Source: Parasphaerochaeta coccoides DSM 17374 (GTDB taxonomy: Bacteria; Spirochaetota; Spirochaetia; Sphaerochaetales; Sphaerochaetaceae). Taken from it: 64,000 bases of DNA. The translations under genes were made by a program, and so were the position numbers. Below the pieces are notes generated by a model. That model was not told where the DNA came from. It ran no database searches and saw only the letters and a list, made by a program, of their open reading frames with translations. Position 1 is the first letter of the stretch. Every line of letters starts with the position of its first letter. Shown here piece after piece: positions 1 to 64,000 of the stretch. Where the stretch lies: the NCBI RefSeq assembly GCF_000208385.1, contig NC_015436.1, forward strand, positions 1,054,001-1,118,000. Reading direction: 5' to 3'.

Positions 1-522
1 AACGTACAGCCTGTTGAATTGCCATGCCAGGTCAAGCTGAATCAAGGAAATAGAATGTGCCGCAAAGGTCATGGAACCAGGATCAAGCCTTTCAAGCAAG
101 ATATTGCGCCTTATGGTCAGGGCGGCATTGTTGCCGACAAATGCCACCATGTAATCAGCAAGGGGCTGCTGGAGGAAGGCATATGCTTTGCCTTGGGAGA
201 GAGATGAAAACCGCATGGCATCGAAGAAGGTTCCTTGCAGGGTAAGGTTTCCTGTCGCGCCACGCGTGGCAAGGGACGCCGGATTCATCTGGGGAGATGC
301 TGAAATGCCGGTAAGCGATGTCCCGGCGTATCCGATGGAGGCCATGCGGAAGTCCTTGAATGTAAAGAAAGAAAGATTTTCGTAGGCTTCCCCATACGCC
401 ATGGGCGCACAGAAAAAAGCACCGGCAAGAAACACTGTCATCCACCGGAAGATTCGTGCGGAACAAATCTTCCGGACAGAAGCATCCTTTCTGTTCCTCC
501 GGATTTTTTCCGATGGTTCCAT
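1..522 (-). CDS. Secreted PorV/UPF0164-like protein, N-terminal part (runs off left edge)
   Basis: The reverse frame is open from an ATG at 522 to the window edge (174 codons). It has an AGGGAG ribosome site just upstream. A basic N-terminus is followed by a hydrophobic stretch ending in an AYG-type cleavage site (around residues 28-44), so export is likely. The mature part begins with a segment like SIGYAGTSL and then SPQMNPASLA. Such Gly/Ala-rich 'NPA' segments are typical of the PorV/UPF0164 group of outer-membrane barrel proteins in spirochaetes. The C-terminal barrel lies outside the window, so the family call is inferred from the N-terminus only. It is divergent from murE. Confidence 0.6.
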   Translation of the reverse strand, partial: MEPSEKIRRNRKDASVRKICSARIFRWMTVFLAGAFFCAPMAYGEAYENLSFFTFKDFRMASIGYAGTSLTGISASPQMNPASLATRGATGNLTLQGTFFDAMRFSSLSQGKAYAFLQQPLADYMVAFVGNNAALTIRRNILLERLDPGSMTFAAHSISLIQLDLAWQFNRLYV

Positions 523-615
523 TGACGCTCCCTTGTCTCGTCTCATGATTGGAAATCATATCAGATGCCTGCATGTGGGACAACATCCCATAGCGGGAGA
601 TTCATGGAAAGTTCC

Positions 616-644
616 TTGCTACGGGAGCCGAAGATTGCTACCAT
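616..644 (+). promoter_or_regulatory. murE promoter, possibly leaderless
   Basis: TTGCTA at 616-621 and TACCAT at 639-644 are separated by 17 bp. The murE ATG follows only 6 nt after the -10 box, and no Shine-Dalgarno sequence is visible, so the transcript may begin at or next to the start codon. Confidence 0.5.
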
Positions 645-650
645 GACATC

Positions 651-2258
651 ATGAACGCGCCGGTCAGGTTATCAGAACTCCTTGAGTTTTCCTCCCTTGC
701 CCATACCCTGGTCTTCCTGAAGGATGGCCGGCCGTTTCCTTTGCCCGACATTGAAATCACATCAATACGACATGACAGCCGGGTCTGCGACCAAGGAAGC
801 ATATATTGCGCTTTCCGCGGTCTGCATGAAGATGGAATTGACTTCATGGACAATGCCCTGGAGAAAGGGGCTGCGGCTGTTGTGACGGACAGACTTCCCT
901 CTCGTCCACATGAGGGAGTCCCTTATATAGTGGTTGAGGCTCCACGGCAAGCGTATGCGTTGCTTTGCGGCTCATTCTTCGGCAATCCTGCCTCTGCCTT
1001 GAAAGTCATAGGAGTCACGGGTACTGACGGAAAAAGTACGACAATCGAATATCTGTGGCAGTTACTCCGTGGACAAGGAGTACGTGCGGGACTTCTCAGT
1101 ACCGTTTCATGGGATGATGGCAGCGGATTGGTTTCTTCGCCATACCGACAGAGTACCCCGGAAGCATGGGAACTCCATTCTTTCCTTTCTTCCTGCCGTG
1201 ACCACGGACTTTCCATTGTCATCCTGGAAACCACCAGCCATGCGTTGAGCATGGAATATGACCGGCTGGCGGGCATTGCTTTCAGCGGAGCCATCTACAC
1301 GACAATGACAAGCGAACACTTGGAATTTCATGGTTCCCTCGAACGCTATGTAGACGCGAAGCTGAACCTTGCCCGACGCCTGTTGCCGGGCTCTCCTCTG
1401 GTCATCCCCCATGACAATGCGCGCAAAGACGACATTATGAAGGCAGCTCCTCAAGCCAAGCCATTCATCACTGCCGTTCACCACGGGAAATCATCAGGAT
1501 GTTCCCGGAAAGAAGACGGCATCCTCAACGGAACCTGTATTTCCGCCACTGTCCTCGGCATGGAGCCGGAGCAACTCGCTTTCACCTTTGCCATCAACGA
1601 CAAAGAATTGACGACACTGTGGAGATTTCCCTCTCCATTTCCTTTTCTGCTATCCAATGCTTTGGAAGCGGCGGCGATGGCTCATTCCTTGATTGATATT
1701 CCACTGGAAGCCATCATTGCGCAGTTCGAGAAACTTTCCCCTGTCCGTGGCAGGGCAATTCCCGTCCCTAATTCCCTGGGCGTGACCGTGCTGATAGACT
1801 TTGCCCATACTGCTGACGCCTTTGCCCATGTGATGGAGGAAATCTCTCGTGTGCATCCTAAAGCGGACATCACGGTGGTATTCGGAGCCGCCGGGGAGCG
1901 GGACACCACGAAAAGAGCTCCCATGGGCGCACAGGCCGCCAGGTGGTGCAGCAGAATCATCATCACTGATGAGGACCCCCGGAATGAAGGATATGAGGCA
2001 ATCCGCAAGGACATCGAGGCTGGCATACCGGATGCGTTGAAAAGACGCAGGACGATACTGCGCATAGCGGACAGGAAACGGGCCATACGGGAAGCAGTGG
2101 CAAATCTGAACAGAGGTGATGTGCTTCTTCTGCTGGGCAAGGGACATGAGACCACGATAGAATATGAGAACGGGAGGAAAATCCCTTGGGATGAAATGCG
2201 CGAGGCACGGGAAGCTCTGGCAGTCTGTGCCGCATGCAGGGAAGGCAGCTCACTATGA
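651..2258 (+). CDS. murE: UDP-N-acetylmuramoyl-tripeptide synthetase MurE
   Basis: This cytoplasmic Mur ligase adds the third residue (a diamino acid) to UDP-MurNAc-L-Ala-D-Glu in peptidoglycan synthesis. The order is as in the family: an N-terminal UDP-binding domain with HDSR (residues about 41-44), the ATP P-loop GVTGTDGKSTT (about 121), the ETTSHAL segment, TSEHLEFHGS, and the C-terminal domain. The length (535 aa) is slightly longer than usual (about 490-510). The diamino-acid specificity loop reads DEDPRNE (440-446). Classic meso-DAP enzymes carry DNPR there, so the substrate could be DAP or ornithine, which treponemal walls contain. It overlaps ddl by 4 nt (ATGA), so the two wall genes are co-transcribed. 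Confidence 0.93.
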   Translation: MNAPVRLSELLEFSSLAHTLVFLKDGRPFPLPDIEITSIRHDSRVCDQGSIYCAFRGLHEDGIDFMDNALEKGAAAVVTDRLPSRPHEGVPYIVVEAPRQAYALLCGSFFGNPASALKVIGVTGTDGKSTTIEYLWQLLRGQGVRAGLLSTVSWDDGSGLVSSPYRQSTPEAWELHSFLSSCRDHGLSIVILETTSHALSMEYDRLAGIAFSGAIYTTMTSEHLEFHGSLERYVDAKLNLARRLLPGSPLVIPHDNARKDDIMKAAPQAKPFITAVHHGKSSGCSRKEDGILNGTCISATVLGMEPEQLAFTFAINDKELTTLWRFPSPFPFLLSNALEAAAMAHSLIDIPLEAIIAQFEKLSPVRGRAIPVPNSLGVTVLIDFAHTADAFAHVMEEISRVHPKADITVVFGAAGERDTTKRAPMGAQAARWCSRIIITDEDPRNEGYEAIRKDIEAGIPDALKRRRTILRIADRKRAIREAVANLNRGDVLLLLGKGHETTIEYENGRKIPWDEMREAREALAVCAACREGSSL

Positions 2259-3421
2259 AAAACGTAGCAGTACTTTCCGGAGGCCGTTCTCCGGAACATG
2301 ATGTCTCACGGATGTCAGCGGAAAATATCTGCAAGGAACTTGTCGCGGCGGGATATGGAGTCCTGCCGATTGTCATTACCCGAAATGGCCGCTGGTTCCT
2401 CCAGGATGTTCATGAGTCCGTAGCGGTCATACGGCAAGAAGCGGAACGTGGCGTTTCCATCCATCCGGGCGACGGCTTGTGGATGAATGGAGAAAAACTC
2501 GCCGTGGACATAGTATTCCCGGTGACCCATGGTACGGAAGGAGAGGACGGTAGGCTCCAGGCATTGCTTGAACTGGCTCACCTTCCCTATGCAGGTTCGG
2601 GAACGGTCGCCAGCATGATGGGCATGTACAAGAATCTGGCAAAGGATGTCGCCCGGATCCTGGGCATCCCTGTGACTCCTTCCATCCTCCTGTCTCCCGA
2701 CGACATTGCATGGCTGGGCAATGATGAAGACGCACCCTTCCCTCGCCTTTTCACAAGCTTTGACATTTCTCCCGATAGTACTGGCACAGCACGGGCGGAC
2801 TTGTTCCTCGGCGTCCTGCAAGAAAAGCTGGGTAAGAGTCTTCTTGTCAAGCCTGAAGCAAGCGGTTCCTCGGTAGGCGTGACCGCTCTGCCCCAGCCTG
2901 GCGCGGAAATCTTCCTGGATGCCGTCTTTATGGCGTATATCCCTGGTGAACGGGTACTGGTGGAAACTTTCATCCCTGATGTGATGGAGCTGGAATGTGC
3001 GCTCCTTGAGGCAGAGGATGAGATTGTCACGGCGGGTCCCGGCTTGGTGCGTAAGCCTGCCGGTGAAGAAAGTATACTGTCCTATGACATAAAATACAGT
3101 GTCCACAGGCATGCCACCATGGAATATCCTCCACCCATTGCGCGGGAGGAAGCGGAAATGATTGCTACATACGCACGTTCCTTGTTTTCTGCCTTGGGCT
3201 GTACGGGTTATGCACGGGTCGATTTTTTCATTGACCCGTCAGGAAAGCCGGATGCACGGATTTTTTTCAATGAAATCAATACCCTTCCCGGACTCACCGA
3301 TACGAGCCATTGGCCTTTTTTGATGAAATGCAAAGGATTGGAATGGCCGCAGATGCTTTTAGAAATACTCAGCCGTGGCTTTGAAGCCTACTCCTTGCGT
3401 CATCATGAGTCAGACAGATGA
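2255..3421 (+). CDS. ddl: D-alanine--D-alanine ligase
   Basis: This ATP-grasp enzyme joins two D-Ala for the end of the peptidoglycan stem peptide. Visible motifs are LSGGRSPEHDVS at the N-terminus, HGTEGEDGRLQ in the first third, KPEASGSSVGV in the ATP-grasp centre, and FNEINTLPGLT near the C-terminus, which binds Mg-ATP and the second D-Ala. The start at 2255 is chosen because the ATG overlaps the murE stop and follows GGGAAGG; an upstream in-frame codon at 2234 lies inside murE. The protein has 388 residues, a little longer than most Ddl proteins. Its end overlaps dinB by 4 nt. Confidence 0.95.
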   Translation: MKNVAVLSGGRSPEHDVSRMSAENICKELVAAGYGVLPIVITRNGRWFLQDVHESVAVIRQEAERGVSIHPGDGLWMNGEKLAVDIVFPVTHGTEGEDGRLQALLELAHLPYAGSGTVASMMGMYKNLAKDVARILGIPVTPSILLSPDDIAWLGNDEDAPFPRLFTSFDISPDSTGTARADLFLGVLQEKLGKSLLVKPEASGSSVGVTALPQPGAEIFLDAVFMAYIPGERVLVETFIPDVMELECALLEAEDEIVTAGPGLVRKPAGEESILSYDIKYSVHRHATMEYPPPIAREEAEMIATYARSLFSALGCTGYARVDFFIDPSGKPDARIFFNEINTLPGLTDTSHWPFLMKCKGLEWPQMLLEILSRGFEAYSLRHHESDR

Positions 3422-4632
3422 ATACGAAGGCAGGGATGGCGGAAGGCAACCACACGACCGTCCATGAGCCAGTCTTCTTCCACATGGACATTGATGCGTT
3501 CTTTGCATCGGTCGAACAGCTGGACAATCCTTCTCTCCGAGGGAAGCCGATCATTGTAGGAGGTACAGGTCCGAGGAGCGTCGCATCCACCTGTTCTTAC
3601 GAGGCACGGGTCTATGGCGTGCATTCCGCCATGCCCATGGCTCAAGCCTTACGATTGTGTCCCCATGCAATCGTCCGTCCCTCGAACATGAAAAGATACA
3701 CCGAAGTCAGTAGAATCGTCATGGGCATCTGCCGCAACTACAGCCCTGATGTCCAACAGATTTCCGTGGATGAAGCTTTCCTTGACATGACGGGTACAAG
3801 GAAGCTGATGGGGATTCCCCGTGAAGCCGCCGCTCGTTTGAAAAAAGAAATCCACGATATCACCGGGCTGACGGTCTCCGTGGGCATAGGGCCTTCCCGT
3901 TTTATTGCAAAGATGGCAAGTGACTACGACAAGCCGGATGGACTCTGCCGTGTATCACCGGGAAAGGAGATTCTTTTCATTGATGCCGTAGGGCTGGGCA
4001 AGCTGTGGGGAGTCGGAACGAAGACAAGGGAAAGCCTGATACGACACCACATCACTGACACTGTGACTCTCCGTGCCTGTGAGTTATCCCATCTGGTGAA
4101 ACTTTTCGGCGCGGCGCAGGGAGAATTCCTTTACAACATATGCAGGGGCATCGATTCGGGAATTTTCTCACATGATTCAAAATCACATTCAATCAGTAGC
4201 GAGATGACCTTTGCCGCCGATGTGACTGACACGGACATACTGCATCATTATCTTTTGCAGATGAGCCATGAAGTCATGTTCCGTGCTTTGGACGAACATG
4301 TGATGGCGCGTACCGTATCCATCAAGCTGCGTTCTCCGGATTTTGTTACGGTCTCGGCGCAGAAAACTCCCGACGAGCCTCTCTACAGTGCGGAACAGGT
4401 CTTTGCTCTTGCCTGTGAGCTTCTTGCCAAAAAACACCGTTCTTTCTCTCCCGTGCGACTCATTGGGGTCGGGTTGGGACAGGTATATCCCGGAGATGTT
4501 CCACAGCAGGAAGAACTTTTTGATTCGGGCTACAAGAAAAAAAGAAAGCTCGAACAGGCGGTATTGGGCATCAACCGCAAAAAGGGCGGGTCTGTCATCA
4601 AGGCGTCGCTCCTTGAAACCCCTGATGGTTAA
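3418..4632 (+). CDS. dinB: DNA polymerase IV (Y family)
   Basis: Error-prone translesion polymerase. The palm carries HMDIDAFFASVEQ (about 23-35) and SVDEAFLDMT (about 117-126), which provide the catalytic acidic residues. These are followed by the thumb helix-hairpin-helix (VGLGKLWGVGTKTRE) and a little-finger domain. The length (404 aa) is within the family range. The C-terminus QEELFDS is a QxxLF-like sequence that could act as a beta-clamp-binding motif, though it is followed by about 35 more residues. It is translationally coupled to ddl. No LexA-like box was recognised upstream. Confidence 0.95.
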   Translation: MNTKAGMAEGNHTTVHEPVFFHMDIDAFFASVEQLDNPSLRGKPIIVGGTGPRSVASTCSYEARVYGVHSAMPMAQALRLCPHAIVRPSNMKRYTEVSRIVMGICRNYSPDVQQISVDEAFLDMTGTRKLMGIPREAAARLKKEIHDITGLTVSVGIGPSRFIAKMASDYDKPDGLCRVSPGKEILFIDAVGLGKLWGVGTKTRESLIRHHITDTVTLRACELSHLVKLFGAAQGEFLYNICRGIDSGIFSHDSKSHSISSEMTFAADVTDTDILHHYLLQMSHEVMFRALDEHVMARTVSIKLRSPDFVTVSAQKTPDEPLYSAEQVFALACELLAKKHRSFSPVRLIGVGLGQVYPGDVPQQEELFDSGYKKKRKLEQAVLGINRKKGGSVIKASLLETPDG

Positions 4633-4732
4633 CGGGTCGTGAGTGCATAAAATGAGGCTCGGTTCCTGATATGACGTTCCCGCTTGTACTCATTCCCCAA
4701 TGGTGGTAGATTTTGGCGCAGGAGAATGGTCG

Positions 4733-5251
4733 ATGCGGCTTCATATTGTCTTGGTTGAACCGGAAATCCCCCAGAATACGGGAAATATCGCACGGACGTG
4801 CGCCGCAACGGGAGCTGTTCTCCATTTGGTGAAGCCCTATGGCTTCTCATTGGATGAAAAGCATCTGAAACGTGCCGGACTGGACTACTGGCACCTTGTG
4901 GAAATTCATGAATATGCATCTTTGCAAGATTTCCTCATTGCCACCGAAGGACGCTCCCTGTACTATTTCAGTACAAAGGCTCCACGCTCCTATTGCGACG
5001 TCCGCTTCGGAGAAGAGTCATGGCTTGTCTTCGGCAAGGAAACAAAGGGCTTGCCCGAAGATCTTCTTGCCGGGCACTACGCTTCATGCCTGAGGATTCC
5101 TATGTGCGGGGAGGCGCGTTCCCTCAACCTTTCCAACAGCGTCGCCATAGCAACGTATGAAGTTCTGAGGCAATATTCCTTCCCCTGCCTGTCCAGCCAC
5201 GGACGCATGGGAAACGTGATGGATACGACACAGGAGGAAAACCATGAGTGA
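4733..5251 (+). CDS. trmL: tRNA (cytidine/uridine-34-2'-O)-methyltransferase TrmL
   Basis: A small SPOUT methyltransferase that 2'-O-methylates the wobble base of tRNA-Leu isoacceptors. All three SPOUT signatures are present: EPEIPQNTGNIARTC near the N-terminus, FGKETKGLP in the middle, and IPMCGEARSLNLSNSVAIATYE forming the knot. The start at 4733 is preferred because AGGAGA sits 7-8 nt upstream and because the family begins with MRLHIVLVEPEIPQ; an in-frame ATG at 4700 adds 11 unconserved residues. The gene ends 8 nt inside proC, so the two are coupled. A target tRNA-Leu(UAA) gene is also in this window (16004-16087). Confidence 0.93.
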   Translation: MRLHIVLVEPEIPQNTGNIARTCAATGAVLHLVKPYGFSLDEKHLKRAGLDYWHLVEIHEYASLQDFLIATEGRSLYYFSTKAPRSYCDVRFGEESWLVFGKETKGLPEDLLAGHYASCLRIPMCGEARSLNLSNSVAIATYEVLRQYSFPCLSSHGRMGNVMDTTQEENHE

Positions 5252-6086
5252 GAGGAAATCTACGCTTATTGGCATCATTGGCACGGGGAACATGGGAGGA
5301 GCAATAGCCGGAGCCATGGCATCCGATCCATCGTGGGAAGTACATGTCCATGACGCCAATCCTGGGAAAGTGCAGGATCTGCTTCTTCGCCATCCGAACC
5401 TCAAGGCCACGGAAAGCCTGCCGGAACTGGTGAACATGTGCAAAATCATCATCCTTGCCGTGAAGCCCCAGTCCCTCCCTTCCCTTTTCTCCGACCTGAG
5501 AATGAACGCGGCTCCCGGTACTCGCTGGATATCCATTGCCGCTGGAGTATCCCTTGATGTCCTGACAGAAGGACTGGGAACCAATGAAGTGATCCGCATC
5601 ATGCCCAACCTTACCGCAGGAATCCATGAGTCCGTCACAGCAGTGTGCATGACCGCAGGAGTGAGCAAAGAGTTTGCCGAGACCGTCGTCAGGATTGCCA
5701 ACACTTTCGGAACCGCCTTCGTCATACCTGAAAAGGACATGCCCGCATTCATCGGCATCAGCGGCTCGGCAGTCGGCTACCACCTCCAGTATATCCATGC
5801 GCTTGCCATGGCGGGGACGCACCAGGGAATACCCTACGCCCGGTCGCTCCCCATCGTTTGCGATACACTGCACAGTACGGTTGCCTTGCTCAAGGCTTCC
5901 GGCAAGAATCCCATGGAGCTGCTCGCATCAGTCTGCTCTGCGGGCGGAACGACCATAGAAGGCATGAAAGCCCTTGCTGAGAACGGGTTTGATTCAGCCA
6001 TATACCAAGCAGTTTCCGCTGTGGCGGAAAAATCCAGCTCCATGGAGCTGCTGGCTGGCATTGCCGCCAAAAAAGGACAAGACTGA
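5244..6086 (+). CDS. proC: Pyrroline-5-carboxylate reductase
   Basis: Last step of proline synthesis: NAD(P)H-dependent reduction of pyrroline-5-carboxylate. A Rossmann motif GIIGTGNMGGAIAGAM opens the protein, AVKPQSL and RIMPNLTAGI follow, and the C-terminal dimer domain has GISGSAVGY and the SAGGTTIEGM segment typical of ProC. The length of 280 aa is slightly longer than usual. It overlaps trmL by 8 nt. The other two proline genes, proB and proA, lie about 5 kb away on the opposite strand, so the pathway is complete here but split between two operons. Confidence 0.96.
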   Translation: MSERKSTLIGIIGTGNMGGAIAGAMASDPSWEVHVHDANPGKVQDLLLRHPNLKATESLPELVNMCKIIILAVKPQSLPSLFSDLRMNAAPGTRWISIAAGVSLDVLTEGLGTNEVIRIMPNLTAGIHESVTAVCMTAGVSKEFAETVVRIANTFGTAFVIPEKDMPAFIGISGSAVGYHLQYIHALAMAGTHQGIPYARSLPIVCDTLHSTVALLKASGKNPMELLASVCSAGGTTIEGMKALAENGFDSAIYQAVSAVAEKSSSMELLAGIAAKKGQD

Positions 6087-6125
6087 CACCATGGGGAAGA
6101 ATATCTCCCCGAAGGATGAAACATC

Positions 6126-7412
6126 ATGATCGATGCAAAAGATTTGAAGACCCGGCGTGAGGAAATTGCACGGAACATCGCCAACAGGAACATGAAGGTC
6201 GATATCGACGGAATCATCGCCCTCCAGGAACAACGTCTGGCCCTGATGCAGGAAACTGAGAACCTGCGTTCCGACAGAAATGAAAACGCCAGGAAGATGA
6301 AGCAGAAACTGTCCCAGGATGAACGGCTCATCCTCATTGAGGAAGGAAAAGCCATCAAGGAACGTATCGCTTCACTGGAAACCGGACTGGAAACCGTGGA
6401 AGCACGCTATCAGGAGGGGTTGCGTTCAATCCCTAACTTTGCCCATCCCGATGCCCCGGTGGGGAAAGAAGAATCCGACAGCACGGTGATGAAGCATGTG
6501 GGCATTCCTCCCGTCTTTGCATTCAAGCCCCTCGACCATGTACAGCTGGGTGAGAAGCTTGACCTGATAGATTTTGAGACCGCGACCAAGGTGTCCGGCC
6601 CTAAGTTCTACTACATCAAGAACCAAGGCGTGTTGCTCCAGATGGGACTGGAACGCTATGCCTTGGACATTGTGATGAAGCATGGCTTCACACCTTTCAT
6701 TACTCCCGACGTAGCAAAGGATGAAATACTCCAGGGCATCGGCTTTAATCCTCGCGGCGCGGAGAGCAACATCTATGCGCTTGAAGGAACAGGAACCAGC
6801 CTTGTCGGTACTGCCGAGATTACCCTTGGCGGATATTACAGCGGCGAAATACTGGACAAAGCCAACCTGCCTCTCAAGCTGGCGGGGCTTTCCCACTGCT
6901 TCCGCCGTGAAGCCGGAGGAGCGGGTCAGTACTCCAAGGGGCTTTACCGTGTGCATCAGTTTTCCAAACTTGAAATGTTCATCTTCTGCCTCCCAGAGGA
7001 ATCGGACGTGTTCCATGCCCGCTTGCTTGCCATTGAGGAAGATATTTTCAGCGGCCTCGGCCTTGCCTATCGGGTGCTGGACACCTGTACTGGCGACTTG
7101 GGAGCTCCGGCCTACAGGAAATTCGATATCGAGGCATGGATGCCGGGACGTGGTGAGAACGGTGAATATGGTGAAGTCACCAGCACCAGTAACTGCACAG
7201 ACTATCAGGCTCGCAACCTGGGCATCCGCTACCGTGATGATGACGGCAAGCTACAGTTCGTCCACATGCTGAACGGTACTGCTGTGGCAATCTCCCGTGC
7301 CTTGGTCGCCATCCTTGAGAACTACCAGAATGAAGACGGGTCGGTCACCATCCCTGAAAAACTGATTCCTTATGTGGGATTTTCCGTGATACCGGCAATA
7401 CCGGCGCGTTGA
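6126..7412 (+). CDS. serS: Seryl-tRNA synthetase
   Basis: Class II aminoacyl-tRNA synthetase charging tRNA-Ser. Residues 1-110 form the long antiparallel coiled-coil arm (rich in E, K, Q and R) that reads the long variable arm of tRNA-Ser. The catalytic core follows with motif 2 (FRREAGGAG), the ordering segment TSTSNCTDYQARNLGIR, and motif 3 near the C-terminus (NGTAVAISRALVAILE). The length of 428 aa is normal. An AAGGAT ribosome site lies 8 nt before the ATG. It is separated from proC by 39 bp holding a small GGGGA/TCCCC stem. Confidence 0.97.
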   Translation: MIDAKDLKTRREEIARNIANRNMKVDIDGIIALQEQRLALMQETENLRSDRNENARKMKQKLSQDERLILIEEGKAIKERIASLETGLETVEARYQEGLRSIPNFAHPDAPVGKEESDSTVMKHVGIPPVFAFKPLDHVQLGEKLDLIDFETATKVSGPKFYYIKNQGVLLQMGLERYALDIVMKHGFTPFITPDVAKDEILQGIGFNPRGAESNIYALEGTGTSLVGTAEITLGGYYSGEILDKANLPLKLAGLSHCFRREAGGAGQYSKGLYRVHQFSKLEMFIFCLPEESDVFHARLLAIEEDIFSGLGLAYRVLDTCTGDLGAPAYRKFDIEAWMPGRGENGEYGEVTSTSNCTDYQARNLGIRYRDDDGKLQFVHMLNGTAVAISRALVAILENYQNEDGSVTIPEKLIPYVGFSVIPAIPAR

Positions 7413-7438
7413 CAGCGTGTTGACATAGCACGTTGACA
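7408..7438 (+). repeat. Three direct copies of GTTGACA before pncB
   Basis: GTTGACA occurs at 7408-7414, 7419-7425 and 7432-7438, starting in the serS stop codon and ending just upstream of the pncB ribosome site. No -10 box follows at the right distance from any copy, so this is noted as a repeat and not as a promoter. Confidence 0.4.
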
Positions 7439-7455
7439 GGGAGAGGGACAGAAAC

Positions 7456-8898
7456 ATGAGCGTTTCCGGGCTGAATACTGATTTTTATGAACTGACCATG
7501 ATGCAGGGTTTCTTTCTGGCAAAACACAATCCTGGCGTGGTATTCGACATGTTCTACCGCACCAATCCGTTCAACGGTGGGTATGCGGTGTTCACCGGTC
7601 TCAACGACCTGCTGGACAAACTGGAGGACTTCACATTCAGCGACGATGACATTGCCTATCTTGCGTCCTTGAAGAAATTCAAGCCGGAATTTCTTGAGTT
7701 CCTCGCAAGCTACCACTTCTCCGGTTCCATCCATGCCATGGATGAAGGAACCATGGTGTTCCCTGGAGAACCGCTTGTCAGGGTTCATACATCACTGATC
7801 GATGCGCTGCTCATTGAAACTTTTCTTCTCAACACGCTCAACTTCCAGACATTGATCGCTACCAAGGCAGCCCGGATGAGCCTTGCCGCCTCCGGAGGGC
7901 CAATCATGGAATTCGGCTACCGTCGCGCCCAAGGAATTGACGGCGCTCTTTCCGCTAGCCGAGCGTCCTTCATAGGGGGGACATCAAGCACCAGCAACAC
8001 CCTTGCCGGCATGAAATACGGAATTCCCGTGGCAGGAACCATGGCTCATAGTTGGGTCATGTCCTTCTCGGATGAGCTGGAAGCCTTCCGTGAGTTCGCC
8101 CGCCTCTATCCTGACAACGCCATCCTCCTGATCGACACCTACGACACCTTGGGCTCCGGCATAGAGAACGCTCTCATCGTTGGTAAAGAGCTGAAAAAGA
8201 AAAACCTCAGCTTCGGCGTCAGAATTGACAGCGGCGACCTGAACTACCTGTCCCGCGCTATCAGAAAACGACTTGATGAAGCCGGGTTAGAAGACGCACG
8301 CATCATTGTATCCAATGATATCACAGAAGACATCATCCAGACCTTGGTTCACGACAAAGTACCTATCGACAGCTGGGGAATCGGCACGCATCTGGTCACC
8401 GGCGGTACGCAAAGCTCTCTCAACGGGGTATATAAGTTGTGCAGCAAGCAAGATACTTTCGGACAGTACATCCCCACCCTGAAAGTCAGCAACAGCTATG
8501 AGAAGACAACTCTGCCCGGTATCAAGCAAGTCTGGCGTTTTTCCAATGAAACAGAAGGCGCGTTAGCCGACCTTGTGACCTTGGAAGACGAAACGCCCGA
8601 AAACGGATGCGATCATACGTTCTTCCATCCGTTTACGGAAATGGATTTTTTCGTTATGAAAGCAAAAAACTATACATCTGCCGTCCCCCTGCTTTCATGT
8701 AAGATGAAAGATGGGAAAAAGGTGGGCGTTTCCCCTTCCTTGACCGAAGTACAGGACTTCGCCCGCAAGAGCCTTGACGGTTTCCACGCCAGCTACAAAC
8801 GTCTGATAAATCCTCATATTTACAAGGTCAGTCTCTCACGCAAGCTGAAAGACTTGAAGACAGAATTGATCATGAGGGTGAAAAAGGGAGATGCGTGA
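7456..8898 (+). CDS. pncB: Nicotinate phosphoribosyltransferase
   Basis: NAD salvage: nicotinate + PRPP to nicotinate mononucleotide. The protein opens with LNTDFYELTMMQGFF, a strong family signature. It carries EFGYRRAQG and GGTSSTSNTLAG around residues 155-185, then DTYDTLGSGIENAL and GVRIDSGDLNYLSR for the phosphoribosyl site, and WGIGTHLVTGG. The length of 480 aa fits the long bacterial type. The GGGAGAGGGA ribosome site is strong. It ends 24 bp from the convergent amidase gene, with no terminator recognised between them. Confidence 0.95.
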   Translation: MSVSGLNTDFYELTMMQGFFLAKHNPGVVFDMFYRTNPFNGGYAVFTGLNDLLDKLEDFTFSDDDIAYLASLKKFKPEFLEFLASYHFSGSIHAMDEGTMVFPGEPLVRVHTSLIDALLIETFLLNTLNFQTLIATKAARMSLAASGGPIMEFGYRRAQGIDGALSASRASFIGGTSSTSNTLAGMKYGIPVAGTMAHSWVMSFSDELEAFREFARLYPDNAILLIDTYDTLGSGIENALIVGKELKKKNLSFGVRIDSGDLNYLSRAIRKRLDEAGLEDARIIVSNDITEDIIQTLVHDKVPIDSWGIGTHLVTGGTQSSLNGVYKLCSKQDTFGQYIPTLKVSNSYEKTTLPGIKQVWRFSNETEGALADLVTLEDETPENGCDHTFFHPFTEMDFFVMKAKNYTSAVPLLSCKMKDGKKVGVSPSLTEVQDFARKSLDGFHASYKRLINPHIYKVSLSRKLKDLKTELIMRVKKGDA

Positions 8899-8922
8899 AC
8901 TGTCCTCCAGCCGGGAGACCCT

Positions 8923-9711
8923 CTAAAGGAAACGATACGCCAGAAGTCCCGAAACAATGGCCGCAGCCATTTTCTGACGCCACTCGCCGTCCCGGAGGTT
9001 CCACGCATCATCCTTGTTGGACAAGAAGCCCATCTCAACCAAAACTGATGGCATCCTGCTGTAGTTCAGCACGTAGATGTCTCTTTCAATGATTCCCCTG
9101 TCCCTCCCGGCAGGAAAGAAAGTAGCAAGGCTTGCCCTGACGGATGATGCAAGGCTCTTGTTCTCTTTGTTCAATTCCGTGTTGAGGACGGAACCTTTGT
9201 AGGAACTCCACCGTTTGATGGCCGACAGCGGTGACTTTTCATCGAGGAATGTGACTTTCCTGTCTGCTTGTTTTATCAATATTTCATAGCCTTGGGCACT
9301 GGCGGAACGGGCGGAATTGACATGAAGCGAGACAAAGATGGTTCCCGTGCCTCCGGAAGCTCCTCCAGAAGACACACTGTCCACGGCGATTCCTGCCCGT
9401 TCCTCAAGAGAAACAAAGACATCACTGTCCCGTGTAAGGATCACATTCAAATCCGGAGCCCTCTGCCCAAGGATGGCTTTCATCCTCAGGACAATATCAA
9501 GGACAATATCCTTCTCATAATATGTGACATCATCCCAGACGGAGACCGCACCCGGATCATGGCCGCCATGACCGGCGTCGAGAATGATGGCATCGACGGG
9601 AGTAAACGGCGACGAAAACGCTGTTCCCATTGTGAAAAAAAAGAGGCAGAACAACAAAATGATGGCGGGAAAGCAACCTGACCATATTGTTCTCACCCCG
9701 GAGTCCTCCAT
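8923..9711 (-). CDS. N-acetylmuramoyl-L-alanine amidase (Amidase_3)
   Basis: Exported zinc hydrolase that cleaves the MurNAc-L-Ala bond of peptidoglycan. Residues about 10-32 are a hydrophobic signal segment. The mature domain follows at once with AIILDAGHGGHDPGA (first zinc His), a Glu-containing segment around EERAGIAV, FVSLHVNSA (second His), and VLVEMGFLSNKDD with the catalytic Glu. No separate wall-binding domain is present (262 aa in total). Its start overlaps the upstream glycosyltransferase-like gene by 19 nt, so it is the last gene of the proA-proB operon. Confidence 0.92.
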   Translation of the reverse strand: MEDSGVRTIWSGCFPAIILLFCLFFFTMGTAFSSPFTPVDAIILDAGHGGHDPGAVSVWDDVTYYEKDIVLDIVLRMKAILGQRAPDLNVILTRDSDVFVSLEERAGIAVDSVSSGGASGGTGTIFVSLHVNSARSASAQGYEILIKQADRKVTFLDEKSPLSAIKRWSSYKGSVLNTELNKENKSLASSVRASLATFFPAGRDRGIIERDIYVLNYSRMPSVLVEMGFLSNKDDAWNLRDGEWRQKMAAAIVSGLLAYRFL

Positions 9712-10613
9712 TGGGCAATCAACATGGAAAAGTCGACCTTGTACAGCAGTATCAGGCGGCTGCGAAGTTCTTCCTGTACGTCCTTGTCCAGGCGTGACAG
9801 GCGTGGGTTCATGAAGTTCTTGCCTTTTATCTGGTGAACGCCAAGCAGTTTTGTATACATGCGGTCAATGCCTATGGGAAGCGTCCGATCCTCGACAACG
9901 GAAAGACGTGATGTGAAGCGGAAGCCCAGCGAAGGCGTAGCAAGGACAGGATAACCACAGAGCCAGCAACGGGCGGCAAAATCAAAAAACTGCCAGTAAT
10001 CACTGATGATGTGGCTGTCAAAGCCGCGCTGCCGCTGGAAAAGAGCTCTTTCATATATTCCCAGGCCATAAAATGGGTAGAACGTGTCCTGGGCTGAACG
10101 GGAACTGGTTTCCGGAAAGAACGACAGGGCAGAAATCTCCTTGCCTTTTCTATGCATGAACGGGGCGGAAACTGTGGGAAGCAACTCCCCCGCATTATTG
10201 TAAAGGAAGGGCGCAAGGACTGCCGGGGAAGGAGTTCCCGCAACATGCCGGGCAAGCAGGAGGCGGTCGTAATGCACAAGCTCCATGTCAGTCCGTACCA
10301 CCATGAAGTATGTCGTATAGCATTCATCCGCCAAGGCTCCCAGTTTTTCCGCAAGAAGCGTATGCGCGGAGAAAACCAGCCACGAGACATCAGGCCACCG
10401 GCGTCTCCACTGTTGGATGTCTCCGTTCCCGTCCACGGTAATCACATGCAGGCAACTATTCAGATTAGCCACATACCAGTCAATGCACGTCTCAAGCTCC
10501 TGTTCCGTACCAACGTCCAGAATACCTACTGCAAGATGTTCCTTCTGGTGCAACTGGTGTATCCGCCTGCCTATATCCCGCTGGCGCGGATGAACCGTGT
10601 ACGTCACTTCCAT
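9693..10613 (-). CDS. Glycosyltransferase-like protein
   Basis: A 306-residue soluble protein without signal or membrane segments. It resembles the GT-A/family 2 fold: an N-terminal part with alternating strands and helices (AVGILDVGTEQELETCIDWY, LHVITVDGNG), an acidic FMVVRTDMEL segment around residues 125-135 that could be the DxD-like metal site, and a later HIISDYWQFFDFAARCWLCGYP segment resembling acceptor-binding regions. This is fold-level recognition only; the sugar and acceptor are unknown. Its ATG overlaps the proB stop (TGATG), and its end overlaps the amidase start, so it is coupled to both. A wall-related role is possible from the amidase neighbour. Confidence 0.5.
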   Translation of the reverse strand: MEVTYTVHPRQRDIGRRIHQLHQKEHLAVGILDVGTEQELETCIDWYVANLNSCLHVITVDGNGDIQQWRRRWPDVSWLVFSAHTLLAEKLGALADECYTTYFMVVRTDMELVHYDRLLLARHVAGTPSPAVLAPFLYNNAGELLPTVSAPFMHRKGKEISALSFFPETSSRSAQDTFYPFYGLGIYERALFQRQRGFDSHIISDYWQFFDFAARCWLCGYPVLATPSLGFRFTSRLSVVEDRTLPIGIDRMYTKLLGVHQIKGKNFMNPRLSRLDKDVQEELRSRLILLYKVDFSMLIAQWRTPG

Positions 10614-11740
10614 CAGCCTGTCTCCTTGTCAAGGAACACAATGTCATCAGGACGGAAGACCATCTCCTTCTTGCCGTTCCCCAGTTTTTTGGAGATATCT
10701 TCACTGCTGCATCCGACCAGACGGGTCAACTCCGTGCTGTTGAAATACGGGACAGCTTTGGCAAAAGCCGTTCCGTTGACATTCAGCACATTGACTACAT
10801 CCCCTTCATTGAACACGCCCGTCACCCCAATCATGCCGCTGGGAAGGAGACTCTTATGGGCGCGAAGGGCTTTTTCTGCGCCTTTGTCCACCGTGATGGT
10901 TCCGGCATGGGAATTGTTGAGTATCCAACGCGCCCTCTGGCTGAGCCTCCTGTCGGGATGGATGTATGTACCGATCTCCTCGCCGTCCATGATACGGAGC
11001 AGTACATCTTTCTCATACCCGCTGACGATAAGGGAGCCACATCCTCCCTGCGATGCTATCCGGGCGGCAAGCAGCTTTGTCTTCATGCCCCCGGTGGAGT
11101 ATGTCGTCCCTGCCCCGCCAGCCATTGCCATCACATTTTCATCCAAATGTTCAATTTCCGGCATCAGGACAGCGTTCTTGTCCTTGCGGGGGTCAGCGGT
11201 ATAGACACCAGGGATATCCGTCATGATGATGAGCAATTCAGCGTCTATTTTGCTGGCGACCATGGCACTCATCCTGTCGTTGTCACCGAAGGCGGAACCG
11301 ATTTCCGCTGTGCTGACCGTGTCATTTTCATTGAAAACAGGCACGACTCCCAGCTTGAGCAACGTTTCAACGGAATTGCGAAGATTAACATAGGTCCGTC
11401 GCGCGTCCAAATCCCATCTGGTCAGAAGAACCTGGGAGCAAATCAGTCCGTGTTCCTGGAAGGAACGTCGGTAACTGCTCATCAAGATTGGCTGACCGAT
11501 TGAGGCGCATGCCTGACGAGTTTCTATTTTCTTGACAGGACCTTTGAGGCGTAGCTCACGAGCTCCCATGCCTATTGCTCCAGATGTCACCAAAAGGACG
11601 TCCAAGCCACGTTTTTTCAACGCCGCAATCTGGGCAGTCACATTGTCAATATATGATTCATCTATCCCGGCAGAACCTGAAAGAAGGTTTGTTCCGACCT
11701 TGAGGACCACCGTCCTGACGTATGAGAAATCCCGTGCCAT
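10613..11740 (-). CDS. proB: Glutamate 5-kinase
   Basis: First step of proline synthesis, phosphorylating glutamate. The amino-acid kinase domain shows VVLKVGTNLL at the N-terminus, LLVTSGAIGMGARELR, FNENDTVSTAEI and GSAFGDNDRMSAMVASKIDAELLIIMTDIPGVYT. From about residue 275 a PUA-type domain follows (GTITVDKGAEKAL, GVTGVFNEGDVVNV), as in the long proteobacterial-type enzyme. The length of 375 aa is normal. It lies 24 bp downstream of proA in the same direction. Feedback inhibition by proline is known for the family and cannot be judged here. Confidence 0.96.
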   Translation of the reverse strand: MARDFSYVRTVVLKVGTNLLSGSAGIDESYIDNVTAQIAALKKRGLDVLLVTSGAIGMGARELRLKGPVKKIETRQACASIGQPILMSSYRRSFQEHGLICSQVLLTRWDLDARRTYVNLRNSVETLLKLGVVPVFNENDTVSTAEIGSAFGDNDRMSAMVASKIDAELLIIMTDIPGVYTADPRKDKNAVLMPEIEHLDENVMAMAGGAGTTYSTGGMKTKLLAARIASQGGCGSLIVSGYEKDVLLRIMDGEEIGTYIHPDRRLSQRARWILNNSHAGTITVDKGAEKALRAHKSLLPSGMIGVTGVFNEGDVVNVLNVNGTAFAKAVPYFNSTELTRLVGCSSEDISKKLGNGKKEMVFRPDDIVFLDKETG

Positions 11741-11764
11741 CCCTGCTTCCTCACTTCTGCTTCT

Positions 11765-13099
11765 TTAGTTTTCCGCTGCCATGGAAGGACTGTCGGCGGG
11801 TAGTTCCTGATGCTTGAACTTCCGTGGGGATGCTCCGCTGTAATCAGAAACCACGTGTCCCTGTCCTTTCAACAGCCATCTGCCGTTGACCAGACCATCA
11901 AGCCCGACGGGACCGCGGGCATGAATCTTTCCCGTACTGATGCCCACCTCTGCCCCCAGCCCGAAGCGGAAACCATCGGCGAAACGGGTGCTGCAATTCC
12001 AGAAAACATCGGAGGAATCGACATCACGCATGAAACGCCGTGCCAGTCCTTCATTCTCCGTGACGATACAGTCGGTATGCCCAGAACCATGCTCCGCAAT
12101 ATGCTCGACCGCTTCCTCATAGGATTCGACTACCTTCACCGCCAAGGTCAGGCTGATAAATTCGGTATCATAATCCTGCGGGGAGGCTTTTTCAACGGCA
12201 ATAATCCGACAGGTCGCTTCATCTCCCTTGAGTTTCACGCCATTCCCTTCAAGAGCCGCCGCTGCTTCAGGCAAGAATACGGGGGCAATCGCCTGATGGA
12301 CAAGAAGCGTCTCAATGGAATTGCAGGCAGCAGGATACTGAGTCTTGGAATCCACGGCAAGCCGTACCGCCATAGTGACATCAGCATCCTTATCCACATA
12401 TATGGCACATATACCATCGGCATGCCCCAGAACAGGGATGCGGGTATTGCTCATGACATGCTGTACGAAAGAGTTTGAGCCTCTGGGAATGAGAAGGTCG
12501 ATGTCCTTGTCCATGCCCAGGATGAAATCCACATCCCCACGGCTTTCAAGATGAACCATCCACCCTGAACCAAGGGGATGCGACGCGCAGGAAGAACGGA
12601 TTGAGGCGACAAGAGCCTTGTTGGTTTCCAACGCTTCACGGCCTCCTTTGAGGACAATGCCGTTTCCGCTTTTTATGCACAGGGAAACAATCTGAACCAG
12701 GGCATCAGGGCGGGCTTCAAAGATCATGCCAATGACTCCGAGAGGAAAGCGAACTTTTTCCAAGACAAGGCCGTCGTCAAGAAGGCGGCGTTCCTCGACC
12801 GTACCGATGGGATCAGGCAATGCTTCAACAGCTACCAGCCCATCCTGGACGGCATCCAGCTTGCACCTGTCGAATACCAGGCGTTTCATCAGGGAGCTGG
12901 TCTCCCCTTCCGTTTCCGCAGCGGACATGTCCCTGCGGTTCGCTTCAAAGATGCCGTGGGCATCAGCAAAAAGTCCATCGCGGATACGCCGTAGCAAATC
13001 GTTACGTTTTTCGGCCGAAGAGGAAGACAATGCACGTGCCGCGCGTCCCGCCTCACGAATGTCAGCGGTCAGATGATTGTTTTCCTTGTTTGATTCCAT
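11765..13099 (-). CDS. proA: Gamma-glutamyl phosphate reductase
   Basis: Second step of proline synthesis, an NADPH-dependent reductase of the aldehyde dehydrogenase superfamily. Motifs are FPLGVIGMIFEARPDAL (about 105-121), KGGREALETNKAL, VQHVMSNTRIPVLGHADGICAIYVD, and the catalytic Cys region KTQYPAACNSIETLL. The C-terminus has RFADGFRFGLGAEVGISTGK and the conserved ARGPVGLDGL. The start at 13099 (MESNKENNH) is chosen because the upstream extension to 13198 is unlike the family and a promoter lies within it. Product 444 aa. Confidence 0.95.
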   Translation of the reverse strand: MESNKENNHLTADIREAGRAARALSSSSAEKRNDLLRRIRDGLFADAHGIFEANRRDMSAAETEGETSSLMKRLVFDRCKLDAVQDGLVAVEALPDPIGTVEERRLLDDGLVLEKVRFPLGVIGMIFEARPDALVQIVSLCIKSGNGIVLKGGREALETNKALVASIRSSCASHPLGSGWMVHLESRGDVDFILGMDKDIDLLIPRGSNSFVQHVMSNTRIPVLGHADGICAIYVDKDADVTMAVRLAVDSKTQYPAACNSIETLLVHQAIAPVFLPEAAAALEGNGVKLKGDEATCRIIAVEKASPQDYDTEFISLTLAVKVVESYEEAVEHIAEHGSGHTDCIVTENEGLARRFMRDVDSSDVFWNCSTRFADGFRFGLGAEVGISTGKIHARGPVGLDGLVNGRWLLKGQGHVVSDYSGASPRKFKHQELPADSPSMAAEN

Positions 13100-13106
13100 A
13101 TGTGAA

Positions 13107-13135
13107 AGAGTAATAGGAAACGGGCGGACTGGCAA
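13107..13135 (-). promoter_or_regulatory. proA-proB operon promoter, possibly leaderless
   Basis: On the reverse strand TTGCCA (13130-13135) and TACTCT (13107-13112) are 17 bp apart, and the proA ATG begins 7 nt after the -10 box. No clear ribosome site is present between them. Confidence 0.5.
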
Positions 13136-13234
13136 GTGCGACCGGAGGCATGGGAAATTCAGATGATGGTTGTTCCTGACAGGAAAAAAACATGGCATTT
13201 TTCAGAAAATGTTGATTGTGTGTGTTTTTGGTCT

Positions 13235-13262
13235 TTGCTCACCATAGGTTTTTCTATACCAT
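13235..13262 (+). promoter_or_regulatory. Promoter of purine permease gene
   Basis: TTGCTC (13235-13240) and TACCAT (13257-13262) with 16-bp spacing. They are followed by a short leader with an AAGGAGAG ribosome site. No purine riboswitch consensus was found in the leader. Confidence 0.5.
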
Positions 13263-13298
13263 GTCCACATTACACGCATCACTATAAGGAGAGAAAGA

Positions 13299-14585
13299 AT
13301 GGAAAAGTTCTTCAAGCTTTCCGAGAACAAGACGACCGTGAAGACGGAAGTCGTTGCCGGAATCACGACGTTCCTCACCATGGCGTACATCCTTTCCGTC
13401 AACCCTAGCATCCTCAGTGCTACGGGAATGGACACGGGATCTCTTTTCACCGCCACGGCGCTGGCATCAGCCGTCGCCACTCTTGCAATGGCGTTAATCG
13501 CCAACCTGCCTTTTGCGCTCGCTCCCGGCATGGGAATGAATGCATTCTTCGCATTCACCGTCGTCATAGGAATGGGCTACAGCTGGCAGTTTGCCTTGAC
13601 CGCCATTCTTGTGGAAGGACTCATTTTCATGGTCCTGACCCTCTTTAATGTCCGTGAGGCGATTGTCAATGCAATTCCTGCAAACCTGAAAAAGGCCATT
13701 TCCGCCGGCATCGGTCTGTTCATCGCTTTCATAGGCCTACAAAATTCCGGCATCATCGCCAATAATGACGCAACGCTCGTCAGTCTGGGTGGAATCACTT
13801 CCGGCGCGCCATTGGTAGCTCTGATTGGCATTGTCGTGACAGGACTCCTCTATGCTTACAAGGTTCCCGGCGCGTTGTTGCTCGGTATGCTCGGCACCAC
13901 GCTGATTGGGATTCCTTTTGGGGTGACGAAATGGGCAGGCGGTTCTTTCCTTCCTCCCGATCTCAGTTCGACCTTCTTCAAGTTTGATTTTTCTCAGATT
14001 TTCACCATCGACTTCCTGATTGTCACCGCGACGTTCTTCTTCGTCGACGTCTTCGATACCGTCGGGACTTTCGTAGGGTGCGCTACACAGGCGAACATGT
14101 TGGAAAAGGATGGGCAAATCAAAAATGCAAAGAGAGGCTTCTTTGCCGATGCAATCGGTACTCTCTGCGGTGCTATTTTCGGTACTTCCGCCGTCACGAC
14201 CTATGTTGAGAGTTCCGCTGGCATCTCTCAGGGCGGACGCACCGGGCTGACATCCGTAGTCACCGCAGGTTTGTTCGTGCTCTCCCTGTTCCTGGCTCCG
14301 ATTTTCCTTTCCGTACCCAGTGCCGCTACCGCACCAGCTCTTGTCATTGTCGGTCTATTGATGATGGCTCCCATCAAGGAAATCGAGTTCGAGGATTTCA
14401 CCGAGGGCATCCCTGCCTTCCTGTGCATCATCATGATGCCTTTCGCTTACTCCATAGCTGACGGCATCATGTTCGGCATTGTCAGCTGGTTGCTCCTCAA
14501 GGTATTCAGCGGAAGACACAAGGAAGTTCCCATCTTCACCGTAGTGGTCGGCATCCTTTTCCTGCTGAAGATATTCTTTGTTTAA
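13299..14585 (+). CDS. NCS2-family purine permease (AzgA/PbuG type)
   Basis: Inner-membrane proton-coupled importer of hypoxanthine, guanine or adenine. Twelve or more hydrophobic segments span the 428 residues. The family signatures are clear: EVVAGITTFLTMAYILSVNP at the N-terminus, ALAPGMGMNAFFAFTV, GIGLFIAFIGLQNSGI, and the second-half FFFVDVFDTVGTFVGCA and TSAVTTYVESSAGISQGGRTGLTSV, which carry the substrate-site acidic residues. The exact base preference cannot be read. It is a single-gene unit with its own promoter and a strong terminator downstream. Confidence 0.93.
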   Translation: MEKFFKLSENKTTVKTEVVAGITTFLTMAYILSVNPSILSATGMDTGSLFTATALASAVATLAMALIANLPFALAPGMGMNAFFAFTVVIGMGYSWQFALTAILVEGLIFMVLTLFNVREAIVNAIPANLKKAISAGIGLFIAFIGLQNSGIIANNDATLVSLGGITSGAPLVALIGIVVTGLLYAYKVPGALLLGMLGTTLIGIPFGVTKWAGGSFLPPDLSSTFFKFDFSQIFTIDFLIVTATFFFVDVFDTVGTFVGCATQANMLEKDGQIKNAKRGFFADAIGTLCGAIFGTSAVTTYVESSAGISQGGRTGLTSVVTAGLFVLSLFLAPIFLSVPSAATAPALVIVGLLMMAPIKEIEFEDFTEGIPAFLCIIMMPFAYSIADGIMFGIVSWLLLKVFSGRHKEVPIFTVVVGILFLLKIFFV

Positions 14586-14693
14586 TTGGAAACGAAGCGG
14601 ATAACACGAACATGGTGAAGCTGTGCGGAGAAGACATGGAGCCATAAGCCATAGCCGTAATATCCGGTGATTTTCCTACCTGTTACCATTACA

Positions 14694-14735
14694 AGGGAGT
14701 GTTGCAAAACTTTTGCAATGCTTCCCTTTTTTTGG
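14694..14735 (+). terminator. Rho-independent terminator after purine permease
   Basis: GGGAGTGTTGCAAAA and TTTTGCAATGCTTCCC form a long stem with a minimal loop, followed by seven T. Confidence 0.88.
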
Positions 14736-14987
14736 GGTTCAGTGCCGTTTATCCGGGGGATGATTTCCCACGTAAAACGAAAACACCTGCCGTTGGATGA
14801 CAGGCGTTGCGGCCCTTTCTTGTTCAGGCTATAAGCCGAATGACAGCCAACTCCCTACGCTCGCCTCTTTCTCACAGAATGGGAATGAACACATGTGGGG
14901 TGGAATACAAAGTATTGTTCAAGTCTTTGCATCGTGATATTGTACTTATGGGAAGTATTTCCTTGTGATGACAGGAGCATGGTAGAC
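14736..14987. other. Intergenic stretch between permease terminator and membrane protein gene
   Basis: About 250 bp without a supported gene. A CCTG/CAGG imperfect hairpin lies near 14790-14812. A promoter is present at its right end (14915-14943). Nothing else was recognised. Confidence 0.6.
14915..14943 (+). promoter_or_regulatory. Promoter of membrane coiled-coil gene and lipoprotein
   Basis: TTGTTC (14915-14920) and TATTGT (14938-14943) with 17-bp spacing, about 45 bp before the chosen start. Confidence 0.5.
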
Positions 14988-15470
14988 ATGGAATGGTTCA
15001 ATAAATATCTTTTCATTGGGATTGGCATTGGGCTTGTCGTCGCTTTGGTAGCCGTCATCTGGCTGTCCATTAAGAAAGCCCGTGAACAAAAGGAATCCAA
15101 GAAAGAGATAGCCCGTCTGAAAGCTATGCTGACCGACCGGATGGACTTGGAAAGCGAGGGGCTCTCCAAACTCAAGGCAGAAGTCGTGGAGCTCAAGCAG
15201 CAGAACGAGAACCTGCGCATCAGTATCCACACCTTTTCCCAGCGTCCTGGTCGCGCCGAACTGTCCCGCCTACAGGTTTACCAGCAAGCCGCTGATCGGC
15301 TGACAATCAACTCTCCGGGATTCGGGTCAGCCTGGCAATCAGCCTTGAAGGAAAGTGAAGCGGAGTTCAAGAAAACTTTCCTGGGGCTACAACCCTTCAT
15401 CCGCAAGATCATCCCCCTGAAGAACAATGCAAGACTGATAGAGGATGCTACGGTCGAAGAACAATCTTGA
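14988..15470 (+). CDS. Single-pass membrane protein with coiled coil, unknown function
   Basis: Not assigned to a family. After MEWFNKY comes one hydrophobic helix (about residues 8-27, GIGIGLVVALVAVIWLSI). It is followed by a charged heptad-like region (about 28-85, rich in E, K, L and Q) that should form a coiled coil, then a globular C-terminus. The start is uncertain. ATG 14979 lies too close to the AGGAG site (1 nt), and ATG 14988 has 10 nt spacing and is preferred. It shares a transcription unit with the lipoprotein gene that follows after 35 bp. The topology resembles envelope-spanning or division-associated proteins, but that is only a resemblance. Confidence 0.65.
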   Translation: MEWFNKYLFIGIGIGLVVALVAVIWLSIKKAREQKESKKEIARLKAMLTDRMDLESEGLSKLKAEVVELKQQNENLRISIHTFSQRPGRAELSRLQVYQQAADRLTINSPGFGSAWQSALKESEAEFKKTFLGLQPFIRKIIPLKNNARLIEDATVEEQS

Positions 15471-15505
15471 TAGGAATGAACGAAAGACATAATGGAGATT
15501 TCGCC

Positions 15506-15922
15506 ATGAAAAAAGCTGGTTTCGCAGGAATCATCCTGCTCATCCTTATTCTGGCAGGATGTGAACTAGTTTTTATCAGTTCACGCTGGCCTCTGCAAGA
15601 TCCACGGTTCAACGGCCTGTTCACGTATGAATCTGATGATTATATACGCAAGATTTACATTCAGTATGAGTTTGACGGAACTACCAAAGCGTACTATCGG
15701 AAAGATTATGTCCAATACTTTCCACCTCAACATTCTTCAGAACCATATTATTTAGAAATTGACGTTGATGAGAGCCGAAGAATATTCAGTCAAAAATCAT
15801 GGAACAATGAATCCAGTTCAAGGAAGCAGTACTCCTACAATTTCAGCTCAAACGGACGGACTCTGACTTTTTATCATTACTTTGGATACGACAAACACCT
15901 TACGCTGACAAAACAACGATAA
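15506..15922 (+). CDS. Small lipoprotein, unknown function
   Basis: A lipoprotein signal is plain: MKKAGFAGIILLILILAGC, with the lipobox LAGC at residues 16-19, preceded by a GGAGA site 7 nt before the ATG at 15506. The mature 120 residues are rich in Tyr, Ser, Asp and Phe and alternate polar and aromatic residues, as in small beta-sandwich or lipocalin-like lipoproteins. No family was recognised. It is probably co-transcribed with the preceding membrane protein gene. Base composition is somewhat more AT-rich than its neighbours. Confidence 0.75.
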   Translation: MKKAGFAGIILLILILAGCELVFISSRWPLQDPRFNGLFTYESDDYIRKIYIQYEFDGTTKAYYRKDYVQYFPPQHSSEPYYLEIDVDESRRIFSQKSWNNESSSRKQYSYNFSSNGRTLTFYHYFGYDKHLTLTKQR

Positions 15923-16003
15923 ATATCCCCTGCAATATCTTTGGCAACTGTTTTGAGAAGCGTTTTGTAGACAGTTTGATGGTATAGGTACAGGAATATT
16001 TCA

Positions 16004-16087
16004 TGCCGAAGACGGGGGTCGAACCCGTACGCCCTTACGGGCAAGGGATTTTAAGTCCCTTGTGTCTACCAATTCCACCACTTCGGC
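16004..16087 (-). tRNA. tRNA-Leu(UAA)
   Basis: A cloverleaf folds on the reverse strand. The acceptor is GCCGAAG/CTTCGGC with discriminator A, the anticodon loop CTTAAAA has anticodon TAA, there is a long variable arm (GCCCGTAAGGGC) as expected for a class II tRNA, and the T loop is GGTTCGACCCC. CCA is not encoded. Confidence 0.97.
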
Positions 16088-16106
16088 CAAGGAAACGACG
16101 AATGCA

Positions 16107-16156
16107 ATAGTATCGGTGCCAGTGCTGTTGGTCAATGACGGAAAAACCAGTAGAAT
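16107..16156. promoter_or_regulatory. Back-to-back promoters for tRNA-Leu and tatD with overlapping -35 boxes
   Basis: On the reverse strand TTGACC (16130-16135) and TACTAT (16107-16112), spacer 17, drive tRNA-Leu. On the forward strand TTGGTC (16128-16133) and TAGAAT (16151-16156), spacer 17, drive tatD. The two -35 boxes share four base pairs, so only one polymerase could bind at a time. Confidence 0.6.
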
Positions 16157-16165
16157 GAAAGAATC

Positions 16166-16981
16166 ATGAAAGATTGCATCGCGCCGACGACTACTGGCAT
16201 CCCACGCGGCCTTACCGATTCTCACTTCCATATCCTGTCCATGAAACAGAAGGGAATAGACATACTCTCATTGTTGTCCGCCATGCAGGACACTGGATTT
16301 GCCGGAGGAATGGACATTGGCACGGAATATGATGATTTCTCTTTGCGCCATGAGAAGGCTTCCCCGTTCCCCTGGCTCAGGTTGAGCGTAGGAGCCGGAC
16401 CATGGGCAGTGGACAGTACGATAGACATAGACTACCAGATGGCAACGCTGGAAGATATCATCAGGGAACACAGGAACAAAATCCATGCCCTGGGAGAGAT
16501 TGGACTGGACTACCATTGGAACTACGGGACCCCGGAAAAACAGAAGGCTCTCTTTGTCCGTCAGCTTGCCATGGCCACCCGGTGGAATTTGCCGGTCGTC
16601 ATTCACGACAGGGATGCCCATGACGACATCATGTCCTGCCTGCAAGAGCAGTGCCCTGCCCACGGCGGAATCATGCACTGTTTCAGCGGAGACGTTGACA
16701 TGGCCATGCGTGCCTTGGACATGGGTTTCCATATTTCCTTTGCCTGCAATATATCATATAAGAATAACGGCTTCCTGCGTGAAGTCGCCCGCATCGTCCC
16801 AATGGACAGACTTCTGGTGGAAACGGACAGCCCGTACTTGGCTCCCCTCTCTGAGAGGGGAAAAATCAACACACCTCTGTCAGTCCATCATGCATGCAGG
16901 ATTGTGGCCGACGTAAAAGACATTCCCCTTGAGGATGTAATTGCCGCGACAGCGAAAAATTTTACCAGCCTGATTGGATAA
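16166..16981 (+). CDS. tatD: TatD-family metal-dependent DNase
   Basis: TIM-barrel metallohydrolase of the TatD/YcfH group (3'-5' DNase/RNase or D-aminoacyl-tRNA-like hydrolase roles are known). Metal ligands are visible in order: LTDSHFHI near the N-terminus, HALGEIGLDYHW (about 108-119, Glu ligand), PVVIHDRDAHDD (His), GGIMHCFSGD (His), and LVETDSPYLAPL with the terminal Asp. The length (271 aa) is normal. The ATG is 9 nt from the -10 box with no strong ribosome site. Confidence 0.93.
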   Translation: MKDCIAPTTTGIPRGLTDSHFHILSMKQKGIDILSLLSAMQDTGFAGGMDIGTEYDDFSLRHEKASPFPWLRLSVGAGPWAVDSTIDIDYQMATLEDIIREHRNKIHALGEIGLDYHWNYGTPEKQKALFVRQLAMATRWNLPVVIHDRDAHDDIMSCLQEQCPAHGGIMHCFSGDVDMAMRALDMGFHISFACNISYKNNGFLREVARIVPMDRLLVETDSPYLAPLSERGKINTPLSVHHACRIVADVKDIPLEDVIAATAKNFTSLIG

Positions 16982-17116
16982 ACACTTGACGTAGACAGTT
17001 TTATCAGTGGATGTTCAGCGGACGACACGGGTATGTGCGTAGCAAAGCGAAGGAATGTGACGGTACAATTTCCCATGATTTTGTCTGCGATTTCGTTCCT
17101 GTCTTCATCTTCAAGG

Positions 17117-17145
17117 TTGACGGCTTCGACTGATACCGGTAAAGT
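17117..17145 (+). promoter_or_regulatory. fba promoter
   Basis: TTGACG (17117-17122) and TAAAGT (17140-17145), 17-bp spacing. A second AT-rich hexamer TAATAT lies 5 bp later. The AAGGAG ribosome site is close to the ATG. Confidence 0.45.
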
Positions 17146-17185
17146 AATATAGGTTGCGAACCTACAACCATCAAGGAGTGTTTTT

Positions 17186-18178
17186 ATGGTTTCATATAAA
17201 GAACTTGGTCTTGTCAACTCTCGCGACATGTTTGCGAAAGCCGTGAAGGGCGGTTATGCCATTCCTGCCTACAACTTCAACAACATGGAACAACTACAGG
17301 CAATCATCCAGGCGTGCGTTGAAACACGCTCACCCGTCATCCTCCAGGTCTCCAAGGGAGCCCGCGACTACGCGAACATCAACCTTTTGAGGAACATGGC
17401 TCGTGGAGCAACGGAATACGCCAAAGAACTTGGCTATGAAATCCCTATCGTCCTCCATTTGGATCATGGTGACAGCTTTGAGACGTGCAAGGATTGCATC
17501 GACAACGGCTTTTCTTCCGTGATGATCGACGGCTCCCATCTTCCCTATGAAGAAAATATCGCCGTGACAAAGAAGGTCGTGGAATATGCCCACAAGTTCG
17601 ACGTCACCGTCGAAGGCGAGCTGGGCGTCTTGGCAGGCATTGAGGATGATGTGGTCGCGGAGACTTCACATTATACGAAACCGGAAGAAGTCATTGACTT
17701 TGTAAGCCGCACAGGTGTCGATTCCCTTGCCATCTCCATTGGCACGAGCCACGGCGCAAACAAGTTCACTCCCGAACAGTGTACCCGTAACGCTGATGGC
17801 GTCCTGATTCCGCCCCCGCTCCGCTTTGACATCCTGAAGGAAATTGAGGACAAGCTCCCCGGCTTCCCCATAGTCTTGCATGGTTCTTCTTCAGTGCCCG
17901 TTGAATTCGTCAAGATGATCAACGAACATGGTGGAAAGCTGAAGGACAGCGTCGGCATACCGGAGGAACAGCTCCGCCAAGCCGCCAAGAGCGCCGTGTG
18001 CAAAATCAACATTGACAGCGATGGACGCTTGGCGATGACCGGAACCATCCGTCGTGTCTTTGATGAGAAGCCGGGTGAGTTCGATCCCCGCAAATACTTG
18101 GGTCCCGCCCGCGATGCCCTCAAGAAAATGTACATGCACAAGAACGAGGAAGTGCTTGGTTCCGCTGGCAAAGCCTAA
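17186..18178 (+). CDS. fba: Class II fructose-bisphosphate aldolase
   Basis: Zinc-dependent glycolytic/gluconeogenic aldolase. The N-terminal segment GGYAIPAYNFNNMEQ is typical. The metal and substrate sites are VLHLDHGDSFETCKDCIDNGFSSVMIDGSHLP (His and Asp), VEGELGVLAGIED (Glu), IGTSHGANKF (His), IVLHGSSSVP (His and Gly-rich phosphate loop), and KINIDSDGRLAMTGTIR (Asn and Asp). The length of 330 aa is close to the long class II type. It is a single-gene unit between a promoter at 17117 and a terminator at 18216. High expression is plausible from these signals. Confidence 0.96.
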   Translation: MVSYKELGLVNSRDMFAKAVKGGYAIPAYNFNNMEQLQAIIQACVETRSPVILQVSKGARDYANINLLRNMARGATEYAKELGYEIPIVLHLDHGDSFETCKDCIDNGFSSVMIDGSHLPYEENIAVTKKVVEYAHKFDVTVEGELGVLAGIEDDVVAETSHYTKPEEVIDFVSRTGVDSLAISIGTSHGANKFTPEQCTRNADGVLIPPPLRFDILKEIEDKLPGFPIVLHGSSSVPVEFVKMINEHGGKLKDSVGIPEEQLRQAAKSAVCKINIDSDGRLAMTGTIRRVFDEKPGEFDPRKYLGPARDALKKMYMHKNEEVLGSAGKA

Positions 18179-18215
18179 GATATTACTTGAAAAGCTTGAC
18201 CTGACGTGAATCATG

Positions 18216-18250
18216 GGAGGTGCTGCAAAATTGCGGCATCTCCTTTTTTT
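18216..18250 (+). terminator. Rho-independent terminator after fba
   Basis: GGAGGTGCTGCAA pairs with TTGCGGCATCTCC (two mismatches or wobbles), followed by eight T. Confidence 0.88.
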
Positions 18251-18318
18251 CATGCGGGCAATATGCGCTGCAATATGTTTACAATACGTGGCAAGAGCAC
18301 GCTACGGAGACTCCCCTC

Positions 18319-18891
18319 TTACATCTCTTGACCTTTCCACAATGACAAAGACCCGCCCATCCGCCGGGCGGAAGCCATGGCGTGTTCATTGTCCTGTGCG
18401 GGAACGTGATCTGTATTATCGGCCAACACACAACCGAGAAAAGATGCGTTCATCAGCCTAAAAGCGAATGATGCCGTGTAGATGCAATTCCTTTCCATGT
18501 CAAAGTCACTGGAACCGGCGGTGAGCAGGAGACATCCCGCTTTTTTCCGGGGGACTACCTTGTCAGTCACACGAACGAACTTTGACGACCAGTAGGTCTG
18601 TAGGCGGCTGAGGACGGACAGCAAGGGACCTGAGAGCGTACCCATATGTACCGGAGAGGCAATAATCACGGCATCAGCTTCTTCGACCCATGAGTACACG
18701 TCGTCCATGCCATCGGGGATGGAACATCCTGCATGACTCCTGCACCAGCGGCAATCGGTGCAGGCGGAAAACCGTCCCCCGCAGCAATCTACAGTCAGGA
18801 TTTCTCCCCCGACCTTTTCGATACAGGCATCGACCATCTTCCTTGTATTGCCCTGCTTCCGCGGAGAACCGAAGAACACTACAGTCTTCAT
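18319..18891 (-). CDS. Flavodoxin-fold NAD(P)H-dependent oxidoreductase
   Basis: A 190-residue member of the NADPH-dependent FMN reductase/iron-sulfur flavoprotein-like group. FFGSPRKQGNTRKM at the N-terminus is the FMN phosphate loop, and ADAVIIASPVHMGTLSGPLLSVLSR is the isoalloxazine-binding loop. Between them CTDCRWCRSHAGC has four closely spaced cysteines, as in iron-sulfur flavoproteins, so a cluster is possible but not certain. The start at 18891 is chosen because AAGGA lies 5 nt upstream; an in-frame start at 18942 lacks a site. It is convergent with fba. Confidence 0.82.
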   Translation of the reverse strand: MKTVVFFGSPRKQGNTRKMVDACIEKVGGEILTVDCCGGRFSACTDCRWCRSHAGCSIPDGMDDVYSWVEEADAVIIASPVHMGTLSGPLLSVLSRLQTYWSSKFVRVTDKVVPRKKAGCLLLTAGSSDFDMERNCIYTASFAFRLMNASFLGCVLADNTDHVPAQDNEHAMASARRMGGSLSLWKGQEM

Positions 18892-18992
18892 CTTGTTCCT
18901 TTCCATGGCAATATCATACGATAGAGCCTCATTATTTCTCAAGTCACAAAGGATTATTTACCTGATTTACCTAATTTGCGGGATGACCCTCT

Positions 18993-19021
18993 TTGACACG
19001 CAAAAAGCTTCATGCTATAGT
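18993..19021 (+). promoter_or_regulatory. infC-rpmI-rplT promoter
   Basis: A perfect TTGACA (18993-18998) and TATAGT (19016-19021) with 17-bp spacing. The leader of about 75 nt includes a short GGCCC/GGGTC stem followed by T-rich sequence, which could be an attenuator. Confidence 0.85.
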
Positions 19022-19104
19022 TCGCTGGCGGCCCGTTGGGTCTTATTTTACTCTTTTTTGATAAATTGAGTGGTTTTTTTTACTGAAAAACACAGGGAGT
19101 GCGC

Positions 19105-19692
19105 TTGGCTATCAAGGAACTTAGGATTAACCGCAAAATCCGTTCACGAGAAGTATTCGTCATCGATGCCGATGGAACCCAAAGAGGCGTCATGAACACA
19201 TATGATGCCGTGCAGATGGCAGAGGATCTGGGACTCGACCTTGTCGAAGTCTCCCCCAATGCAAATCCTCCAGTCTGCAAGATTCTTGATTTTGGCAAAT
19301 ACCGGTATGAACAGGAAAAGCGCATGCGGGAAGCCAAAAAGAACCAGACTGTCACCAAGATCAAGGAAGTGCGGATGCAACCCAAGATCGAGAAACATGA
19401 CATGGAGACCAAGAGCCGCGCCATCACGGAATTCCTTGGAGAAGGCAATAAGGTCAAGATTAGCGTCCGCTTCCGCGGAAGGGAGCTGGCCCATACGGAA
19501 TTGGGCAAGGTCGTACTTGACAAGATACTTGATGTTCTGGGCCAAAACAATGTATCTTACATACTTGAGCGTTCTGCCAAGATGGAAGGACGCATGATGA
19601 GCATTACGGTTGCACCTGGTAAAAATACCACTGCATCCACGAAAAACACTGACGCTGGTGAAAATCTGGCTTCGGAAGATGATGCTGAATAA
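19105..19692 (+). CDS. infC: Translation initiation factor IF-3
   Basis: IF-3 binds the 30S subunit and proofreads start-codon pairing. The N-domain begins [23 protein letters not shown] and includes [20 protein letters not shown]. The C-domain has [13 protein letters not shown] and VSVRF-like [17 protein letters not shown]. The start is taken as TTG 19105 because AGGGAG lies 5 nt upstream and the product then begins exactly like the family; a GTG at 19099 lies inside the ribosome site. Rare start codons in infC are a known autoregulatory device. A 30-residue acidic, Thr-rich tail extends beyond the usual end. Confidence 0.95.
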
Positions 19693-19774
19693 GTACGTTT
19701 CTCCGTAAGGAGTGACATTATAAGCTGTCCCAAGGGGTTTTCTTGTTCCTTGAAGACGCAAAGAAGGTTTTAAA

Positions 19775-19972
19775 ATGCCAAAGATGAAAACAAGAAAAGC
19801 CGCTGCAAAGCGGTACAAGGTCACGGGTTCCGGCAAGATCCGCTACAAGAAGCAGGGTCTCCGGCACATTCTCACCAAAAAGAGTTCCAAGCGCAAGCGT
19901 CAGCTCCGCGCCAGTGGTCTCCTTCATGAATCGGAAGTCGCCCGCGTCCGCGTGCTGCTGCCTTATGCTTGA
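19775..19972 (+). CDS. rpmI: 50S ribosomal protein L35
   Basis: A 65-residue very basic protein beginning [21 protein letters not shown], with [15 protein letters not shown] in the middle, all typical of L35. It is the second gene of the classical infC-rpmI-rplT operon. The 82-bp spacer before it has no promoter match. In other bacteria L20 represses this operon by binding near rpmI; such a structure was not identified here. Confidence 0.96.
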
Positions 19973-19987
19973 TAAAGGAGAACTACG

Positions 19988-20344
19988 ATGCCAAGAGCTA
20001 TAGATGGAACGAAACGCAAGGACAGACGAAAGAAAATCCTGGATCAGGCAAAAGGGTACTACGGACGCCGCAGCACGAATAACCGTGTCGCAAAGGATGC
20101 AGTAGCAAAAGCCGGGCAGTATGCTTATGTCGGACGTAAACTTCGCAAGAGGGATTTCCGCCAACTGTGGATTGCCAGGATAAGCGCCGCTGTCAGAGCT
20201 GAGGGACTCAATTATTCTCAGTTCATGCATGGTTTGAAGCAGGCTGACATCGATTTGAACCGAAAGGCTCTATCGAATATGGCCATTGAGGACAAGACCG
20301 CTTTTTCCGCTCTTGTCGCGCAAGTCAAAAAGACGCTAGCCTGA
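19988..20344 (+). CDS. rplT: 50S ribosomal protein L20
   Basis: 118 residues, highly basic. It has the long N-terminal helix (RKDRRKKILDQAKGYYGRRSTNNRVAKDAV) followed by AYVGRKLRKRDFRQLWIARISAAVR and GLNYSQFMHGLKQADIDLNRKALSNMA, an exact match to the family pattern. It binds 23S rRNA early in 50S assembly. It lies 15 bp after rpmI with an AAGGAG site. Confidence 0.97.
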   Translation: MPRAIDGTKRKDRRKKILDQAKGYYGRRSTNNRVAKDAVAKAGQYAYVGRKLRKRDFRQLWIARISAAVRAEGLNYSQFMHGLKQADIDLNRKALSNMAIEDKTAFSALVAQVKKTLA

Positions 20345-20393
20345 GTTCAGGGAACCATTGGTTTCCCCTGCCATCGGAATAAGGAGGAAGTAC

Positions 20394-20768
20394 ATGTCTA
20401 CATTGGATAATCTGAGACTACTTGAAGAAAGAATAAAAAAAGCCAAAGTGCTCATTGCGACACTGAGGCGAGAAAAGTTTGAGCTTCAGCAGAAGCTAGA
20501 GCTTGTCGAGACCCACAACAAGGAACTTGAGGAGTATTCACAGAGCTTCAGAACCAGCAGTCGGCTGCTTGAGGCCAGCATTGCCAACGCTTTGGAGACG
20601 CTGTCCTCCATCGATGGACTGGATGCCGTGGATCTGTACAGCTCCCTTGCTCAGGAAGAACTGGCGGCCGTGGAAGACTTCACCACAGGCGCAGGTATCA
20701 GCCTCGACGATATCGACCTTCAGGATTTGTCCACAGAGGACAGTCCTTTGGGAGAACCGTTGTTCTGA
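20394..20768 (+). CDS. Coiled-coil protein, ZapB-like
   Basis: A 124-residue protein starting at an ATG with AAGGAGG 7 nt upstream. Residues about 4-60 form a near-continuous amphipathic coiled coil (LRLLEERIKKAKVLIATLRREKFELQQKLE), and the C-terminal 50 residues are acidic. The size and shape resemble ZapB and similar division or scaffold proteins, but coiled coils attract false matches and no specific motif proves it. It follows rplT by 49 bp and ends with the operon terminator. A 6S RNA gene follows, a context reminiscent of the zapA-ssrS pairing of gammaproteobacteria. Confidence 0.6.
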   Translation: MSTLDNLRLLEERIKKAKVLIATLRREKFELQQKLELVETHNKELEEYSQSFRTSSRLLEASIANALETLSSIDGLDAVDLYSSLAQEELAAVEDFTTGAGISLDDIDLQDLSTEDSPLGEPLF

Positions 20769-20810
20769 CATTACCTTCCTTTGGGAAGATTGCTTGGAAA
20801 CCATTTGGAC

Positions 20811-20845
20811 TGCCGTCGTGCCTTCGGGTATGGCGGCATTTTTGT
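20811..20845 (+). terminator. Terminator after infC operon
   Basis: TGCCGTCGTGCC, a TTCG tetraloop, and GGTATGGCGGCA form a stable stem followed by TTTTTGTT. Confidence 0.85.
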
Positions 20846-20879
20846 TAAAGTGAATGAGTGCCGCCGGGATATAGGGATG

Positions 20880-20911
20880 TCCCACCACGTGATTCCTGAC
20901 GTGTGGCGGGT
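20880..20911. repeat. Inverted repeat of unknown role upstream of 6S RNA
   Basis: CCCACCACGT and ACGTGTGGCGGG flank an 8-nt loop. There is no T-run, so it is not a typical terminator. It lies just before the 6S promoter. Confidence 0.35.
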
Positions 20912-20931
20912 GTCGCCTGATATGAAAGTGC

Positions 20932-20960
20932 TTTTCATTACTTTCCGTCCATGGTAGCAT
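20932..20960 (+). promoter_or_regulatory. Possible 6S RNA promoter
   Basis: TTTTCA (20932-20937) and TAGCAT (20955-20960), 17-bp spacing, about 25-30 bp before the predicted closing stem. The -35 is weak. Confidence 0.35.
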
Positions 20961-20987
20961 ATAAACGCACAGAATATTCGATTGAAA

Positions 20988-21178
20988 ATGCCCGTGGTGC
21001 CTGCCTGGAGACACAGTCTCTTGGCTCAAACTACAAAGACGGGGAGCGGTATAGCAGCAGTGCAGTGATCCTCCGGGTAACCGGCATAACGGGAACAGAA
21101 TCTGCGGCCACCCTAGCCCCCCACTTGAACCATAGGTTCAAGAGCTTCTCCGGGAAAGGTTCCGCGGGCTCTTTTCTT
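20988..21178 (+). ncRNA. ssrS: 6S RNA
   Basis: 6S RNA mimics an open promoter and sequesters housekeeping RNA polymerase. The ends pair: GCCCGTGG (20990-20997) with CCGCGGGC (21162-21169), then CCTGGAGA with TCTCCGGG further in. The 3' half contains CACTTGAACCATAGGTTCAAG, close to the conserved hairpin on the 3' side of the E. coli molecule. The length (about 185 nt) fits, and a T-rich tail follows. The exact 5' end is not known, because the promoter candidate predicts a start some 20 nt earlier. Confidence 0.8.
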
Positions 21179-21203
21179 TCTTCTTTCAAGGAAAACAATA
21201 CCC

Positions 21204-22547
21204 ATGGCACATTCCCCCGATCATCACGACCATCACCATTCCGCCCAACCGGAGCGGAAGGAGAATAATCCACTGGATGGCATTGCCTTCATCACCATCC
21301 CCTCCAGCGTGAAACTGGAAGCAGATGGATTCTCCCTCGATTCCCGCAAGGCAATTCCCGTCTTGCTTCCGGAAGGCAAGCAACAGGTTTCATCTGAGGG
21401 CGTCGATATCCAAGATATCATCGCTGGCATGCTTAAGATCCTTGCATGGCAGCCTGCGCATCAAGATTCTTCCTATTTCAGGGACTTCCTGCTGGCTCTC
21501 CAGCCAAACATAGCCCAAGAGCTGAATATGGCGGCCATAGCGAAAACCAAGAAAAAGGACTTTTCTTTCGCCGAGGAATTGTTCCTTGCGGTGCGCTATC
21601 TCGCCCCTTTGCCAGCCAGCTTCCTTAATCTTGCCAACTTGTACAAGGATATGTCCCGTGACTTCTCCGCAAAAAAAGATGAAACGAGTGCTGACGTATA
21701 TGAGGAAAAATATCTTCGTACCCTGACCGATGGCTTGAAGATATTTCCCGAACAACCTCATCTTCTGTCTGAACTAGGCTCATTCCATGTGGAACAAGGA
21801 AACTTGGAGAATGCCAGGGATTATCTGGAACGCTATCTTGCAGCGACAAAGGACGAAGAAAAGAAAGCGAAAGCTTCCGATGATGGGCAGGAAGCAGGAC
21901 CGAACAAGGCCATGGTACGCAAGACCTTGAATGAAATCGAGTCCATGATGGACAATGAGCGTCTTTTGACCGAATCATGGGATTTCATGAATATGGGCGA
22001 CGAAGAAAAAGCTCTGGAACGTGCCGATGCTTTCATCAAGAAAAATCCTAAAGTCTGGAACGGCTGGTTCCTCAAAGGTTGGGCACACCGTCGGCTGGAA
22101 CAGTTTGAAGAAGGACAGAAGGCATTCCTCACGATTCTTGAACTGGGAGAACAGAATGCGTCCGTCTACAATGAGCTAGCCATCTGTGCCCGCGAGACGG
22201 GTTCACGGGATCTTGCCAAAGATTATCTCGGCATAGCACTGGATCTTGAGGAGGAAAATGTCCCGATCATGGCAAACCTTGCTTTCATGCACCTCGATGA
22301 CGAGAATTTCAATGAAGCACGGGTGCTGCTTGAAAAAGCCCGGCGCATAGACCCGCAGGATCCGGGAGTTATACAGCTCATGTCAGACTATGAGCGCAGG
22401 ACGGGAGAGAAGCTTTCCTCCGTAATCCATGAGCTGCCAATGAGTACGGAGGCGATTGAACATCTGGAAAAACATCCCGACGCATATTCATCCCACGAGC
22501 ATGGCCATCACAATCATGAGTTCCATCACCATGAACATGAAGAATGA
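21204..22547 (+). CDS. TPR-repeat protein with histidine-rich ends
   Basis: A 447-residue soluble protein. The N-terminus has a cluster of histidines (HSPDHHDHHH, residues 3-12) and the last 25 residues are again His-rich (HEHGHHNHEFHHHEHEE). Between them, from about residue 125, lie several TPR-like helical pairs (AEELFLAVRYLAPLPASFLNLANLY, LLSELGSFHVEQGNLENARDYLERYL, GWFLKGWAHRRLEQFEEGQKAFL, ELAICARETGSRDLAKDYLGIAL, ANLAFMHLDDENFNEARVLLEKARRIDP). TPRs mediate protein contacts, and the His tails could bind Ni, Zn or Co. The partner is unknown. It follows the 6S RNA by about 25 bp and precedes tsaE by 27 bp. Confidence 0.8.
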   Translation: MAHSPDHHDHHHSAQPERKENNPLDGIAFITIPSSVKLEADGFSLDSRKAIPVLLPEGKQQVSSEGVDIQDIIAGMLKILAWQPAHQDSSYFRDFLLALQPNIAQELNMAAIAKTKKKDFSFAEELFLAVRYLAPLPASFLNLANLYKDMSRDFSAKKDETSADVYEEKYLRTLTDGLKIFPEQPHLLSELGSFHVEQGNLENARDYLERYLAATKDEEKKAKASDDGQEAGPNKAMVRKTLNEIESMMDNERLLTESWDFMNMGDEEKALERADAFIKKNPKVWNGWFLKGWAHRRLEQFEEGQKAFLTILELGEQNASVYNELAICARETGSRDLAKDYLGIALDLEEENVPIMANLAFMHLDDENFNEARVLLEKARRIDPQDPGVIQLMSDYERRTGEKLSSVIHELPMSTEAIEHLEKHPDAYSSHEHGHHNHEFHHHEHEE

Positions 22548-22574
22548 CTCTTGGAATCTGAGGAAACAGGAACC

Positions 22575-22994
22575 ATGAAATTCACAACGCATGATGCACA
22601 AGAAACCGAAGCAATAGGGATGCAATTGGGGCAGCATCTCCGAGCTGGAAGCGTAGTTTCCCTGCGCGGGAACCTGGGCGCGGGAAAGACAGTCATAGCC
22701 AAGGGCATTGCCCGGAGTTTGGGTATTACGGAAGCTATTGTCAGCCCGACTTTCACCTTGATCCAGGAATATGAAGGCACTCTTCCCCTATATCACATGG
22801 ATCTCTACCGCATCGGTGACAGCGGGGAATTTGAGATGTTCGGCGGTGATGAGATGCTCTACGGCACTGGGGTGACACTGGTAGAATGGAGTGAAATCAT
22901 TCAGGACATGCTACCCGATGATACCATATATGTCTCCATCGTCATAAACCCTGACCAAAGCCGAACTCTTACCATTGAAGGAATCAGACTATGA
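22575..22994 (+). CDS. tsaE: tRNA threonylcarbamoyladenosine synthesis ATPase TsaE
   Basis: ATPase subunit of the complex that makes t6A37 in ANN-decoding tRNAs. A P-loop GNLGAGKTVIAKGIARSLG (about residues 33-51), the switch SPTFTLIQEYEG, HMDLYRIGD, and VEWSEII near the C-terminus are the standard signatures. The start at 22575 is selected because of AGGAAACAGGA just upstream; an ATG at 22551 adds 8 unlike residues. Its stop overlaps the tsaB start (ATGA), so the two t6A genes are coupled. Confidence 0.95.
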   Translation: MKFTTHDAQETEAIGMQLGQHLRAGSVVSLRGNLGAGKTVIAKGIARSLGITEAIVSPTFTLIQEYEGTLPLYHMDLYRIGDSGEFEMFGGDEMLYGTGVTLVEWSEIIQDMLPDDTIYVSIVINPDQSRTLTIEGIRL

Positions 22995-23689
22995 ACATTA
23001 TGGCAGTCGATACATCACACAAACTTCTTCATGTTGCGTTGAAAACGGCAGAGAGTTATGAAAGTATCACACGAACGGACGGCGGCAGACATGCCGAGAC
23101 CCTTATCCCCCAACTGATTGCCCTGGTGGAACGCGCAGGCATCGGTTTTGCGGACCTTGATCTTCTGGTATGTACCAAGGGACCAGGTTCCTTCACCGGG
23201 CTCCGGATAGCTATGAGCGCACTGAAAGGTATATCCCTCGGCGTCGGAGTACCCTTGGTGTCCGTTCCGACGATGGATATGCTGAGGGAACCGGTGAAAT
23301 TCTTTCCGGGAGCTGTGATGCCGGTCATTGACGCAAAGAAAAAACGATGGTATGTCGCGCTTTATACGCCGGAAGGTAAGATGACAGAGACAATGGATCT
23401 TGCTCCGGAAGATATGCCTTCTCTCCTTGCTGACTATGACAACGTCCTCCTGACAGGTCCTGACGCGCTGACCCTCTTTCCTCTGCTTCATGCTGAAATT
23501 GCAAAAACAGATTTGACGATGAGTCTCATTATTGATAATTTGTATCAAAGAGACATGGGAGAAAGCCTCATGGCGCTAGGTCAGGAGATTTTCCTTGAGC
23601 ACGGCTCGGATGACATCGGGGCAGGCCCTGTTTACATCAGAAAAAGCGATGCGGAGGAAGCCCTCGCCCGAAAGACCGGGCTTTCCTGA
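22991..23689 (+). CDS. tsaB: tRNA threonylcarbamoyladenosine synthesis protein TsaB
   Basis: Pseudo-ASKHA partner of TsaD in t6A synthesis. It begins MNIMAVDTSHKLLHVAL, with GGRHAETLIPQLIALVERAGI and the hallmark VCTKGPGSFTGLRIAMSALKGISLG (about 55-80). The C-terminal half is more variable, as usual. The length of 232 aa is normal. TsaD and TsaC are not in this window. Confidence 0.95.
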   Translation: MNIMAVDTSHKLLHVALKTAESYESITRTDGGRHAETLIPQLIALVERAGIGFADLDLLVCTKGPGSFTGLRIAMSALKGISLGVGVPLVSVPTMDMLREPVKFFPGAVMPVIDAKKKRWYVALYTPEGKMTETMDLAPEDMPSLLADYDNVLLTGPDALTLFPLLHAEIAKTDLTMSLIIDNLYQRDMGESLMALGQEIFLEHGSDDIGAGPVYIRKSDAEEALARKTGLS

Positions 23690-23707
23690 GCATAAGAAGG
23701 AATGAAG

Positions 23708-24649
23708 ATGGGTACGGAAAAGACACGCGACATTATTGTGATCGGAGGAGGCGCCGCTGGATTGAGCGCAGCCCAATATGCAGCCCGTGCGGGACGTTCA
23801 GTCGTTGTCATCGAGGAGATGGCAGCAGGAGGACAGATTACTACTGTCGATCAAGTGGAGAATTATCCCGGACAGGCAGGCGCCTTGTCTGGTTTTGAAC
23901 TGGGGGAACTGTTTGAGAAACAGGCTGTTCGTTTTGGCGCCGAAGTCCTTTATTCAACGGTAAATTCCCTTTCAAAGAAAGACGAAAGATTTTATGTCGA
24001 GACGCAGGACGGGACATGGTCGGCTCCAGCGGTCATTCTTGCGACAGGAGCCAAGCACCGAGTCCTGGGAACCCCTGGTGAAGACACTTTCACGGGACGG
24101 GGCGTATCCTACTGCGCCACATGCGACGGGCCTTTTTTCCGTGGACGCAAGATCTTGGTCATCGGTGGCGGAGACAGCGCCCTCACCGAAGCACTGTTCC
24201 TGGCCAAGCTGACCGACAAGGTCGTACTCATCCACCGGAAGGACAGATTCCGCGCCCAGCAAAATCTGGTGGACATGGTCACTGCCTCTCCCCATATCGA
24301 AGTCCGGTACAGCCATGTCGTGGAGAAAATGAACGGCGATACAAAACTTACTTCCGTAACATTCCGTGATTCATCCACTGGAAAAGTCTACGAGGAACCT
24401 TTCGATGCCGTCTTCATATTTGTCGGAATCATTCCCCGGACGGACTTGGTTCCTGGTGTAGAGAAAGACGACTCCGGTTATATCATTACCAACGAAAAGA
24501 TGGAAACAAGCATGAGGGGTCTCTATGCAGCGGGAGATGTGAGGAACACTACATTCCGGCAGGTCATTACCGCGGCCAGTGACGGCGCGGTCGCGGCGCA
24601 TTGGGCAAGCGAGTACATTGACGAGGTGAACGGTCACTCCTACCCCTGA
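23708..24649 (+). CDS. trxB: Thioredoxin reductase
   Basis: FAD- and NADPH-dependent reductase of thioredoxin. It has the FAD motif GGGAAGLSAAQYAARAG near the N-terminus, the redox-active CATCDGPFFRG (about 134-144), the NADPH motif VIGGGDSALTEALFLAKL, and the C-terminal LYAAGDVRNTTFRQVITAASDGAVAA. The product is 313 aa. ATG 23708 gives proper spacing to AAGAAGGA; ATG 23702 is only 1 nt away from it. It may also feed alkyl hydroperoxide or ribonucleotide reductases, which are not visible here. Confidence 0.96.
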   Translation: MGTEKTRDIIVIGGGAAGLSAAQYAARAGRSVVVIEEMAAGGQITTVDQVENYPGQAGALSGFELGELFEKQAVRFGAEVLYSTVNSLSKKDERFYVETQDGTWSAPAVILATGAKHRVLGTPGEDTFTGRGVSYCATCDGPFFRGRKILVIGGGDSALTEALFLAKLTDKVVLIHRKDRFRAQQNLVDMVTASPHIEVRYSHVVEKMNGDTKLTSVTFRDSSTGKVYEEPFDAVFIFVGIIPRTDLVPGVEKDDSGYIITNEKMETSMRGLYAAGDVRNTTFRQVITAASDGAVAAHWASEYIDEVNGHSYP

Positions 24650-24686
24650 AACCACATGCCAATTAAGTAAGGATGAAGCAAGGATA

Positions 24687-24732
24687 AACCAAGGAATCAA
24701 AAGATTTCTCGCGGTTTCCTTGCTATTTTTAT
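24687..24732 (+). terminator. Probable terminator after trxB
   Basis: CAAGGAA and TTCCTTG pair across an 18-nt loop, followed by CTATTTTTA. The stem is weak because of the long loop. Confidence 0.45.
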
Positions 24733-24744
24733 ACTCTTTCGTCC

Positions 24745-24774
24745 TTGACGGTAGCTACCTTCGGGTGCTGTAAT
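24745..24774 (+). promoter_or_regulatory. glgA-glgC promoter, possibly leaderless
   Basis: TTGACG (24745-24750) and TGTAAT (24769-24774), 18-bp spacing. The glgA ATG lies 6 nt after the -10 box, and no Shine-Dalgarno sequence is visible. Confidence 0.45.
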
Positions 24775-24780
24775 GTGTGC

Positions 24781-26247
24781 ATGAATGTACTGATGGTCTC
24801 CAGTGAATCTGTCCCCTATGCAAAGTCCGGGGGTTTGGCTGATGTTGTTGGCTCTCTTTCCCTTGCTCTTGCTTCCGGGGGTGTTGATGTCCGTGTGCTG
24901 CTTCCCCTGTATGACTTCATGAAGGAAGGCTTCGGGGAAAAGGACGAGACTCGGTTCTCCGTGAACATTTCTTTCTTGGGAAGACTCGAAGTCGTCGGAA
25001 TACGTCAGGCAGAGCATGACGGAGTCATTTACTACGCAATTGAACATGAATGGTTCTCAGGACGCCAGGGTATCTACGGTGCATCATCCTTCTTGCCGTA
25101 TCCTGACAACTTCCAGCGTTTCATGCTACTGGACAAGACAGTGTTCCCTCTCTGCCTGGCACTGGACTGGCGACCGGACATCATTCATTGTCATGATTGG
25201 ACGACTGGTTTCATCCCCTACCTCCTCACACTCAATGATGATCCTTTTTTCAGTGATACACGGAGCATCTTTTCCATCCATAACTTGGCATACCAAGGAA
25301 AATTTGCACGCCTTGACCTCCTTGGAGCGAATATCCCGCCACATGATGCCTTGTTCTCAGGACAGGGTACGGAGAAAACGCTCAACATGATGAAGGCCGG
25401 TATAGCACTTGCCGACACCGTAGCAACGGTAAGCCCGACATATGCAAAGGAAATCCAGACACCGGCGCATGGATGCGGACTTGATGACCTGCTTGCCACC
25501 AAGGGAAACGAACTTGCCGGAATCCTCAACGGAATCGACGAAAACGAATGGAATCCGCAGACGGACAAGCATTTCAGCAGTCATTTTTCCATCAAGAACC
25601 TGTCCGGTAAAGAAAAACTGAAACAGGAGCTTTGTGCCGAAGCGGGACTGCGCTATGACCCTGATGTCCCTCTGGTCGCAATGATTACGCGCCTGGCGGA
25701 GCAGAAAGGACTTCATGAACTGCTTGACGGCTCTCCCTGTGCCCTGGAAATATTATTGACCGGTCCGGGGCCTCTCCAATTCATGGTCGTGGGAACGGGA
25801 GAAGCCTGTTTTGAAGATAAACTCAAAGCATTGGATGCGATGCATCCTAATCTCTCCGTGAAGATATCTTTCAGCGACAGCCTGGCTCACAGGCTTGAAG
25901 GCGCGGCGGATTTCTTCCTCATGCCCAGCAGGTATGAACCATGCGGCCTGAACCAGATGTATTCCCTGCGTTACGGGACTATTCCCATTGCCCGTCGCAC
26001 AGGCGGACTTGCGGACTCAATCATAGATCTTACGGAACATCCCGGAACAGGAACAGGTTTCCTTTTTGATGAAATGTCTCCTTCCGGAATAGTTACCGCA
26101 GTCCAGGACGCATGTACATGGTGGTCAGAAAATGCCGCCATAGTCGTCGACGCAAGGAAACGCGGCATGAAGACAGACTTTTCATGGCGTTCATCTGCCC
26201 ATGCTTATATGGAATTGTACAGTACTGTGAAAACGGGAGGCATATAA
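24781..26247 (+). CDS. glgA: Glycogen synthase (ADP-glucose type)
   Basis: GT5 glucosyltransferase extending alpha-1,4-glucan from ADP-glucose. It begins MNVLMVSSESVPYAKSGGLADVVGSL with the KxGGL loop that binds ADP-glucose. It continues with HCHDWTTGFIPYLL, FSIHNLAYQGKF, TVSPTYAKEIQT, GILNGIDENEWNP, and the C-terminal ITRLAEQKGLHELL and MPSRYEPCGLNQMYSLRYGTIPIARRTGGLADSI. The length of 488 aa is normal. The start at 24781 is chosen by family alignment. Its stop overlaps the glgC start by one base (TAATG), so the two are co-translated. Confidence 0.95.
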   Translation: MNVLMVSSESVPYAKSGGLADVVGSLSLALASGGVDVRVLLPLYDFMKEGFGEKDETRFSVNISFLGRLEVVGIRQAEHDGVIYYAIEHEWFSGRQGIYGASSFLPYPDNFQRFMLLDKTVFPLCLALDWRPDIIHCHDWTTGFIPYLLTLNDDPFFSDTRSIFSIHNLAYQGKFARLDLLGANIPPHDALFSGQGTEKTLNMMKAGIALADTVATVSPTYAKEIQTPAHGCGLDDLLATKGNELAGILNGIDENEWNPQTDKHFSSHFSIKNLSGKEKLKQELCAEAGLRYDPDVPLVAMITRLAEQKGLHELLDGSPCALEILLTGPGPLQFMVVGTGEACFEDKLKALDAMHPNLSVKISFSDSLAHRLEGAADFFLMPSRYEPCGLNQMYSLRYGTIPIARRTGGLADSIIDLTEHPGTGTGFLFDEMSPSGIVTAVQDACTWWSENAAIVVDARKRGMKTDFSWRSSAHAYMELYSTVKTGGI

Positions 26248-27542
26248 TGAAACAGAAGAACAGGGCCATTGCAATTGTATTGGGAGGCGGAAAAGGTACT
26301 CGCCTATATCCCCTGACCATGGACAGGTCAAAACCGGCAGTACCCTTTGCCGGAAAATACCGTCTGGTGGACATCCCCATATCGAACTGCATCAACAGTG
26401 GAATACGCCAGATTTATATTCTCACCCAGTTCAACTCCGCCTCCTTGCACAACCATATTGCCAATACGTATGTCTTTGACAATTTCTCCAACGGTTTTGT
26501 CGAAATCCTTGCCGCGGAACAGACATACCATAGCGAGACATGGTACCAGGGTACGGCTGATGCCGTCAGGAAAAACCTCAAGCACTTCCGTGACCAGGCT
26601 GCCGACTATTACATCATCCTTAGCGGAGACCAGCTCTACCGGATGGATTTCCAGCTCATGCTCAAGAAACACATTGAGAGCGGAGCAGAATTGACCATCG
26701 CGGCAAAACCCATCAGCCGGGAACAGGCGACCGGACTGGGTATCATCGGGTGCGACAAAAAGGGGTACGTGAACAAATTTTTCGAGAAACCTGCAATCGA
26801 TGAAGATATTTCGGATTATCGTGTACCTGAACAGGTCATGATGCAAGGACTTGGAAAGACGGTGAACGCATCCAATGAATACTTGGCAAGCATGGGCATC
26901 TATATCTTCAATACAAAGAGCATGGAAGAAGTCCTGAAGAACGATAAGACAGATTTTGGCAGGGAGGTCATACCTGACACCATAACCTCCTGCAAGGTCG
27001 CCACGTATCTTTTTGATGATTTCTGGGAAGATATCGGAACCATAAAGGCATTCTATGAAATGAACCTCGACCTTGCCTCGATTACTCCCGCCTTCAATTT
27101 TTACGATGAAGAAATGCCCATCTATACCCACCGCAGACATCTGCCTGCGACAAAGATGAACTTCTGCAACATCAGCAATTCCCTTGCATCGGAAGGTTCA
27201 ATCATCACGAATGCCTATATTGTGAATTCCATCATAGGTGTACGCACGCTGATAGAATCCGGAGCAAGTCTGGACGGTGTTTACTGCATGGGAGCTTCCT
27301 ATTATGAAACACAGGAAGAAAAGTCCAGGAATGCCCGCAACGGAATCCCAAACATAGGAATTGGAAAAGGTACAATCATCCGTAGAGCAATCATTGACCA
27401 GAATGCCCGGATAGGCAATGGATGCCGCATCGGAATCGACAACATACCGAGGGCTGAAGGCGACTACCCCATGTATTCTATTCATGACGGCATCATTGTC
27501 ATCAACAAGAATGCGGTGATAGCTGACAACACGGTGATGTAG
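26247..27542 (+). CDS. glgC: Glucose-1-phosphate adenylyltransferase
   Basis: Makes ADP-glucose for GlgA, the committing and usually allosterically regulated step of glycogen synthesis. It shows AIVLGGGKGTRLYPLTMDRSKPAVPFAGKYRLVDIPISNCINSGI, GTADAVRKNL, IILSGDQLYRMD and AAKPI, then a C-terminal left-handed beta-helix (IGKGTIIRRAIIDQNARIGNGCRIG). The 431-residue product starts at the ATG overlapping glgA; an open frame continues upstream inside glgA but is not coding. Confidence 0.95.
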   Translation: MKQKNRAIAIVLGGGKGTRLYPLTMDRSKPAVPFAGKYRLVDIPISNCINSGIRQIYILTQFNSASLHNHIANTYVFDNFSNGFVEILAAEQTYHSETWYQGTADAVRKNLKHFRDQAADYYIILSGDQLYRMDFQLMLKKHIESGAELTIAAKPISREQATGLGIIGCDKKGYVNKFFEKPAIDEDISDYRVPEQVMMQGLGKTVNASNEYLASMGIYIFNTKSMEEVLKNDKTDFGREVIPDTITSCKVATYLFDDFWEDIGTIKAFYEMNLDLASITPAFNFYDEEMPIYTHRRHLPATKMNFCNISNSLASEGSIITNAYIVNSIIGVRTLIESGASLDGVYCMGASYYETQEEKSRNARNGIPNIGIGKGTIIRRAIIDQNARIGNGCRIGIDNIPRAEGDYPMYSIHDGIIVINKNAVIADNTVM

Positions 27543-27551
27543 TCCTAATAA

Positions 27552-27590
27552 TAGACGCCGTTAGTAGACGTCGTTACTAGACGCCGATAA
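27552..27590 (+). repeat. Three tandem 13-bp repeats after glgC
   Basis: TAGACGCCGTTAG, TAGACGTCGTTAC and TAGACGCCGATAA follow each other directly (27552, 27565 and 27578). The role is unknown. Confidence 0.6.
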
Positions 27591-27631
27591 CGAACATCTA
27601 TCACGGAGCAGGAACCACAAAAGCCCAAGAT

Positions 27632-27667
27632 GCAGAGAGCCTCCCGGAACTGCGGGAGGCTCTCTGC
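27632..27667. terminator. Strong hairpin between convergent genes
   Basis: A perfect 15-bp stem (GCAGAGAGCCTCCCG with its complement) and a 6-nt loop sit between glgC and the convergent membrane protein gene. No T-run follows on either side, so bidirectional termination is inferred from position and stability. Confidence 0.55.
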
Positions 27668-27697
27668 AATTTCAGCATCGGAGAGTGCAAAGGCATA

Positions 27698-28162
27698 TCA
27701 CAACAAGACTGCCATGGGAAAGAGAAAATGGATTGCGGCAACAATGAAAACGATATGACCCCAGATGATTTTCTTGCTTTCTCCCGGAGGGTCAATGAAT
27801 ATATCCTCCGGTCGGGATAAACCTCCGTCCCTTACGTGGTCAGGTGTTCCCCCTGTTTTTTCTTCCCTTTGCCATGCGGAGATAGTTCCGGCGCACTTGG
27901 TCAGCCAGACCGAGCCGGCCAAAGTGACAACTGCCGGAATAAAGTCGCCGAGAATACGCGGCCCCGGAGCAATTGGAAAGCAAAGAAGCAGGAAGCCCAG
28001 GATGAAACCGAGGAAAGCCAGAATCACACGGACAGGTCGGCTGTTTACGAACAGGGAGCGCAGGTTGAGCAGCACTGACAGCGTTCCTCCATAGGGGCCG
28101 ACCAGCAGCAGCCCGGCAAGACCGAAAAGCCATGTCACAGACAAATAATATGCCTGAATCAT
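27698..28162 (-). CDS. Small membrane protein, unknown function
   Basis: 154 residues with about four hydrophobic helices: YLSVTWLFGLAGLLLVG, VRVILAFLGFILGFLLLCFPIA, the GDFIPAVVTLAGSVWLT segment, and a C-terminal IVFIVAAIHFLFPMAVLL. A polar cytoplasmic or periplasmic loop lies between the third and fourth. No family was recognised. The ATG overlaps the stop of the NAD(P)HX repair gene (ATGA), so it is translated with it, although no functional link is evident. Confidence 0.7.
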   Translation of the reverse strand: MIQAYYLSVTWLFGLAGLLLVGPYGGTLSVLLNLRSLFVNSRPVRVILAFLGFILGFLLLCFPIAPGPRILGDFIPAVVTLAGSVWLTKCAGTISAWQREEKTGGTPDHVRDGGLSRPEDIFIDPPGESKKIIWGHIVFIVAAIHFLFPMAVLL

Positions 28163-29763
28163 CGTCTGATCCCCCTGCTTCCTTTCCTTGCCTCTGCCAG
28201 CGCATCAAACGCATTGCCCAGGACAGTGACAATATCTTCCGCCGCATACCATCCATATGTTTCTCTGGCTCTCCGTCCCGCATTCCTGTGAACCAGGACG
28301 GCATCAAGCGCTGATGCGGCCAGAGACTCATCCGTAGCATGGGCGGCCATGGAGGCGGCACATGTGCCTGCCAGCACATCCCCGCTTCCCGCTACACCCA
28401 AGGAAGGGTCACGTCCTTCAACGACGTAGACGCGAGAACCGTCAGCAATCCATGTGACATGAGATTTAGCAATGATGACAGCCTGATAATATGAGCTCAT
28501 CGTAGTGAGAATATCCTTATAGTGACAAGGGGAAGCGTCTGATATGTCTTCTTTCCTCAATTCAGACGGCAATGCGTCATAGAGTATTTTCAGTTCTCCC
28601 GGATGGGGAGTCAGCACAAGCGGGCAATGAGTAACGGCACGTCCGGAATCTTTCTTCACCAACGAAGCAAAGACATGGAGTCCGTCAGCATCAATGACAA
28701 GCTGGGATGCCGTGTCCAGAAGGACGGCAAGGATATCTTCCCTGTCCCCACCTCTGCCCCATCCTGGCCCCGCAAGGATTGCATCATAGGCTTCCAGAGG
28801 AATGGAAGCAATTTCTCCGGAAGATATCGTGCGTGTGATTATAGACGGATTTTCCCTGGCAATGAGGGGTTGGACATTTTTATCGGCATACAAAGTCACC
28901 AGACCGCAGCGGGCATGGAACGCCGCCATGCAGGCAAGTCCAGCCGCGCCGGAATAGTGTTCGCTTCCGGCAAACACGGCAATATGTCCCCTGTTTTTCT
29001 TGTAAGCGGACAGGTCAAGCGGACGAAGAGAAAAATCCTCACTGTCCGCCACATGAAGGACATCCTGAGCTGCATCAAGCACAATGGGAGGAAAGCCGGG
29101 ATTCACAATGGAAAGTTCCCCGCATGCCTCCCTGAAAGCAGGGAGCAGGAGGGCGTATTTCATCATGCCCATCGTAATTGTCCTGTCCGCCCGCATCACA
29201 GGAGCCGAAGCGGGTACGTCGTCTCCTACCCCGGACGGGACATCGATAGAGCAGACATAAACATTCCTTGTCTCCTTGAGTATTTCCCTGCTTGTCTTCC
29301 TGACGGATGCGACCAAGGAGACCAGAGTCGCCGCATTACCCCGCAAGGGGCCGGATAGTCCGGTACCGGACAGTCCATCGACAATCACGTCGGCTTCCCT
29401 GAGAATTGCTTCCACGGAAGCTCCAGGCTCCTCTGTACCGATGTCCACGAACGGCAACCCCAAGCTATGTATGATACCGCGGTTCGTAGCACAGGATGGG
29501 GAAATACGGGAACCGCAGGCAATAACTGATATCTTGTCAAAACCTTCCATGAAAGCCTCGCGAGCCATCACCAAGGCATCTCCGCCGTTGTTACCGCCGC
29601 CTGCAAGGAAAACAACGGACATATCCGGGTTTATATATTCCCGTAGGATTTTCCACGCCAGCAGACCTGCCCTTTCCATCAGCACGATACCGGGGATTCC
29701 ATATTGTTCCTGGGAATTCTCATCAATGGCGGCCATGGTTTTGGCACTGACTGCTTTTTCCAT
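28159..29763 (-). CDS. nnrD: Bifunctional NAD(P)HX epimerase/dehydratase
   Basis: Repairs hydrated NAD(P)H. The N-terminal YjeF epimerase domain (about 1-215) has PGIVLMERAGLLAW and VVFLAGGGNNGGDALVMAREAF, then GADVIVDGLSGTGLSGPL-like ADVIVDGLSGTGL. The C-terminal ADP-dependent dehydratase domain (about 230-530) has GHIAVFAGSEHYSGAAGLA, LAGPGWG, LVIDADGLHVF, VLTPHPGE, and DPSLGVAGSGDVLAGTCA with the catalytic Asp. The length of 534 aa is normal for the fusion. A promoter lies immediately upstream. Confidence 0.94.
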   Translation of the reverse strand: MEKAVSAKTMAAIDENSQEQYGIPGIVLMERAGLLAWKILREYINPDMSVVFLAGGGNNGGDALVMAREAFMEGFDKISVIACGSRISPSCATNRGIIHSLGLPFVDIGTEEPGASVEAILREADVIVDGLSGTGLSGPLRGNAATLVSLVASVRKTSREILKETRNVYVCSIDVPSGVGDDVPASAPVMRADRTITMGMMKYALLLPAFREACGELSIVNPGFPPIVLDAAQDVLHVADSEDFSLRPLDLSAYKKNRGHIAVFAGSEHYSGAAGLACMAAFHARCGLVTLYADKNVQPLIARENPSIITRTISSGEIASIPLEAYDAILAGPGWGRGGDREDILAVLLDTASQLVIDADGLHVFASLVKKDSGRAVTHCPLVLTPHPGELKILYDALPSELRKEDISDASPCHYKDILTTMSSYYQAVIIAKSHVTWIADGSRVYVVEGRDPSLGVAGSGDVLAGTCAASMAAHATDESLAASALDAVLVHRNAGRRARETYGWYAAEDIVTVLGNAFDALAEARKGSRGIRR

Positions 29764-29770
29764 ATGGGTA

Positions 29771-29799
29771 AAGGTACATCAGCGGTTGTCTACGGTCAA
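29771..29799 (-). promoter_or_regulatory. nnrD promoter, possibly leaderless
   Basis: On the reverse strand TTGACC (29794-29799) and TACCTT (29771-29776) with 17-bp spacing. The ATG begins 7 nt after the -10 box and has no ribosome site. Confidence 0.55.
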
Positions 29800-29979
29800 C
29801 GGGGCAAGCCCGCCGGAATCATGCAGGAACCATGTCCGGCATGGATGGAAGAAGGTACAGCAAGAAAAACAGCCGTATAACACATACCATATCAGAAAAT
29901 TTGAGCTATTGATGAAAACTAATTGCTCATATGGTTTCAGGTTACCAAATATGACGCACTACATCACCTTAAATAAGTT

Positions 29980-29999
29980 TATAATCTTTATAGATTATA
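29980..29999. repeat. Perfect 8-bp inverted repeat, possible operator
   Basis: TATAATCT and AGATTATA are separated by TTAT, about 65 bp before the XRE promoter. It could be an operator or a small terminator; neither is shown. Confidence 0.4.
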
Positions 30000-30062
30000 T
30001 CTATTACTATTAAAAAATGTAACAACCAAACCATTTCTTAAGCTTTTTTTCTGTATGCGCTA

Positions 30063-30090
30063 TTGATTGAATCTGTAAACATGTTATTCT
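30063..30090 (+). promoter_or_regulatory. Promoter of XRE regulator gene, possibly leaderless
   Basis: TTGATT (30063-30068) and TATTCT (30085-30090), 16-bp spacing; the ATG follows after 6 nt. Confidence 0.45.
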
Positions 30091-30096
30091 TGGAAC

Positions 30097-30510
30097 ATGG
30101 GAAAAATTAAATCTGAGTTTTGGCAACGAGTAGCTGTACTGCTAAAGAAAAGAAGATTAAAAATCGCGGATTTGGCACGCCTATCATCTGTTGATCAACG
30201 TGCGATATCCAGCGGGATTCGTTTACATACCATTCCCCAATCAGATACAGCCTTAGCGATTTCCGACGCACTTGGTGTTTCGGTAAGATTCCTTCTCTAT
30301 GGCATTGATGATTCAGGAACGGATGACGAGCTTGAACAAGCCATTGAGTATTGTCGTAACAGCAGACAGGCCAGCCAAGTCCTGAAGCTATTGCAATTTC
30401 TCACCCCGCGACAATATGCCGTGTTGCTCGATGTCTTTGAGACATGGGGACTTGTAATCGGGGAAACTGGGGAAATCAATCTTTCGGGAGAAAAGAAACG
30501 CCTCCCTTGA
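30097..30510 (+). CDS. XRE-family HTH regulator
   Basis: 137 residues. Residues about 8-68 form a Cro/CI-type helix-turn-helix: FWQRVAVLLKKRRLKIADLARLSSVDQRAISSGIRLHTIPQSDTALAISDALGVSVRFLLYG, which is the usual pattern of five helices. The C-terminal half has no recognised domain and could serve dimerisation. It lies in AT-rich DNA between nnrD and the thiamine genes, and its stop codon overlaps the -35 box of the thiB promoter. Regulation of thiamine uptake is possible by position only; a phage- or island-derived orphan is equally likely. Confidence 0.8.
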   Translation: MGKIKSEFWQRVAVLLKKRRLKIADLARLSSVDQRAISSGIRLHTIPQSDTALAISDALGVSVRFLLYGIDDSGTDDELEQAIEYCRNSRQASQVLKLLQFLTPRQYAVLLDVFETWGLVIGETGEINLSGEKKRLP

Positions 30511-30535
30511 CACCCTCTGTGTGAATCACTATCTT
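30507..30535 (+). promoter_or_regulatory. thiBPQ promoter
   Basis: Consensus TTGACA (30507-30512) and TATCTT (30530-30535) with 17-bp spacing, located immediately before the TPP riboswitch. Confidence 0.75.
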
Positions 30536-30536
30536 C

Positions 30537-30621
30537 AAGGTGTCCTGGGGTGGTTGCATTGCAGCCTGAGATCATACCCGTTAACCTGATCTGGATAATA
30601 CCAGCGCTAGGGAGACACCTT
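30537..30621 (+). promoter_or_regulatory. TPP riboswitch (THI element)
   Basis: The aptamer core is unmistakable: CTGAGA, ACCTGATCTGGATAATACCAGCG (with one A where G is usual) and AGGGA. Closing P1 is formed by AAGGTGTC and GACACCTT at the two ends. No terminator hairpin with T-run follows, but CCCCTC at 30636-30641 can pair with the GGAGG ribosome site of thiB at 30659. Control of translation is therefore the likelier mode: TPP would shut down thiamine uptake. Confidence 0.95.
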
Positions 30622-30669
30622 CAATCTCATCTTATCCCCTCGGCAGAACTACCACGTAGGAGGTGCTTT

Positions 30670-31716
30670 ATGAGAAAGCATCAGTTTATGTGTGGTGTCC
30701 TTGCCATTCTTTTTGTGCTGACCCCGGCTTTTGGCGCCGGTGGCAAGGAAACCCCTTCCGGCACGGATTCAAGAACAACCTTGACCGTGTATGCATACGA
30801 CTCTTTTCTGGGAGACTGGGGAGCAGGCCCTGTCGTTATTCCCCCCTTCGAGGAAAGAACAGGAATCAAGGTGAACCTTGTATCACCCGGAGATGCGCTG
30901 GAGGTCTTGAACAAGGCAATCAGCGAAAGGGAATCCCCCCGCGCCGACATAGTTCTGGGAATCAGCGACCACATGAGCGCACAAGCCCTGGCCTCTGATC
31001 TGTTCGAGGTATATGAAAGTACTGCCCTCACGCATGTTCCAGATTTTGTCCGCTTTGACAAGACGAACAGACTTCTTCCCTTTGAATACGGAAATTTTGC
31101 TTTCATGATTGATACAGAGAAAATCTCTCTTGACCAAGCTCCCCGAAGTCTTCGTGACTTGACGGAACCCCGGTTCAAGGACAAGATCATCCTGATTGAT
31201 CCCCGTACATCATCAGTTGGACTTGGCCTGCTCATCTGGTCAATCCAGATATTCGGCGAAGACGGATATCTGGGATGGTGGCAGGATGTAGCCAGGAACG
31301 CCCTGACCATAGCGGATGGCTGGAGCAGTGCCTATGGTCTTTTCACGGAAGGGGAAGCTCCGCTCGTAATCAGCTACAGCACAAGTCCCGTGTACCATGT
31401 CCTGAACGAAAACTCCACACGCTACCGTGCATTAATCTTTGATGAAGGTCATAGTGCTACTTATGAAGGCATCGGCATCCTGAAAAGCAGCAAAAACAAG
31501 GAGGCCGCTCGTCAATTTGTCGATTATCTTCTGACCGACGCCCAAGAACAGCTTGCCATCATCAACAGCATGTATCCCACCAACGAAGATGTCGAGCTGT
31601 CCGATGTGTACGACTGGGCTCCAAAGCCTAACAAGACACTTAGCCTTGCTCCACAGGCTATTGAAAAAAACTTGGATAGATGGCTTACTGAATGGACAGA
31701 GGCGGTAACCAGATAA
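30670..31716 (+). CDS. thiB: Thiamine ABC transporter substrate-binding protein
   Basis: Periplasmic binding protein of the ThiB/TbpA type. A signal peptide (MRKHQFMCGVLAILFVLTPAFGAGGK) is followed by LTVYAYDSFLGDWGAGPVVIPPFEERTGIKV, the usual start of the mature domain. It also has PRADIVLGISDHMSAQAL, FEYGNFAFMIDTEKI and LIDPRTSSVGLGLLIW. The length of 348 aa is normal. The start at 30670 is set by the strong GGAGGT site. Position directly behind a TPP riboswitch supports thiamine or a phosphate ester as the ligand. Confidence 0.94.
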   Translation: MRKHQFMCGVLAILFVLTPAFGAGGKETPSGTDSRTTLTVYAYDSFLGDWGAGPVVIPPFEERTGIKVNLVSPGDALEVLNKAISERESPRADIVLGISDHMSAQALASDLFEVYESTALTHVPDFVRFDKTNRLLPFEYGNFAFMIDTEKISLDQAPRSLRDLTEPRFKDKIILIDPRTSSVGLGLLIWSIQIFGEDGYLGWWQDVARNALTIADGWSSAYGLFTEGEAPLVISYSTSPVYHVLNENSTRYRALIFDEGHSATYEGIGILKSSKNKEAARQFVDYLLTDAQEQLAIINSMYPTNEDVELSDVYDWAPKPNKTLSLAPQAIEKNLDRWLTEWTEAVTR

Positions 31717-31719
31717 GGA

Positions 31720-33426
31720 ATGACGGACAAGACACTCGACGAGAAGAATACGGATGCTCTGACGCGCAGCGGTTTCTACCGGGCATTGCCGGTTCCCGCC
31801 CTTGTCGTAATCTTCTTTCTGTTCCTTCTCCCGCTTGTCTCTACCTTGTCTCAGGCTTTCCGGGGGTCTGACGGCGGTTTTTCGCTGGAGTTGATTATCT
31901 CTGCCGTGACCAGTCCCTATACCATCAGGCTTCTTGGCATGTCCCTTCTCCAGGCCACGGCCAGTACAGTCGCTTCTTTCGCCATAGGCATGCCGGGAGC
32001 TTACATCCTGGCCACGTATTCCTTCCCCGGCAAGAAACTGGTCAGGTCAATCGGAACCATTCCGTTTGTCCTGCCGTCCATTCTGGTCGTCTTGGGTTTT
32101 GTCATCTTCTACGGCAACAATGGCTTGCTCAACCGCATCCTGATGAGCATTACGGGAACGACGGAACCACTGATACGTATTCTGTACTCGTTCCCTGCAA
32201 TCATCCTTGCCCATGCGTTCTTCAATTTCCCTGTTTTCATGAACATCGTCTCATCCTTCTGGGAATCAATGGACAGACGCGTGGAAGATGCCGCCATGAC
32301 CCTGGGGGCTCCCCGTAAACGGGTATTCAGGAGCATCACCCTGCCACGGCTCGTTCCTTCCATCATCAGCGCGGCGACACTGGTGTTCCTTTTCTGTTTT
32401 TCCAGCTTTGCCGTCATCCTTGTCCTGGGTGGCGGTCCACGGTATTCGACCCTTGAAGTCGAGATATACCGGGCATCCCGTTCCCTCGATGCAATCGGCC
32501 AGGCAGCCGCCATGAGTTTGCTGAGCCTTTTCATCATGCTCATTCTTCTTGCGGTTCACTCATATGCGCAGAGACAGGCGGCGAACCGGGAGAAACCGGC
32601 GCCTTATGCCACACGCACTACGTCTCCGGCGACTACCGGCAGGAAAATCGCCCTTGCCGCATATTCCGTGGTCACGGGTATTTTTGTCCTTGCTCCGATG
32701 CTGGGAATTGTCTACCGTTCCTTCCGCAGTCCACTATCCAGAGCAGGAGGAGAAGCGTTTTCCCTTCGTTGGTACAGGGAAATCTTCAGGCTTGCGGCGA
32801 GCAACGGCCTGATGGCAAGTGGATGGGAAGCCGTAGTCAACAGCCTCATCATTGCCATCGTCGTCGCTCTGGTGACGGTTCCTCTGGCGGTGAGCATAGC
32901 AACCTTCCTGCGCAGGAAGAATCCTGGGGCAACTTCACTGGAGCTGGCGGCTATGCTGCCCATGGCGGTAAGCTCGGTAATTATTGGTCTTGGCTATTTC
33001 CTGATAAGATCCCGGTTCCAATCCCCTGGCGCGGCCTACGTCCTTGTAGTACTCGCCCATGTAATCATTGCCATTCCTTTCGTCATGCGCTCTGTCCTGC
33101 CGGACTATCGGCGCATCCCTCCCTCCCTTTCCCACGCTGCCATGACGATGGGGGCATCCCCTTCCCGTGTCTTCTTCAGCCTTGAAGTTCCCTTGCTCAG
33201 GAACTCCATGGTAACCGGCGGCATCTTTGCCTTTGCCATCTCCATGGGTGAAATCAATGCGACACTGACGTTGAGTGACAGCACCTTTTCTACTATCCCT
33301 TTGGTCATGTACCGTCTGATCGGCTCATATAACTACCAGGGAGCCTGCGCGCTGGGTACGCTTCTGATCAGTGTCTGCGTCATCGTGTTCTTTGTCAGCG
33401 AATCATTACGGAGGAAACCAGCATGA
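31720..33426 (+). CDS. thiP: Thiamine ABC transporter permease
   Basis: Inner-membrane double permease (568 aa). Two homologous halves, each of about six helices, carry the ABC-binding EAA loops: EDAAMTLGAPRKRVFRSITLPRL (about 188-210) and SHAAMTMGASPSRVFFSLEVPLL (about 470-492). This ThiP/FbpB-like fused architecture is the rule for thiamine importers. The start lies 3 nt after the thiB stop with AAGGA overlapping it. The last four bases overlap thiQ. Confidence 0.94.
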   Translation: MTDKTLDEKNTDALTRSGFYRALPVPALVVIFFLFLLPLVSTLSQAFRGSDGGFSLELIISAVTSPYTIRLLGMSLLQATASTVASFAIGMPGAYILATYSFPGKKLVRSIGTIPFVLPSILVVLGFVIFYGNNGLLNRILMSITGTTEPLIRILYSFPAIILAHAFFNFPVFMNIVSSFWESMDRRVEDAAMTLGAPRKRVFRSITLPRLVPSIISAATLVFLFCFSSFAVILVLGGGPRYSTLEVEIYRASRSLDAIGQAAAMSLLSLFIMLILLAVHSYAQRQAANREKPAPYATRTTSPATTGRKIALAAYSVVTGIFVLAPMLGIVYRSFRSPLSRAGGEAFSLRWYREIFRLAASNGLMASGWEAVVNSLIIAIVVALVTVPLAVSIATFLRRKNPGATSLELAAMLPMAVSSVIIGLGYFLIRSRFQSPGAAYVLVVLAHVIIAIPFVMRSVLPDYRRIPPSLSHAAMTMGASPSRVFFSLEVPLLRNSMVTGGIFAFAISMGEINATLTLSDSTFSTIPLVMYRLIGSYNYQGACALGTLLISVCVIVFFVSESLRRKPA

Positions 33427-34502
33427 GCAACAACTCCCCGCCCCAGACAGATTCCGGCCTCATATGCTCGCAGATATCAGTCTCATATCCTGAGTTCCGC
33501 TTGAACATAGACTTTTCCATAGCATCGGGAGAATTCGTTTCCATCGTTGGTCCTTCCGGCTGTGGAAAAAGTACGACGCTACAGCTGATCTGCGGCCTCT
33601 TTCAGCCGGAAACAGGCACAATCAGCCTCAACGGGAAAGACATCACGACATTGCCCGTCTGGGAAAGGGAAATCGGTATGGTCTTTCAAGATTATGCCCT
33701 TTTCCCCCATCTGGATGTCTCAAGGAACATTGCCTATCCACTCCGTCTCCGCAAACTCCGGAAAGCTGAACGCCGTGCGCGTGTGGACAGTCTTCTTGAT
33801 CTTGTCGGTCTCACGGGTTACGGTCGGCGACGCATACAGAGTCTGTCCGGAGGCGAACAGCAACGGGTAGCACTTGCCAGAGCCATTGCGTCTTCACCCC
33901 GGCTCCTGCTGCTTGACGAACCACTTTCCGCCCTGGACGCCAAGATGCGTGTACGCCTACGGGAAGAACTGCTCCACATACAGAAACAGACGGGGATAAC
34001 AACCATCTACGTGACTCATGACCAAGATGAAGCACTGTCGATGAGTGACAGAATCATCGTGATGAACCAGGGCGGCATAGAACAGGTCGGAACCCCGGAG
34101 GATGTATATTCCCGACCGGCGACCTTACATGCGGCGTTGTTCATGGGAGATGGGACGGTCATGCCCTATTCAATCATTCCTGACACCATCGTGACTCCTA
34201 CAGGTCATTATGAATTTATCTACCGGGAACAGAAGGGCGAACATCTCGTGTTCTTCCGACCGGAACATGTGACCGTCCATGACGACCCCCTCCTGCCCTT
34301 CCCTGAGTTCCTTGCCCATGCGCGTTTTTCAGACGCCCGGATTCTTTCCTGTGAATACACCGGCTTTGCCTACCGCCTGCACTGTATATGGAAAGAACAC
34401 CAAATCACCGCGCTCAGTACCACCCGTCCTCACTCGGAAAGCGTGAGCTTGGGAGTACGGCTCCGAAACCTCGTGGAATACTCTGACGGACTGCTCGTCT
34501 AA
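33423..34502 (+). CDS. thiQ: Thiamine ABC transporter ATP-binding protein
   Basis: ABC ATPase of 359 residues: Walker A GPSGCGKSTT (about 41-50), Q-loop FQDYALFPHL, signature LSGGEQQRVALARAIA, Walker B LLLLDEPLSALD and H-loop TIYVTHDQDEA. The 110-residue C-terminal region looks like the TOBE-type regulatory domain of the CUT1/Fbp branch and not the short classical ThiQ, so transport of another substrate cannot be excluded from the ATPase alone. The riboswitch and partner genes argue for thiamine. It is convergent with uvrB, 14 bp away. Confidence 0.92.
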   Translation: MSNNSPPQTDSGLICSQISVSYPEFRLNIDFSIASGEFVSIVGPSGCGKSTTLQLICGLFQPETGTISLNGKDITTLPVWEREIGMVFQDYALFPHLDVSRNIAYPLRLRKLRKAERRARVDSLLDLVGLTGYGRRRIQSLSGGEQQRVALARAIASSPRLLLLDEPLSALDAKMRVRLREELLHIQKQTGITTIYVTHDQDEALSMSDRIIVMNQGGIEQVGTPEDVYSRPATLHAALFMGDGTVMPYSIIPDTIVTPTGHYEFIYREQKGEHLVFFRPEHVTVHDDPLLPFPEFLAHARFSDARILSCEYTGFAYRLHCIWKEHQITALSTTRPHSESVSLGVRLRNLVEYSDGLLV

Positions 34503-34516
34503 AACAGATTGCGCGT

Positions 34517-36652
34517 CTAAACCATCACCAGTGGCTTGATGTCTGCGGCGGTGAGTTCAGCGTCAAAGCGACCTTCCCTGATAGCTGTGATTTCATCACG
34601 CAACATGGCGGCTCTCTCGAACTCAAGGTTCTTGGCACATTCCAGCATCTCCTGCTCCAATTCCTTGATGTATTTCTTGCGTTCCTTTGCTTCCAGAAGA
34701 TTGAACCGGCTCTTGCGGATGGCAATATCTTCCTTCTGGATTTCCAATGTTTCCGTCTTCTCCCTGATGATGATGTCCTGGATGGCTTTGACTATCGTGG
34801 TGGGAGTGATGCCATGCGCCTTATTGTATTCCATCTGAAGCGCACGCCTGCGATTTGTTTCCTTGATGGCCGTAGACATGGCATCACTCATCCTGTCGGC
34901 GTACATGATGACACGACCTTCCGCGTTCCTGGCCGCGCGTCCGATAGTCTGGATGAGACTGGTCTCGGAACGAAGAAAACCAATCTTGTCCGCATCGAGG
35001 ATGGCGACCAAGGCGACTTCAGGCAAATCCAAGCCTTCACGGAGAAGATTGATGCCCACAAGGACATCAAATACGCCAAGCCTCAAGTCCCGAAGTATCT
35101 CGACCCGCTCGATGGTTTCAATCTCAGAATGGAGATAGCGTACCTTGAGCCCAAGGTTCGTCAGGTAATCGGTCAGATCCTCGCTCATCTTCTTGGTCAA
35201 GGTCGTGACCAGGACACGTTGCTTCTTTGCAATACAGGAACGTATTTCGCCGTAAAGGTTTTCCATCTGCCCTTCCGTAGGACGGACGGATATCTCAGGA
35301 TCAAGCAGTCCTGTGGGACGAATCACCTGTTCCACGACCCGTGAACTTTCCGCAAGTTCCAGTTTTCCTGGCGTCGCCGAGACAAATACCCTCTGCCCGA
35401 CCACATGGGTGAACTCATCGAATTTCAGAGGACGGTTATCCAAGGCAGAAGGCAGGCGGAACCCGTATTCCACAAGATTCATCTTGCGTGAACGATCGCC
35501 CTCGTACATTGCGCCGACCTGCGGAAGCGTGACATGAGACTCATCGATGAAAGTAAGGAAGTTGGGTGGGAAATAATCTAGCAGAACGGCGGGCCGTTCT
35601 CCTTCCTTCCGGTTGCTCAGGGGGCGGGAATAGTTTTCAATCCCGGAACAGTATCCGATTTCCTGAAGCATTTCCATATCATATTCGACCCTGGTCTTTA
35701 TTCGCTCTGCCTCAAGAGGCTTCCCCGACGTGATGAAATGTTCGTACTGAGCCTCCATTTCATCCTTGATCCGTCCTATGGCCTTCACTACCTGTTCCTT
35801 GGGCATGACGAACTGCTTGGCAGGATACAAGGTAAAAGTCGGCACGCTCTCCTGTTTCTCTCCGCTGACAGGATCGAACCATTGGATGGATGATATCTCA
35901 TCCCATTCCAGGCTGATACGTACCGCATTTTCCATATATGAAGGACATATCTCAATGACATCCCCGCGGACACGGAAATTTCCTCTCTTGAGGATAGCGT
36001 CATTGCGCTCGTACTGCATGCGGACAAGCTGCTCCAGCTCGCGGGTATGGTCGAACTGCATGCCGACGGCATAGGTCTTGGTCATGTCGCGCAGTGAAAC
36101 CGGATTAGCCAGGCCGTAAATACAACTCACGGTGGATACTACAATCACATCCCTTCTTTCCATCAGGGAGAACGACGCGGACAGACGCAGACGGTCTATT
36201 TCATCGTTGATGTCGGCATCTTTCTCAATATACAGGTCTTTGCCGGGGACATAAGCCTCCGGCTGGTAATAGTCGTATGTCGAAACAAAGTATTCGACGG
36301 CGTTATTCGGAAAGAAAGACTTGAACTCCCTGTAGAGCTGAGCCGCCAAGGTCTTGTTATGGCTGAGAATCAAGGTAGGACGCTGTACCTTCTCAATAAT
36401 CTTTGCCATGGTATATGTCTTGCCACTGCCGGTCACACCCTTGAGGGTCAGACGGTCTTCTCCTGCGATCAGTCCCTCGGAGAGCGCATCAATCGCCTGC
36501 TGCTGGTCTCCGCTGGTCCCGAAGGGAGCCACCACGGAAAATGGAATGACCTCTCCCCGCACATTGCCATGGATATTCGCCACCATTTCCCCGCCCCACG
36601 TTCCATCGACAGGAAAGATGTCTTCCTCATGTCCGCCGTATATATCTTCCAT
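34517..36652 (-). CDS. uvrB: Excinuclease ABC subunit B
   Basis: Damage-verification helicase of nucleotide excision repair. Walker A GVTGSGKTYTMAKII lies around residue 71, followed by HNKTLAAQLYREFKSFFP, the beta-hairpin YFVSTYDYYQPEAYVP, the DEAD-like DESHVTLPQ, TPGKLELAES, ATPase motif VI GRAARNAEGRVIMYAD, and the C-terminal UVR domain (ELEQEMLECAKNLEFERAAMLRDEI) that binds UvrC. With 711 aa it has about 35 extra N-terminal residues; MVANIHGN at residue 23 is a possible later start. It lies 15 bp behind htrA in a five-gene reverse run. Confidence 0.96.
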   Translation of the reverse strand: MEDIYGGHEEDIFPVDGTWGGEMVANIHGNVRGEVIPFSVVAPFGTSGDQQQAIDALSEGLIAGEDRLTLKGVTGSGKTYTMAKIIEKVQRPTLILSHNKTLAAQLYREFKSFFPNNAVEYFVSTYDYYQPEAYVPGKDLYIEKDADINDEIDRLRLSASFSLMERRDVIVVSTVSCIYGLANPVSLRDMTKTYAVGMQFDHTRELEQLVRMQYERNDAILKRGNFRVRGDVIEICPSYMENAVRISLEWDEISSIQWFDPVSGEKQESVPTFTLYPAKQFVMPKEQVVKAIGRIKDEMEAQYEHFITSGKPLEAERIKTRVEYDMEMLQEIGYCSGIENYSRPLSNRKEGERPAVLLDYFPPNFLTFIDESHVTLPQVGAMYEGDRSRKMNLVEYGFRLPSALDNRPLKFDEFTHVVGQRVFVSATPGKLELAESSRVVEQVIRPTGLLDPEISVRPTEGQMENLYGEIRSCIAKKQRVLVTTLTKKMSEDLTDYLTNLGLKVRYLHSEIETIERVEILRDLRLGVFDVLVGINLLREGLDLPEVALVAILDADKIGFLRSETSLIQTIGRAARNAEGRVIMYADRMSDAMSTAIKETNRRRALQMEYNKAHGITPTTIVKAIQDIIIREKTETLEIQKEDIAIRKSRFNLLEAKERKKYIKELEQEMLECAKNLEFERAAMLRDEITAIREGRFDAELTAADIKPLVMV

Positions 36653-36667
36653 TGCTCCCTGACCTTC

Positions 36668-37981
36668 TCAACGCACGATGAGCGCGACATTTTCCGCGGT
36701 TCGTTCCACCAGCTCGACAATCACGGCCTTCTTCTCGCCCTTTCTGTCGATAGTGATTGTCACTTCGTCCTTAGGCTTTGTCTGCATCAGGGCGCTGTAC
36801 ATGTCCTCAAAGGTGGAGATATCCACGCCATTGATTCCCGTGATGATGTCCCCGCCCAGATAAATGACCTCATCCCCATACTTCACTCTCTGCGTACCGC
36901 CCCTCAATCCGGCTTTCTCCGCTTTTCCCTTGGCTGTCACCTGACTGATTAATATTCCCGCCGAGACATCCAGCTTCGCATACGAGGCAATGGATTGGTT
37001 GAGCTGGACGGGAACAATGTCAATCCACCCACGGGCCACCTTTCCCGTTGAGATAAGCTCAGGAATCGCGGCAATGGCAGTGTCTATCGGTATGGCGAAG
37101 CTGATGCCTTGCGCCCCTGAACTGACAGAGTACATTGACGTATTGATGCCGATCATCTCACCTTTGCTGTTCAGGAGGGGACCTCCGCTGTTTCCAGGAT
37201 TGATTGCCGCGTCAGTCTGCAACATGCCCATGATCACCTGCCCCTTGCCGTCGCTCACCGGACGCCCCAGACCGCTAATCGTGCCAATCGTCATGGTTCT
37301 GTCATAGCCGAAAGGATTACCGATAGCAATGACCTTCTGCCCGACCTTCACGTTAGCCGATGAGCCGAAGACTATGGGCATCAAGGACATCTGTTCGGTC
37401 GGCTCAATCTTGATGACCGCCAAATCATTCTCCTGATCCATGCCGACCAAGCGGGCAGGAACGGAAGTACCATCATGAAGCCGGACGCTCAGGGATGCCG
37501 CATCTTCAATGACATGCGTGTTGGTCAGGATATATCCGGTCTTTGAGAGGATTACGCCACTGCCCATGCCTTGGTCAGGAACCATGTTGAGAAAGCCGGC
37601 GGTATTCCCAATGATAGTGGTGATGTGGACGACGCTCCGGTTCACCTTTTCATAGACGGCAATGTTCTGAAGCTCGTCCGCGCTATAGTTCCATGAAGCC
37701 TCGCCACCTTGAAAGAGCGTGACGCCGGAATCACCGTAGAAGATATCATTGACCGGCACTCCGGCCATCTCAAGGAGTCCCCGTTCCCCGTTTGTCTCCA
37801 GAACCTTTGACAGCGCAGCACGAAGTTGTTCATCGGCGCTTTGTCGGCTGATGGCCACGGTCCAGCGGAAAATAAGCACGGCAAGAGCCATCAACAGCGC
37901 GCCGCCCAAGGCAATGAGTGTTATTCTGAGTACCCGGCTGCGTCGCCAGGAACGAGAAATATCGACCACGTGTAAAAGCAC
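36668..37981 (-). CDS. HtrA/DegP-like serine protease with one PDZ domain
   Basis: Membrane-anchored periplasmic quality-control protease, DegS/HtrA type. After a basic start comes a transmembrane anchor (about 18-40, LRITLIALGGALLMALAVLIFRW). The trypsin-like domain shows the triad: His in ILTNTHVIEDA (about 158), Asp in ENDLAVIKIE (about 188), and Ser in NPGNSGGPLLNSKGEMIGIN (about 266). One PDZ domain (about 330-425) contains LRGGTQRVKYGDEVIYLGGDIITGINGVDI. The 70-residue segment between anchor and protease domain is unassigned. 437 aa in total. Confidence 0.93.
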   Translation of the reverse strand: MLLHVVDISRSWRRSRVLRITLIALGGALLMALAVLIFRWTVAISRQSADEQLRAALSKVLETNGERGLLEMAGVPVNDIFYGDSGVTLFQGGEASWNYSADELQNIAVYEKVNRSVVHITTIIGNTAGFLNMVPDQGMGSGVILSKTGYILTNTHVIEDAASLSVRLHDGTSVPARLVGMDQENDLAVIKIEPTEQMSLMPIVFGSSANVKVGQKVIAIGNPFGYDRTMTIGTISGLGRPVSDGKGQVIMGMLQTDAAINPGNSGGPLLNSKGEMIGINTSMYSVSSGAQGISFAIPIDTAIAAIPELISTGKVARGWIDIVPVQLNQSIASYAKLDVSAGILISQVTAKGKAEKAGLRGGTQRVKYGDEVIYLGGDIITGINGVDISTFEDMYSALMQTKPKDEVTITIDRKGEKKAVIVELVERTAENVALIVR

Positions 37982-38025
37982 CTCTTCTCAAGTGTAACGA
38001 CAAGCCGAACCAAGGGCAAGGGACA

Positions 38026-39168
38026 TCAGGTGAAGTTCCTGAGAACATAGCCTTCCTTGATGAGAGACAATCTTTCGGGATTGGCGGACAGTCCTTCTGA
38101 AAGGTAGATGTTCCCGGAGGAATCAAGAAGGATTGCCTCCATTCCCGGCAGGGAATCAATGAGTTCAAGTCCCTGTCTGATGCCCAGGACGAAGATAGCC
38201 GTGGAAAGGCTGTCAGCGGCGGCGGATGACGTTCCGATTACCGCTGCTGTCGTGATGTCAGTGTCAGCGGGATATCCTGTCTTTTTATCCATCAGGTGAT
38301 GGTATATCACGCCATCCTGTACAAAATATCGTTCATAAGGCCCGCTGATCACCACGGTCTCATCGGATGCCCGGACAGTCATGAAGTAGTCCCCCCTTTC
38401 CATGAATGGATCCTGTAGTCCGATGTTCCATGCCGACCCGTCCGTCTTGGTTCCCATCACGAACACATTGCCGCCCAGGTTGATGATGGCACTTTCCACC
38501 CCTTTCCCGGCCAATGTTTCCCGAACCTTGTCAGCTGCATAGCCTTTTCCAATGGCGCCGAAGTCAAGCGACATCCCAGTCAGAGGCAGATAAATCGTAT
38601 TGCGAACCTTGTCGAGTTCAACCAAGCGCCAATCGACAAGCGGCAGGACTGCCTCAATTTCTTCCTTGGCGGGCACATGGACACGGTCGGTCATGATTCC
38701 CCACGCATCTACCAGCGGCCCGATGGTCGGATCGAAAGCTCCATTGCTCAAAGATGCGTAATATAAGGCGGTATCCATCAGGTCAACCAGTTCCCTGCTC
38801 ACCGTGACCGGAGCTATCCCTGCCTGCGCATTCACCTGGCCAAGCTCGCTGTCCGGCAGGTTACGGTTAATCAAGGCATCCACCGACTGGAGAACGGCAA
38901 TGGCCGCATCGAAATTCTCTTGGGTGGCATGGTCGTACAGCGTAATGCGGGAAACTGTGCCGAACATCATCATTGTCCGGGACATGGCAGCCGTATTTTT
39001 CGGTTTTGCAGGGTTTACAGGGGACGAATCCCTCCCGCATGAGGCAAGGAAAAATAAAATCAGAATGATGGACAGCCATAGGCATAAGCGCAAACGCAGG
39101 CATAATAGCGGAACCGCCGCCTGATGACGCCGCCCCATGCCGGGTGATGACAAGGATTCCTGTTTCAT
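38026..39168 (-). CDS. apbE: FAD:protein FMN transferase ApbE (lipoprotein)
   Basis: Attaches FMN covalently to Thr residues of flavoproteins such as Nqr/Rnf subunits, outside the inner membrane. A long basic leader and hydrophobic stretch end in FFLASC (Cys about 44), a lipobox. The catalytic domain has MFGTVSRITLYD, GAFDPTIGPLVDAWG, LDFGAIGKGYAADKVRETL, INLGGNVFVMGTK, SGPYERYFVQDGVIYHHLMDKKTGYPAD and TSSAAADSLSTAIFVLG, all ApbE signatures. Its target proteins are not in this window. The stop of pfkB lies 5 bp upstream. Confidence 0.93.
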   Translation of the reverse strand: MKQESLSSPGMGRRHQAAVPLLCLRLRLCLWLSIILILFFLASCGRDSSPVNPAKPKNTAAMSRTMMMFGTVSRITLYDHATQENFDAAIAVLQSVDALINRNLPDSELGQVNAQAGIAPVTVSRELVDLMDTALYYASLSNGAFDPTIGPLVDAWGIMTDRVHVPAKEEIEAVLPLVDWRLVELDKVRNTIYLPLTGMSLDFGAIGKGYAADKVRETLAGKGVESAIINLGGNVFVMGTKTDGSAWNIGLQDPFMERGDYFMTVRASDETVVISGPYERYFVQDGVIYHHLMDKKTGYPADTDITTAAVIGTSSAAADSLSTAIFVLGIRQGLELIDSLPGMEAILLDSSGNIYLSEGLSANPERLSLIKEGYVLRNFT

Positions 39169-39173
39169 GATAT

Positions 39174-40133
39174 TTACTGCATGTCCTCAAGAGTGGGCGG
39201 ATCACAGCCTTCACGGGAGCAGGTGATTCCTGCCGCCTTGGCAGCGAAAGCAAGGGCTGCGCGGATGACATCCCCATCAAGAGGTTCAAGATGCGCTTTT
39301 TCCCCATCCTTCCCGAAATAGCCCCCTTTCTCAAGGAAATAAAGCAAGGAACCACTGAACGTGTCGCCGGCTCCAATCGTATCCACGACCTTTACCTGCG
39401 GGGCTTCTTGGTCATACCTGTGTCCGTCGGATGCGAACCATGTGCTTCCTTTTCCTCCCCTGGTCAGGATGATATGGGCACGGGTAGTATCCCGGAGACG
39501 GGAAAGAGTTTCCGCTTCCGAAAGGCCGGGGTACATATATTCCAGGTCTTCCTCGCTGAGCTTGATGAAATCACTCAACCGGGCAGCGTCCTCCATCCTT
39601 TTCACCCATGCCTTCTTGTCCTCGATGAGAGACGGCCGCGCATTGGGGTCAAGAAAGATTACCGGACGGGGATTGAGAAAGGAAACCACGTCCAAGGTAG
39701 TGTCGCAAATGGGTTTCAACTGCATGGAAACAGAACCGATATGGAGTACCTTCACATCGGCATTCTGGGCCAGGGATTCAAGCAATTCATCACTCATCAG
39801 GCTTACCGTAGCCGTACCACGGGCATAGAAAGCATACTGGGCCGCTCCATGCTCATCAAGAGAAGCAAAGCCAAGGAGCGTAGGAAGCGTACTTGAGCAC
39901 AGGGAAGGATCGAACAGGATGGTGTTCTCCACAAGATGGTCAAGTATCCTCCTTCCGAACATGTCCGAGGATATCTTGCCAAAGAAGGTCACGCCGCATC
40001 CCAAGCGAGCCGCGGCGGTCGCCGCGTTGAGTCCGCATCCTCCGACATGGCTGATGAAAGCTTTGCCTCGTTGTCCTTCATTGGACGGGATACCGATGAA
40101 ATCTATCAATGCCTCTCCGATGACTCCTATCAC
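39174..40133 (-). CDS. PfkB-family carbohydrate kinase
   Basis: Ribokinase-fold sugar kinase of 319 residues, closest in look to fructokinases. It starts MIGVIGEALIDFIG, then GGCGLNAATAAARLGCGVTFFGKISSDMFG (first PfkB signature) and DTIGAGDTFSGSLLYFLEKGG (second signature with catalytic Asp). Fructose or a related ketose or nucleoside is possible; the substrate cannot be settled from sequence. It lies in a tight reverse run between the HD protein (9 bp) and apbE (5 bp), neither of which suggests a sugar. Confidence 0.88.
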   Translation of the reverse strand: MIGVIGEALIDFIGIPSNEGQRGKAFISHVGGCGLNAATAAARLGCGVTFFGKISSDMFGRRILDHLVENTILFDPSLCSSTLPTLLGFASLDEHGAAQYAFYARGTATVSLMSDELLESLAQNADVKVLHIGSVSMQLKPICDTTLDVVSFLNPRPVIFLDPNARPSLIEDKKAWVKRMEDAARLSDFIKLSEEDLEYMYPGLSEAETLSRLRDTTRAHIILTRGGKGSTWFASDGHRYDQEAPQVKVVDTIGAGDTFSGSLLYFLEKGGYFGKDGEKAHLEPLDGDVIRAALAFAAKAAGITCSREGCDPPTLEDMQ

Positions 40134-40142
40134 TTTATCCTC

Positions 40143-40949
40143 CTAGACATACTGCTTCACATCCTGATCCTGAACCGAGGCATACAATTCTATGTATGGC
40201 TTGACCGGACTCATGTTAATCTTCTGGAGCAGAACTTCCTCGACCTGGAAAAAACCGACATCGCTGCTCATCTTCACGTCAATCCTGATAGGCCGTTTCT
40301 TTCCATGCCCGATGGTCACTGAATCAATGGCATTGGAGGAATACTTGTGAATGTCGCCGACCTTTGGTGTGGTATTGATGGTCATGGGGATGCGTGCCCT
40401 GCCCTTTTCCATATCACATCCATCAGCTATCAGGATGATGCCAGCTTCCAGGGAGTGGATGCGCCGGTTTGCCATATGTCCGACAATTCCTTCCGTAGCG
40501 GTAGAGGCTATGATTACGCGCCGATTCGGTTCGTCCGGAAATACCTGGACAAGAAGCCGTTCCATGATTGGGCGAGCTATGATGACACTGAGAATCTCAT
40601 GATCCTGCCGTCCTATGCTCATCCCTACGTCATGGAGAAAGGCGGCAAGCATCACGGCATCCAGGCTGTCTTCATATGTGCCGATTTGCTCCGCCTCCAG
40701 GCTGGTCGTGATTCCGGAGGCGCGGAGCAGTTCCAACATGCGTACTGCATTGACCGCAACCTGGCGCATGTGAACCGGTCCATGATCATTGTATCCAAGC
40801 CGTTTGATGGAAACGCTGTTGGCATGATCCTGTAGGAGCTGGACTTCATCATCATCCACCAGCAGGCGCGCCAGACGTTCGGAGCTGCCGCCGGAAGGAA
40901 TAAGTTTCAGAAAATATTTTTCCAGGGCGATTTCCTTGGGAGATTTCAT
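40143..40949 (-). CDS. HD-domain phosphohydrolase
   Basis: A 268-residue soluble protein with an HD metal-binding domain: NDHGPVHMRQV (first His, about 54), AAFLHDVGMSIGRQDHE (His-Asp pair, about 102), and a downstream ILIADGCDMEKGRAR Asp (about 174). This metal-ligand pattern is shared by nucleotide-hydrolysing HD proteins. The natural substrate is unknown. It is the first gene of the HD-pfkB-apbE-htrA-uvrB run, with GGAAG before its ATG. Confidence 0.82.
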   Translation of the reverse strand: MKSPKEIALEKYFLKLIPSGGSSERLARLLVDDDEVQLLQDHANSVSIKRLGYNDHGPVHMRQVAVNAVRMLELLRASGITTSLEAEQIGTYEDSLDAVMLAAFLHDVGMSIGRQDHEILSVIIARPIMERLLVQVFPDEPNRRVIIASTATEGIVGHMANRRIHSLEAGIILIADGCDMEKGRARIPMTINTTPKVGDIHKYSSNAIDSVTIGHGKKRPIRIDVKMSSDVGFFQVEEVLLQKINMSPVKPYIELYASVQDQDVKQYV

Positions 40950-41150
40950 TACATGTCTTCCTTTCCTTGTTAGGATAGTGCTTTTTTCCTTTTGCGTGAA
41001 GACTCGTGAAGAATGTCATTAAAGGGCATTAGTATTAAGAACCATTAAGAGCAGATGCCTGGCTTTCACAGCTTTTACAAGCATCGTCGTTATGATACCA
41101 TGAGGAATAATTTCACTATGCTCCTTTGAAAGAGCGAAGGAATGGAAACC

Positions 41151-42878
41151 ATGTGCGGAGAATCAGGGAAGGACGGCATGCCGGAAGTGGACGCCGGACA
41201 GAAGGAAATCAAGAATTTCCTTGAAAAAATCATAGAGGACGATCTTGCGGCCGGGCGGGTTCCGGGAAATACCATAGTGACCCGTTTTCCTCCGGAACCC
41301 AATGGGTATCTGCACATCGGACATATAAAATCCATCTGCATCAACTTCGGTCTGGCGCAAAAATACGGAGGCCGATGTCATCTGCGCCTTGACGACACCA
41401 ATCCTGAAAAAGAAGACATGGAGTATATCAATGCCATCAAGAATAACGTGCGTTGGCTCGGCTTTGATTGGGGAGAACTTGAATACCATGCCTCTGACTA
41501 TTACCAGCATCTCTATGAGATTGCCGTCCGGCTTATTCATGAAGGCAAGGCGTATGTTGATAGTCTCTCTGCGGAAGATATGCGTGCCTACCGGGGAACT
41601 TTGACCGAACCGGGGAAAAACAGTCCGGACAGGGAACGTTCCGTCGAGGAGAACTTGCGCATCTTCCAGGAAATGAAGGATGGCAAGCATCCGGAAGGCT
41701 CCTATACTCTCCGCGCGAAAATTGACATGGCAAGTCCGAACATGAACCTGCGGGATCCTGCCCTGTACCGCATCAAGTTCGCCTCCCATCCCCGGACGGG
41801 AGATGCCTGGTGCATCTATCCGATGTATGATTATACCCATCCGATCAGCGATGCCATCGAGGGCATCACTCATTCCTTCTGTACCCTGGAGTTTGAAGAC
41901 CACAGACCCGCCTATGACTGGGCTACGGCAATTGACGGCATAAATCATACGCCTCACCAGTACGAGTTCGCCCGCTTGAACATTTCCTATTTCATCATGA
42001 GCAAGAGGAAACTTCTCTTTTTGGTCAAGGAAGGTTATGTGAAAGGATGGGATGACCCACGCATGCCGACAATCAGCGGCATCCGCAGGCGGGGCTACTC
42101 ACCGGAAGCCATGAAGGATTTTGTCTCCCGTGTCGGTGTCGCCAAGGTTGAAGGGGTCGTCGATTATTCCTTGATGGAGTTCTGTGTCCGCGAGGATCTG
42201 AACAAGCGTGCCCACCGTCGCATGGTCGTACTCGACCCCGTCACGGTGATCATCGATAACTACCCTGAAGGGCAGATTGAGTATGTGGAGTCGGAAAACA
42301 ATCCGGAAGCACCTGACGCAGGTGTCAGGGAAGTTCCGTTTGGCAGGGAGCTTTACATTGAAAGGGAAGATTTCATGGAGGTTCCGCCAAAGGGTTATCA
42401 TCGGCTGTACATTGGTGGCGAGATACGCTTGAAAAACGCTTATTACATCACTGCCAGAAGTGTCGTGAAGGATGCGGATGGCACTGTCACAGAAGTCCAT
42501 TGCACCTATGATCCGCAATCACGCGGCGGTGAGACGCCCGATGGTCGCAAGGTCAAGGGAACCAGCCACTGGGTTGCCGCCGCCACTGCCGTGGACTGCG
42601 AGGTACGACAGTACGACAAGCTCTTTGCCACGGAGAATCCTGGGGCGGCTACGGGGAATTTCCTTGATGACATCAATCCTGATTCCCTGACGGTAATCAC
42701 CCATGGCAAGGCAGAGCCTTCGGTGCTTGACTTTGCTCCCGGTGACCATCTCCAGTTCCTGCGCAACGGGTACTACACTCCTGATTCCGGCGACTGGTCG
42801 AAAGAACATCCTGTCTTCAACCGTACAGTGACGTTGAAGGACAGCTGGGCAAAGATGAAAAAGAAGATGGGGCTGTAG
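41151..42878 (+). CDS. glnS: Glutaminyl-tRNA synthetase
   Basis: Class Ic synthetase charging tRNA-Gln directly. VTRFPPEPNGYLHIGHIKSICINFGLAQ contains the HIGH motif. It is followed by HLRLDDTNPEKEDMEYINAI, YPMYDYTHPISDAIEGITHSFCTLEFEDHRPAYDW, and MSKRKLLFLV, a KMSKS-type loop. The C-terminal half has the two beta-barrel anticodon domains. The length is about 575 aa. ATG 41151 is preferred, because the earlier ATG at 41142 touches the AAGGA site. Presence of GlnRS implies that Gln-tRNA does not depend only on GatCAB in this organism. Confidence 0.95.
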   Translation: MCGESGKDGMPEVDAGQKEIKNFLEKIIEDDLAAGRVPGNTIVTRFPPEPNGYLHIGHIKSICINFGLAQKYGGRCHLRLDDTNPEKEDMEYINAIKNNVRWLGFDWGELEYHASDYYQHLYEIAVRLIHEGKAYVDSLSAEDMRAYRGTLTEPGKNSPDRERSVEENLRIFQEMKDGKHPEGSYTLRAKIDMASPNMNLRDPALYRIKFASHPRTGDAWCIYPMYDYTHPISDAIEGITHSFCTLEFEDHRPAYDWATAIDGINHTPHQYEFARLNISYFIMSKRKLLFLVKEGYVKGWDDPRMPTISGIRRRGYSPEAMKDFVSRVGVAKVEGVVDYSLMEFCVREDLNKRAHRRMVVLDPVTVIIDNYPEGQIEYVESENNPEAPDAGVREVPFGRELYIEREDFMEVPPKGYHRLYIGGEIRLKNAYYITARSVVKDADGTVTEVHCTYDPQSRGGETPDGRKVKGTSHWVAAATAVDCEVRQYDKLFATENPGAATGNFLDDINPDSLTVITHGKAEPSVLDFAPGDHLQFLRNGYYTPDSGDWSKEHPVFNRTVTLKDSWAKMKKKMGL

Positions 42879-43270
<392 letters not shown>

Positions 43271-43281
43271 GAGCCCTGCGT

Positions 43282-45690
43282 ATGAACAAATCTAGCAGAC
43301 CAGTCTTTATAGTTCTTACGACCATCCTGATTCTTCTTGTCGCCTTTGTTTCATGCGCTGACAAACCGAACGTCTCAAGCTCCAACACAATACGCTTCAT
43401 CTCCGAGATAGGACGCAAGGCCACCGCTGACTCCGGCTGGAGTATCGGGGATGAAGTCGGCATCTACATGGTGGAGGCTGGTGAGGACGTGGCTACTGTC
43501 GCCGCGACCGACCGTGACAATGTGCAGTACGTGGCAGATACGGCGGACATCACCTTCTCCGCCTTCTCCGCGGCAGATGCCTCCAACCCCTTGAAGTGGG
43601 ATGACCTTAGTACAAATCCTGCACCATTCTTTGACTTCATCGCCTACTATCCCTATGTATCATCCATCGCTGATACCACGGCTCTGCCCATACATGTCTA
43701 TCCGGGTTCCGAGGAACAGGATACCGGAAAAGCTGACTTCCTGTGGGGAAAGAAGGCTGGTGTCCAGAACAACACCTCTACGGTCAACCTGACGCTCAGT
43801 CATGCCCTCTCCCGCCTTGTTGTCAACATCTCTCCGAGTACCACCGTTGATAAGGCTGCCATCACGGGCGGTACGCTTGTCGCCACTGTCACGGGCATCA
43901 ACACGCAGGCAACAATCGACCTGGACAGCGGAGATGTGGCTCCTGTAATCCCTAGCGACATTGATGTCGTCATGAAGGACATCTCCGGCACGCTCACGGA
44001 TGCGGAGAGGACTGCGGGCAAGCGGCGCTATGAAGCCGTGCTGATACCGACGGACAACGTTACCGCCCTGTCCTCCCTTGGTCTGCGTTTCACCTTGGGT
44101 GGCGAGACATACGAGTGGGCTGCTTCCAGCGTAGCGTCCTCCGATGAGTACAGGATTGTCTTGGAGAGCGGCAAGACGCATGTCTACAACATGACGCTCA
44201 ATACGGCGGCGGATGAAGTCGCCGTCGCGGAGATTCTCATAGGGATAGTGGACTGGGACACCGGGAGCGGGGTGAACGCAGCGGCAACCAAGGCATACAG
44301 CCTCACCTTTGGAGCCAACGAAGCCACGAGAGGCAGTGCTCCGGGACGGATGTATGCTCATGAGGGAAGCCAGGTCACGTTGCCGACTCCTGGAACATTG
44401 GAAAAGGATATCCATAACTTCTACGGATGGAATACCGAGATTGATGGCAGCGGAGATTCATATGCCGCTGGTGAGTCCTTCACCATGCCCGCCAATGATG
44501 TGACGTTGTATGCGCGGTGGGTGGTGAAGGTCAAGTCAGTCTCCGCCGGAAACAATTTCACGATGATTCTGGCAGAGGACGGTACACTCTGGGGGGTAGG
44601 ATACAACGAATATGGCCAACTGGGTGACGGCACTTTCGGCTATTCGAACAACAGAAACACGCCCGTGCGGGTCAAGGCCAGTACCGATCCCGACGACTTC
44701 ATGACCAATGTCGAGGCTGTCTCTGCTGGATACCTCCATACGATGATTGTGAAGGAGAACGGCACGCTCTGGGCGACGGGATACAACGAATATGGTGAAC
44801 TGGGTCTGGGTGGCAACTTTCCCGGAACCAACAGAAGCACGCCCGAACAGGTCACGGTCATGGGGACTACTGTCGACGATGTCTTTACCGGATATTATCA
44901 CACGTTAATCCTGGAGACGGACGGCGCACTCTGGGCGACGGGATACAACTATTATGGTCAACTGGGTGACGGCACTACGACCAACAAAAGCACGCCCGTA
45001 GAGGTCTGGAATTCTATCGATGGTACCGAGCTCATGACTGACGTCACGATTGTCTCCGCCGGAGCTTATCACACAATGATTATGAATGACGGCACGCTCT
45101 GGGCGGTCGGACGGAACAATTTTGGTCAACTGGGCATCGGCACTTCAGACGACTCGAACTTCACAGGCATACCCGTGGAGGTTCCATCCATGAATACTGA
45201 TCCGGACAATCCTGTCGTGGCTGTCTCTGCCAGATCCATGTACACGATGTTCCTGAAGGAAGACGGCACGCTCTGGGCGACTGGAAACAACAGTTCTGGC
45301 CAACTGGGTATCGGCACTACGACCAACAAAAGTACTCCCGTGGAGGTCTGGGATTCTACCGATGGTGACGTGAAAATGACTAATGTCAAGGCGGTCTCTG
45401 CCGGATTCACCCATACGATGATCCTGAAGAATGACGGCACGCTCTGGGCGACTGGAAACAACAGTTCTGGTCAACTGGGTGTCGGTGATAATACCAACAG
45501 AAGCACTCCCGTGAAGGTCACGTCCATGGGTTCTGATGTCGAGGCTGTCTCCGCCGGGAATTCCCACACGTTGATCCTGAAGAAGGACGGCACGCTCTGG
45601 GCGACTGGATACAACCTATATGGTCAACTGGGTCTAGGTAACAGCGGTTCGGGAACCAACAGAAACACGCCCGTGCAGGTAGTTTTCTGA
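43282..45690 (+). CDS. Surface lipoprotein: fimbrillin-like, InlB-B repeat and seven RCC1 repeats
   Basis: 802 residues from ATG 43282. The signal peptide ends in AFVSC (Cys about 24), a spirochaete-type lipobox. Residues about 35-310 look like the fimbrillin/Mfa-like family of Bacteroidetes (GWSIGDEVGIYM, FIAYYPYV, DFLWGKK, LTLSHALSRLVVNI). About 325-410 is an InlB-B/Flg_new repeat (FYGWNTEIDGSGDSYAAG, ending TLYARW). From about 415 to the end are seven RCC1 units, each with SAG..HTM...DGTLWATG.N..GQLG. RCC1 repeats form a beta-propeller, here probably extracellular. Expression may be phase-variable through the upstream GA tract. The domain mix and AT-rich borders suggest horizontal acquisition. 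Which start codon is used is uncertain. Confidence 0.85.
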   Translation: MNKSSRPVFIVLTTILILLVAFVSCADKPNVSSSNTIRFISEIGRKATADSGWSIGDEVGIYMVEAGEDVATVAATDRDNVQYVADTADITFSAFSAADASNPLKWDDLSTNPAPFFDFIAYYPYVSSIADTTALPIHVYPGSEEQDTGKADFLWGKKAGVQNNTSTVNLTLSHALSRLVVNISPSTTVDKAAITGGTLVATVTGINTQATIDLDSGDVAPVIPSDIDVVMKDISGTLTDAERTAGKRRYEAVLIPTDNVTALSSLGLRFTLGGETYEWAASSVASSDEYRIVLESGKTHVYNMTLNTAADEVAVAEILIGIVDWDTGSGVNAAATKAYSLTFGANEATRGSAPGRMYAHEGSQVTLPTPGTLEKDIHNFYGWNTEIDGSGDSYAAGESFTMPANDVTLYARWVVKVKSVSAGNNFTMILAEDGTLWGVGYNEYGQLGDGTFGYSNNRNTPVRVKASTDPDDFMTNVEAVSAGYLHTMIVKENGTLWATGYNEYGELGLGGNFPGTNRSTPEQVTVMGTTVDDVFTGYYHTLILETDGALWATGYNYYGQLGDGTTTNKSTPVEVWNSIDGTELMTDVTIVSAGAYHTMIMNDGTLWAVGRNNFGQLGIGTSDDSNFTGIPVEVPSMNTDPDNPVVAVSARSMYTMFLKEDGTLWATGNNSSGQLGIGTTTNKSTPVEVWDSTDGDVKMTNVKAVSAGFTHTMILKNDGTLWATGNNSSGQLGVGDNTNRSTPVKVTSMGSDVEAVSAGNSHTLILKKDGTLWATGYNLYGQLGLGNSGSGTNRNTPVQVVF
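44526..45690 (+). repeat. Seven RCC1 repeats (about 150-180 bp each)
   Basis: Each unit starts with a V..VSAG-like strand and contains GTLW(A/G)(T/V)G(Y/N)N and GQLG. Units begin near 44527, 44710, 44878, 45046, 45217, 45388 and 45538. Seven blades are the number needed to close an RCC1 propeller. Confidence 0.85.
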
Positions 45691-45699
45691 CCGGGACAT

Positions 45700-45763
45700 G
45701 AGGAGATACCGGCGCACACACCCACCGACTGACAGATTGTTCCGTTGCGCCGGTCATCTCCTC
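45700..45763. terminator. Long inverted repeat between convergent genes
   Basis: GAGGAGATACCGGCGCA (45700-45716) pairs with TGCGCCGGTCATCTCCTC (45746-45763), with a one-to-two-base internal bulge and a 29-nt loop. There is no T-run. By position it may stop transcription from both the lipoprotein and regulator genes. Confidence 0.5.
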
Positions 45764-45785
45764 CCGCCACACTATTTTCCCATCC

Positions 45786-46646
45786 TCACTTACCGATTAT
45801 TTCGGATACTCCGACTTCTTCCCCCATTTCATGATACCGAACGCACAATTGGGCACGGGAATTTACTCCTAACTTTTTTCTAATCCTAAGGAATGAACTC
45901 TTTATAGAATTTTCTGTCGTCTCAAGAATATCAGCAAGCTCCTTGTTTTTAAGGCTTCCTTGACTGTTGCAATAAACCTCAAGTAATTGTTTTTCCTTCA
46001 GGGTTAATGTAACCATTGCCTGTTTGGTGTCCTCAATTTCCCTTATCACGGAATCCGGTGTTTGGAATGATAGCTTGTGAAGCATTGCATTCTGATTTTC
46101 AATAGCTGCTTCCAAAGCGCGCATTTTCCTCTTCTTTTCGTCTACTATGAAAAAAACTATGCTTCCTAATAAAACGAAGAAAAAGATGATTATGAAAAAA
46201 TATAATCCTGAGAAAAATGGAATACCTTCATACCATTCTCCTGTCACACCCAGACATATAAGGATACTCAACGGAACAAGCGTCTTTAGTAAGAATCGCC
46301 TATCAAGAAAATGATATAAATATGCGAGGGACACTGATAAAGTAAACAGTCCCCATCCCCGGAATGAGTTGATATTAATAAAAATGGCAATTGCACCCAA
46401 GCAATACAAAATGATACATTGAATTATCTCGAAAACAATGCTTTCCCAAAGACATGTTACCATGATTATCGGCAATGAGCTGACCAATACAATAATATCC
46501 AGTGTAAAAAAATTAGCATCGATTCCACCGGGTTTGAAAAAATGACCATACATCAGATTTGCAGCTAATATCATTAGCGCGACACACAACAATATCACAC
46601 CAAATAATTTTTGTCGGTTCTTGGCCATATCCAGTTGTTCCATCAC
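45786..46646 (-). CDS. Membrane-anchored LuxR-type transcriptional regulator
   Basis: 286 residues. The N-terminal two thirds contain about six transmembrane helices (for example LFGVILLCVALMILAANLMYG, IIIFFFVLLGSIVFFIV). A short linker helix (KKRKMRALEAAIENQNAMLHKL) leads to a C-terminal helix-turn-helix, LTLKEKQLLEVYCNSQGSLKNKELADILETTENSIKSSFLRIRKKLGVNSRAQL, which has the LuxR/GerE layout. Such integral-membrane regulators sense envelope signals. The start is unsure: GTG 46646 and the next ATG lack a ribosome site. The gene is clearly more AT-rich than its neighbours and convergent with the surface lipoprotein gene, so regulation of that gene is a reasonable guess. Confidence 0.8.
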   Translation of the reverse strand: MMEQLDMAKNRQKLFGVILLCVALMILAANLMYGHFFKPGGIDANFFTLDIIVLVSSLPIIMVTCLWESIVFEIIQCIILYCLGAIAIFININSFRGWGLFTLSVSLAYLYHFLDRRFLLKTLVPLSILICLGVTGEWYEGIPFFSGLYFFIIIFFFVLLGSIVFFIVDEKKRKMRALEAAIENQNAMLHKLSFQTPDSVIREIEDTKQAMVTLTLKEKQLLEVYCNSQGSLKNKELADILETTENSIKSSFLRIRKKLGVNSRAQLCVRYHEMGEEVGVSEIIGK

Positions 46647-46860
46647 ATTATTTGTATTTTTCTACCAGAATATCTGGCACTGTATATGCGTACCACTAAT
46701 CTTCTTTTATGTAAACTATAAATTAGTACTTAATTATTCGAATCTTTTTGTCGTTCAGCTTTTTCCCGCTGAACGAGAAAATAAAAACCGCCCACAGAGG
46801 ACGGTTCCTTGTCTACCCGCCGCAGTCGCTGGAATACGGCGGAAATCTTATGCCAGAGTC

Positions 46861-47400
46861 TTAATAGTTCTTGGCGACCAGTTCGAAATATGCCTGGGGA
46901 TGAGCGCACACAGGACATACCTGAGGGGCTTTCTTCCCTACATGGACATGTCCGCAGTTGATGCACTTCCAAATCTGCTCTCCGTCACGGGAGAACACAA
47001 GACCGTCCTTGACGTTCTTCAGCAGGTCGAGGTATCTCTCCTCATGGTGTTTCTCAATGGCGGCGACTCCACGGAACATGGCTGCAATGCGCTTGAAGCC
47101 TTCTTCTTCCGCAATCTTGGCAAAACCAGCATACATGTCAGTCCACTCATAGTGTTCACCATCGGCGGCATCCTGGAGATTGATTGCCGTCTCTGGGACA
47201 TCATCACCGTGGAGAAGTTTAAACCACAGTTTGGCATGTTCCTTCTCATTGTCAGCGGTCTCATCAAATAGATTCGCAATCTGAACATAACCATCCTTGC
47301 GTGCCTTCGCTGCATAGAACGTATATTTTGTGCGAGCCTGGGATTCACCGGCAAAAGCTGTTTTCAAATTTATTTCAGTCTTGCTTCCCTTCAACTCCAT
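46861..47400 (-). CDS. rbr: Rubrerythrin
   Basis: Peroxide-scavenging non-haem iron protein of anaerobes. The four-helix di-iron domain has [20 protein letters not shown] and [14 protein letters not shown], with the EExxH-type ligands, then [22 protein letters not shown]. The C-terminal rubredoxin-like domain has [10 protein letters not shown] and [11 protein letters not shown] (two CxxC). 179 aa, with an AAGGAG site. It is 25 bp downstream of the Fur-family gene in the same direction, so a peroxide-responsive operon is likely. Confidence 0.96.
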
Positions 47401-47425
47401 GAAATACTCCTTCGAGGCAGAACGC

Positions 47426-47836
47426 TCAGCCTCTTTTCTTTTTCTGACAATCGGGACATAACCCGTTGAATATCAGGTCGTATCCGTGGATTTTATATCC
47501 ACTGGCATCTCCATTCAATAAACTGGCGTGGATGCTCTCAGATATGTCAAGGGCAACATCAGAGACTGCGCCGCACGCCGAACAGTGTATATGGTGATGA
47601 TCCATCAGCGTGTGATCGAACCTATCAGGGGCATGAGGGACATGTACCCGGAGGACCCGTCCACTTTCAACAAGGAAATTCAAATTGCGGTAGACAGTGG
47701 CTTTGCTCAGATGTGGTCGTTCTGCCACAATTTCTTCATAAATTTCTTCAGCCGTCGGATGGTCACAACGACGACAGACAGTATCGTAGACAAGCTGGCG
47801 CTGTATAGTCTTGCGACGATTCTTTTCTGTTTCCAT
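47426..47836 (-). CDS. perR: Fur-family regulator, probably PerR
   Basis: 136 residues with the Fur layout: an N-terminal winged helix ([50 protein letters not shown]) and a C-terminal metal domain with [10 protein letters not shown] and GLCPDCQ, giving two CxxC pairs for structural zinc. Co-transcription with rubrerythrin favours the peroxide sensor PerR over an iron or zinc sensor. That is inferred from context, because the PerR/Fur distinction rests on few residues. A symmetrical operator candidate overlaps its -10 box, suggesting autoregulation. Confidence 0.85.
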
Positions 47837-47868
47837 TTTACTTCCTGCCCTTTGAACCTTATTGTTAA

Positions 47869-47900
47869 GTAGTTATACTACTCACACCCTTTTTGTCAAG
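47869..47900 (-). promoter_or_regulatory. perR-rbr promoter with overlapping operator
   Basis: On the reverse strand TTGACA (47895-47900) and TATAAC (47873-47878), 16-bp spacing. A perfect inverted repeat AGTAGT-TAT-ACTACT (47869-47883) covers the -10 box, as expected for repression by the Fur-family protein encoded downstream. Confidence 0.6.
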
Positions 47901-47923
47901 CAATGCAACAAAATAACAAGGGA

Positions 47924-47948
47924 CTCCGAAAAGTCCCCTGCACAAAAA
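47924..47948 (-). terminator. Terminator after rRNA methyltransferase gene
   Basis: On the reverse strand GGGACT and AGTCCC enclose a small loop (TTTCGG), followed by TTGTTATTTTG. It lies about 50 bp downstream of the methyltransferase stop. Confidence 0.55.
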
Positions 47949-47997
47949 AATCCATCAGAGTCTAATTAACATCCTTTCAGGATATCAAACACACAAC

Positions 47998-50388
47998 CTA
48001 TCTTTCTTCATCATCCCTGTTTCGACTCTCGGCAAATTCAAACCCATAGGGCCGGGGACCTCGCTTCTTGCTTTCCGTCCGGGGACGGTCTTCGTTGAAG
48101 CGCGGCCTGTCACTGTTGAAACGTGGCCGGTCATCACGGGAACGATCGAAAGGACGGTCGCCTCCACGCGGTCTGTCAAAAGGACGTCCACCCCTGTCAT
48201 CCCTGTCACGGGAGAACGACGGTCGGTCACTATTGAAGCGCGGACGGTCGTCACGGGAACGGTCAAAAGGACGTCCGCCCCTGTCATCCCTGTCACGGGA
48301 GAAAGATGGCCTGTCACTGTTGTAACGCGGACGGTCATCACGGGAACGATCGAAAGGACGGTCGCCTCCACGCGGCCTGTCAAAGGGACGTCCGCCCCTG
48401 TCATCCCTGTCACGGGAGAACGACGGTCGGTCACTATTAAAGCGCGGGCGGTCGTCACGGGAACGGTCAAAGGGACGTCCGCCTCTGTCATCCCTGTCAC
48501 GGGAGAACGACGGTCGGTCACTGTTGTAACGCGGACGGTCGTCACGGGAACGGTCAAAGGGACGTCCGCCCCTGTCATCCCTGTCACGAGAGAACGACGG
48601 TCGGTCACTGTTGTAACGCGGACGGTCATCACGGGAACGGTCGAAAGGACGTCCGCCCCTGTCATCCCTGTCACGGGAAAAACGTGGTCGGTCATCACGG
48701 GAACGATCGAAAGGACGGTCGCCACCACGCGGCCGGTCGTCATTGAAGCGCGGCCTGTCACTGTTATAACGCGGACGGTCATCACGGGAACGGTCGAAAG
48801 GACGGTCGCCACCACGCGGGCGGTCGAAGGAACGGCTCCCTCGCTCGTCATTGTATCGTGGCCGGTCACCATTTTTACGCTCATCCCGGCGTTCTTCAAA
48901 AGCCTTTCGTCCGCGAGCATTGTCACGGCCATTATCGGAGTCGTCTTTGGAAAAGCCCCTCTCAGCCTTGGATGCGGGAGACAACGCAGGTTCCTCACCC
49001 CACTCCAGGCTCAGGAAGGAATCATCACTATCCTCGTCCTCATCATCGTCTTCATCTATCACGGCATCTTCATCCTCGGCGAGGAACTCATCAGAATCAT
49101 CAGAAAGCTCTTCCGTGAGAAATTCATCTGTTGCCGCGGATATGTCCATTTCGGCCTTTTCTTCTTCTGAGATTTCTTCTTCCACGACTTCTACCTGCTT
49201 TGCTTTCCGGGCTGCCTTTTTACGTGGAGCAGGCTTTTCTTCCTGTGCTTCAGCAGAACCCTCGGAAAGGCTTTCAGCTGCCGCTGCCATCTCCTCAGCT
49301 TCCTTTTCTTTCTTTGTTTTCCGGGGTGCTCTCTTGCGAGCCACCGGCTTTTCTTCCTGTGCCACAATCTCTATGGCTTCATCGGCGCCTTGCGCCTCGG
49401 CGAGAACACCGTCAGCCACATCAGCGGCCAGGATATCTACATCATATTCCTTTTCCAAAATCCAACTCCTCGTACTTATTCTCCGGCGCGCAAAACCCGG
49501 CGCACGGACATCTTGTGTAATCTCTTTAAGCTCAAACCCCTGAATGCGGTCACCCTTCATTTTAAAACCGCTTAAATTCGTTGAGAAAAGCAATAAAGAA
49601 CCTTTCTTCAATAATCCATTGAGCAGGCGGAACCATTTCAGATGGTCGCGCTGGACATCAAAATCCTTTTTCATCCTGCGGCTATTCGAGAAACTGGGGG
49701 GATCGAAGATAATCAAGTCATACTTCTGCCCTTCCCAGAGAGCCTTTATGACAAACGCGTAAGCATCGCTCGTTACACAAGGCACCTGTGATCCAAAAAA
49801 ACCATTGCTGCGCAGGTTATTCACGCACCACGTGCTATACGTGGGACTCATATCGACGGAGACGACTTTCGCTGCGCCTCCGGAGGCGGCATACACGGAA
49901 AAAGATCCCGTATAGGAGAACAGGTTCAATACCGTTGCTCCATGGGCAAGTTCCCGCACCATCTGCCGCGTCATCATGTGGTCTAAAAACAGACCCGTAT
50001 CTATTCTCTTTCTCAACTCCACGGTAAAGGTCAGTCCATTTTCCTTTACCTCTACTTCACACTCCTCCTCATCCACAGCTTCATGCTGTTCACGTCCTTC
50101 CCTTTTGTCACGGGTATGAACCATGACATGGTCATCACTCACGTACAACATTCGGGAAACTACATCCACGCATACGTCCAGATCCTTCTCATCAAACCAT
50201 CCGTCACTGTAATCTGTAATCCGTGCGTAAGAAGCATATAGATCGACAGTCAGCGGAACAGATTCCAAGTTACGGTCATACACTCTCATGCAGTTGGTAT
50301 CAGTCTTCAACATGAGCCGACGCATCGCCAGCGCGTTCTTCTTAAGTATTTTTCCAAAATCCTTGACCGCAAAATCCTCTATGGACAC
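47998..50388 (-). CDS. RlmK-like 23S rRNA methyltransferase with long disordered repeat tail
   Basis: 796 residues. The start is taken as GTG 50388 with GAGGTG 7 nt upstream; the frame stays open far upstream through the insertion sequence, but that part is not coding. Residues 1-300 are a class I methyltransferase close to the RlmK half of E. coli RlmKL (m7G2069): MRVYDRNLESVPLTVDLY, LNLFSYTGSFSVYAASGGA (SAM site, about 152) and FDPPSFSNSRRMKKDF (about 226). From about 310 the chain is low-complexity: Lys/Arg/Ala blocks (ARKRAPRKTKKEKE), a strongly acidic block (about 390-450), and then about 300 residues of Asp/Arg/Pro/Phe/Gly repeats, including eight copies of FDRSRDDRPR. The tail probably binds RNA or self-associates. 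Fused catalytic and tail parts of this kind are not usual for RlmK. Confidence 0.85.
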   Translation of the reverse strand: MSIEDFAVKDFGKILKKNALAMRRLMLKTDTNCMRVYDRNLESVPLTVDLYASYARITDYSDGWFDEKDLDVCVDVVSRMLYVSDDHVMVHTRDKREGREQHEAVDEEECEVEVKENGLTFTVELRKRIDTGLFLDHMMTRQMVRELAHGATVLNLFSYTGSFSVYAASGGAAKVVSVDMSPTYSTWCVNNLRSNGFFGSQVPCVTSDAYAFVIKALWEGQKYDLIIFDPPSFSNSRRMKKDFDVQRDHLKWFRLLNGLLKKGSLLLFSTNLSGFKMKGDRIQGFELKEITQDVRAPGFARRRISTRSWILEKEYDVDILAADVADGVLAEAQGADEAIEIVAQEEKPVARKRAPRKTKKEKEAEEMAAAAESLSEGSAEAQEEKPAPRKKAARKAKQVEVVEEEISEEEKAEMDISAATDEFLTEELSDDSDEFLAEDEDAVIDEDDDEDEDSDDSFLSLEWGEEPALSPASKAERGFSKDDSDNGRDNARGRKAFEERRDERKNGDRPRYNDERGSRSFDRPRGGDRPFDRSRDDRPRYNSDRPRFNDDRPRGGDRPFDRSRDDRPRFSRDRDDRGGRPFDRSRDDRPRYNSDRPSFSRDRDDRGGRPFDRSRDDRPRYNSDRPSFSRDRDDRGGRPFDRSRDDRPRFNSDRPSFSRDRDDRGGRPFDRPRGGDRPFDRSRDDRPRYNSDRPSFSRDRDDRGGRPFDRSRDDRPRFNSDRPSFSRDRDDRGGRPFDRPRGGDRPFDRSRDDRPRFNSDRPRFNEDRPRTESKKRGPRPYGFEFAESRNRDDEER
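48105..48815 (-). repeat. In-frame tandem repeats encoding FDRSRDDRPR units
   Basis: Eight copies of FDRSRDDRPR, most embedded in a 29-residue (87-bp) unit with RP(S/R)FSRDRDDRGG-like spacers, are nearly identical at DNA level. The high identity suggests recent expansion and makes copy number unstable. Confidence 0.9.
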
Positions 50389-50410
50389 AGGACGCCACCT
50401 CGCCAGCGCG

Positions 50411-50439
50411 AGTATATCGCATACCATCACAACACACAA
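50411..50439 (-). promoter_or_regulatory. Methyltransferase gene promoter, retained at IS junction
   Basis: On the reverse strand TTGTGT (50434-50439) and TATACT (50411-50416), 17-bp spacing, lie 22 bp before the GTG start. All but the last base of the -10 box is inside the 88-bp duplicated segment. Confidence 0.6.
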
Positions 50440-50499
50440 TATACTTGTAAGATAATACATAAAATACTGAAAGAAAAGAAGTTGATATTTCACTACCTC
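50412..50499. repeat. Left copy of 88-bp target-site duplication
   Basis: Identical to 52557-52644 and in direct orientation, flanking the IS element. It begins GTATATCGCATACC and ends CACTACCTC. Confidence 0.95.
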
Positions 50500-50538
50500 C
50501 ATAGTTTCGCAGTTAGATGACAGAGAAGGAGGGAAGTA

Positions 50539-50573
50539 ACTTCTTGTGAGGGAAGTAGCAAGAAGTTTTTTTT
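50539..50573 (+). terminator. IS-borne terminator upstream of transposase
   Basis: ACTTCTTG and CAAGAAGT flank a 12-nt loop and are followed by eight T, between the left end of the element and the transposase promoter. It should block read-in transcription from outside. Confidence 0.7.
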
Positions 50574-50599
50574 GCACTTTCCTGAAAACATTCATCAGT

Positions 50600-50629
50600 T
50601 TGGCATTGTGTGGCACTGTGAGGTATGAT
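50600..50629 (+). promoter_or_regulatory. Transposase promoter
   Basis: TTGGCA (50600-50605) and TATGAT (50624-50629), 18-bp spacing, with AGAAGAGG before the ATG. Confidence 0.45.
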
Positions 50630-50655
50630 ATGATTCTCCTCAGAAGAGGTGCCCG

Positions 50656-52461
50656 ATGTTCATCAAGATAGTCCCCGAAAACAAGAGCGGACGCAAACGC
50701 CTGGCCTATTACTCCGGCCATCGCAAAAACGGCACGGTGAAGCACTCCCTCGTGCAGTGGCTCGGCTATCTGGACGAGCTCCAGGCGCTCTACGATGACC
50801 CGGTGAGCCATTTCAAGGCCGAGGCGAGACGGCTGACGCAGGAAGAGAAGGAGCGGCAGGTGTCCCTGAGCGTCTCGACGGCCGAGCATTTCCACTTCGC
50901 CCCTGGAGAGGGGACGGACTGCACGGACCCGGAGGTGAGGGCGGACAGGATCCTCAGCTACGGCGTCCTGCCGCTGCTGAAGCTCTACCACGAGCTGGAG
51001 ATCGACTATTTCTGGAACAACAGGAGGCGCTACACCAAGGCGCTCTTCAACCACAACAGCATCTTCCGGCTGCTGGTGTGTTCGCGCATCCTGGCGCCGG
51101 ACAGCAAGCTGGGTACCTGGCAGGCGCGCCAGAGGCTTGCCGGGGACGTGGCCTTCAGCGCCGACGACGTGTACCGCTCCCTCGCGTTCTTCTCCCGGCA
51201 CAAGGACGCCCTCATAGACCATCTGGGGCGGATGGTGGAGCGGCAGTACGGGCGGGACACGGGCCTGCTGTACTACGACGTGACCAACTATTACTGGGAG
51301 GTGGACGCCGAGGACGAGCTGAGACGGCGGGGGGTGAGCAAGGAACACCGGCCCGATCCCATCGTGCAGATGGGTCTGTTCATGGACGCCGACGGCATCC
51401 CCCTCTCCTACGGCCTGTTCCCGGGCAACACCACCGACGTGGCCACCTTCCGCCCCCTGCAGCAGACGGGCCGGACCATCTACGTGGCGGACAGGGGCAT
51501 GATGAGCGGGATGAACGTGGCCTCCATCCTGCTGCGGCACAGCGGGTACGTCATCAGCTCGTCGGTGCGCACCTGCACCGCGGAGCTGCAGGCCTTCATC
51601 CTGAAGCAGGAGGGCTACGTCCATGGTGCCGCCGATGGAGATTTCAGGTACAAGAGCCGCCTGACTCCGGTCGAGCGTTGGGTGACCGATTCCGCGACGG
51701 GCGGAAAGAGGAAAGTGACGGTCAACGAGAGGCAGGTGGTGTTCTTCAGCCGCGCCTACCAGCAGAAGGCACGCCACGAGAGGATGAAGAGCATCGAGAA
51801 AGCCCAGCAGGCGGCGGGCGGGGGGCAGAACACCGTACTGAACAACCATGCGGGGAGACGGTTCCTGAAGAAGAGCATCTTCGACGGGGCCTCCGGAGAG
51901 CGCGTGGAAGCTCCTGAGTTCTCTGTCTCCCTGGATACGGAGCTGCTACAGCGGGAGGAGGCGCTGGACGGCTATTACCTTATCTGCACCAACGTGGTAG
52001 GCACCGAGGAGGGGGAGCCCCCCTTCGCTGGGCGGGCCCGTTTCCGCAGGGACAACCTCTTCGAGCTGAACCGACCAGTGGACGACGTGGACATCATCGA
52101 CATGTACCGGGGCCTGTGGCGCATCGAGGAATGCTTCCGCATCACCAAGACGCACCTGGAGGCCCGTCCGGTCTATGTGCGTACCCGCGACAGCATCGAG
52201 GCTCATTTCCTCACCTGTTTCGTCTCCCTGCTGCTCCTGCGGCTTCTGGAGAAGAGGACGGGGGGAACCATGTCCGTGGGCCGGATGGTGGATTCTCTGC
52301 GCCAGGCCCTGCTGGGCGACATCGAAGGGCAATGCTTCATGAACCTGTACTGCGACCCCGTCATCCAGGACATCGGCGCAGCCCTGGACATCGACATGAG
52401 CCGGAAGTATTACGCGAAAGCCGATGTGAGGGCACTTTTTGCGGCAGTGAAGAAGACCTGA
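50656..52461 (+). CDS. IS1634-family DDE transposase
   Basis: 601-residue cut-and-paste transposase of the IS4 superfamily, IS1634 branch. The catalytic residues can be placed: Asp208 in LLYYDVTNYYWE, Asp279 in IYVADRGMMSG, and Glu491 in YRGLWRIEECFRITK, where Y484, E491 and K498 match the IS4 Y-R-E-K signature. GVSKEHRPDPIVQMGLFMD (about 230-248) is the family hallmark. The frame is intact and full length, so the enzyme may be active. GC content is much higher than that of the host genes, a sign of foreign origin. An accidental frame runs open on the opposite strand along most of the gene. Confidence 0.96.
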   Translation: MFIKIVPENKSGRKRLAYYSGHRKNGTVKHSLVQWLGYLDELQALYDDPVSHFKAEARRLTQEEKERQVSLSVSTAEHFHFAPGEGTDCTDPEVRADRILSYGVLPLLKLYHELEIDYFWNNRRRYTKALFNHNSIFRLLVCSRILAPDSKLGTWQARQRLAGDVAFSADDVYRSLAFFSRHKDALIDHLGRMVERQYGRDTGLLYYDVTNYYWEVDAEDELRRRGVSKEHRPDPIVQMGLFMDADGIPLSYGLFPGNTTDVATFRPLQQTGRTIYVADRGMMSGMNVASILLRHSGYVISSSVRTCTAELQAFILKQEGYVHGAADGDFRYKSRLTPVERWVTDSATGGKRKVTVNERQVVFFSRAYQQKARHERMKSIEKAQQAAGGGQNTVLNNHAGRRFLKKSIFDGASGERVEAPEFSVSLDTELLQREEALDGYYLICTNVVGTEEGEPPFAGRARFRRDNLFELNRPVDDVDIIDMYRGLWRIEECFRITKTHLEARPVYVRTRDSIEAHFLTCFVSLLLLRLLEKRTGGTMSVGRMVDSLRQALLGDIEGQCFMNLYCDPVIQDIGAALDIDMSRKYYAKADVRALFAAVKKT

Positions 52462-52556
52462 TGCCACACACATGAATGTTATAGCATCTTGTCAGTAACC
52501 CCTTGCATTAGAATGAGTACGGATGTTTTTTCGCTTTTTTAACTGCGAAACTCAGG

Positions 52557-52644
52557 GTATATCGCATACCATCACAACACACAATATACTTGTAAGATAA
52601 TACATAAAATACTGAAAGAAAAGAAGTTGATATTTCACTACCTC
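52557..52644. repeat. Right copy of 88-bp target-site duplication
   Basis: Identical to 50412-50499. The remaining spacer to 52777 contains T/C-rich sequence and no recognised element except the ribosome site of the next gene. Confidence 0.95.
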
Positions 52645-52777
52645 AGTTCCCCTGCACTGCCTTTCCTTAGTTTTCCCTTGGTCTTTCCTTGACCTTTCCT
52701 CATGGGAAAAAGACATCTGTCATTGATAAAGATGGATGAATGTGGCATTCTATACCCACTTGGAAAAGGAGATTGCC

Positions 52778-53245
52778 ATGGATCAGAACGCCTACGATTT
52801 CATAAAGGAGTTGGAAGCGGAATATGGGCAGCCCATTGACTGGAAGACATATTCCATGTGGTTCGGTCGGTCGGATGGTACGGTCAGGGATTATGGAGTC
52901 CTTCTTTTCCGCATCGGCGATATCATGTACTATGAGGATTTTGAAAAACAACGCTCTATTCTCGGCTTCCAGCTCCCGAAAAAATCACATGCGCCCGCTT
53001 TTGTGAAACTCAAGGGCAATTTCTCCTGTAGGGAAGTCAAGGATATCTGCAAGGTCGTCAAGGCATCAGCCGCTACATGGCTGCGTACGCCCTCTGCCCC
53101 GCCGCTCCGTCCGGCAAGCAAGATTATCGCGCTGTTAAGACAAACGGTCACTATGATTACTATGGATGATGGAACAATGATGTTCTTCGAACTGCTGGAT
53201 GAAAAAGCATTCAAGGAAAACATCGCCCAGTACAAGGAGGCATGA
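52778..53245 (+). CDS. Conserved-looking protein of unknown function
   Basis: 155 residues, soluble, not recognised. The start at 52778 has AAAAGGAG 7 nt upstream; an ATG at 52736 lacks one. An N-terminal helix (NAYDFIKELEAEYGQ) is followed by alternating strands (YGVLLFRIGDIMYYEDF) and a Pro-rich central part. The gene ends 3 bp before the phosphomannomutase start, so it is probably translated with it. Before the IS arrived it was divergent from the methyltransferase gene. Confidence 0.65.
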   Translation: MDQNAYDFIKELEAEYGQPIDWKTYSMWFGRSDGTVRDYGVLLFRIGDIMYYEDFEKQRSILGFQLPKKSHAPAFVKLKGNFSCREVKDICKVVKASAATWLRTPSAPPLRPASKIIALLRQTVTMITMDDGTMMFFELLDEKAFKENIAQYKEA

Positions 53246-53248
53246 GAC

Positions 53249-54589
53249 ATGGGAGCATTCAAGGCATATGATGTACGTGGAGTGTATGGAGTTGATTTCA
53301 ATGCGGAGACGGCATACCGGATAGGATACCATCTTCCGTCATTGCTCCAGGCATCCTTTGTCGTAGTCGGACGCGATGTGCGAACCAGCAGCGATGAAAT
53401 ATATGAAAACCTGACCCGCGGCATCACCGATGCGGGCGCTGATGTCTGGAACATCGGTCTGGCAACTACTCCGATGGTGTATTTTGCTACCGTCTACTAC
53501 AAGGCAAGCGCTTCGGTTCAGATAACCGCCAGCCATAACCCGGCGAAATACAATGGTTTGAAGATCAGCCGGGCCGATGCCATCCCCGTAGGTGGTGATT
53601 CGGGGCTGAAGGATCTTGAGGCACTGGTTTCCCAAAACATCACTCGGACGCCTTCTAACGTTCCTGGACATATCTTTGAAAAAGATGTAAAGCCTGCATA
53701 CATAGATTACCTCAAGACTTACCAGCCTGACCTGTCCGACCTGAACGTGAGCATCGACTGCTCGAACGGCATGTCTTCAATCCTGATAAAGGATATCATC
53801 GGATCTGACCACCATTATCTTTTCGATACTCTCGACGGAACGTTCCCCAACCATGAACCCAATCCCCTTGAGGAAGAAAACTGCGCAGCCATCAAGTCTG
53901 CGGTCCTGAAAGAAAAGAGCAATGTCGGTGTGATTTTTGACGGTGACGCCGACCGGGTAATGTTCATTGATGAGAAAGGCCGGTTCATTCAACCTGATTA
54001 TATCACCGCAGTGATCGGCACATGGTATCTTGCCCGTGAAAAGGGCAATGTCCTCCAGGACATCCGCACCAGCCGTTCTACGACAGAGTACCTCACCCGT
54101 CTGGGCGCCCATGTAGTGACGTGGAAGGTCGGCCATGCCTTTGCCAAGATGAAGATGCGTGAAATCCAAGCCATCTTCGGCGGGGAACTGGCGGGGCATT
54201 ATTACTTCCGGGATTTCAACTGGTGCGACAGCGGCATGGTGGCCGCGCTCATTGTCCTGAATGTCGTTTCTTCATTGAAGAAAGCCGGACGAACCTTCTC
54301 GTCCCTCATTGATGAAATAGTCGCATATGCGAACAGCGGAGAGATCAACTTCAAGTTGGAGCAGAAGGACGAGGCAATGCAGGCTCTTTACGACCGGTAT
54401 GTCTCCCATGATTCACCTGCTTCGCTACTGGACATCGACGGATACAGGATTGAATTTGATTCATGGTGGTTCAATGTCCGAAAATCCAATACGGAGCCTT
54501 ATCTGAGGCTGGTCGTGGAAGCCAAGACTCGGCAAGAACTGGATGGCAGGGTCGCGGATCTTTCCAGCATCATCCATCGTTTTTCATGA
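53249..54589 (+). CDS. Phosphomannomutase/phosphoglucomutase
   Basis: Alpha-D-phosphohexomutase of 446 residues. The four family sites are present: the phosphoserine loop QITASHNPAKYNGLKIS (Ser about 94), the metal loop VIFDGDADRVMFID (about 229-242), the sugar loop FGGELAGHYYFRD (about 312), and the phosphate-binding NVRKSNTEPYLRLVVE near the C-terminus. It interconverts hexose 1- and 6-phosphates, supplying GDP-mannose, UDP-glucose or glycogen routes. It is followed 14 bp later by galE, which uses UDP-glucose. Confidence 0.95.
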   Translation: MGAFKAYDVRGVYGVDFNAETAYRIGYHLPSLLQASFVVVGRDVRTSSDEIYENLTRGITDAGADVWNIGLATTPMVYFATVYYKASASVQITASHNPAKYNGLKISRADAIPVGGDSGLKDLEALVSQNITRTPSNVPGHIFEKDVKPAYIDYLKTYQPDLSDLNVSIDCSNGMSSILIKDIIGSDHHYLFDTLDGTFPNHEPNPLEEENCAAIKSAVLKEKSNVGVIFDGDADRVMFIDEKGRFIQPDYITAVIGTWYLAREKGNVLQDIRTSRSTTEYLTRLGAHVVTWKVGHAFAKMKMREIQAIFGGELAGHYYFRDFNWCDSGMVAALIVLNVVSSLKKAGRTFSSLIDEIVAYANSGEINFKLEQKDEAMQALYDRYVSHDSPASLLDIDGYRIEFDSWWFNVRKSNTEPYLRLVVEAKTRQELDGRVADLSSIIHRFS

Positions 54590-54603
54590 TACGGAGGTTT
54601 CCC

Positions 54604-55596
54604 ATGAGAGTACTTCTAGTTGGCGGCGCCGGATATATCGGCACACATGTTGCGCTTGCGTTCCAAGACCGCGGGGATACTGTCGGCATCCTTGACAACC
54701 TGTCTACCGGGCTGAAAAGCAATGTCCTTGACGGCTCTGAATTCTACGAAGGCGATATCATGGATACGCAATGCCTTGACCGTGTCTTTGCGAAAGGTTG
54801 GGACGCCGTCGTGCATCTTGCCGCCTTCAAGGCCGCAGGAGAATCAATGCTCAAACCTGAGATATATGCAACAAACAATATCACAGGTTCCTTGAACCTC
54901 ATCAATGCCTGCTTGAAGCACAATGTCATGAGATTCATCCTCTCATCCTCCGCGGCCGTATATGGCGAGCCAGTCTATCTGCCTCTGGATGAAGCGCATC
55001 CGAAGCATCCGACGAATTACTATGGCTATACCAAACTGGCCATTGAACAGAACCTGGAATGGTTTGACAGACTTAAAGGACTCAAGTTCGTCGCCCTGCG
55101 TTATTTCAATGCCGCAGGCTACGATGTGTCAGGTAAGATGCTGGGACTGGAAAAGAAACCAGCAAACCTGATTCCCTTGGTCATGGAGACAGCAATCGGG
55201 AAAAGGCCGAATCTTCTGGTTTTCGGGAACGACTACCCCACCTCCGATGGAACAGGGGTGAGGGATTATGTCCATGTGACCGACTTGGCGGATGCGCATG
55301 TCAGCGCAACGGATTACCTTGTTGCAAAGAATACGTCCCTCACTGTCAACCTGGGAAGCGGCTCAGGAGTCAGCGTCCAGGAAATTATTGACAAGTCCAG
55401 GGAAATCACTGGGAGGGACATTCCGGCTCAGTATGTCGATAGGAGGCCGGGGGATCCTGCCAAGCTCGTCGCATCATCATCACTGGCGGAAAAGGAACTG
55501 GGATGGAAGGCACGGTACAGTGACATTGAGACCATTCTCCGGACTACATGGGAAGTATATCTTGCGGACAGAAAGAAATCTGTCATTACATCCTGA
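54604..55596 (+). CDS. galE: UDP-glucose 4-epimerase
   Basis: Short-chain dehydrogenase-type epimerase converting UDP-glucose and UDP-galactose. It has the NAD motif VGGAGYIGTHVALAF, VVHLAAFKAAGES, SSSAAVYGEP, the catalytic YGYTKLAIEQ (Tyr and Lys about 136-140), LRYFNAAGYD, and GTGVRDYVHVTDLADAH. 330 aa. The start at 54604 is set by GGAGG 6 nt upstream and by the family N-terminus. It probably serves glycan or glycolipid synthesis with the mutase upstream. Confidence 0.95.
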   Translation: MRVLLVGGAGYIGTHVALAFQDRGDTVGILDNLSTGLKSNVLDGSEFYEGDIMDTQCLDRVFAKGWDAVVHLAAFKAAGESMLKPEIYATNNITGSLNLINACLKHNVMRFILSSSAAVYGEPVYLPLDEAHPKHPTNYYGYTKLAIEQNLEWFDRLKGLKFVALRYFNAAGYDVSGKMLGLEKKPANLIPLVMETAIGKRPNLLVFGNDYPTSDGTGVRDYVHVTDLADAHVSATDYLVAKNTSLTVNLGSGSGVSVQEIIDKSREITGRDIPAQYVDRRPGDPAKLVASSSLAEKELGWKARYSDIETILRTTWEVYLADRKKSVITS

Positions 55597-55615
55597 AGCT
55601 GGATGAAGCGTTTAG

Positions 55616-56008
55616 CTAAGAAAGGATGTAATGAAGCCGGGAATCTTTCACGTAGCGCGACAGACTGCGGAGGCTTTCTTCGGAAAGGCTTGAGACGAGG
55701 CTGATGCAGTCCTCGCGTGCGTTGATACCATCAATTTGCAAGTTCTGAAGAAAAAACCGAAGAAACGTGCGGTACTGGGTATAGTATGTCATTGCTGTTT
55801 TCTGCCCCTTTGGTGTAAATTCGATACCGCTATCAGTATTCCGGGATACGAGATTCTGTTCTTCCAGTTCTTTCAACATGACTGTGACGCTTGCCCTGGA
55901 TATTTTCAGTCGTCTGGCAACGTCAACAGGACGAATCGATTCCGGATGTTCCATGTACAGTTCATAAATAGAAAGCAGATATCGGATTTTTGCTGGGCTT
56001 AATTCCAC
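55616..56008 (-). CDS. DtxR/MntR-type metal-dependent regulator
   Basis: 130 residues from a GTG at 56008 with AAGGA upstream. The N-terminal winged helix (SPAKIRYLLSIYELYMEHPESIRPVDVARRLKISRASVTVMLKELEEQNLVS) matches the DtxR family. The rest corresponds to a short dimerisation and metal-binding region, with no SH3-like third domain, as in MntR. It is divergent from the feo operon, and both promoters contain the same GTTAG-N6-CTAA palindrome. It is therefore very probably the iron- or manganese-responsive repressor of feo and of itself. Confidence 0.85.
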   Translation of the reverse strand: MELSPAKIRYLLSIYELYMEHPESIRPVDVARRLKISRASVTVMLKELEEQNLVSRNTDSGIEFTPKGQKTAMTYYTQYRTFLRFFLQNLQIDGINAREDCISLVSSLSEESLRSLSRYVKDSRLHYILS

Positions 56009-56022
56009 TGAGCGGTTCCTTC

Positions 56023-56064
56023 GTTAGTTATAACTAACTTATCATCAAGTGATTTCCTTGTCAA
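56023..56064 (-). promoter_or_regulatory. Regulator promoter with perfect 16-bp palindromic operator
   Basis: On the reverse strand TTGACA (56059-56064) and TAAGTT (56036-56041) are 17 bp apart. A perfect palindrome GTTAGTTATAACTAAC (56023-56038) overlaps the -10 box and the predicted start point. Confidence 0.7.
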
Positions 56065-56202
56065 GGTGTGCCAACATCCAAAATTTCTTTTAAAATTTTT
56101 TGGAATACTTCATATAATTTTATATATTATATAAATTAAAAAATCATGCTCACTGCTTCAAAAAAAAACTCACTGAAATGAAATTCAAGAAATAATCAGT
56201 AC

Positions 56203-56231
56203 TTGTTCCGGAATATTGTAAAAGCTATAAT
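56203..56231 (+). promoter_or_regulatory. feo operon promoter
   Basis: TTGTTC (56203-56208) and consensus TATAAT (56226-56231) with 17-bp spacing. The region to the left (56085-56160) is extremely AT-rich, with alternating A and T runs that could act as an UP-like element. Confidence 0.7.
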
Positions 56232-56238
56232 TCCCAAT

Positions 56239-56254
56239 GTTAGTAGAGGCTAAT
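56239..56254 (+). promoter_or_regulatory. Predicted metal-regulator operator of feo
   Basis: GTTAG-TAGAGG-CTAAT has the same half-sites and spacing as the perfect palindrome at 56023 (GTTAG-TTATAA-CTAAC). It lies directly over the predicted transcription start, where a bound repressor would block initiation. Confidence 0.6.
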
Positions 56255-56279
56255 CTTTTTTTGGATGGAGGTTTTACCC

Positions 56280-56492
56280 ATGCCGCTGATTTTCGCTGAA
56301 AAAGGCAAATCCTGCTTCATAACAGATATCCAGGGAAGGGACAAAACCAAGACCTTCCTTTCCAGCCTCGGTTTCATTCCTGGCAATGAAGTGATGGTCG
56401 TATCAGAAGTTTCCGGCAATCTCATTGTCATGGTACAAGGTTCCCGTCTGGCCGTAGACCGGAATCTGGCGACACGCATACACGTCGCTTAG
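56280..56492 (+). CDS. feoA: FeoA-domain protein 1
   Basis: 70-residue SH3-like FeoA protein, the small cytoplasmic partner of the ferrous iron transporter. It shows LSSLGFIPGNEVMVVSEVSGNLIVMVQGSRLAVDRNLATRI, the usual FeoA core ending in the residue pattern for 'G.R.A...A..I'. The start at 56280 follows GGAGG by 8 nt. It is the first of two tandem feoA genes, an arrangement common in anaerobes. Confidence 0.92.
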   Translation: MPLIFAEKGKSCFITDIQGRDKTKTFLSSLGFIPGNEVMVVSEVSGNLIVMVQGSRLAVDRNLATRIHVA

Positions 56493-56528
56493 ATAACCCC
56501 GCGCATATTTTTACATGGAGGCATATAT

Positions 56529-56765
56529 ATGACATTGGATCAGGTCTCTGCTGGTGAGACGGTGTCCGTTGCGAGGCTGAATGGCGTGGGAGCCGTGAAA
56601 AGGCGCATCATGGACATGGGGCTCACGAAGGGTGTGGCTGTTACTGTCCGCCGCTTGGCTCCCCTGGGGGATCCCGTCGAGCTGACGGTTCGTGGATATG
56701 AACTGTCCATCAGGCTCTCTGAAGCAAAACTGATTGACGTAGTCGGACAGGAGAATTGCAAATGA
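56529..56765 (+). CDS. feoA: FeoA-domain protein 2
   Basis: 78-residue FeoA protein with the canonical pattern VARLNGVGAVKRRIMDMGLTKGVAVTVRRLAPLGDPVELTVRGYELSIRLSEAKLIDV. It is closer to the standard FeoA than the first copy. It overlaps feoB by 4 nt (ATGA). Two different FeoA proteins could form a heteromeric gate on FeoB. Confidence 0.95.
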   Translation: MTLDQVSAGETVSVARLNGVGAVKRRIMDMGLTKGVAVTVRRLAPLGDPVELTVRGYELSIRLSEAKLIDVVGQENCK

Positions 56766-58918
56766 AACATGTAGCACTTGCAGGCAACCCCAACAGTGGC
56801 AAGACGACCTTGTTCAATGAGTTGACAGGAAGCAGCCAGCATGTGGGAAACTGGCCGGGAGTCACTGTCGAGAAGAAAGACGGATACATAAAAGGAAACA
56901 AAGAGTTCGTCGTGGTGGATCTGCCCGGCATTTATTCCCTTTCGCCGTATTCGGCTGAAGAAGTCGTATCACGGAATTATTTAATCGGCGATGAAGCCGA
57001 TCTCATCGTCAACATCGTCGATGCCACGAACATGGATCGCAACTTATACCTGACGACCCAACTGCTTGAGACCGGCCTGCCGATGATTGTGGCTCTGAAC
57101 ATGTACGACCTTGTAAAAAAACGCAAAACCGTCATTGATGTAAAAAAACTTGAAAAGCAACTGGGATGTCCTGTCGTGCCTATCAGCGCCGCTACCGGAG
57201 AAGGCATGAAAGACCTTGTATCCCGAATCAAGGAAATCACCACGGCAGGAACTGTTCCTGGTTACCTTGCCTTTCCAGCGGAACTTGAGAAAGCAGTCAG
57301 GGAAACCATTGCTCTTGTCCCGCAGGACAGACTGTCCCGCTGGAACGCCATCCACCTTTTGTCCAATGACCTTGAGGCACTTCCAGCGAAGGTTGCATCC
57401 GCAGCAACTCTCAAGAAAGCGGAATCCTTAAGGACTCCGCTCGAAAATGCTCATGACGATGATATGGAAAGCATCATTGCAAATGAAAGATATACCATCA
57501 TACATGACATGACTTCATCCATCCTGAAAATGGAAAAACGAACTGAGTCGGCCAGTAGCAAGATAGACAGGGTTGTCACCAACAAGTGGCTTGCCTTGCC
57601 CATCTTCTTTTTAATCATGTGGGGCGTCTATTATGTGTCCATCTCCACTGTCGGTGACTGGTTCATCGGCTGGGTCGAGTCCCTGTTCGGGTGGTTCGGG
57701 GAGGTATTCGAGGCTGGACTGGGTGCAATCGGCGCGTCAGAATGGTTAATCGACCTTATCGTCAATGGAATCATTGGCGGGTTGGGCGGCATATTCACCT
57801 TTGTCCCCCAGATGATGATTCTTTTCTTTTTCCTTTCATTGCTTGAGGACAGCGGATACATGGCTCGCATCGCCTTTATCATGGACAGGATCTTCCGTCG
57901 TTTCGGGCTTTCAGGAAAATCCTTCATTCCCATGCTGATGGGAACTGGATGCTCCGTTCCCGCAATCATGGCCAGCCGTACCATAGAGCGTGAAAGCGAT
58001 CGGAACATGACGGTCATCCTGACTCCGTTCGTCCCCTGTGGCGCAAAGTTACCTGTCTTTGCTCTGTTCATTTCGCTTTTCTTTGCCGACCAAGCATGGA
58101 TGGGTCCGTCCATTTACCTGATTGCCATTGCCGGGGTCATTGTCTTCGGTCTCATCCTCAAACGCACGAAGCTGTTCAGTGGTGATCCGTCACCTTTCGT
58201 GATGGAACTGCCTGACTATAAGTTTCCCCGACTCAAAAGCGTTGCTATCCATATGTGGGAAAAAGGCAAATCTTTCATCCAGAAAGCAGGAACCATCATT
58301 GTGCTGGTAGCGGTAATCATCTGGATTTTGCAGAGTTTCGGACCTTCCGGATACTTGGGTCCGGAAGATATCAACGAAAGTTTCCTTGCAATGTTCGGCA
58401 ATGCAATCCGCTGGATATTCATTCCTCTTGGTTTCGGTGATTCATGGGCTCCCGCAGTAGCTACCCTTACCGGACTCGCCGCCAAGGAAGTGGTGGTAGC
58501 CACCTTCGTGACAATCGGGAACGCGACACCCATCTTGTTCAGCCAGGTCACGGCATTCGCTTATATCATCTTTACGATTTTCGCGGCTCCATGTGGAGCG
58601 GCCATCGGCGCGACACGTCGGGAGCTGGGAAGCCGGAAGATGCTTGGCTTTGCCCTTCTTTTTCAGACCGGCACGGCCTATGTCCTTGCCACGCTCACTA
58701 ACCTGCTGGGCAACTTGATTTTCCGCGGCACTGCGGTCGTGGAGAAAACTCCTTTGGATATCAATGTCCTGAACGACGTTGCTCCTCTGGCGGAGGAAAC
58801 TGATGGTATCATTGCCGGAGATATTGTGATGTGGTTCTTCCTGACGCTGATTGTCATTGCTTTTGCCGTAATCATCTGGAACAAGTTGCGTTCCAAGAAA
58901 ACTGAGGCTCATGCATGA
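56762..58918 (+). CDS. feoB: Ferrous iron transporter FeoB
   Basis: Fe(II) importer of 718 residues. The N-terminal G domain has G1 AGNPNSGKTT (about 7), the switch NWPGVTVEKK, G3 VVDLPGIYSL and G4 ALNMYDL, followed by a helical GDI domain. The membrane part (from about 280) holds two GATE halves with the conserved Cys segments GTGCSVPAIMASRTI and FAAPCGAAIGATRRELG, plus TPFVPCGAKLPVF. The start at 56762 has AGGAG 8 nt upstream. Low-iron induction is expected from the operator upstream of the operon. Confidence 0.97.
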   Translation: MKHVALAGNPNSGKTTLFNELTGSSQHVGNWPGVTVEKKDGYIKGNKEFVVVDLPGIYSLSPYSAEEVVSRNYLIGDEADLIVNIVDATNMDRNLYLTTQLLETGLPMIVALNMYDLVKKRKTVIDVKKLEKQLGCPVVPISAATGEGMKDLVSRIKEITTAGTVPGYLAFPAELEKAVRETIALVPQDRLSRWNAIHLLSNDLEALPAKVASAATLKKAESLRTPLENAHDDDMESIIANERYTIIHDMTSSILKMEKRTESASSKIDRVVTNKWLALPIFFLIMWGVYYVSISTVGDWFIGWVESLFGWFGEVFEAGLGAIGASEWLIDLIVNGIIGGLGGIFTFVPQMMILFFFLSLLEDSGYMARIAFIMDRIFRRFGLSGKSFIPMLMGTGCSVPAIMASRTIERESDRNMTVILTPFVPCGAKLPVFALFISLFFADQAWMGPSIYLIAIAGVIVFGLILKRTKLFSGDPSPFVMELPDYKFPRLKSVAIHMWEKGKSFIQKAGTIIVLVAVIIWILQSFGPSGYLGPEDINESFLAMFGNAIRWIFIPLGFGDSWAPAVATLTGLAAKEVVVATFVTIGNATPILFSQVTAFAYIIFTIFAAPCGAAIGATRRELGSRKMLGFALLFQTGTAYVLATLTNLLGNLIFRGTAVVEKTPLDINVLNDVAPLAEETDGIIAGDIVMWFFLTLIVIAFAVIIWNKLRSKKTEAHA

Positions 58919-59142
58919 AATTCGTCGATCTGTTGATTTTGATTCCGATTGCAGTAGCTCTTTTCTTTGTCGTGAGGCATCTGATCAGGACGAACAAGGC
59001 TGGCGGGTGCGCTAGTTGTCCGTCTTGCAAGCCGGTAAAGAAGGATGCAATGGAGACCAATATCTCCGACTCCTGCCCTTCTTGCCACCTGGCGCAGGAA
59101 ATGACTCGGAAACTGGACGAGGTTGGGCAGACTGACAAATAA
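58915..59142 (+). CDS. FeoB-associated Cys-rich membrane protein
   Basis: 75 residues. One transmembrane helix (LLILIPIAVALFFVVRHLI) is followed by a cytoplasmic tail with two Cys pairs, GGCASCPSC and SCPSC. This matches the small Cys-rich partner often found after feoB in place of FeoC. The start overlaps the feoB stop by 4 nt. The cysteines may carry or sense iron. Confidence 0.9.
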   Translation: MKFVDLLILIPIAVALFFVVRHLIRTNKAGGCASCPSCKPVKKDAMETNISDSCPSCHLAQEMTRKLDEVGQTDK

Positions 59143-59210
59143 TGGTTTTCTTTAGTGTTTCTTTGGAGCTTCTTTGCTGTTCACCAAAGACTGTTCGTTA
59201 AAACAAAATT

Positions 59211-59246
59211 CAGCCATCGGCAAAATCCGATGGCTGTTTCGTTTTT
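59211..59246 (+). terminator. Terminator of feo operon
   Basis: AGCCATCGG and CCGATGGCT flank a 6-nt loop (CAAAAT), followed by GTTTCGTTTTT. Confidence 0.85.
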
Positions 59247-59337
59247 GAGATTATTGAACTGGGGCTGCGCTACATCTCCCTCTGCATGGCTCGGCCGTAC
59301 TTGTGCTGTAGCAAGCACGCTCCAATCATGTGCTTCA

Positions 59338-59928
59338 TTATGGCGCCATGGTGAAATGATGCTTGATGTCCACCAGAAAGTCTTTGCGCTTCTTCTCTCC
59401 ACGCGGACTGTTCATGTTCCCGATATGTTTCCAGATGATATTTTTCAGACCTATGTCTGTCAATGCTCCTTTCATCAGGATGCTTCGTACATAACTGGCC
59501 TGTGGTTTCAGCAGAGTGTAGGCAGGTGCTTCAGAGGTCGTTATGATAGTCGTCCGCTTGATGTTAGTCAGTTTCCCGACAAGGTCGCCGTTCTTGTCAC
59601 GCTCATACGCAAATCCCGGCAGAAGCACTTTATCCAAAAATCCTTTGAATATGGCCGGTAGTTCATACCACCAAATGGGAGCGATGATGATAAGCTCGTC
59701 CGATGCCTTAAGCATCTTCTGATAGCCTTTTACTTTCCCATCAGTCGTCTGTCCTTTCTCGTATAAGACCAAATCTTGTGCATCAAGACGGGGATCGAAA
59801 CCGTCCGCATACAGGTCAATCACTTTGTATGACCGGCCTTTCTTTTCAATACACTCCGTGACCGCCGACAACAGGGTGCCGTTATAGCTGTCCCGTCGTG
59901 GATGACAGAAAACAAGTACTGTTTGCAT
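59338..59928 (-). CDS. NAD(P)H:quinone oxidoreductase-like flavoprotein
   Basis: 196-residue flavodoxin-fold protein of the NQO1/KefF/MdaB type. VLVFCHPRRDSYNGTLL is the FMN/FAD phosphate loop, followed by ADELIIIAPIWWYELPAIFKGFLDKVLLPGFAY, the hallmark dinucleotide-binding loop, and a PASYVRS-like C-terminal part. A promoter TTGCAG-17-TACCGT lies at 59956-59984 on the reverse strand and a GGAGG site before the ATG. It may act in quinone or xenobiotic detoxification; the natural acceptor is unknown. Confidence 0.88.
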   Translation of the reverse strand: MQTVLVFCHPRRDSYNGTLLSAVTECIEKKGRSYKVIDLYADGFDPRLDAQDLVLYEKGQTTDGKVKGYQKMLKASDELIIIAPIWWYELPAIFKGFLDKVLLPGFAYERDKNGDLVGKLTNIKRTTIITTSEAPAYTLLKPQASYVRSILMKGALTDIGLKNIIWKHIGNMNSPRGEKKRKDFLVDIKHHFTMAP

Positions 59929-59955
59929 CGCTCGCCTCCTCTCCGTTCTGTCTTC

Positions 59956-59984
59956 ACGGTATCAGCTAAAATCTCTCCCTGCAA
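59956..59984 (-). promoter_or_regulatory. Promoter of quinone reductase-like gene
   Basis: On the reverse strand TTGCAG (59979-59984) and TACCGT (59956-59961), 17-bp spacing. Confidence 0.45.
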
Positions 59985-60114
59985 GCAAAGAAATGCGGGG
60001 ATTCCGGTTTCTATGTTCCTCTCAACACAGTTTCTCTGTATCCGTGTTGACCACTTCATTTCAATAAAAGGAGATTCCGTTGCACAAACGCGCGACATCC
60101 CGTTCTCTCACAGC

Positions 60115-60143
60115 TTGACACAAGAATGTAAATGGAGTAATTT
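60115..60143 (+). promoter_or_regulatory. tRNA-Asn promoter
   Basis: Consensus TTGACA (60115-60120) and TAATTT (60138-60143) with 17-bp spacing, 32 bp before the mature tRNA. Confidence 0.7.
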
Positions 60144-60175
60144 ACACCATGCGTCCAGCATGCTGGATTCCGCAT

Positions 60176-60248
<73 letters not shown>

Positions 60249-60253
60249 CAATG

Positions 60254-60282
60254 ACCGGTTCCGTGATGGAACCGGTTTTTTG
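60254..60282 (+). terminator. Terminator after tRNA-Asn
   Basis: ACCGGTTCC and GGAACCGGT form a perfect 9-bp stem with a 5-nt loop, followed by TTTTTTG. A second AACCGGTTTTTTTTT lies at about 60301. Confidence 0.9.
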
Positions 60283-60443
60283 TATCTATGTGCTACGTTA
60301 AACCGGTTTTTTTTTGCGGCTCCAGCCAACCCTGCTGTTCGTCAATATCATTGTGTAGGTTGACAGCGTCCCCTGTTGTACCAGTTCGTGTCATTCCCGT
60401 TGTATCTTAAGCAAGACTTGAAGCTCCTACCTCAATACAGATA

Positions 60444-60472
60444 AAAAAGCAGCCACCTCGCGGTGGCTGCTC
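60444..60472 (-). terminator. Terminator of 5'-nucleotidase gene
   Basis: On the reverse strand AGCAGCCACC and GGTGGCTGCT enclose a 4-nt loop and are followed by six T. It lies 24 bp after the stop codon. Confidence 0.9.
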
Positions 60473-60495
60473 CATGTACATATCACACGTACAGT

Positions 60496-63318
60496 TTACT
60501 TTGCAGGATAGTTTGCCTTGAGGTAGTTGATGAGTACATCGCTCAACAAGGAACCACGAGAGACAACCCGTCCGAAGAACTCATATCCGTCACCGCCAGC
60601 GGCCATGAAGTCGTTGGTAGCGACACGATACGTAGCATTGCGGTCAATGGCCTTGCCGTTGAGCATGACCAGCTTGATCCTGCTTCCAGGAGCCGCAAAG
60701 CGATTGTAGACAACCTGGAGGTCTGTCTGGGCAAATGCACCGTTCTGCTCAGGCAGAAGCCGATAACCATGCTCAAGAGCCTTGTAGACATCTTCACCAG
60801 TGATTTCGGCGACCACAATGACATTAGAGAACGGCAGGACTGTGATGACATCGCCATAGGTGATATTTCCTGCATTAATCGAAGCACGGATACCACCGCC
60901 ATTGGTGATGGAGAAGTCAGCTCCGCTCTCAGCAGTCATAGCCTGAACGACCAGCTTGGAAAGGTTGGTCTGACGTGTGCGGACATTTGCCCTTTCGCCA
61001 TCAAGGTTGACAGGAGTGTAGGCAATGACTTGCTTCACTACATTCGCCAGAGCAGCCTGTTCCGAAGCAATGTACTGGGCAACAGTCGGATCCTCAGGAA
61101 CCTCGATGATGCCATACTCCTTGGCAAGATCGGAAGTCGCCGGGTCAAGAACCGCGGAAGCGGGAACCAGCAGGGCTTCTTCAAAGACAACCTTGTCATC
61201 CTTGACACGAATCTGCACTACGCCCAGGTTCTTCAGGTATTCACCAGTCTGGACAATCAGCGTATCGTTGACGCGACGACCATTCTTGATGGCAGTGTGA
61301 CTATGTCCGTCAACGAAAAGATCAATGCCATTCAATGCCTCGGCAATCTTGACGCTGGTAACACCGGACTCGCCTTCGTCAACACCGACATGTCCAAGTA
61401 CGATGATGTAGTCAGCACCCATGGCGCGGGCTTCGTCAATGTACTGCTGCGTCTCCGCGACGATGTCCAAAGGACTGACAAAAGTCAAACCCTTGGTGTA
61501 GTCGGGATGGGCGGTGACAACGGTATCAGGAGTGGTCATGCCGACAACGACGACAGTGAAGCCGTTGAAGTCATACGCCTGATAAGGCTGGAAGGTCAGA
61601 TACCCGTTAGCATCAAGGATATTGGCGTTCAGAACCTTGACATCAGAAGCGGCTTCCGCTTCAGCCACCAGTTCCTGCAAACGCTCGAAACCATAATCGA
61701 ACTCATGGTTGCCGAGTGTAACGGCATCATATTCAAGCAAGCCAAGGATGTTGGCGATGCTCTGCCCTTGCGTAAAGGTTGCAATGTTCGTTCCATGAAT
61801 GACATCACCAGCATCCAAGAGCAGGATGTTGTCGGTAATGGAGCGGGCATAGTTCAGCATGGTGGCAAGGCGGGCGTACCCAATGCCGCCGTCAGCGGAA
61901 TCTACGCGAGCATGAACATCATTGGTATGAACGATGAACAAATCAAACTCCGTGGCTCCGTCCTCGTTCTTCTCAATCAGCTGGACGCCAAAAGGAAGTT
62001 CCACGGGAGCAGCAACGGCAGTCGTGGTTACCACAGGAGCAACAGGAGCAACAGGGGTTACGGGAGCAGCGGGAGCAGCGGGAGCGGGAGCAGCAGGGGT
62101 TACAGGTGCTGCGGAAACAGGAGCTGCGGCTGCCACTACGGAAGCAATGTACTGGGCAACAGTCGGATCCTCAGGAACTTCAACGATGCCATACTCCTTG
62201 GCAAGATCGGAAGTTGCCGGATCGAGAACCGCGGAAGCGGGAACCAGCAGTGCGTCCTCAAAGACAACCTTGTCATCCTTGACACGAATCTGCACCACAC
62301 CCAGGTTATTCAGGTATTCACCTGCTTGAACAATCAACGTATCATTGACGCGGAGACCATTTTTGATGGCAGTGTGGCTATGTCCGTCAACGAAAAGATC
62401 AATGCCATTCAATGCCTCGGCAATCTTGACGCTGGTAACACCGGACTCGCCTTCATCAACACCGACATGTCCGAGTACGATGATGTAGTCGGCTCCCAGT
62501 GCGCGGGCTTCGTCAATGTACTGTTGCGTCTCCGCGACGATGTCCAAAGAACCGAGGAATGTCAGATCGTTGGGGGCATTGACGGCGGCATCAGGAGTGG
62601 TCAGACCGACAACGACGACAGTGAAGCCGTTGAAGTCATACACCTGATAAGGCTGGAAGGTCAGATATCCATTGGCATCCAGGATATTGGCGTTCAGAAC
62701 CTTGACGTCAGAAGCGGCTTCTGCTGCTGTTACCAGTTCCTGCAAACGGTCGAAGCCATAGTCGAAGTCATGTTCGCCGACTGCAATGGCATCATATTCC
62801 AGCAAGCCGAGAATGTTGGCGATGCTCGCTCCCTGCGTGGAGGCCGCAACGTCCGTTCCCTGAATGACATCACCGGCATCCAAGAGGAGGATGTTATCAG
62901 TGATGGAGCGGGCATAATTCAGCATGGTGGCAAGGCGGGCGTACCCGATGCCGCCGTCAGCGGAATCTATGCGGGCGTGAACATCATTGGTATGAACGAT
63001 GAACAGATCGAACTCCGTGGCTCCATCCTCGTTCTTCTCGATTAGCTGGACGCCAAAAGGAAGTTCCACGGGAGCGGAAGCCGGAGTCGCCGCCGGAGCA
63101 ACAGTCACTGGGGCTGCCGGAACGGGCTCCTCTACAACCGGAGTAGGTGCGGTGACAACCGGTGCCGGCGTGGGTGCTGTGGCTGCCGGAGTTGTGACGG
63201 TGGTCGGCGTTGGAGCTTCAACCGTTCCCTTGGGAGCGGTAGTCTGACATCCAATAAGCGCAAATACCGTCACGAGAACCAGAACCAAAGTAAAAATTGA
63301 TTTTGAAAAACGCTTCAC
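60496..63318 (-). CDS. Lipoprotein 5'-nucleotidase with duplicated metallophosphatase domain
   Basis: 940 residues from GTG 63318, chosen because AGGAGG lies 6 nt upstream; an ATG at 63333 precedes that site. The lipoprotein signal ends LIGC (Cys about 24). A Pro/Ala/Thr/Val linker is followed by metallophosphatase domain 1 (about 95-395), a second Ala/Pro-rich linker, domain 2 (about 440-745), and a single C-terminal 5'-nucleotidase domain (about 750-935, with NGGGIRASI and GGDGYEFF). Both phosphatase domains have HTNDVHAR, LLDAGD and GHSHTAIKNG. Domain 2 keeps the catalytic GNHEFDYG, whereas domain 1 reads GEHDFDYG and may be impaired. The enzyme hydrolyses nucleotides outside the cell for nucleoside salvage. 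Confidence 0.92.
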   Translation of the reverse strand: MKRFSKSIFTLVLVLVTVFALIGCQTTAPKGTVEAPTPTTVTTPAATAPTPAPVVTAPTPVVEEPVPAAPVTVAPAATPASAPVELPFGVQLIEKNEDGATEFDLFIVHTNDVHARIDSADGGIGYARLATMLNYARSITDNILLLDAGDVIQGTDVAASTQGASIANILGLLEYDAIAVGEHDFDYGFDRLQELVTAAEAASDVKVLNANILDANGYLTFQPYQVYDFNGFTVVVVGLTTPDAAVNAPNDLTFLGSLDIVAETQQYIDEARALGADYIIVLGHVGVDEGESGVTSVKIAEALNGIDLFVDGHSHTAIKNGLRVNDTLIVQAGEYLNNLGVVQIRVKDDKVVFEDALLVPASAVLDPATSDLAKEYGIVEVPEDPTVAQYIASVVAAAAPVSAAPVTPAAPAPAAPAAPVTPVAPVAPVVTTTAVAAPVELPFGVQLIEKNEDGATEFDLFIVHTNDVHARVDSADGGIGYARLATMLNYARSITDNILLLDAGDVIHGTNIATFTQGQSIANILGLLEYDAVTLGNHEFDYGFERLQELVAEAEAASDVKVLNANILDANGYLTFQPYQAYDFNGFTVVVVGMTTPDTVVTAHPDYTKGLTFVSPLDIVAETQQYIDEARAMGADYIIVLGHVGVDEGESGVTSVKIAEALNGIDLFVDGHSHTAIKNGRRVNDTLIVQTGEYLKNLGVVQIRVKDDKVVFEEALLVPASAVLDPATSDLAKEYGIIEVPEDPTVAQYIASEQAALANVVKQVIAYTPVNLDGERANVRTRQTNLSKLVVQAMTAESGADFSITNGGGIRASINAGNITYGDVITVLPFSNVIVVAEITGEDVYKALEHGYRLLPEQNGAFAQTDLQVVYNRFAAPGSRIKLVMLNGKAIDRNATYRVATNDFMAAGGDGYEFFGRVVSRGSLLSDVLINYLKANYPAK
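61064..62010 (-). repeat. Internal duplication, copy A (encodes domain 2)
   Basis: About 947 bp, largely identical to 62141-63075, except for a 12-bp insertion that adds four residues. Both copies are in direct orientation, about 1.07 kb apart. Confidence 0.9.
62141..63075 (-). repeat. Internal duplication, copy B (encodes domain 1)
   Basis: Direct-repeat partner of copy A within the same gene. Between the copies lies the Ala/Pro/Val-rich linker coded by CAGGAG-like microrepeats (62030-62120). Confidence 0.9.
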
Positions 63319-63586
63319 GTGTTTCCTCCTCATGACATAACATTCATTTATATATAATACTAGTCAAAAGTATAACACACGAGTTAACCGGTGAATACAG
63401 AAATCTTGCCTGGAACGATTCAATTAGTACAATCCCCATGCTTCCACCGGACACCCGTGGCGAACTCTCATGCTCCAGTATTATCATAATTTAGTAAAAA
63501 GGCAGCGGATACATACCATTTCGGGACGCCATGTCCCCATACAATAAGAACCCGAAGCCGAAGCTCCAGGTTCGTATTGCTGTCAT
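63319..63586. other. Upstream region of 5'-nucleotidase gene
   Basis: About 270 bp. An AT-rich block at 63340-63375 (reverse strand TTGACT and TATACT hexamers) probably holds the promoter, but no single -35/-10 pair is convincing. The rest shows nothing recognised. Confidence 0.4.
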
Positions 63587-63757
63587 TTACATAAGGTCTT
63601 TTGCTTTACGCGCCGTATTGCCGCTCTTGTCGCAATAAGCGACATGACGCAACTTTCCGTTCTCAAAGACGGACTTCATCTTGATCACCCCGCCCCAGCG
63701 GCTTTTCATGATCAGGGAAGTACGGGCCTTGGCGTTCTTAGATACATTTCCAGCCAT
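63587..63757 (-). CDS. Small basic protein, unknown function
   Basis: 56 residues starting MAGNVSKNAKARTSLIMKSRWGG, with GGAGG 8 nt before the ATG at 63757. It is very basic (many Lys and Arg), has no membrane segment, and has one Cys (VAYCDKSGN). The size and charge suggest nucleic-acid or ribosome binding, but no family was recognised. A near-consensus promoter supports that it is a real, well-expressed gene. It is divergent from yidD. Confidence 0.65.
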   Translation of the reverse strand: MAGNVSKNAKARTSLIMKSRWGGVIKMKSVFENGKLRHVAYCDKSGNTARKAKDLM

Positions 63758-63796
63758 CTGGCATTCCTCCACAAAATAGACTCATCAGACGGAGCA

Positions 63797-63825
63797 AGTA
63801 TATAAACATCCACAAGGAAAGTCAA
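63797..63825 (-). promoter_or_regulatory. Promoter of small basic protein gene
   Basis: On the reverse strand TTGACT (63820-63825) and TATACT (63797-63802), 17-bp spacing. Confidence 0.7.
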
Positions 63826-63879
63826 ATGCCTGGAAGCACTTATTGCACATTCCAACGCCTTCAAATGCACTCAAATACA

Positions 63880-63908
63880 TTGCCCAATGCCAGCGCCTGC
63901 GCTATCCT
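63880..63908 (+). promoter_or_regulatory. Possible yidD promoter, leaderless arrangement
   Basis: TTGCCC (63880-63885) and TATCCT (63903-63908), 17-bp spacing. The ATG follows after 7 nt with no ribosome site. Confidence 0.4.
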
Positions 63909-63915
63909 GTACGAC

Positions 63916-64000
63916 ATGACGCAGGACCCCATCCCCGCAAAACATCCACTCAGACGCCTGGCAACCATGCCTTTCCGTTTCTATAGGAAATACATTTCCC
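63916..64000 (+). CDS. yidD: Membrane protein insertion factor YidD, N-terminal part (runs off right edge)
   Basis: Twenty-eight codons are visible. The stretch HPLRRLATMPFRFYRKYIS matches the start of YidD, where an amphipathic helix is followed by a conserved aromatic-basic (F/R)FY(R/Q)KYIS and then the Cys-containing core, which lies beyond the window. YidD assists YidC-dependent insertion of inner-membrane proteins. The call rests on this short segment only. The Cys-rich CRF.PTCS motif just outside would confirm it. Confidence 0.65.
   Translation, partial: MTQDPIPAKHPLRRLATMPFRFYRKYIS

Follow-up and report, generated by a model that had tools for sequence, protein, structure and literature searches.

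The closest described relative of the protein reported here is the RlmK domain of Escherichia coli RlmKL (YcbY; 3V97, 3V8V), the domain responsible for m7G2069 of 23S rRNA, with which it shares its fold as well as its SAM and catalytic motifs. RlmI and RlmI-like SAM methyltransferases (3C0K, 3VSE, 2B78) belong to the same superfamily and match the protein more weakly. As far as its C-terminal extension is concerned, the nearest parallels are found on DEAD-box helicases and RNA-degradosome proteins, whose Arg- or RG-rich tails are likewise disordered and attached to an enzyme acting on RNA. The standalone RlmK-like proteins of other Spirochaetia, ~36-45% identical, include several that share locus and divergent neighbor with the tailed gene; they differ from it in having either no tail or a basic end of at most ~50 residues, with the C-terminal motif described below absent. 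In E. coli, RlmKL also plays a role in 50S assembly that is independent of methylation, and the protein accompanies DeaD, RhlE and SrmB on precursor particles (PMC11194073). This assembly effect is carried by the RlmL domain rather than by RlmK (PMC11194073)—an observation that counts against the model proposed in this study.

The gene examined lies within a 64,000-nucleotide window (i.e., the whole stretch of DNA that was analyzed) of a 2,227,296-bp genome assembled in one contig, the sole representative of its genus among the genomes compared. The coding sequence and its enzymatic part have the following features:

47998-50388, minus strand: whole coding sequence of 796 amino acids, with a GTG start at 50388 and the stop codon at 47998-48000
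49447-50388, minus strand: RlmK-like SAM methyltransferase domain (residues 1-314), from profile, sequence and structure matches
49885-49926, minus strand: SAM-site motif NLFSYTGSFSVYAA, aligned with E. coli NLFSYTGSATVHAG and near invariant in 47 orthologues
49672-49713, minus strand: catalytic-type motif IIFDPPSFSNSRRM, aligned with E. coli FIDPPTFSNSKRM

A GAGG sequence is located 9 nt upstream of the GTG, and the position of the start agrees to within two residues with that of the orthologues, which begin with M[DE][YF]xxKDFGKILK. The RlmK-like domain that an earlier note had read from this DNA was recovered: the protein matched NCBIfam NF008748 over the RlmK half only (E 8e-80), Pfam PF10672 (E 2e-28) and the E. 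coli RlmKL structures 3V97/3V8V, both in sequence (E 7e-55, ~33% identity) and in a Foldseek comparison (E ~8e-30), with AlphaFold2 pLDDT values >90 over most of the domain. The SAM motif and the DPPSFSNS motif, an instance of the RlmK-type feature DPP[ST]FSNS, are both intact, and the THUMP and RlmL domains are absent, the match being to the RlmK half alone. The gene product probably methylates RNA.

The more specific assignment in the earlier note, i.e., that the enzyme is the RlmK of position 2069, was not borne out by the comparison. A complete RlmKL fusion with intact K motifs is encoded elsewhere in the source genome as a separate 759-amino-acid frame, and in our phylogenetic tree its K domain clusters with E. 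coli RlmKL (support 100/99), with the tailed clade placed apart; on this tree, the tailed protein is not an orthologue of any characterized RlmK or RlmKL K domain. In contrast to the E. coli enzyme, it is a standalone protein, unfused to RlmL, with a 482-residue tail. Because the genome has its own RlmKL and the tailed clade is separate from it, the G2069 assignment is not supported, and naming the tailed protein RlmK of G2069 appears doubtful. The 23S rRNA sequence around G2069 is present in three copies (GGAAAGACCCCGTGAACCTTTACT) and is silent on which enzyme acts there. Most likely, the protein is a paralogue of RlmK that methylates RNA and gives the genome a second K-type enzyme in addition to RlmKL. 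A separate and more distant RlmI-like gene was also found in the source genome.

The tail accounts for 482 of the 796 residues (60.5%), in agreement with the polyampholyte extension of nearly 500 residues and about 60% of the protein that had been proposed, and it comprises basic K/A/R blocks, an acidic block, R/D repeats and the end GPRPYGFEFAESRNRDDEER:

49195-49353, minus strand: linker containing two blocks of basic K/A/R/P composition, at residues 346-362 and 384-398
48991-49185, minus strand: acidic block, closing with the acidic-aromatic motif DSFLSLEWGEE at 48991-49023
48064-48948, minus strand: R/D/P/S/G/F repeat region (residues 481-775) with 30% Arg, 22% Asp, well-mixed charges and pLDDT ~35
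48121-48798, minus strand: eight FDRSRDDRPR copies, at 48769-48798, 48682-48711, 48616-48645, 48529-48558, 48442-48471, 48325-48354, 48238-48267 and 48121-48150
48016-48060, minus strand: C-terminal motif GPRPYGFEFAESRNR, conserved among orthologues

Both composition and AlphaFold2, which gave the tail no order, predict a disordered, Arg-rich segment of low complexity, thereby supplying the disorder prediction that the earlier note had called for. Arg is strongly favored over Lys and Phe/Tyr residues are regularly spaced, and the charges are more evenly mixed than in shuffled sequences (kappa 0.03-0.12). Since Arg and Asp are nearly balanced, the tail is no plain polycation; these two residues dominate over RGG/RG motifs (14 RG in 470 residues, and between 0 and 30 RG in the tails of other lineages). 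The acidic-aromatic motif near the tail start recurs in many orthologues in a looser form (LxLxW with acidic neighbors), i.e., less strictly kept than the C-terminal motif.

The FDRSRDDRPR decamer occurs exactly eight times, as had been noted, and no 10-mer appeared more than twice in 5000 same-composition shuffles of the repeat region. The copies agree in 69% of their codons, against 36-45% expected from codon usage, and Tandem Repeats Finder identified a 204-bp unit with a 92% match. This codon agreement, together with the 204-bp unit, indicates DNA duplication, rather than convergence on a peptide, as the origin of the copies. An 8-mer repeated at least four times was found in 45 of 97 tails (three of these counts being runs of X), and the unit itself is specific to the lineage—e.g., DRDRPPRR, RPSYGDRP, GDRGGYGR or GQSDSRGG—usually in multiple copies within its own protein and rare beyond close relatives. 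The repeats are homogenized within each lineage and the middle of the tail evolves fast by repeat copying, which bears out the suspicion that the repeats were expanding or being homogenized.

We compared the tail across Sphaerochaetaceae, the spirochaete family to which the source organism belongs, as judged here from named relatives (Sphaerochaeta, Pleomorphochaeta, Bullifex porci and Ca. Ornithospirochaeta). An orthologue (E <1e-55) was detected in 126 of 139 family genomes and in 71 of the 75 of good quality; because the remaining four good-quality genomes are without it, the gene is dispensable. Nearly all family orthologues carry a charged Arg/Asp tail, 100-624 residues long (median 245, n=77 distinct tailed orthologues with a natural stop), with a median charged fraction of 0.56 and a net charge near zero. 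The tail is kept across ~20 genera, in complete and draft genomes alike, with the frame intact in nearly all of them. The earlier note had allowed that the tail might be missing from close relatives; this comparison of tail lengths found it family-wide instead, ruling out an assembly artefact or a recent oddity of one genome. In other spirochaete families, the orthologues stop 1-42 residues past the domain, and several of these tail-less proteins (e.g., L113, L116 and L117) are encoded at the same locus, divergent from a conserved gene of 150-170 residues, in most cases with a phosphomannomutase gene as well. The maximum-likelihood tree unites the tailed family proteins in one clade (support 100/100), and the simplest reading is that the tail was gained once, at the base of Sphaerochaetaceae. 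In one family member (G017, L106), the domain carries no tail; this protein falls within the clade on a very long branch of weakly supported position and likely represents a secondary loss.

A few proteins depart from this general pattern. Four members of other spirochaete lineages (L115, L122, L128 and L226) have short basic ends of 34-49 residues without the C-terminal motif, possibly separate starts of a tail. Two genes, L104 and L105, encode a Lys-rich tail of ~100 residues with no repeats and a degraded DPPxFSNS motif (DPPSVSLKHG), and they retain the C-terminal motif. In L034 (G110, a single large contig), the frame shifts inside the repeats, leaving the C-terminal motif in another frame—either a real event or a sequencing error.

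The strongest sign of tail function is, on sequence grounds, the conserved end peptide, which had gone unremarked in the earlier note. Tails of the family end in [KRVL]P[YF]G[FYM][DE]x[FI]xx[TSA][RK]x[RK] and seldom depart from it. In many cases FFW[LN] and acidic residues come next; the FFW[LN]DDE extension is missing in the source genome. The core [PLA][YF]G[FYM] is present in 74 of the 77 natural-stop tails, and each of the three tails without it is interrupted: by a stretch of N in L008, by an early stop along with an ambiguous base in L032 and by the frameshift mentioned above in L034. The motif was found nowhere else within these 77 tails, and one strong match per genome was obtained in the 11 genomes searched; a search of the source genome revealed no second protein with the same tail or motif. 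Pooled over 21 pairs of related species, pN/pS was 0.09 for the motif (a pool of 336 codons), 0.19 for the domain and 0.33 for the tail middle, the latter relying on a gapped alignment and some pairs having saturated synonymous sites. These values point to stronger purifying selection on the motif than on the domain or the repeats, and suggest that the tail is a working tether rather than junk. No match to the motif was found among PDB chains. AlphaFold2 assigned it a pLDDT of ~45 and left it undocked on the domain in the window protein and, equally, in a 515-residue orthologue aligned at the motif, such that docking onto its own domain was seen in neither protein.

The computational analysis shows that the tail is conserved throughout the family, probably arose once, is predicted to be disordered, has homogenized repeats and is under strong selection at its C-terminal peptide. 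We propose, with a probability of roughly one half, that the protein is an RNA methyltransferase paralogue whose selected, disordered tail would tether it to RNA or ribosome precursors and present a docking peptide. The parts that we infer are RNA binding, docking in trans, the pre-ribosomal location and the target nucleotide. A K-type enzyme in the Sphaerochaetaceae ancestor would have acquired a disordered C-terminal arm, composed of an acidic-aromatic stretch, fast-evolving Arg/Asp/aromatic repeats and an almost invariant peptide (KPYG[FY]DxF...R). The Arg-rich polyampholyte repeats could touch RNA weakly and many times, doubling as a length-tolerant spacer, and the peptide would dock in trans on a ribosome-assembly factor, a ribosomal protein or rRNA, so that repeats and peptide together might hold the enzyme on pre-ribosomal particles. 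The selected end peptide sits on a variable disordered arm, hence the proposal of a docking peptide on a spacer, and a partner in trans is favored because AlphaFold2 leaves the motif undocked on the domain, which is weak negative evidence. By analogy with the assembly role of E. coli RlmKL, a pre-ribosome tether would be the most natural guess. Besides the part played by RlmL in E. coli, several observations weigh against the model: the low pLDDT of the undocked motif and its lack of a PDB match, the tail-less G017 protein, the good-quality family genomes that lack the gene, and the near balance of Arg and Asp. A more tentative idea, which we hold possible at best, is that the enzyme acts as the scaffold of a ribosome-assembly hub in Sphaerochaetaceae, its arm recruiting a ribosome-assembly or RNA-decay partner and its main role no longer being methylation alone. 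Possible support comes from L104 and L105, in which DPPxFSNS has decayed and the C-terminal motif persists.

The composition of the tail also invites other readings. The earlier note had proposed that it scaffolds an RNA-protein condensate, and the preference for Arg over Lys, the regular Phe/Tyr spacing and the repeats in 45 of 97 tails (runs of X included) agree with such a role. However, well-mixed charges, with kappa below that of shuffled sequences, usually weaken charge-driven self-association, and L104 and L105 keep the gene with a Lys-rich, repeat-less tail of only 100 residues, which makes a condensate unlikely in our view. We give somewhat less credence to an entropic bristle or solubility tail, a segment with no specific partner in which bulk composition alone matters: it would explain why composition is conserved while sequence and length vary, but leaves a C-terminal motif at pN/pS 0.09 unexplained. 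Action in cis, by autoinhibition or as an RNA-holding arm folded onto the active site, would fit a motif that occurs once per genome and in every case on the chain that carries the domain; yet the motif did not dock in either AlphaFold2 model and the spread of tail lengths speaks against a fixed geometry, so that this possibility ranks lower still. That the repeats lack any function, whether expanded neutrally through slippage or recombination or created as an assembly artefact, accords with their origin in DNA duplication and their differences between lineages, but is highly improbable, being largely refuted by the retention of the tail over ~20 genera with the same end motif and a frame intact nearly everywhere.

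Upstream of the methyltransferase gene, the window contains an insertion element, separate from the enzyme, between the gene and its divergent neighbor:

50503-52552, plus strand: DDE-type insertion element of 2050 bp bounded by 13-bp inverted ends, ~110 bp upstream of the methyltransferase start codon
50412-50499, no strand assigned: 88-bp direct duplication on both sides of the insertion, the other copy being at 52557-52644
52736-53245, plus strand: divergent neighbor gene of 169 amino acids with no Pfam family, found beside the methyltransferase gene across most of the family and in some tail-less relatives

Five copies of the element are present in the genome, two of the others with duplications of 118 and 237 bp and two without any. 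Long duplications are known for IS1634-type elements, and we take the element in the window to be IS1634-like. Since the intergenic region was duplicated, both divergent genes retain an intergenic copy. No Rfam family of structured RNA was matched in the region. Elsewhere in the window, a perfect (GA)32 tract (43195-43258) ends ~20 bp ahead of the likely ATG of an ORF (42916-45690, plus strand) for a putative lipoprotein with RCC1-like repeats, and looks like a candidate phase-variable leader.

In the literature searched, which included few subscription papers, no earlier description of such a tail on RlmK was found, consistent with the novelty suggested in the earlier note. Compared with the tails of DEAD-box helicases and degradosome proteins, that of the window protein has near-equal acidic and basic content, homogenized repeats and a conserved C-terminal peptide, and is carried by a methyltransferase. 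A DEAD-box helicase of the source genome (L138, G000:C1, ~341832-342332) has a basic tail that includes QDRPRRTDRYDF and bears some resemblance to the methyltransferase tail. This genome encodes two DEAD-box helicases with basic tails, which excludes that the methyltransferase tail substitutes for a missing one. An RNA enzyme with a disordered Arg-rich tail is of a known kind, and the new element is a conserved end peptide on a family-wide methyltransferase tail. Function is usually difficult to assign to a long disordered region; in this family, more than 100 orthologues share one build—a folded enzyme, variable homogenized repeats and a nearly invariant end peptide—alongside tail-less outgroups at the same locus. 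Such a family is a good natural system in which to test the origin of disordered repeat tails and what they do on RNA enzymes, and the end peptide provides a direct experimental handle as a concrete bait for a partner.
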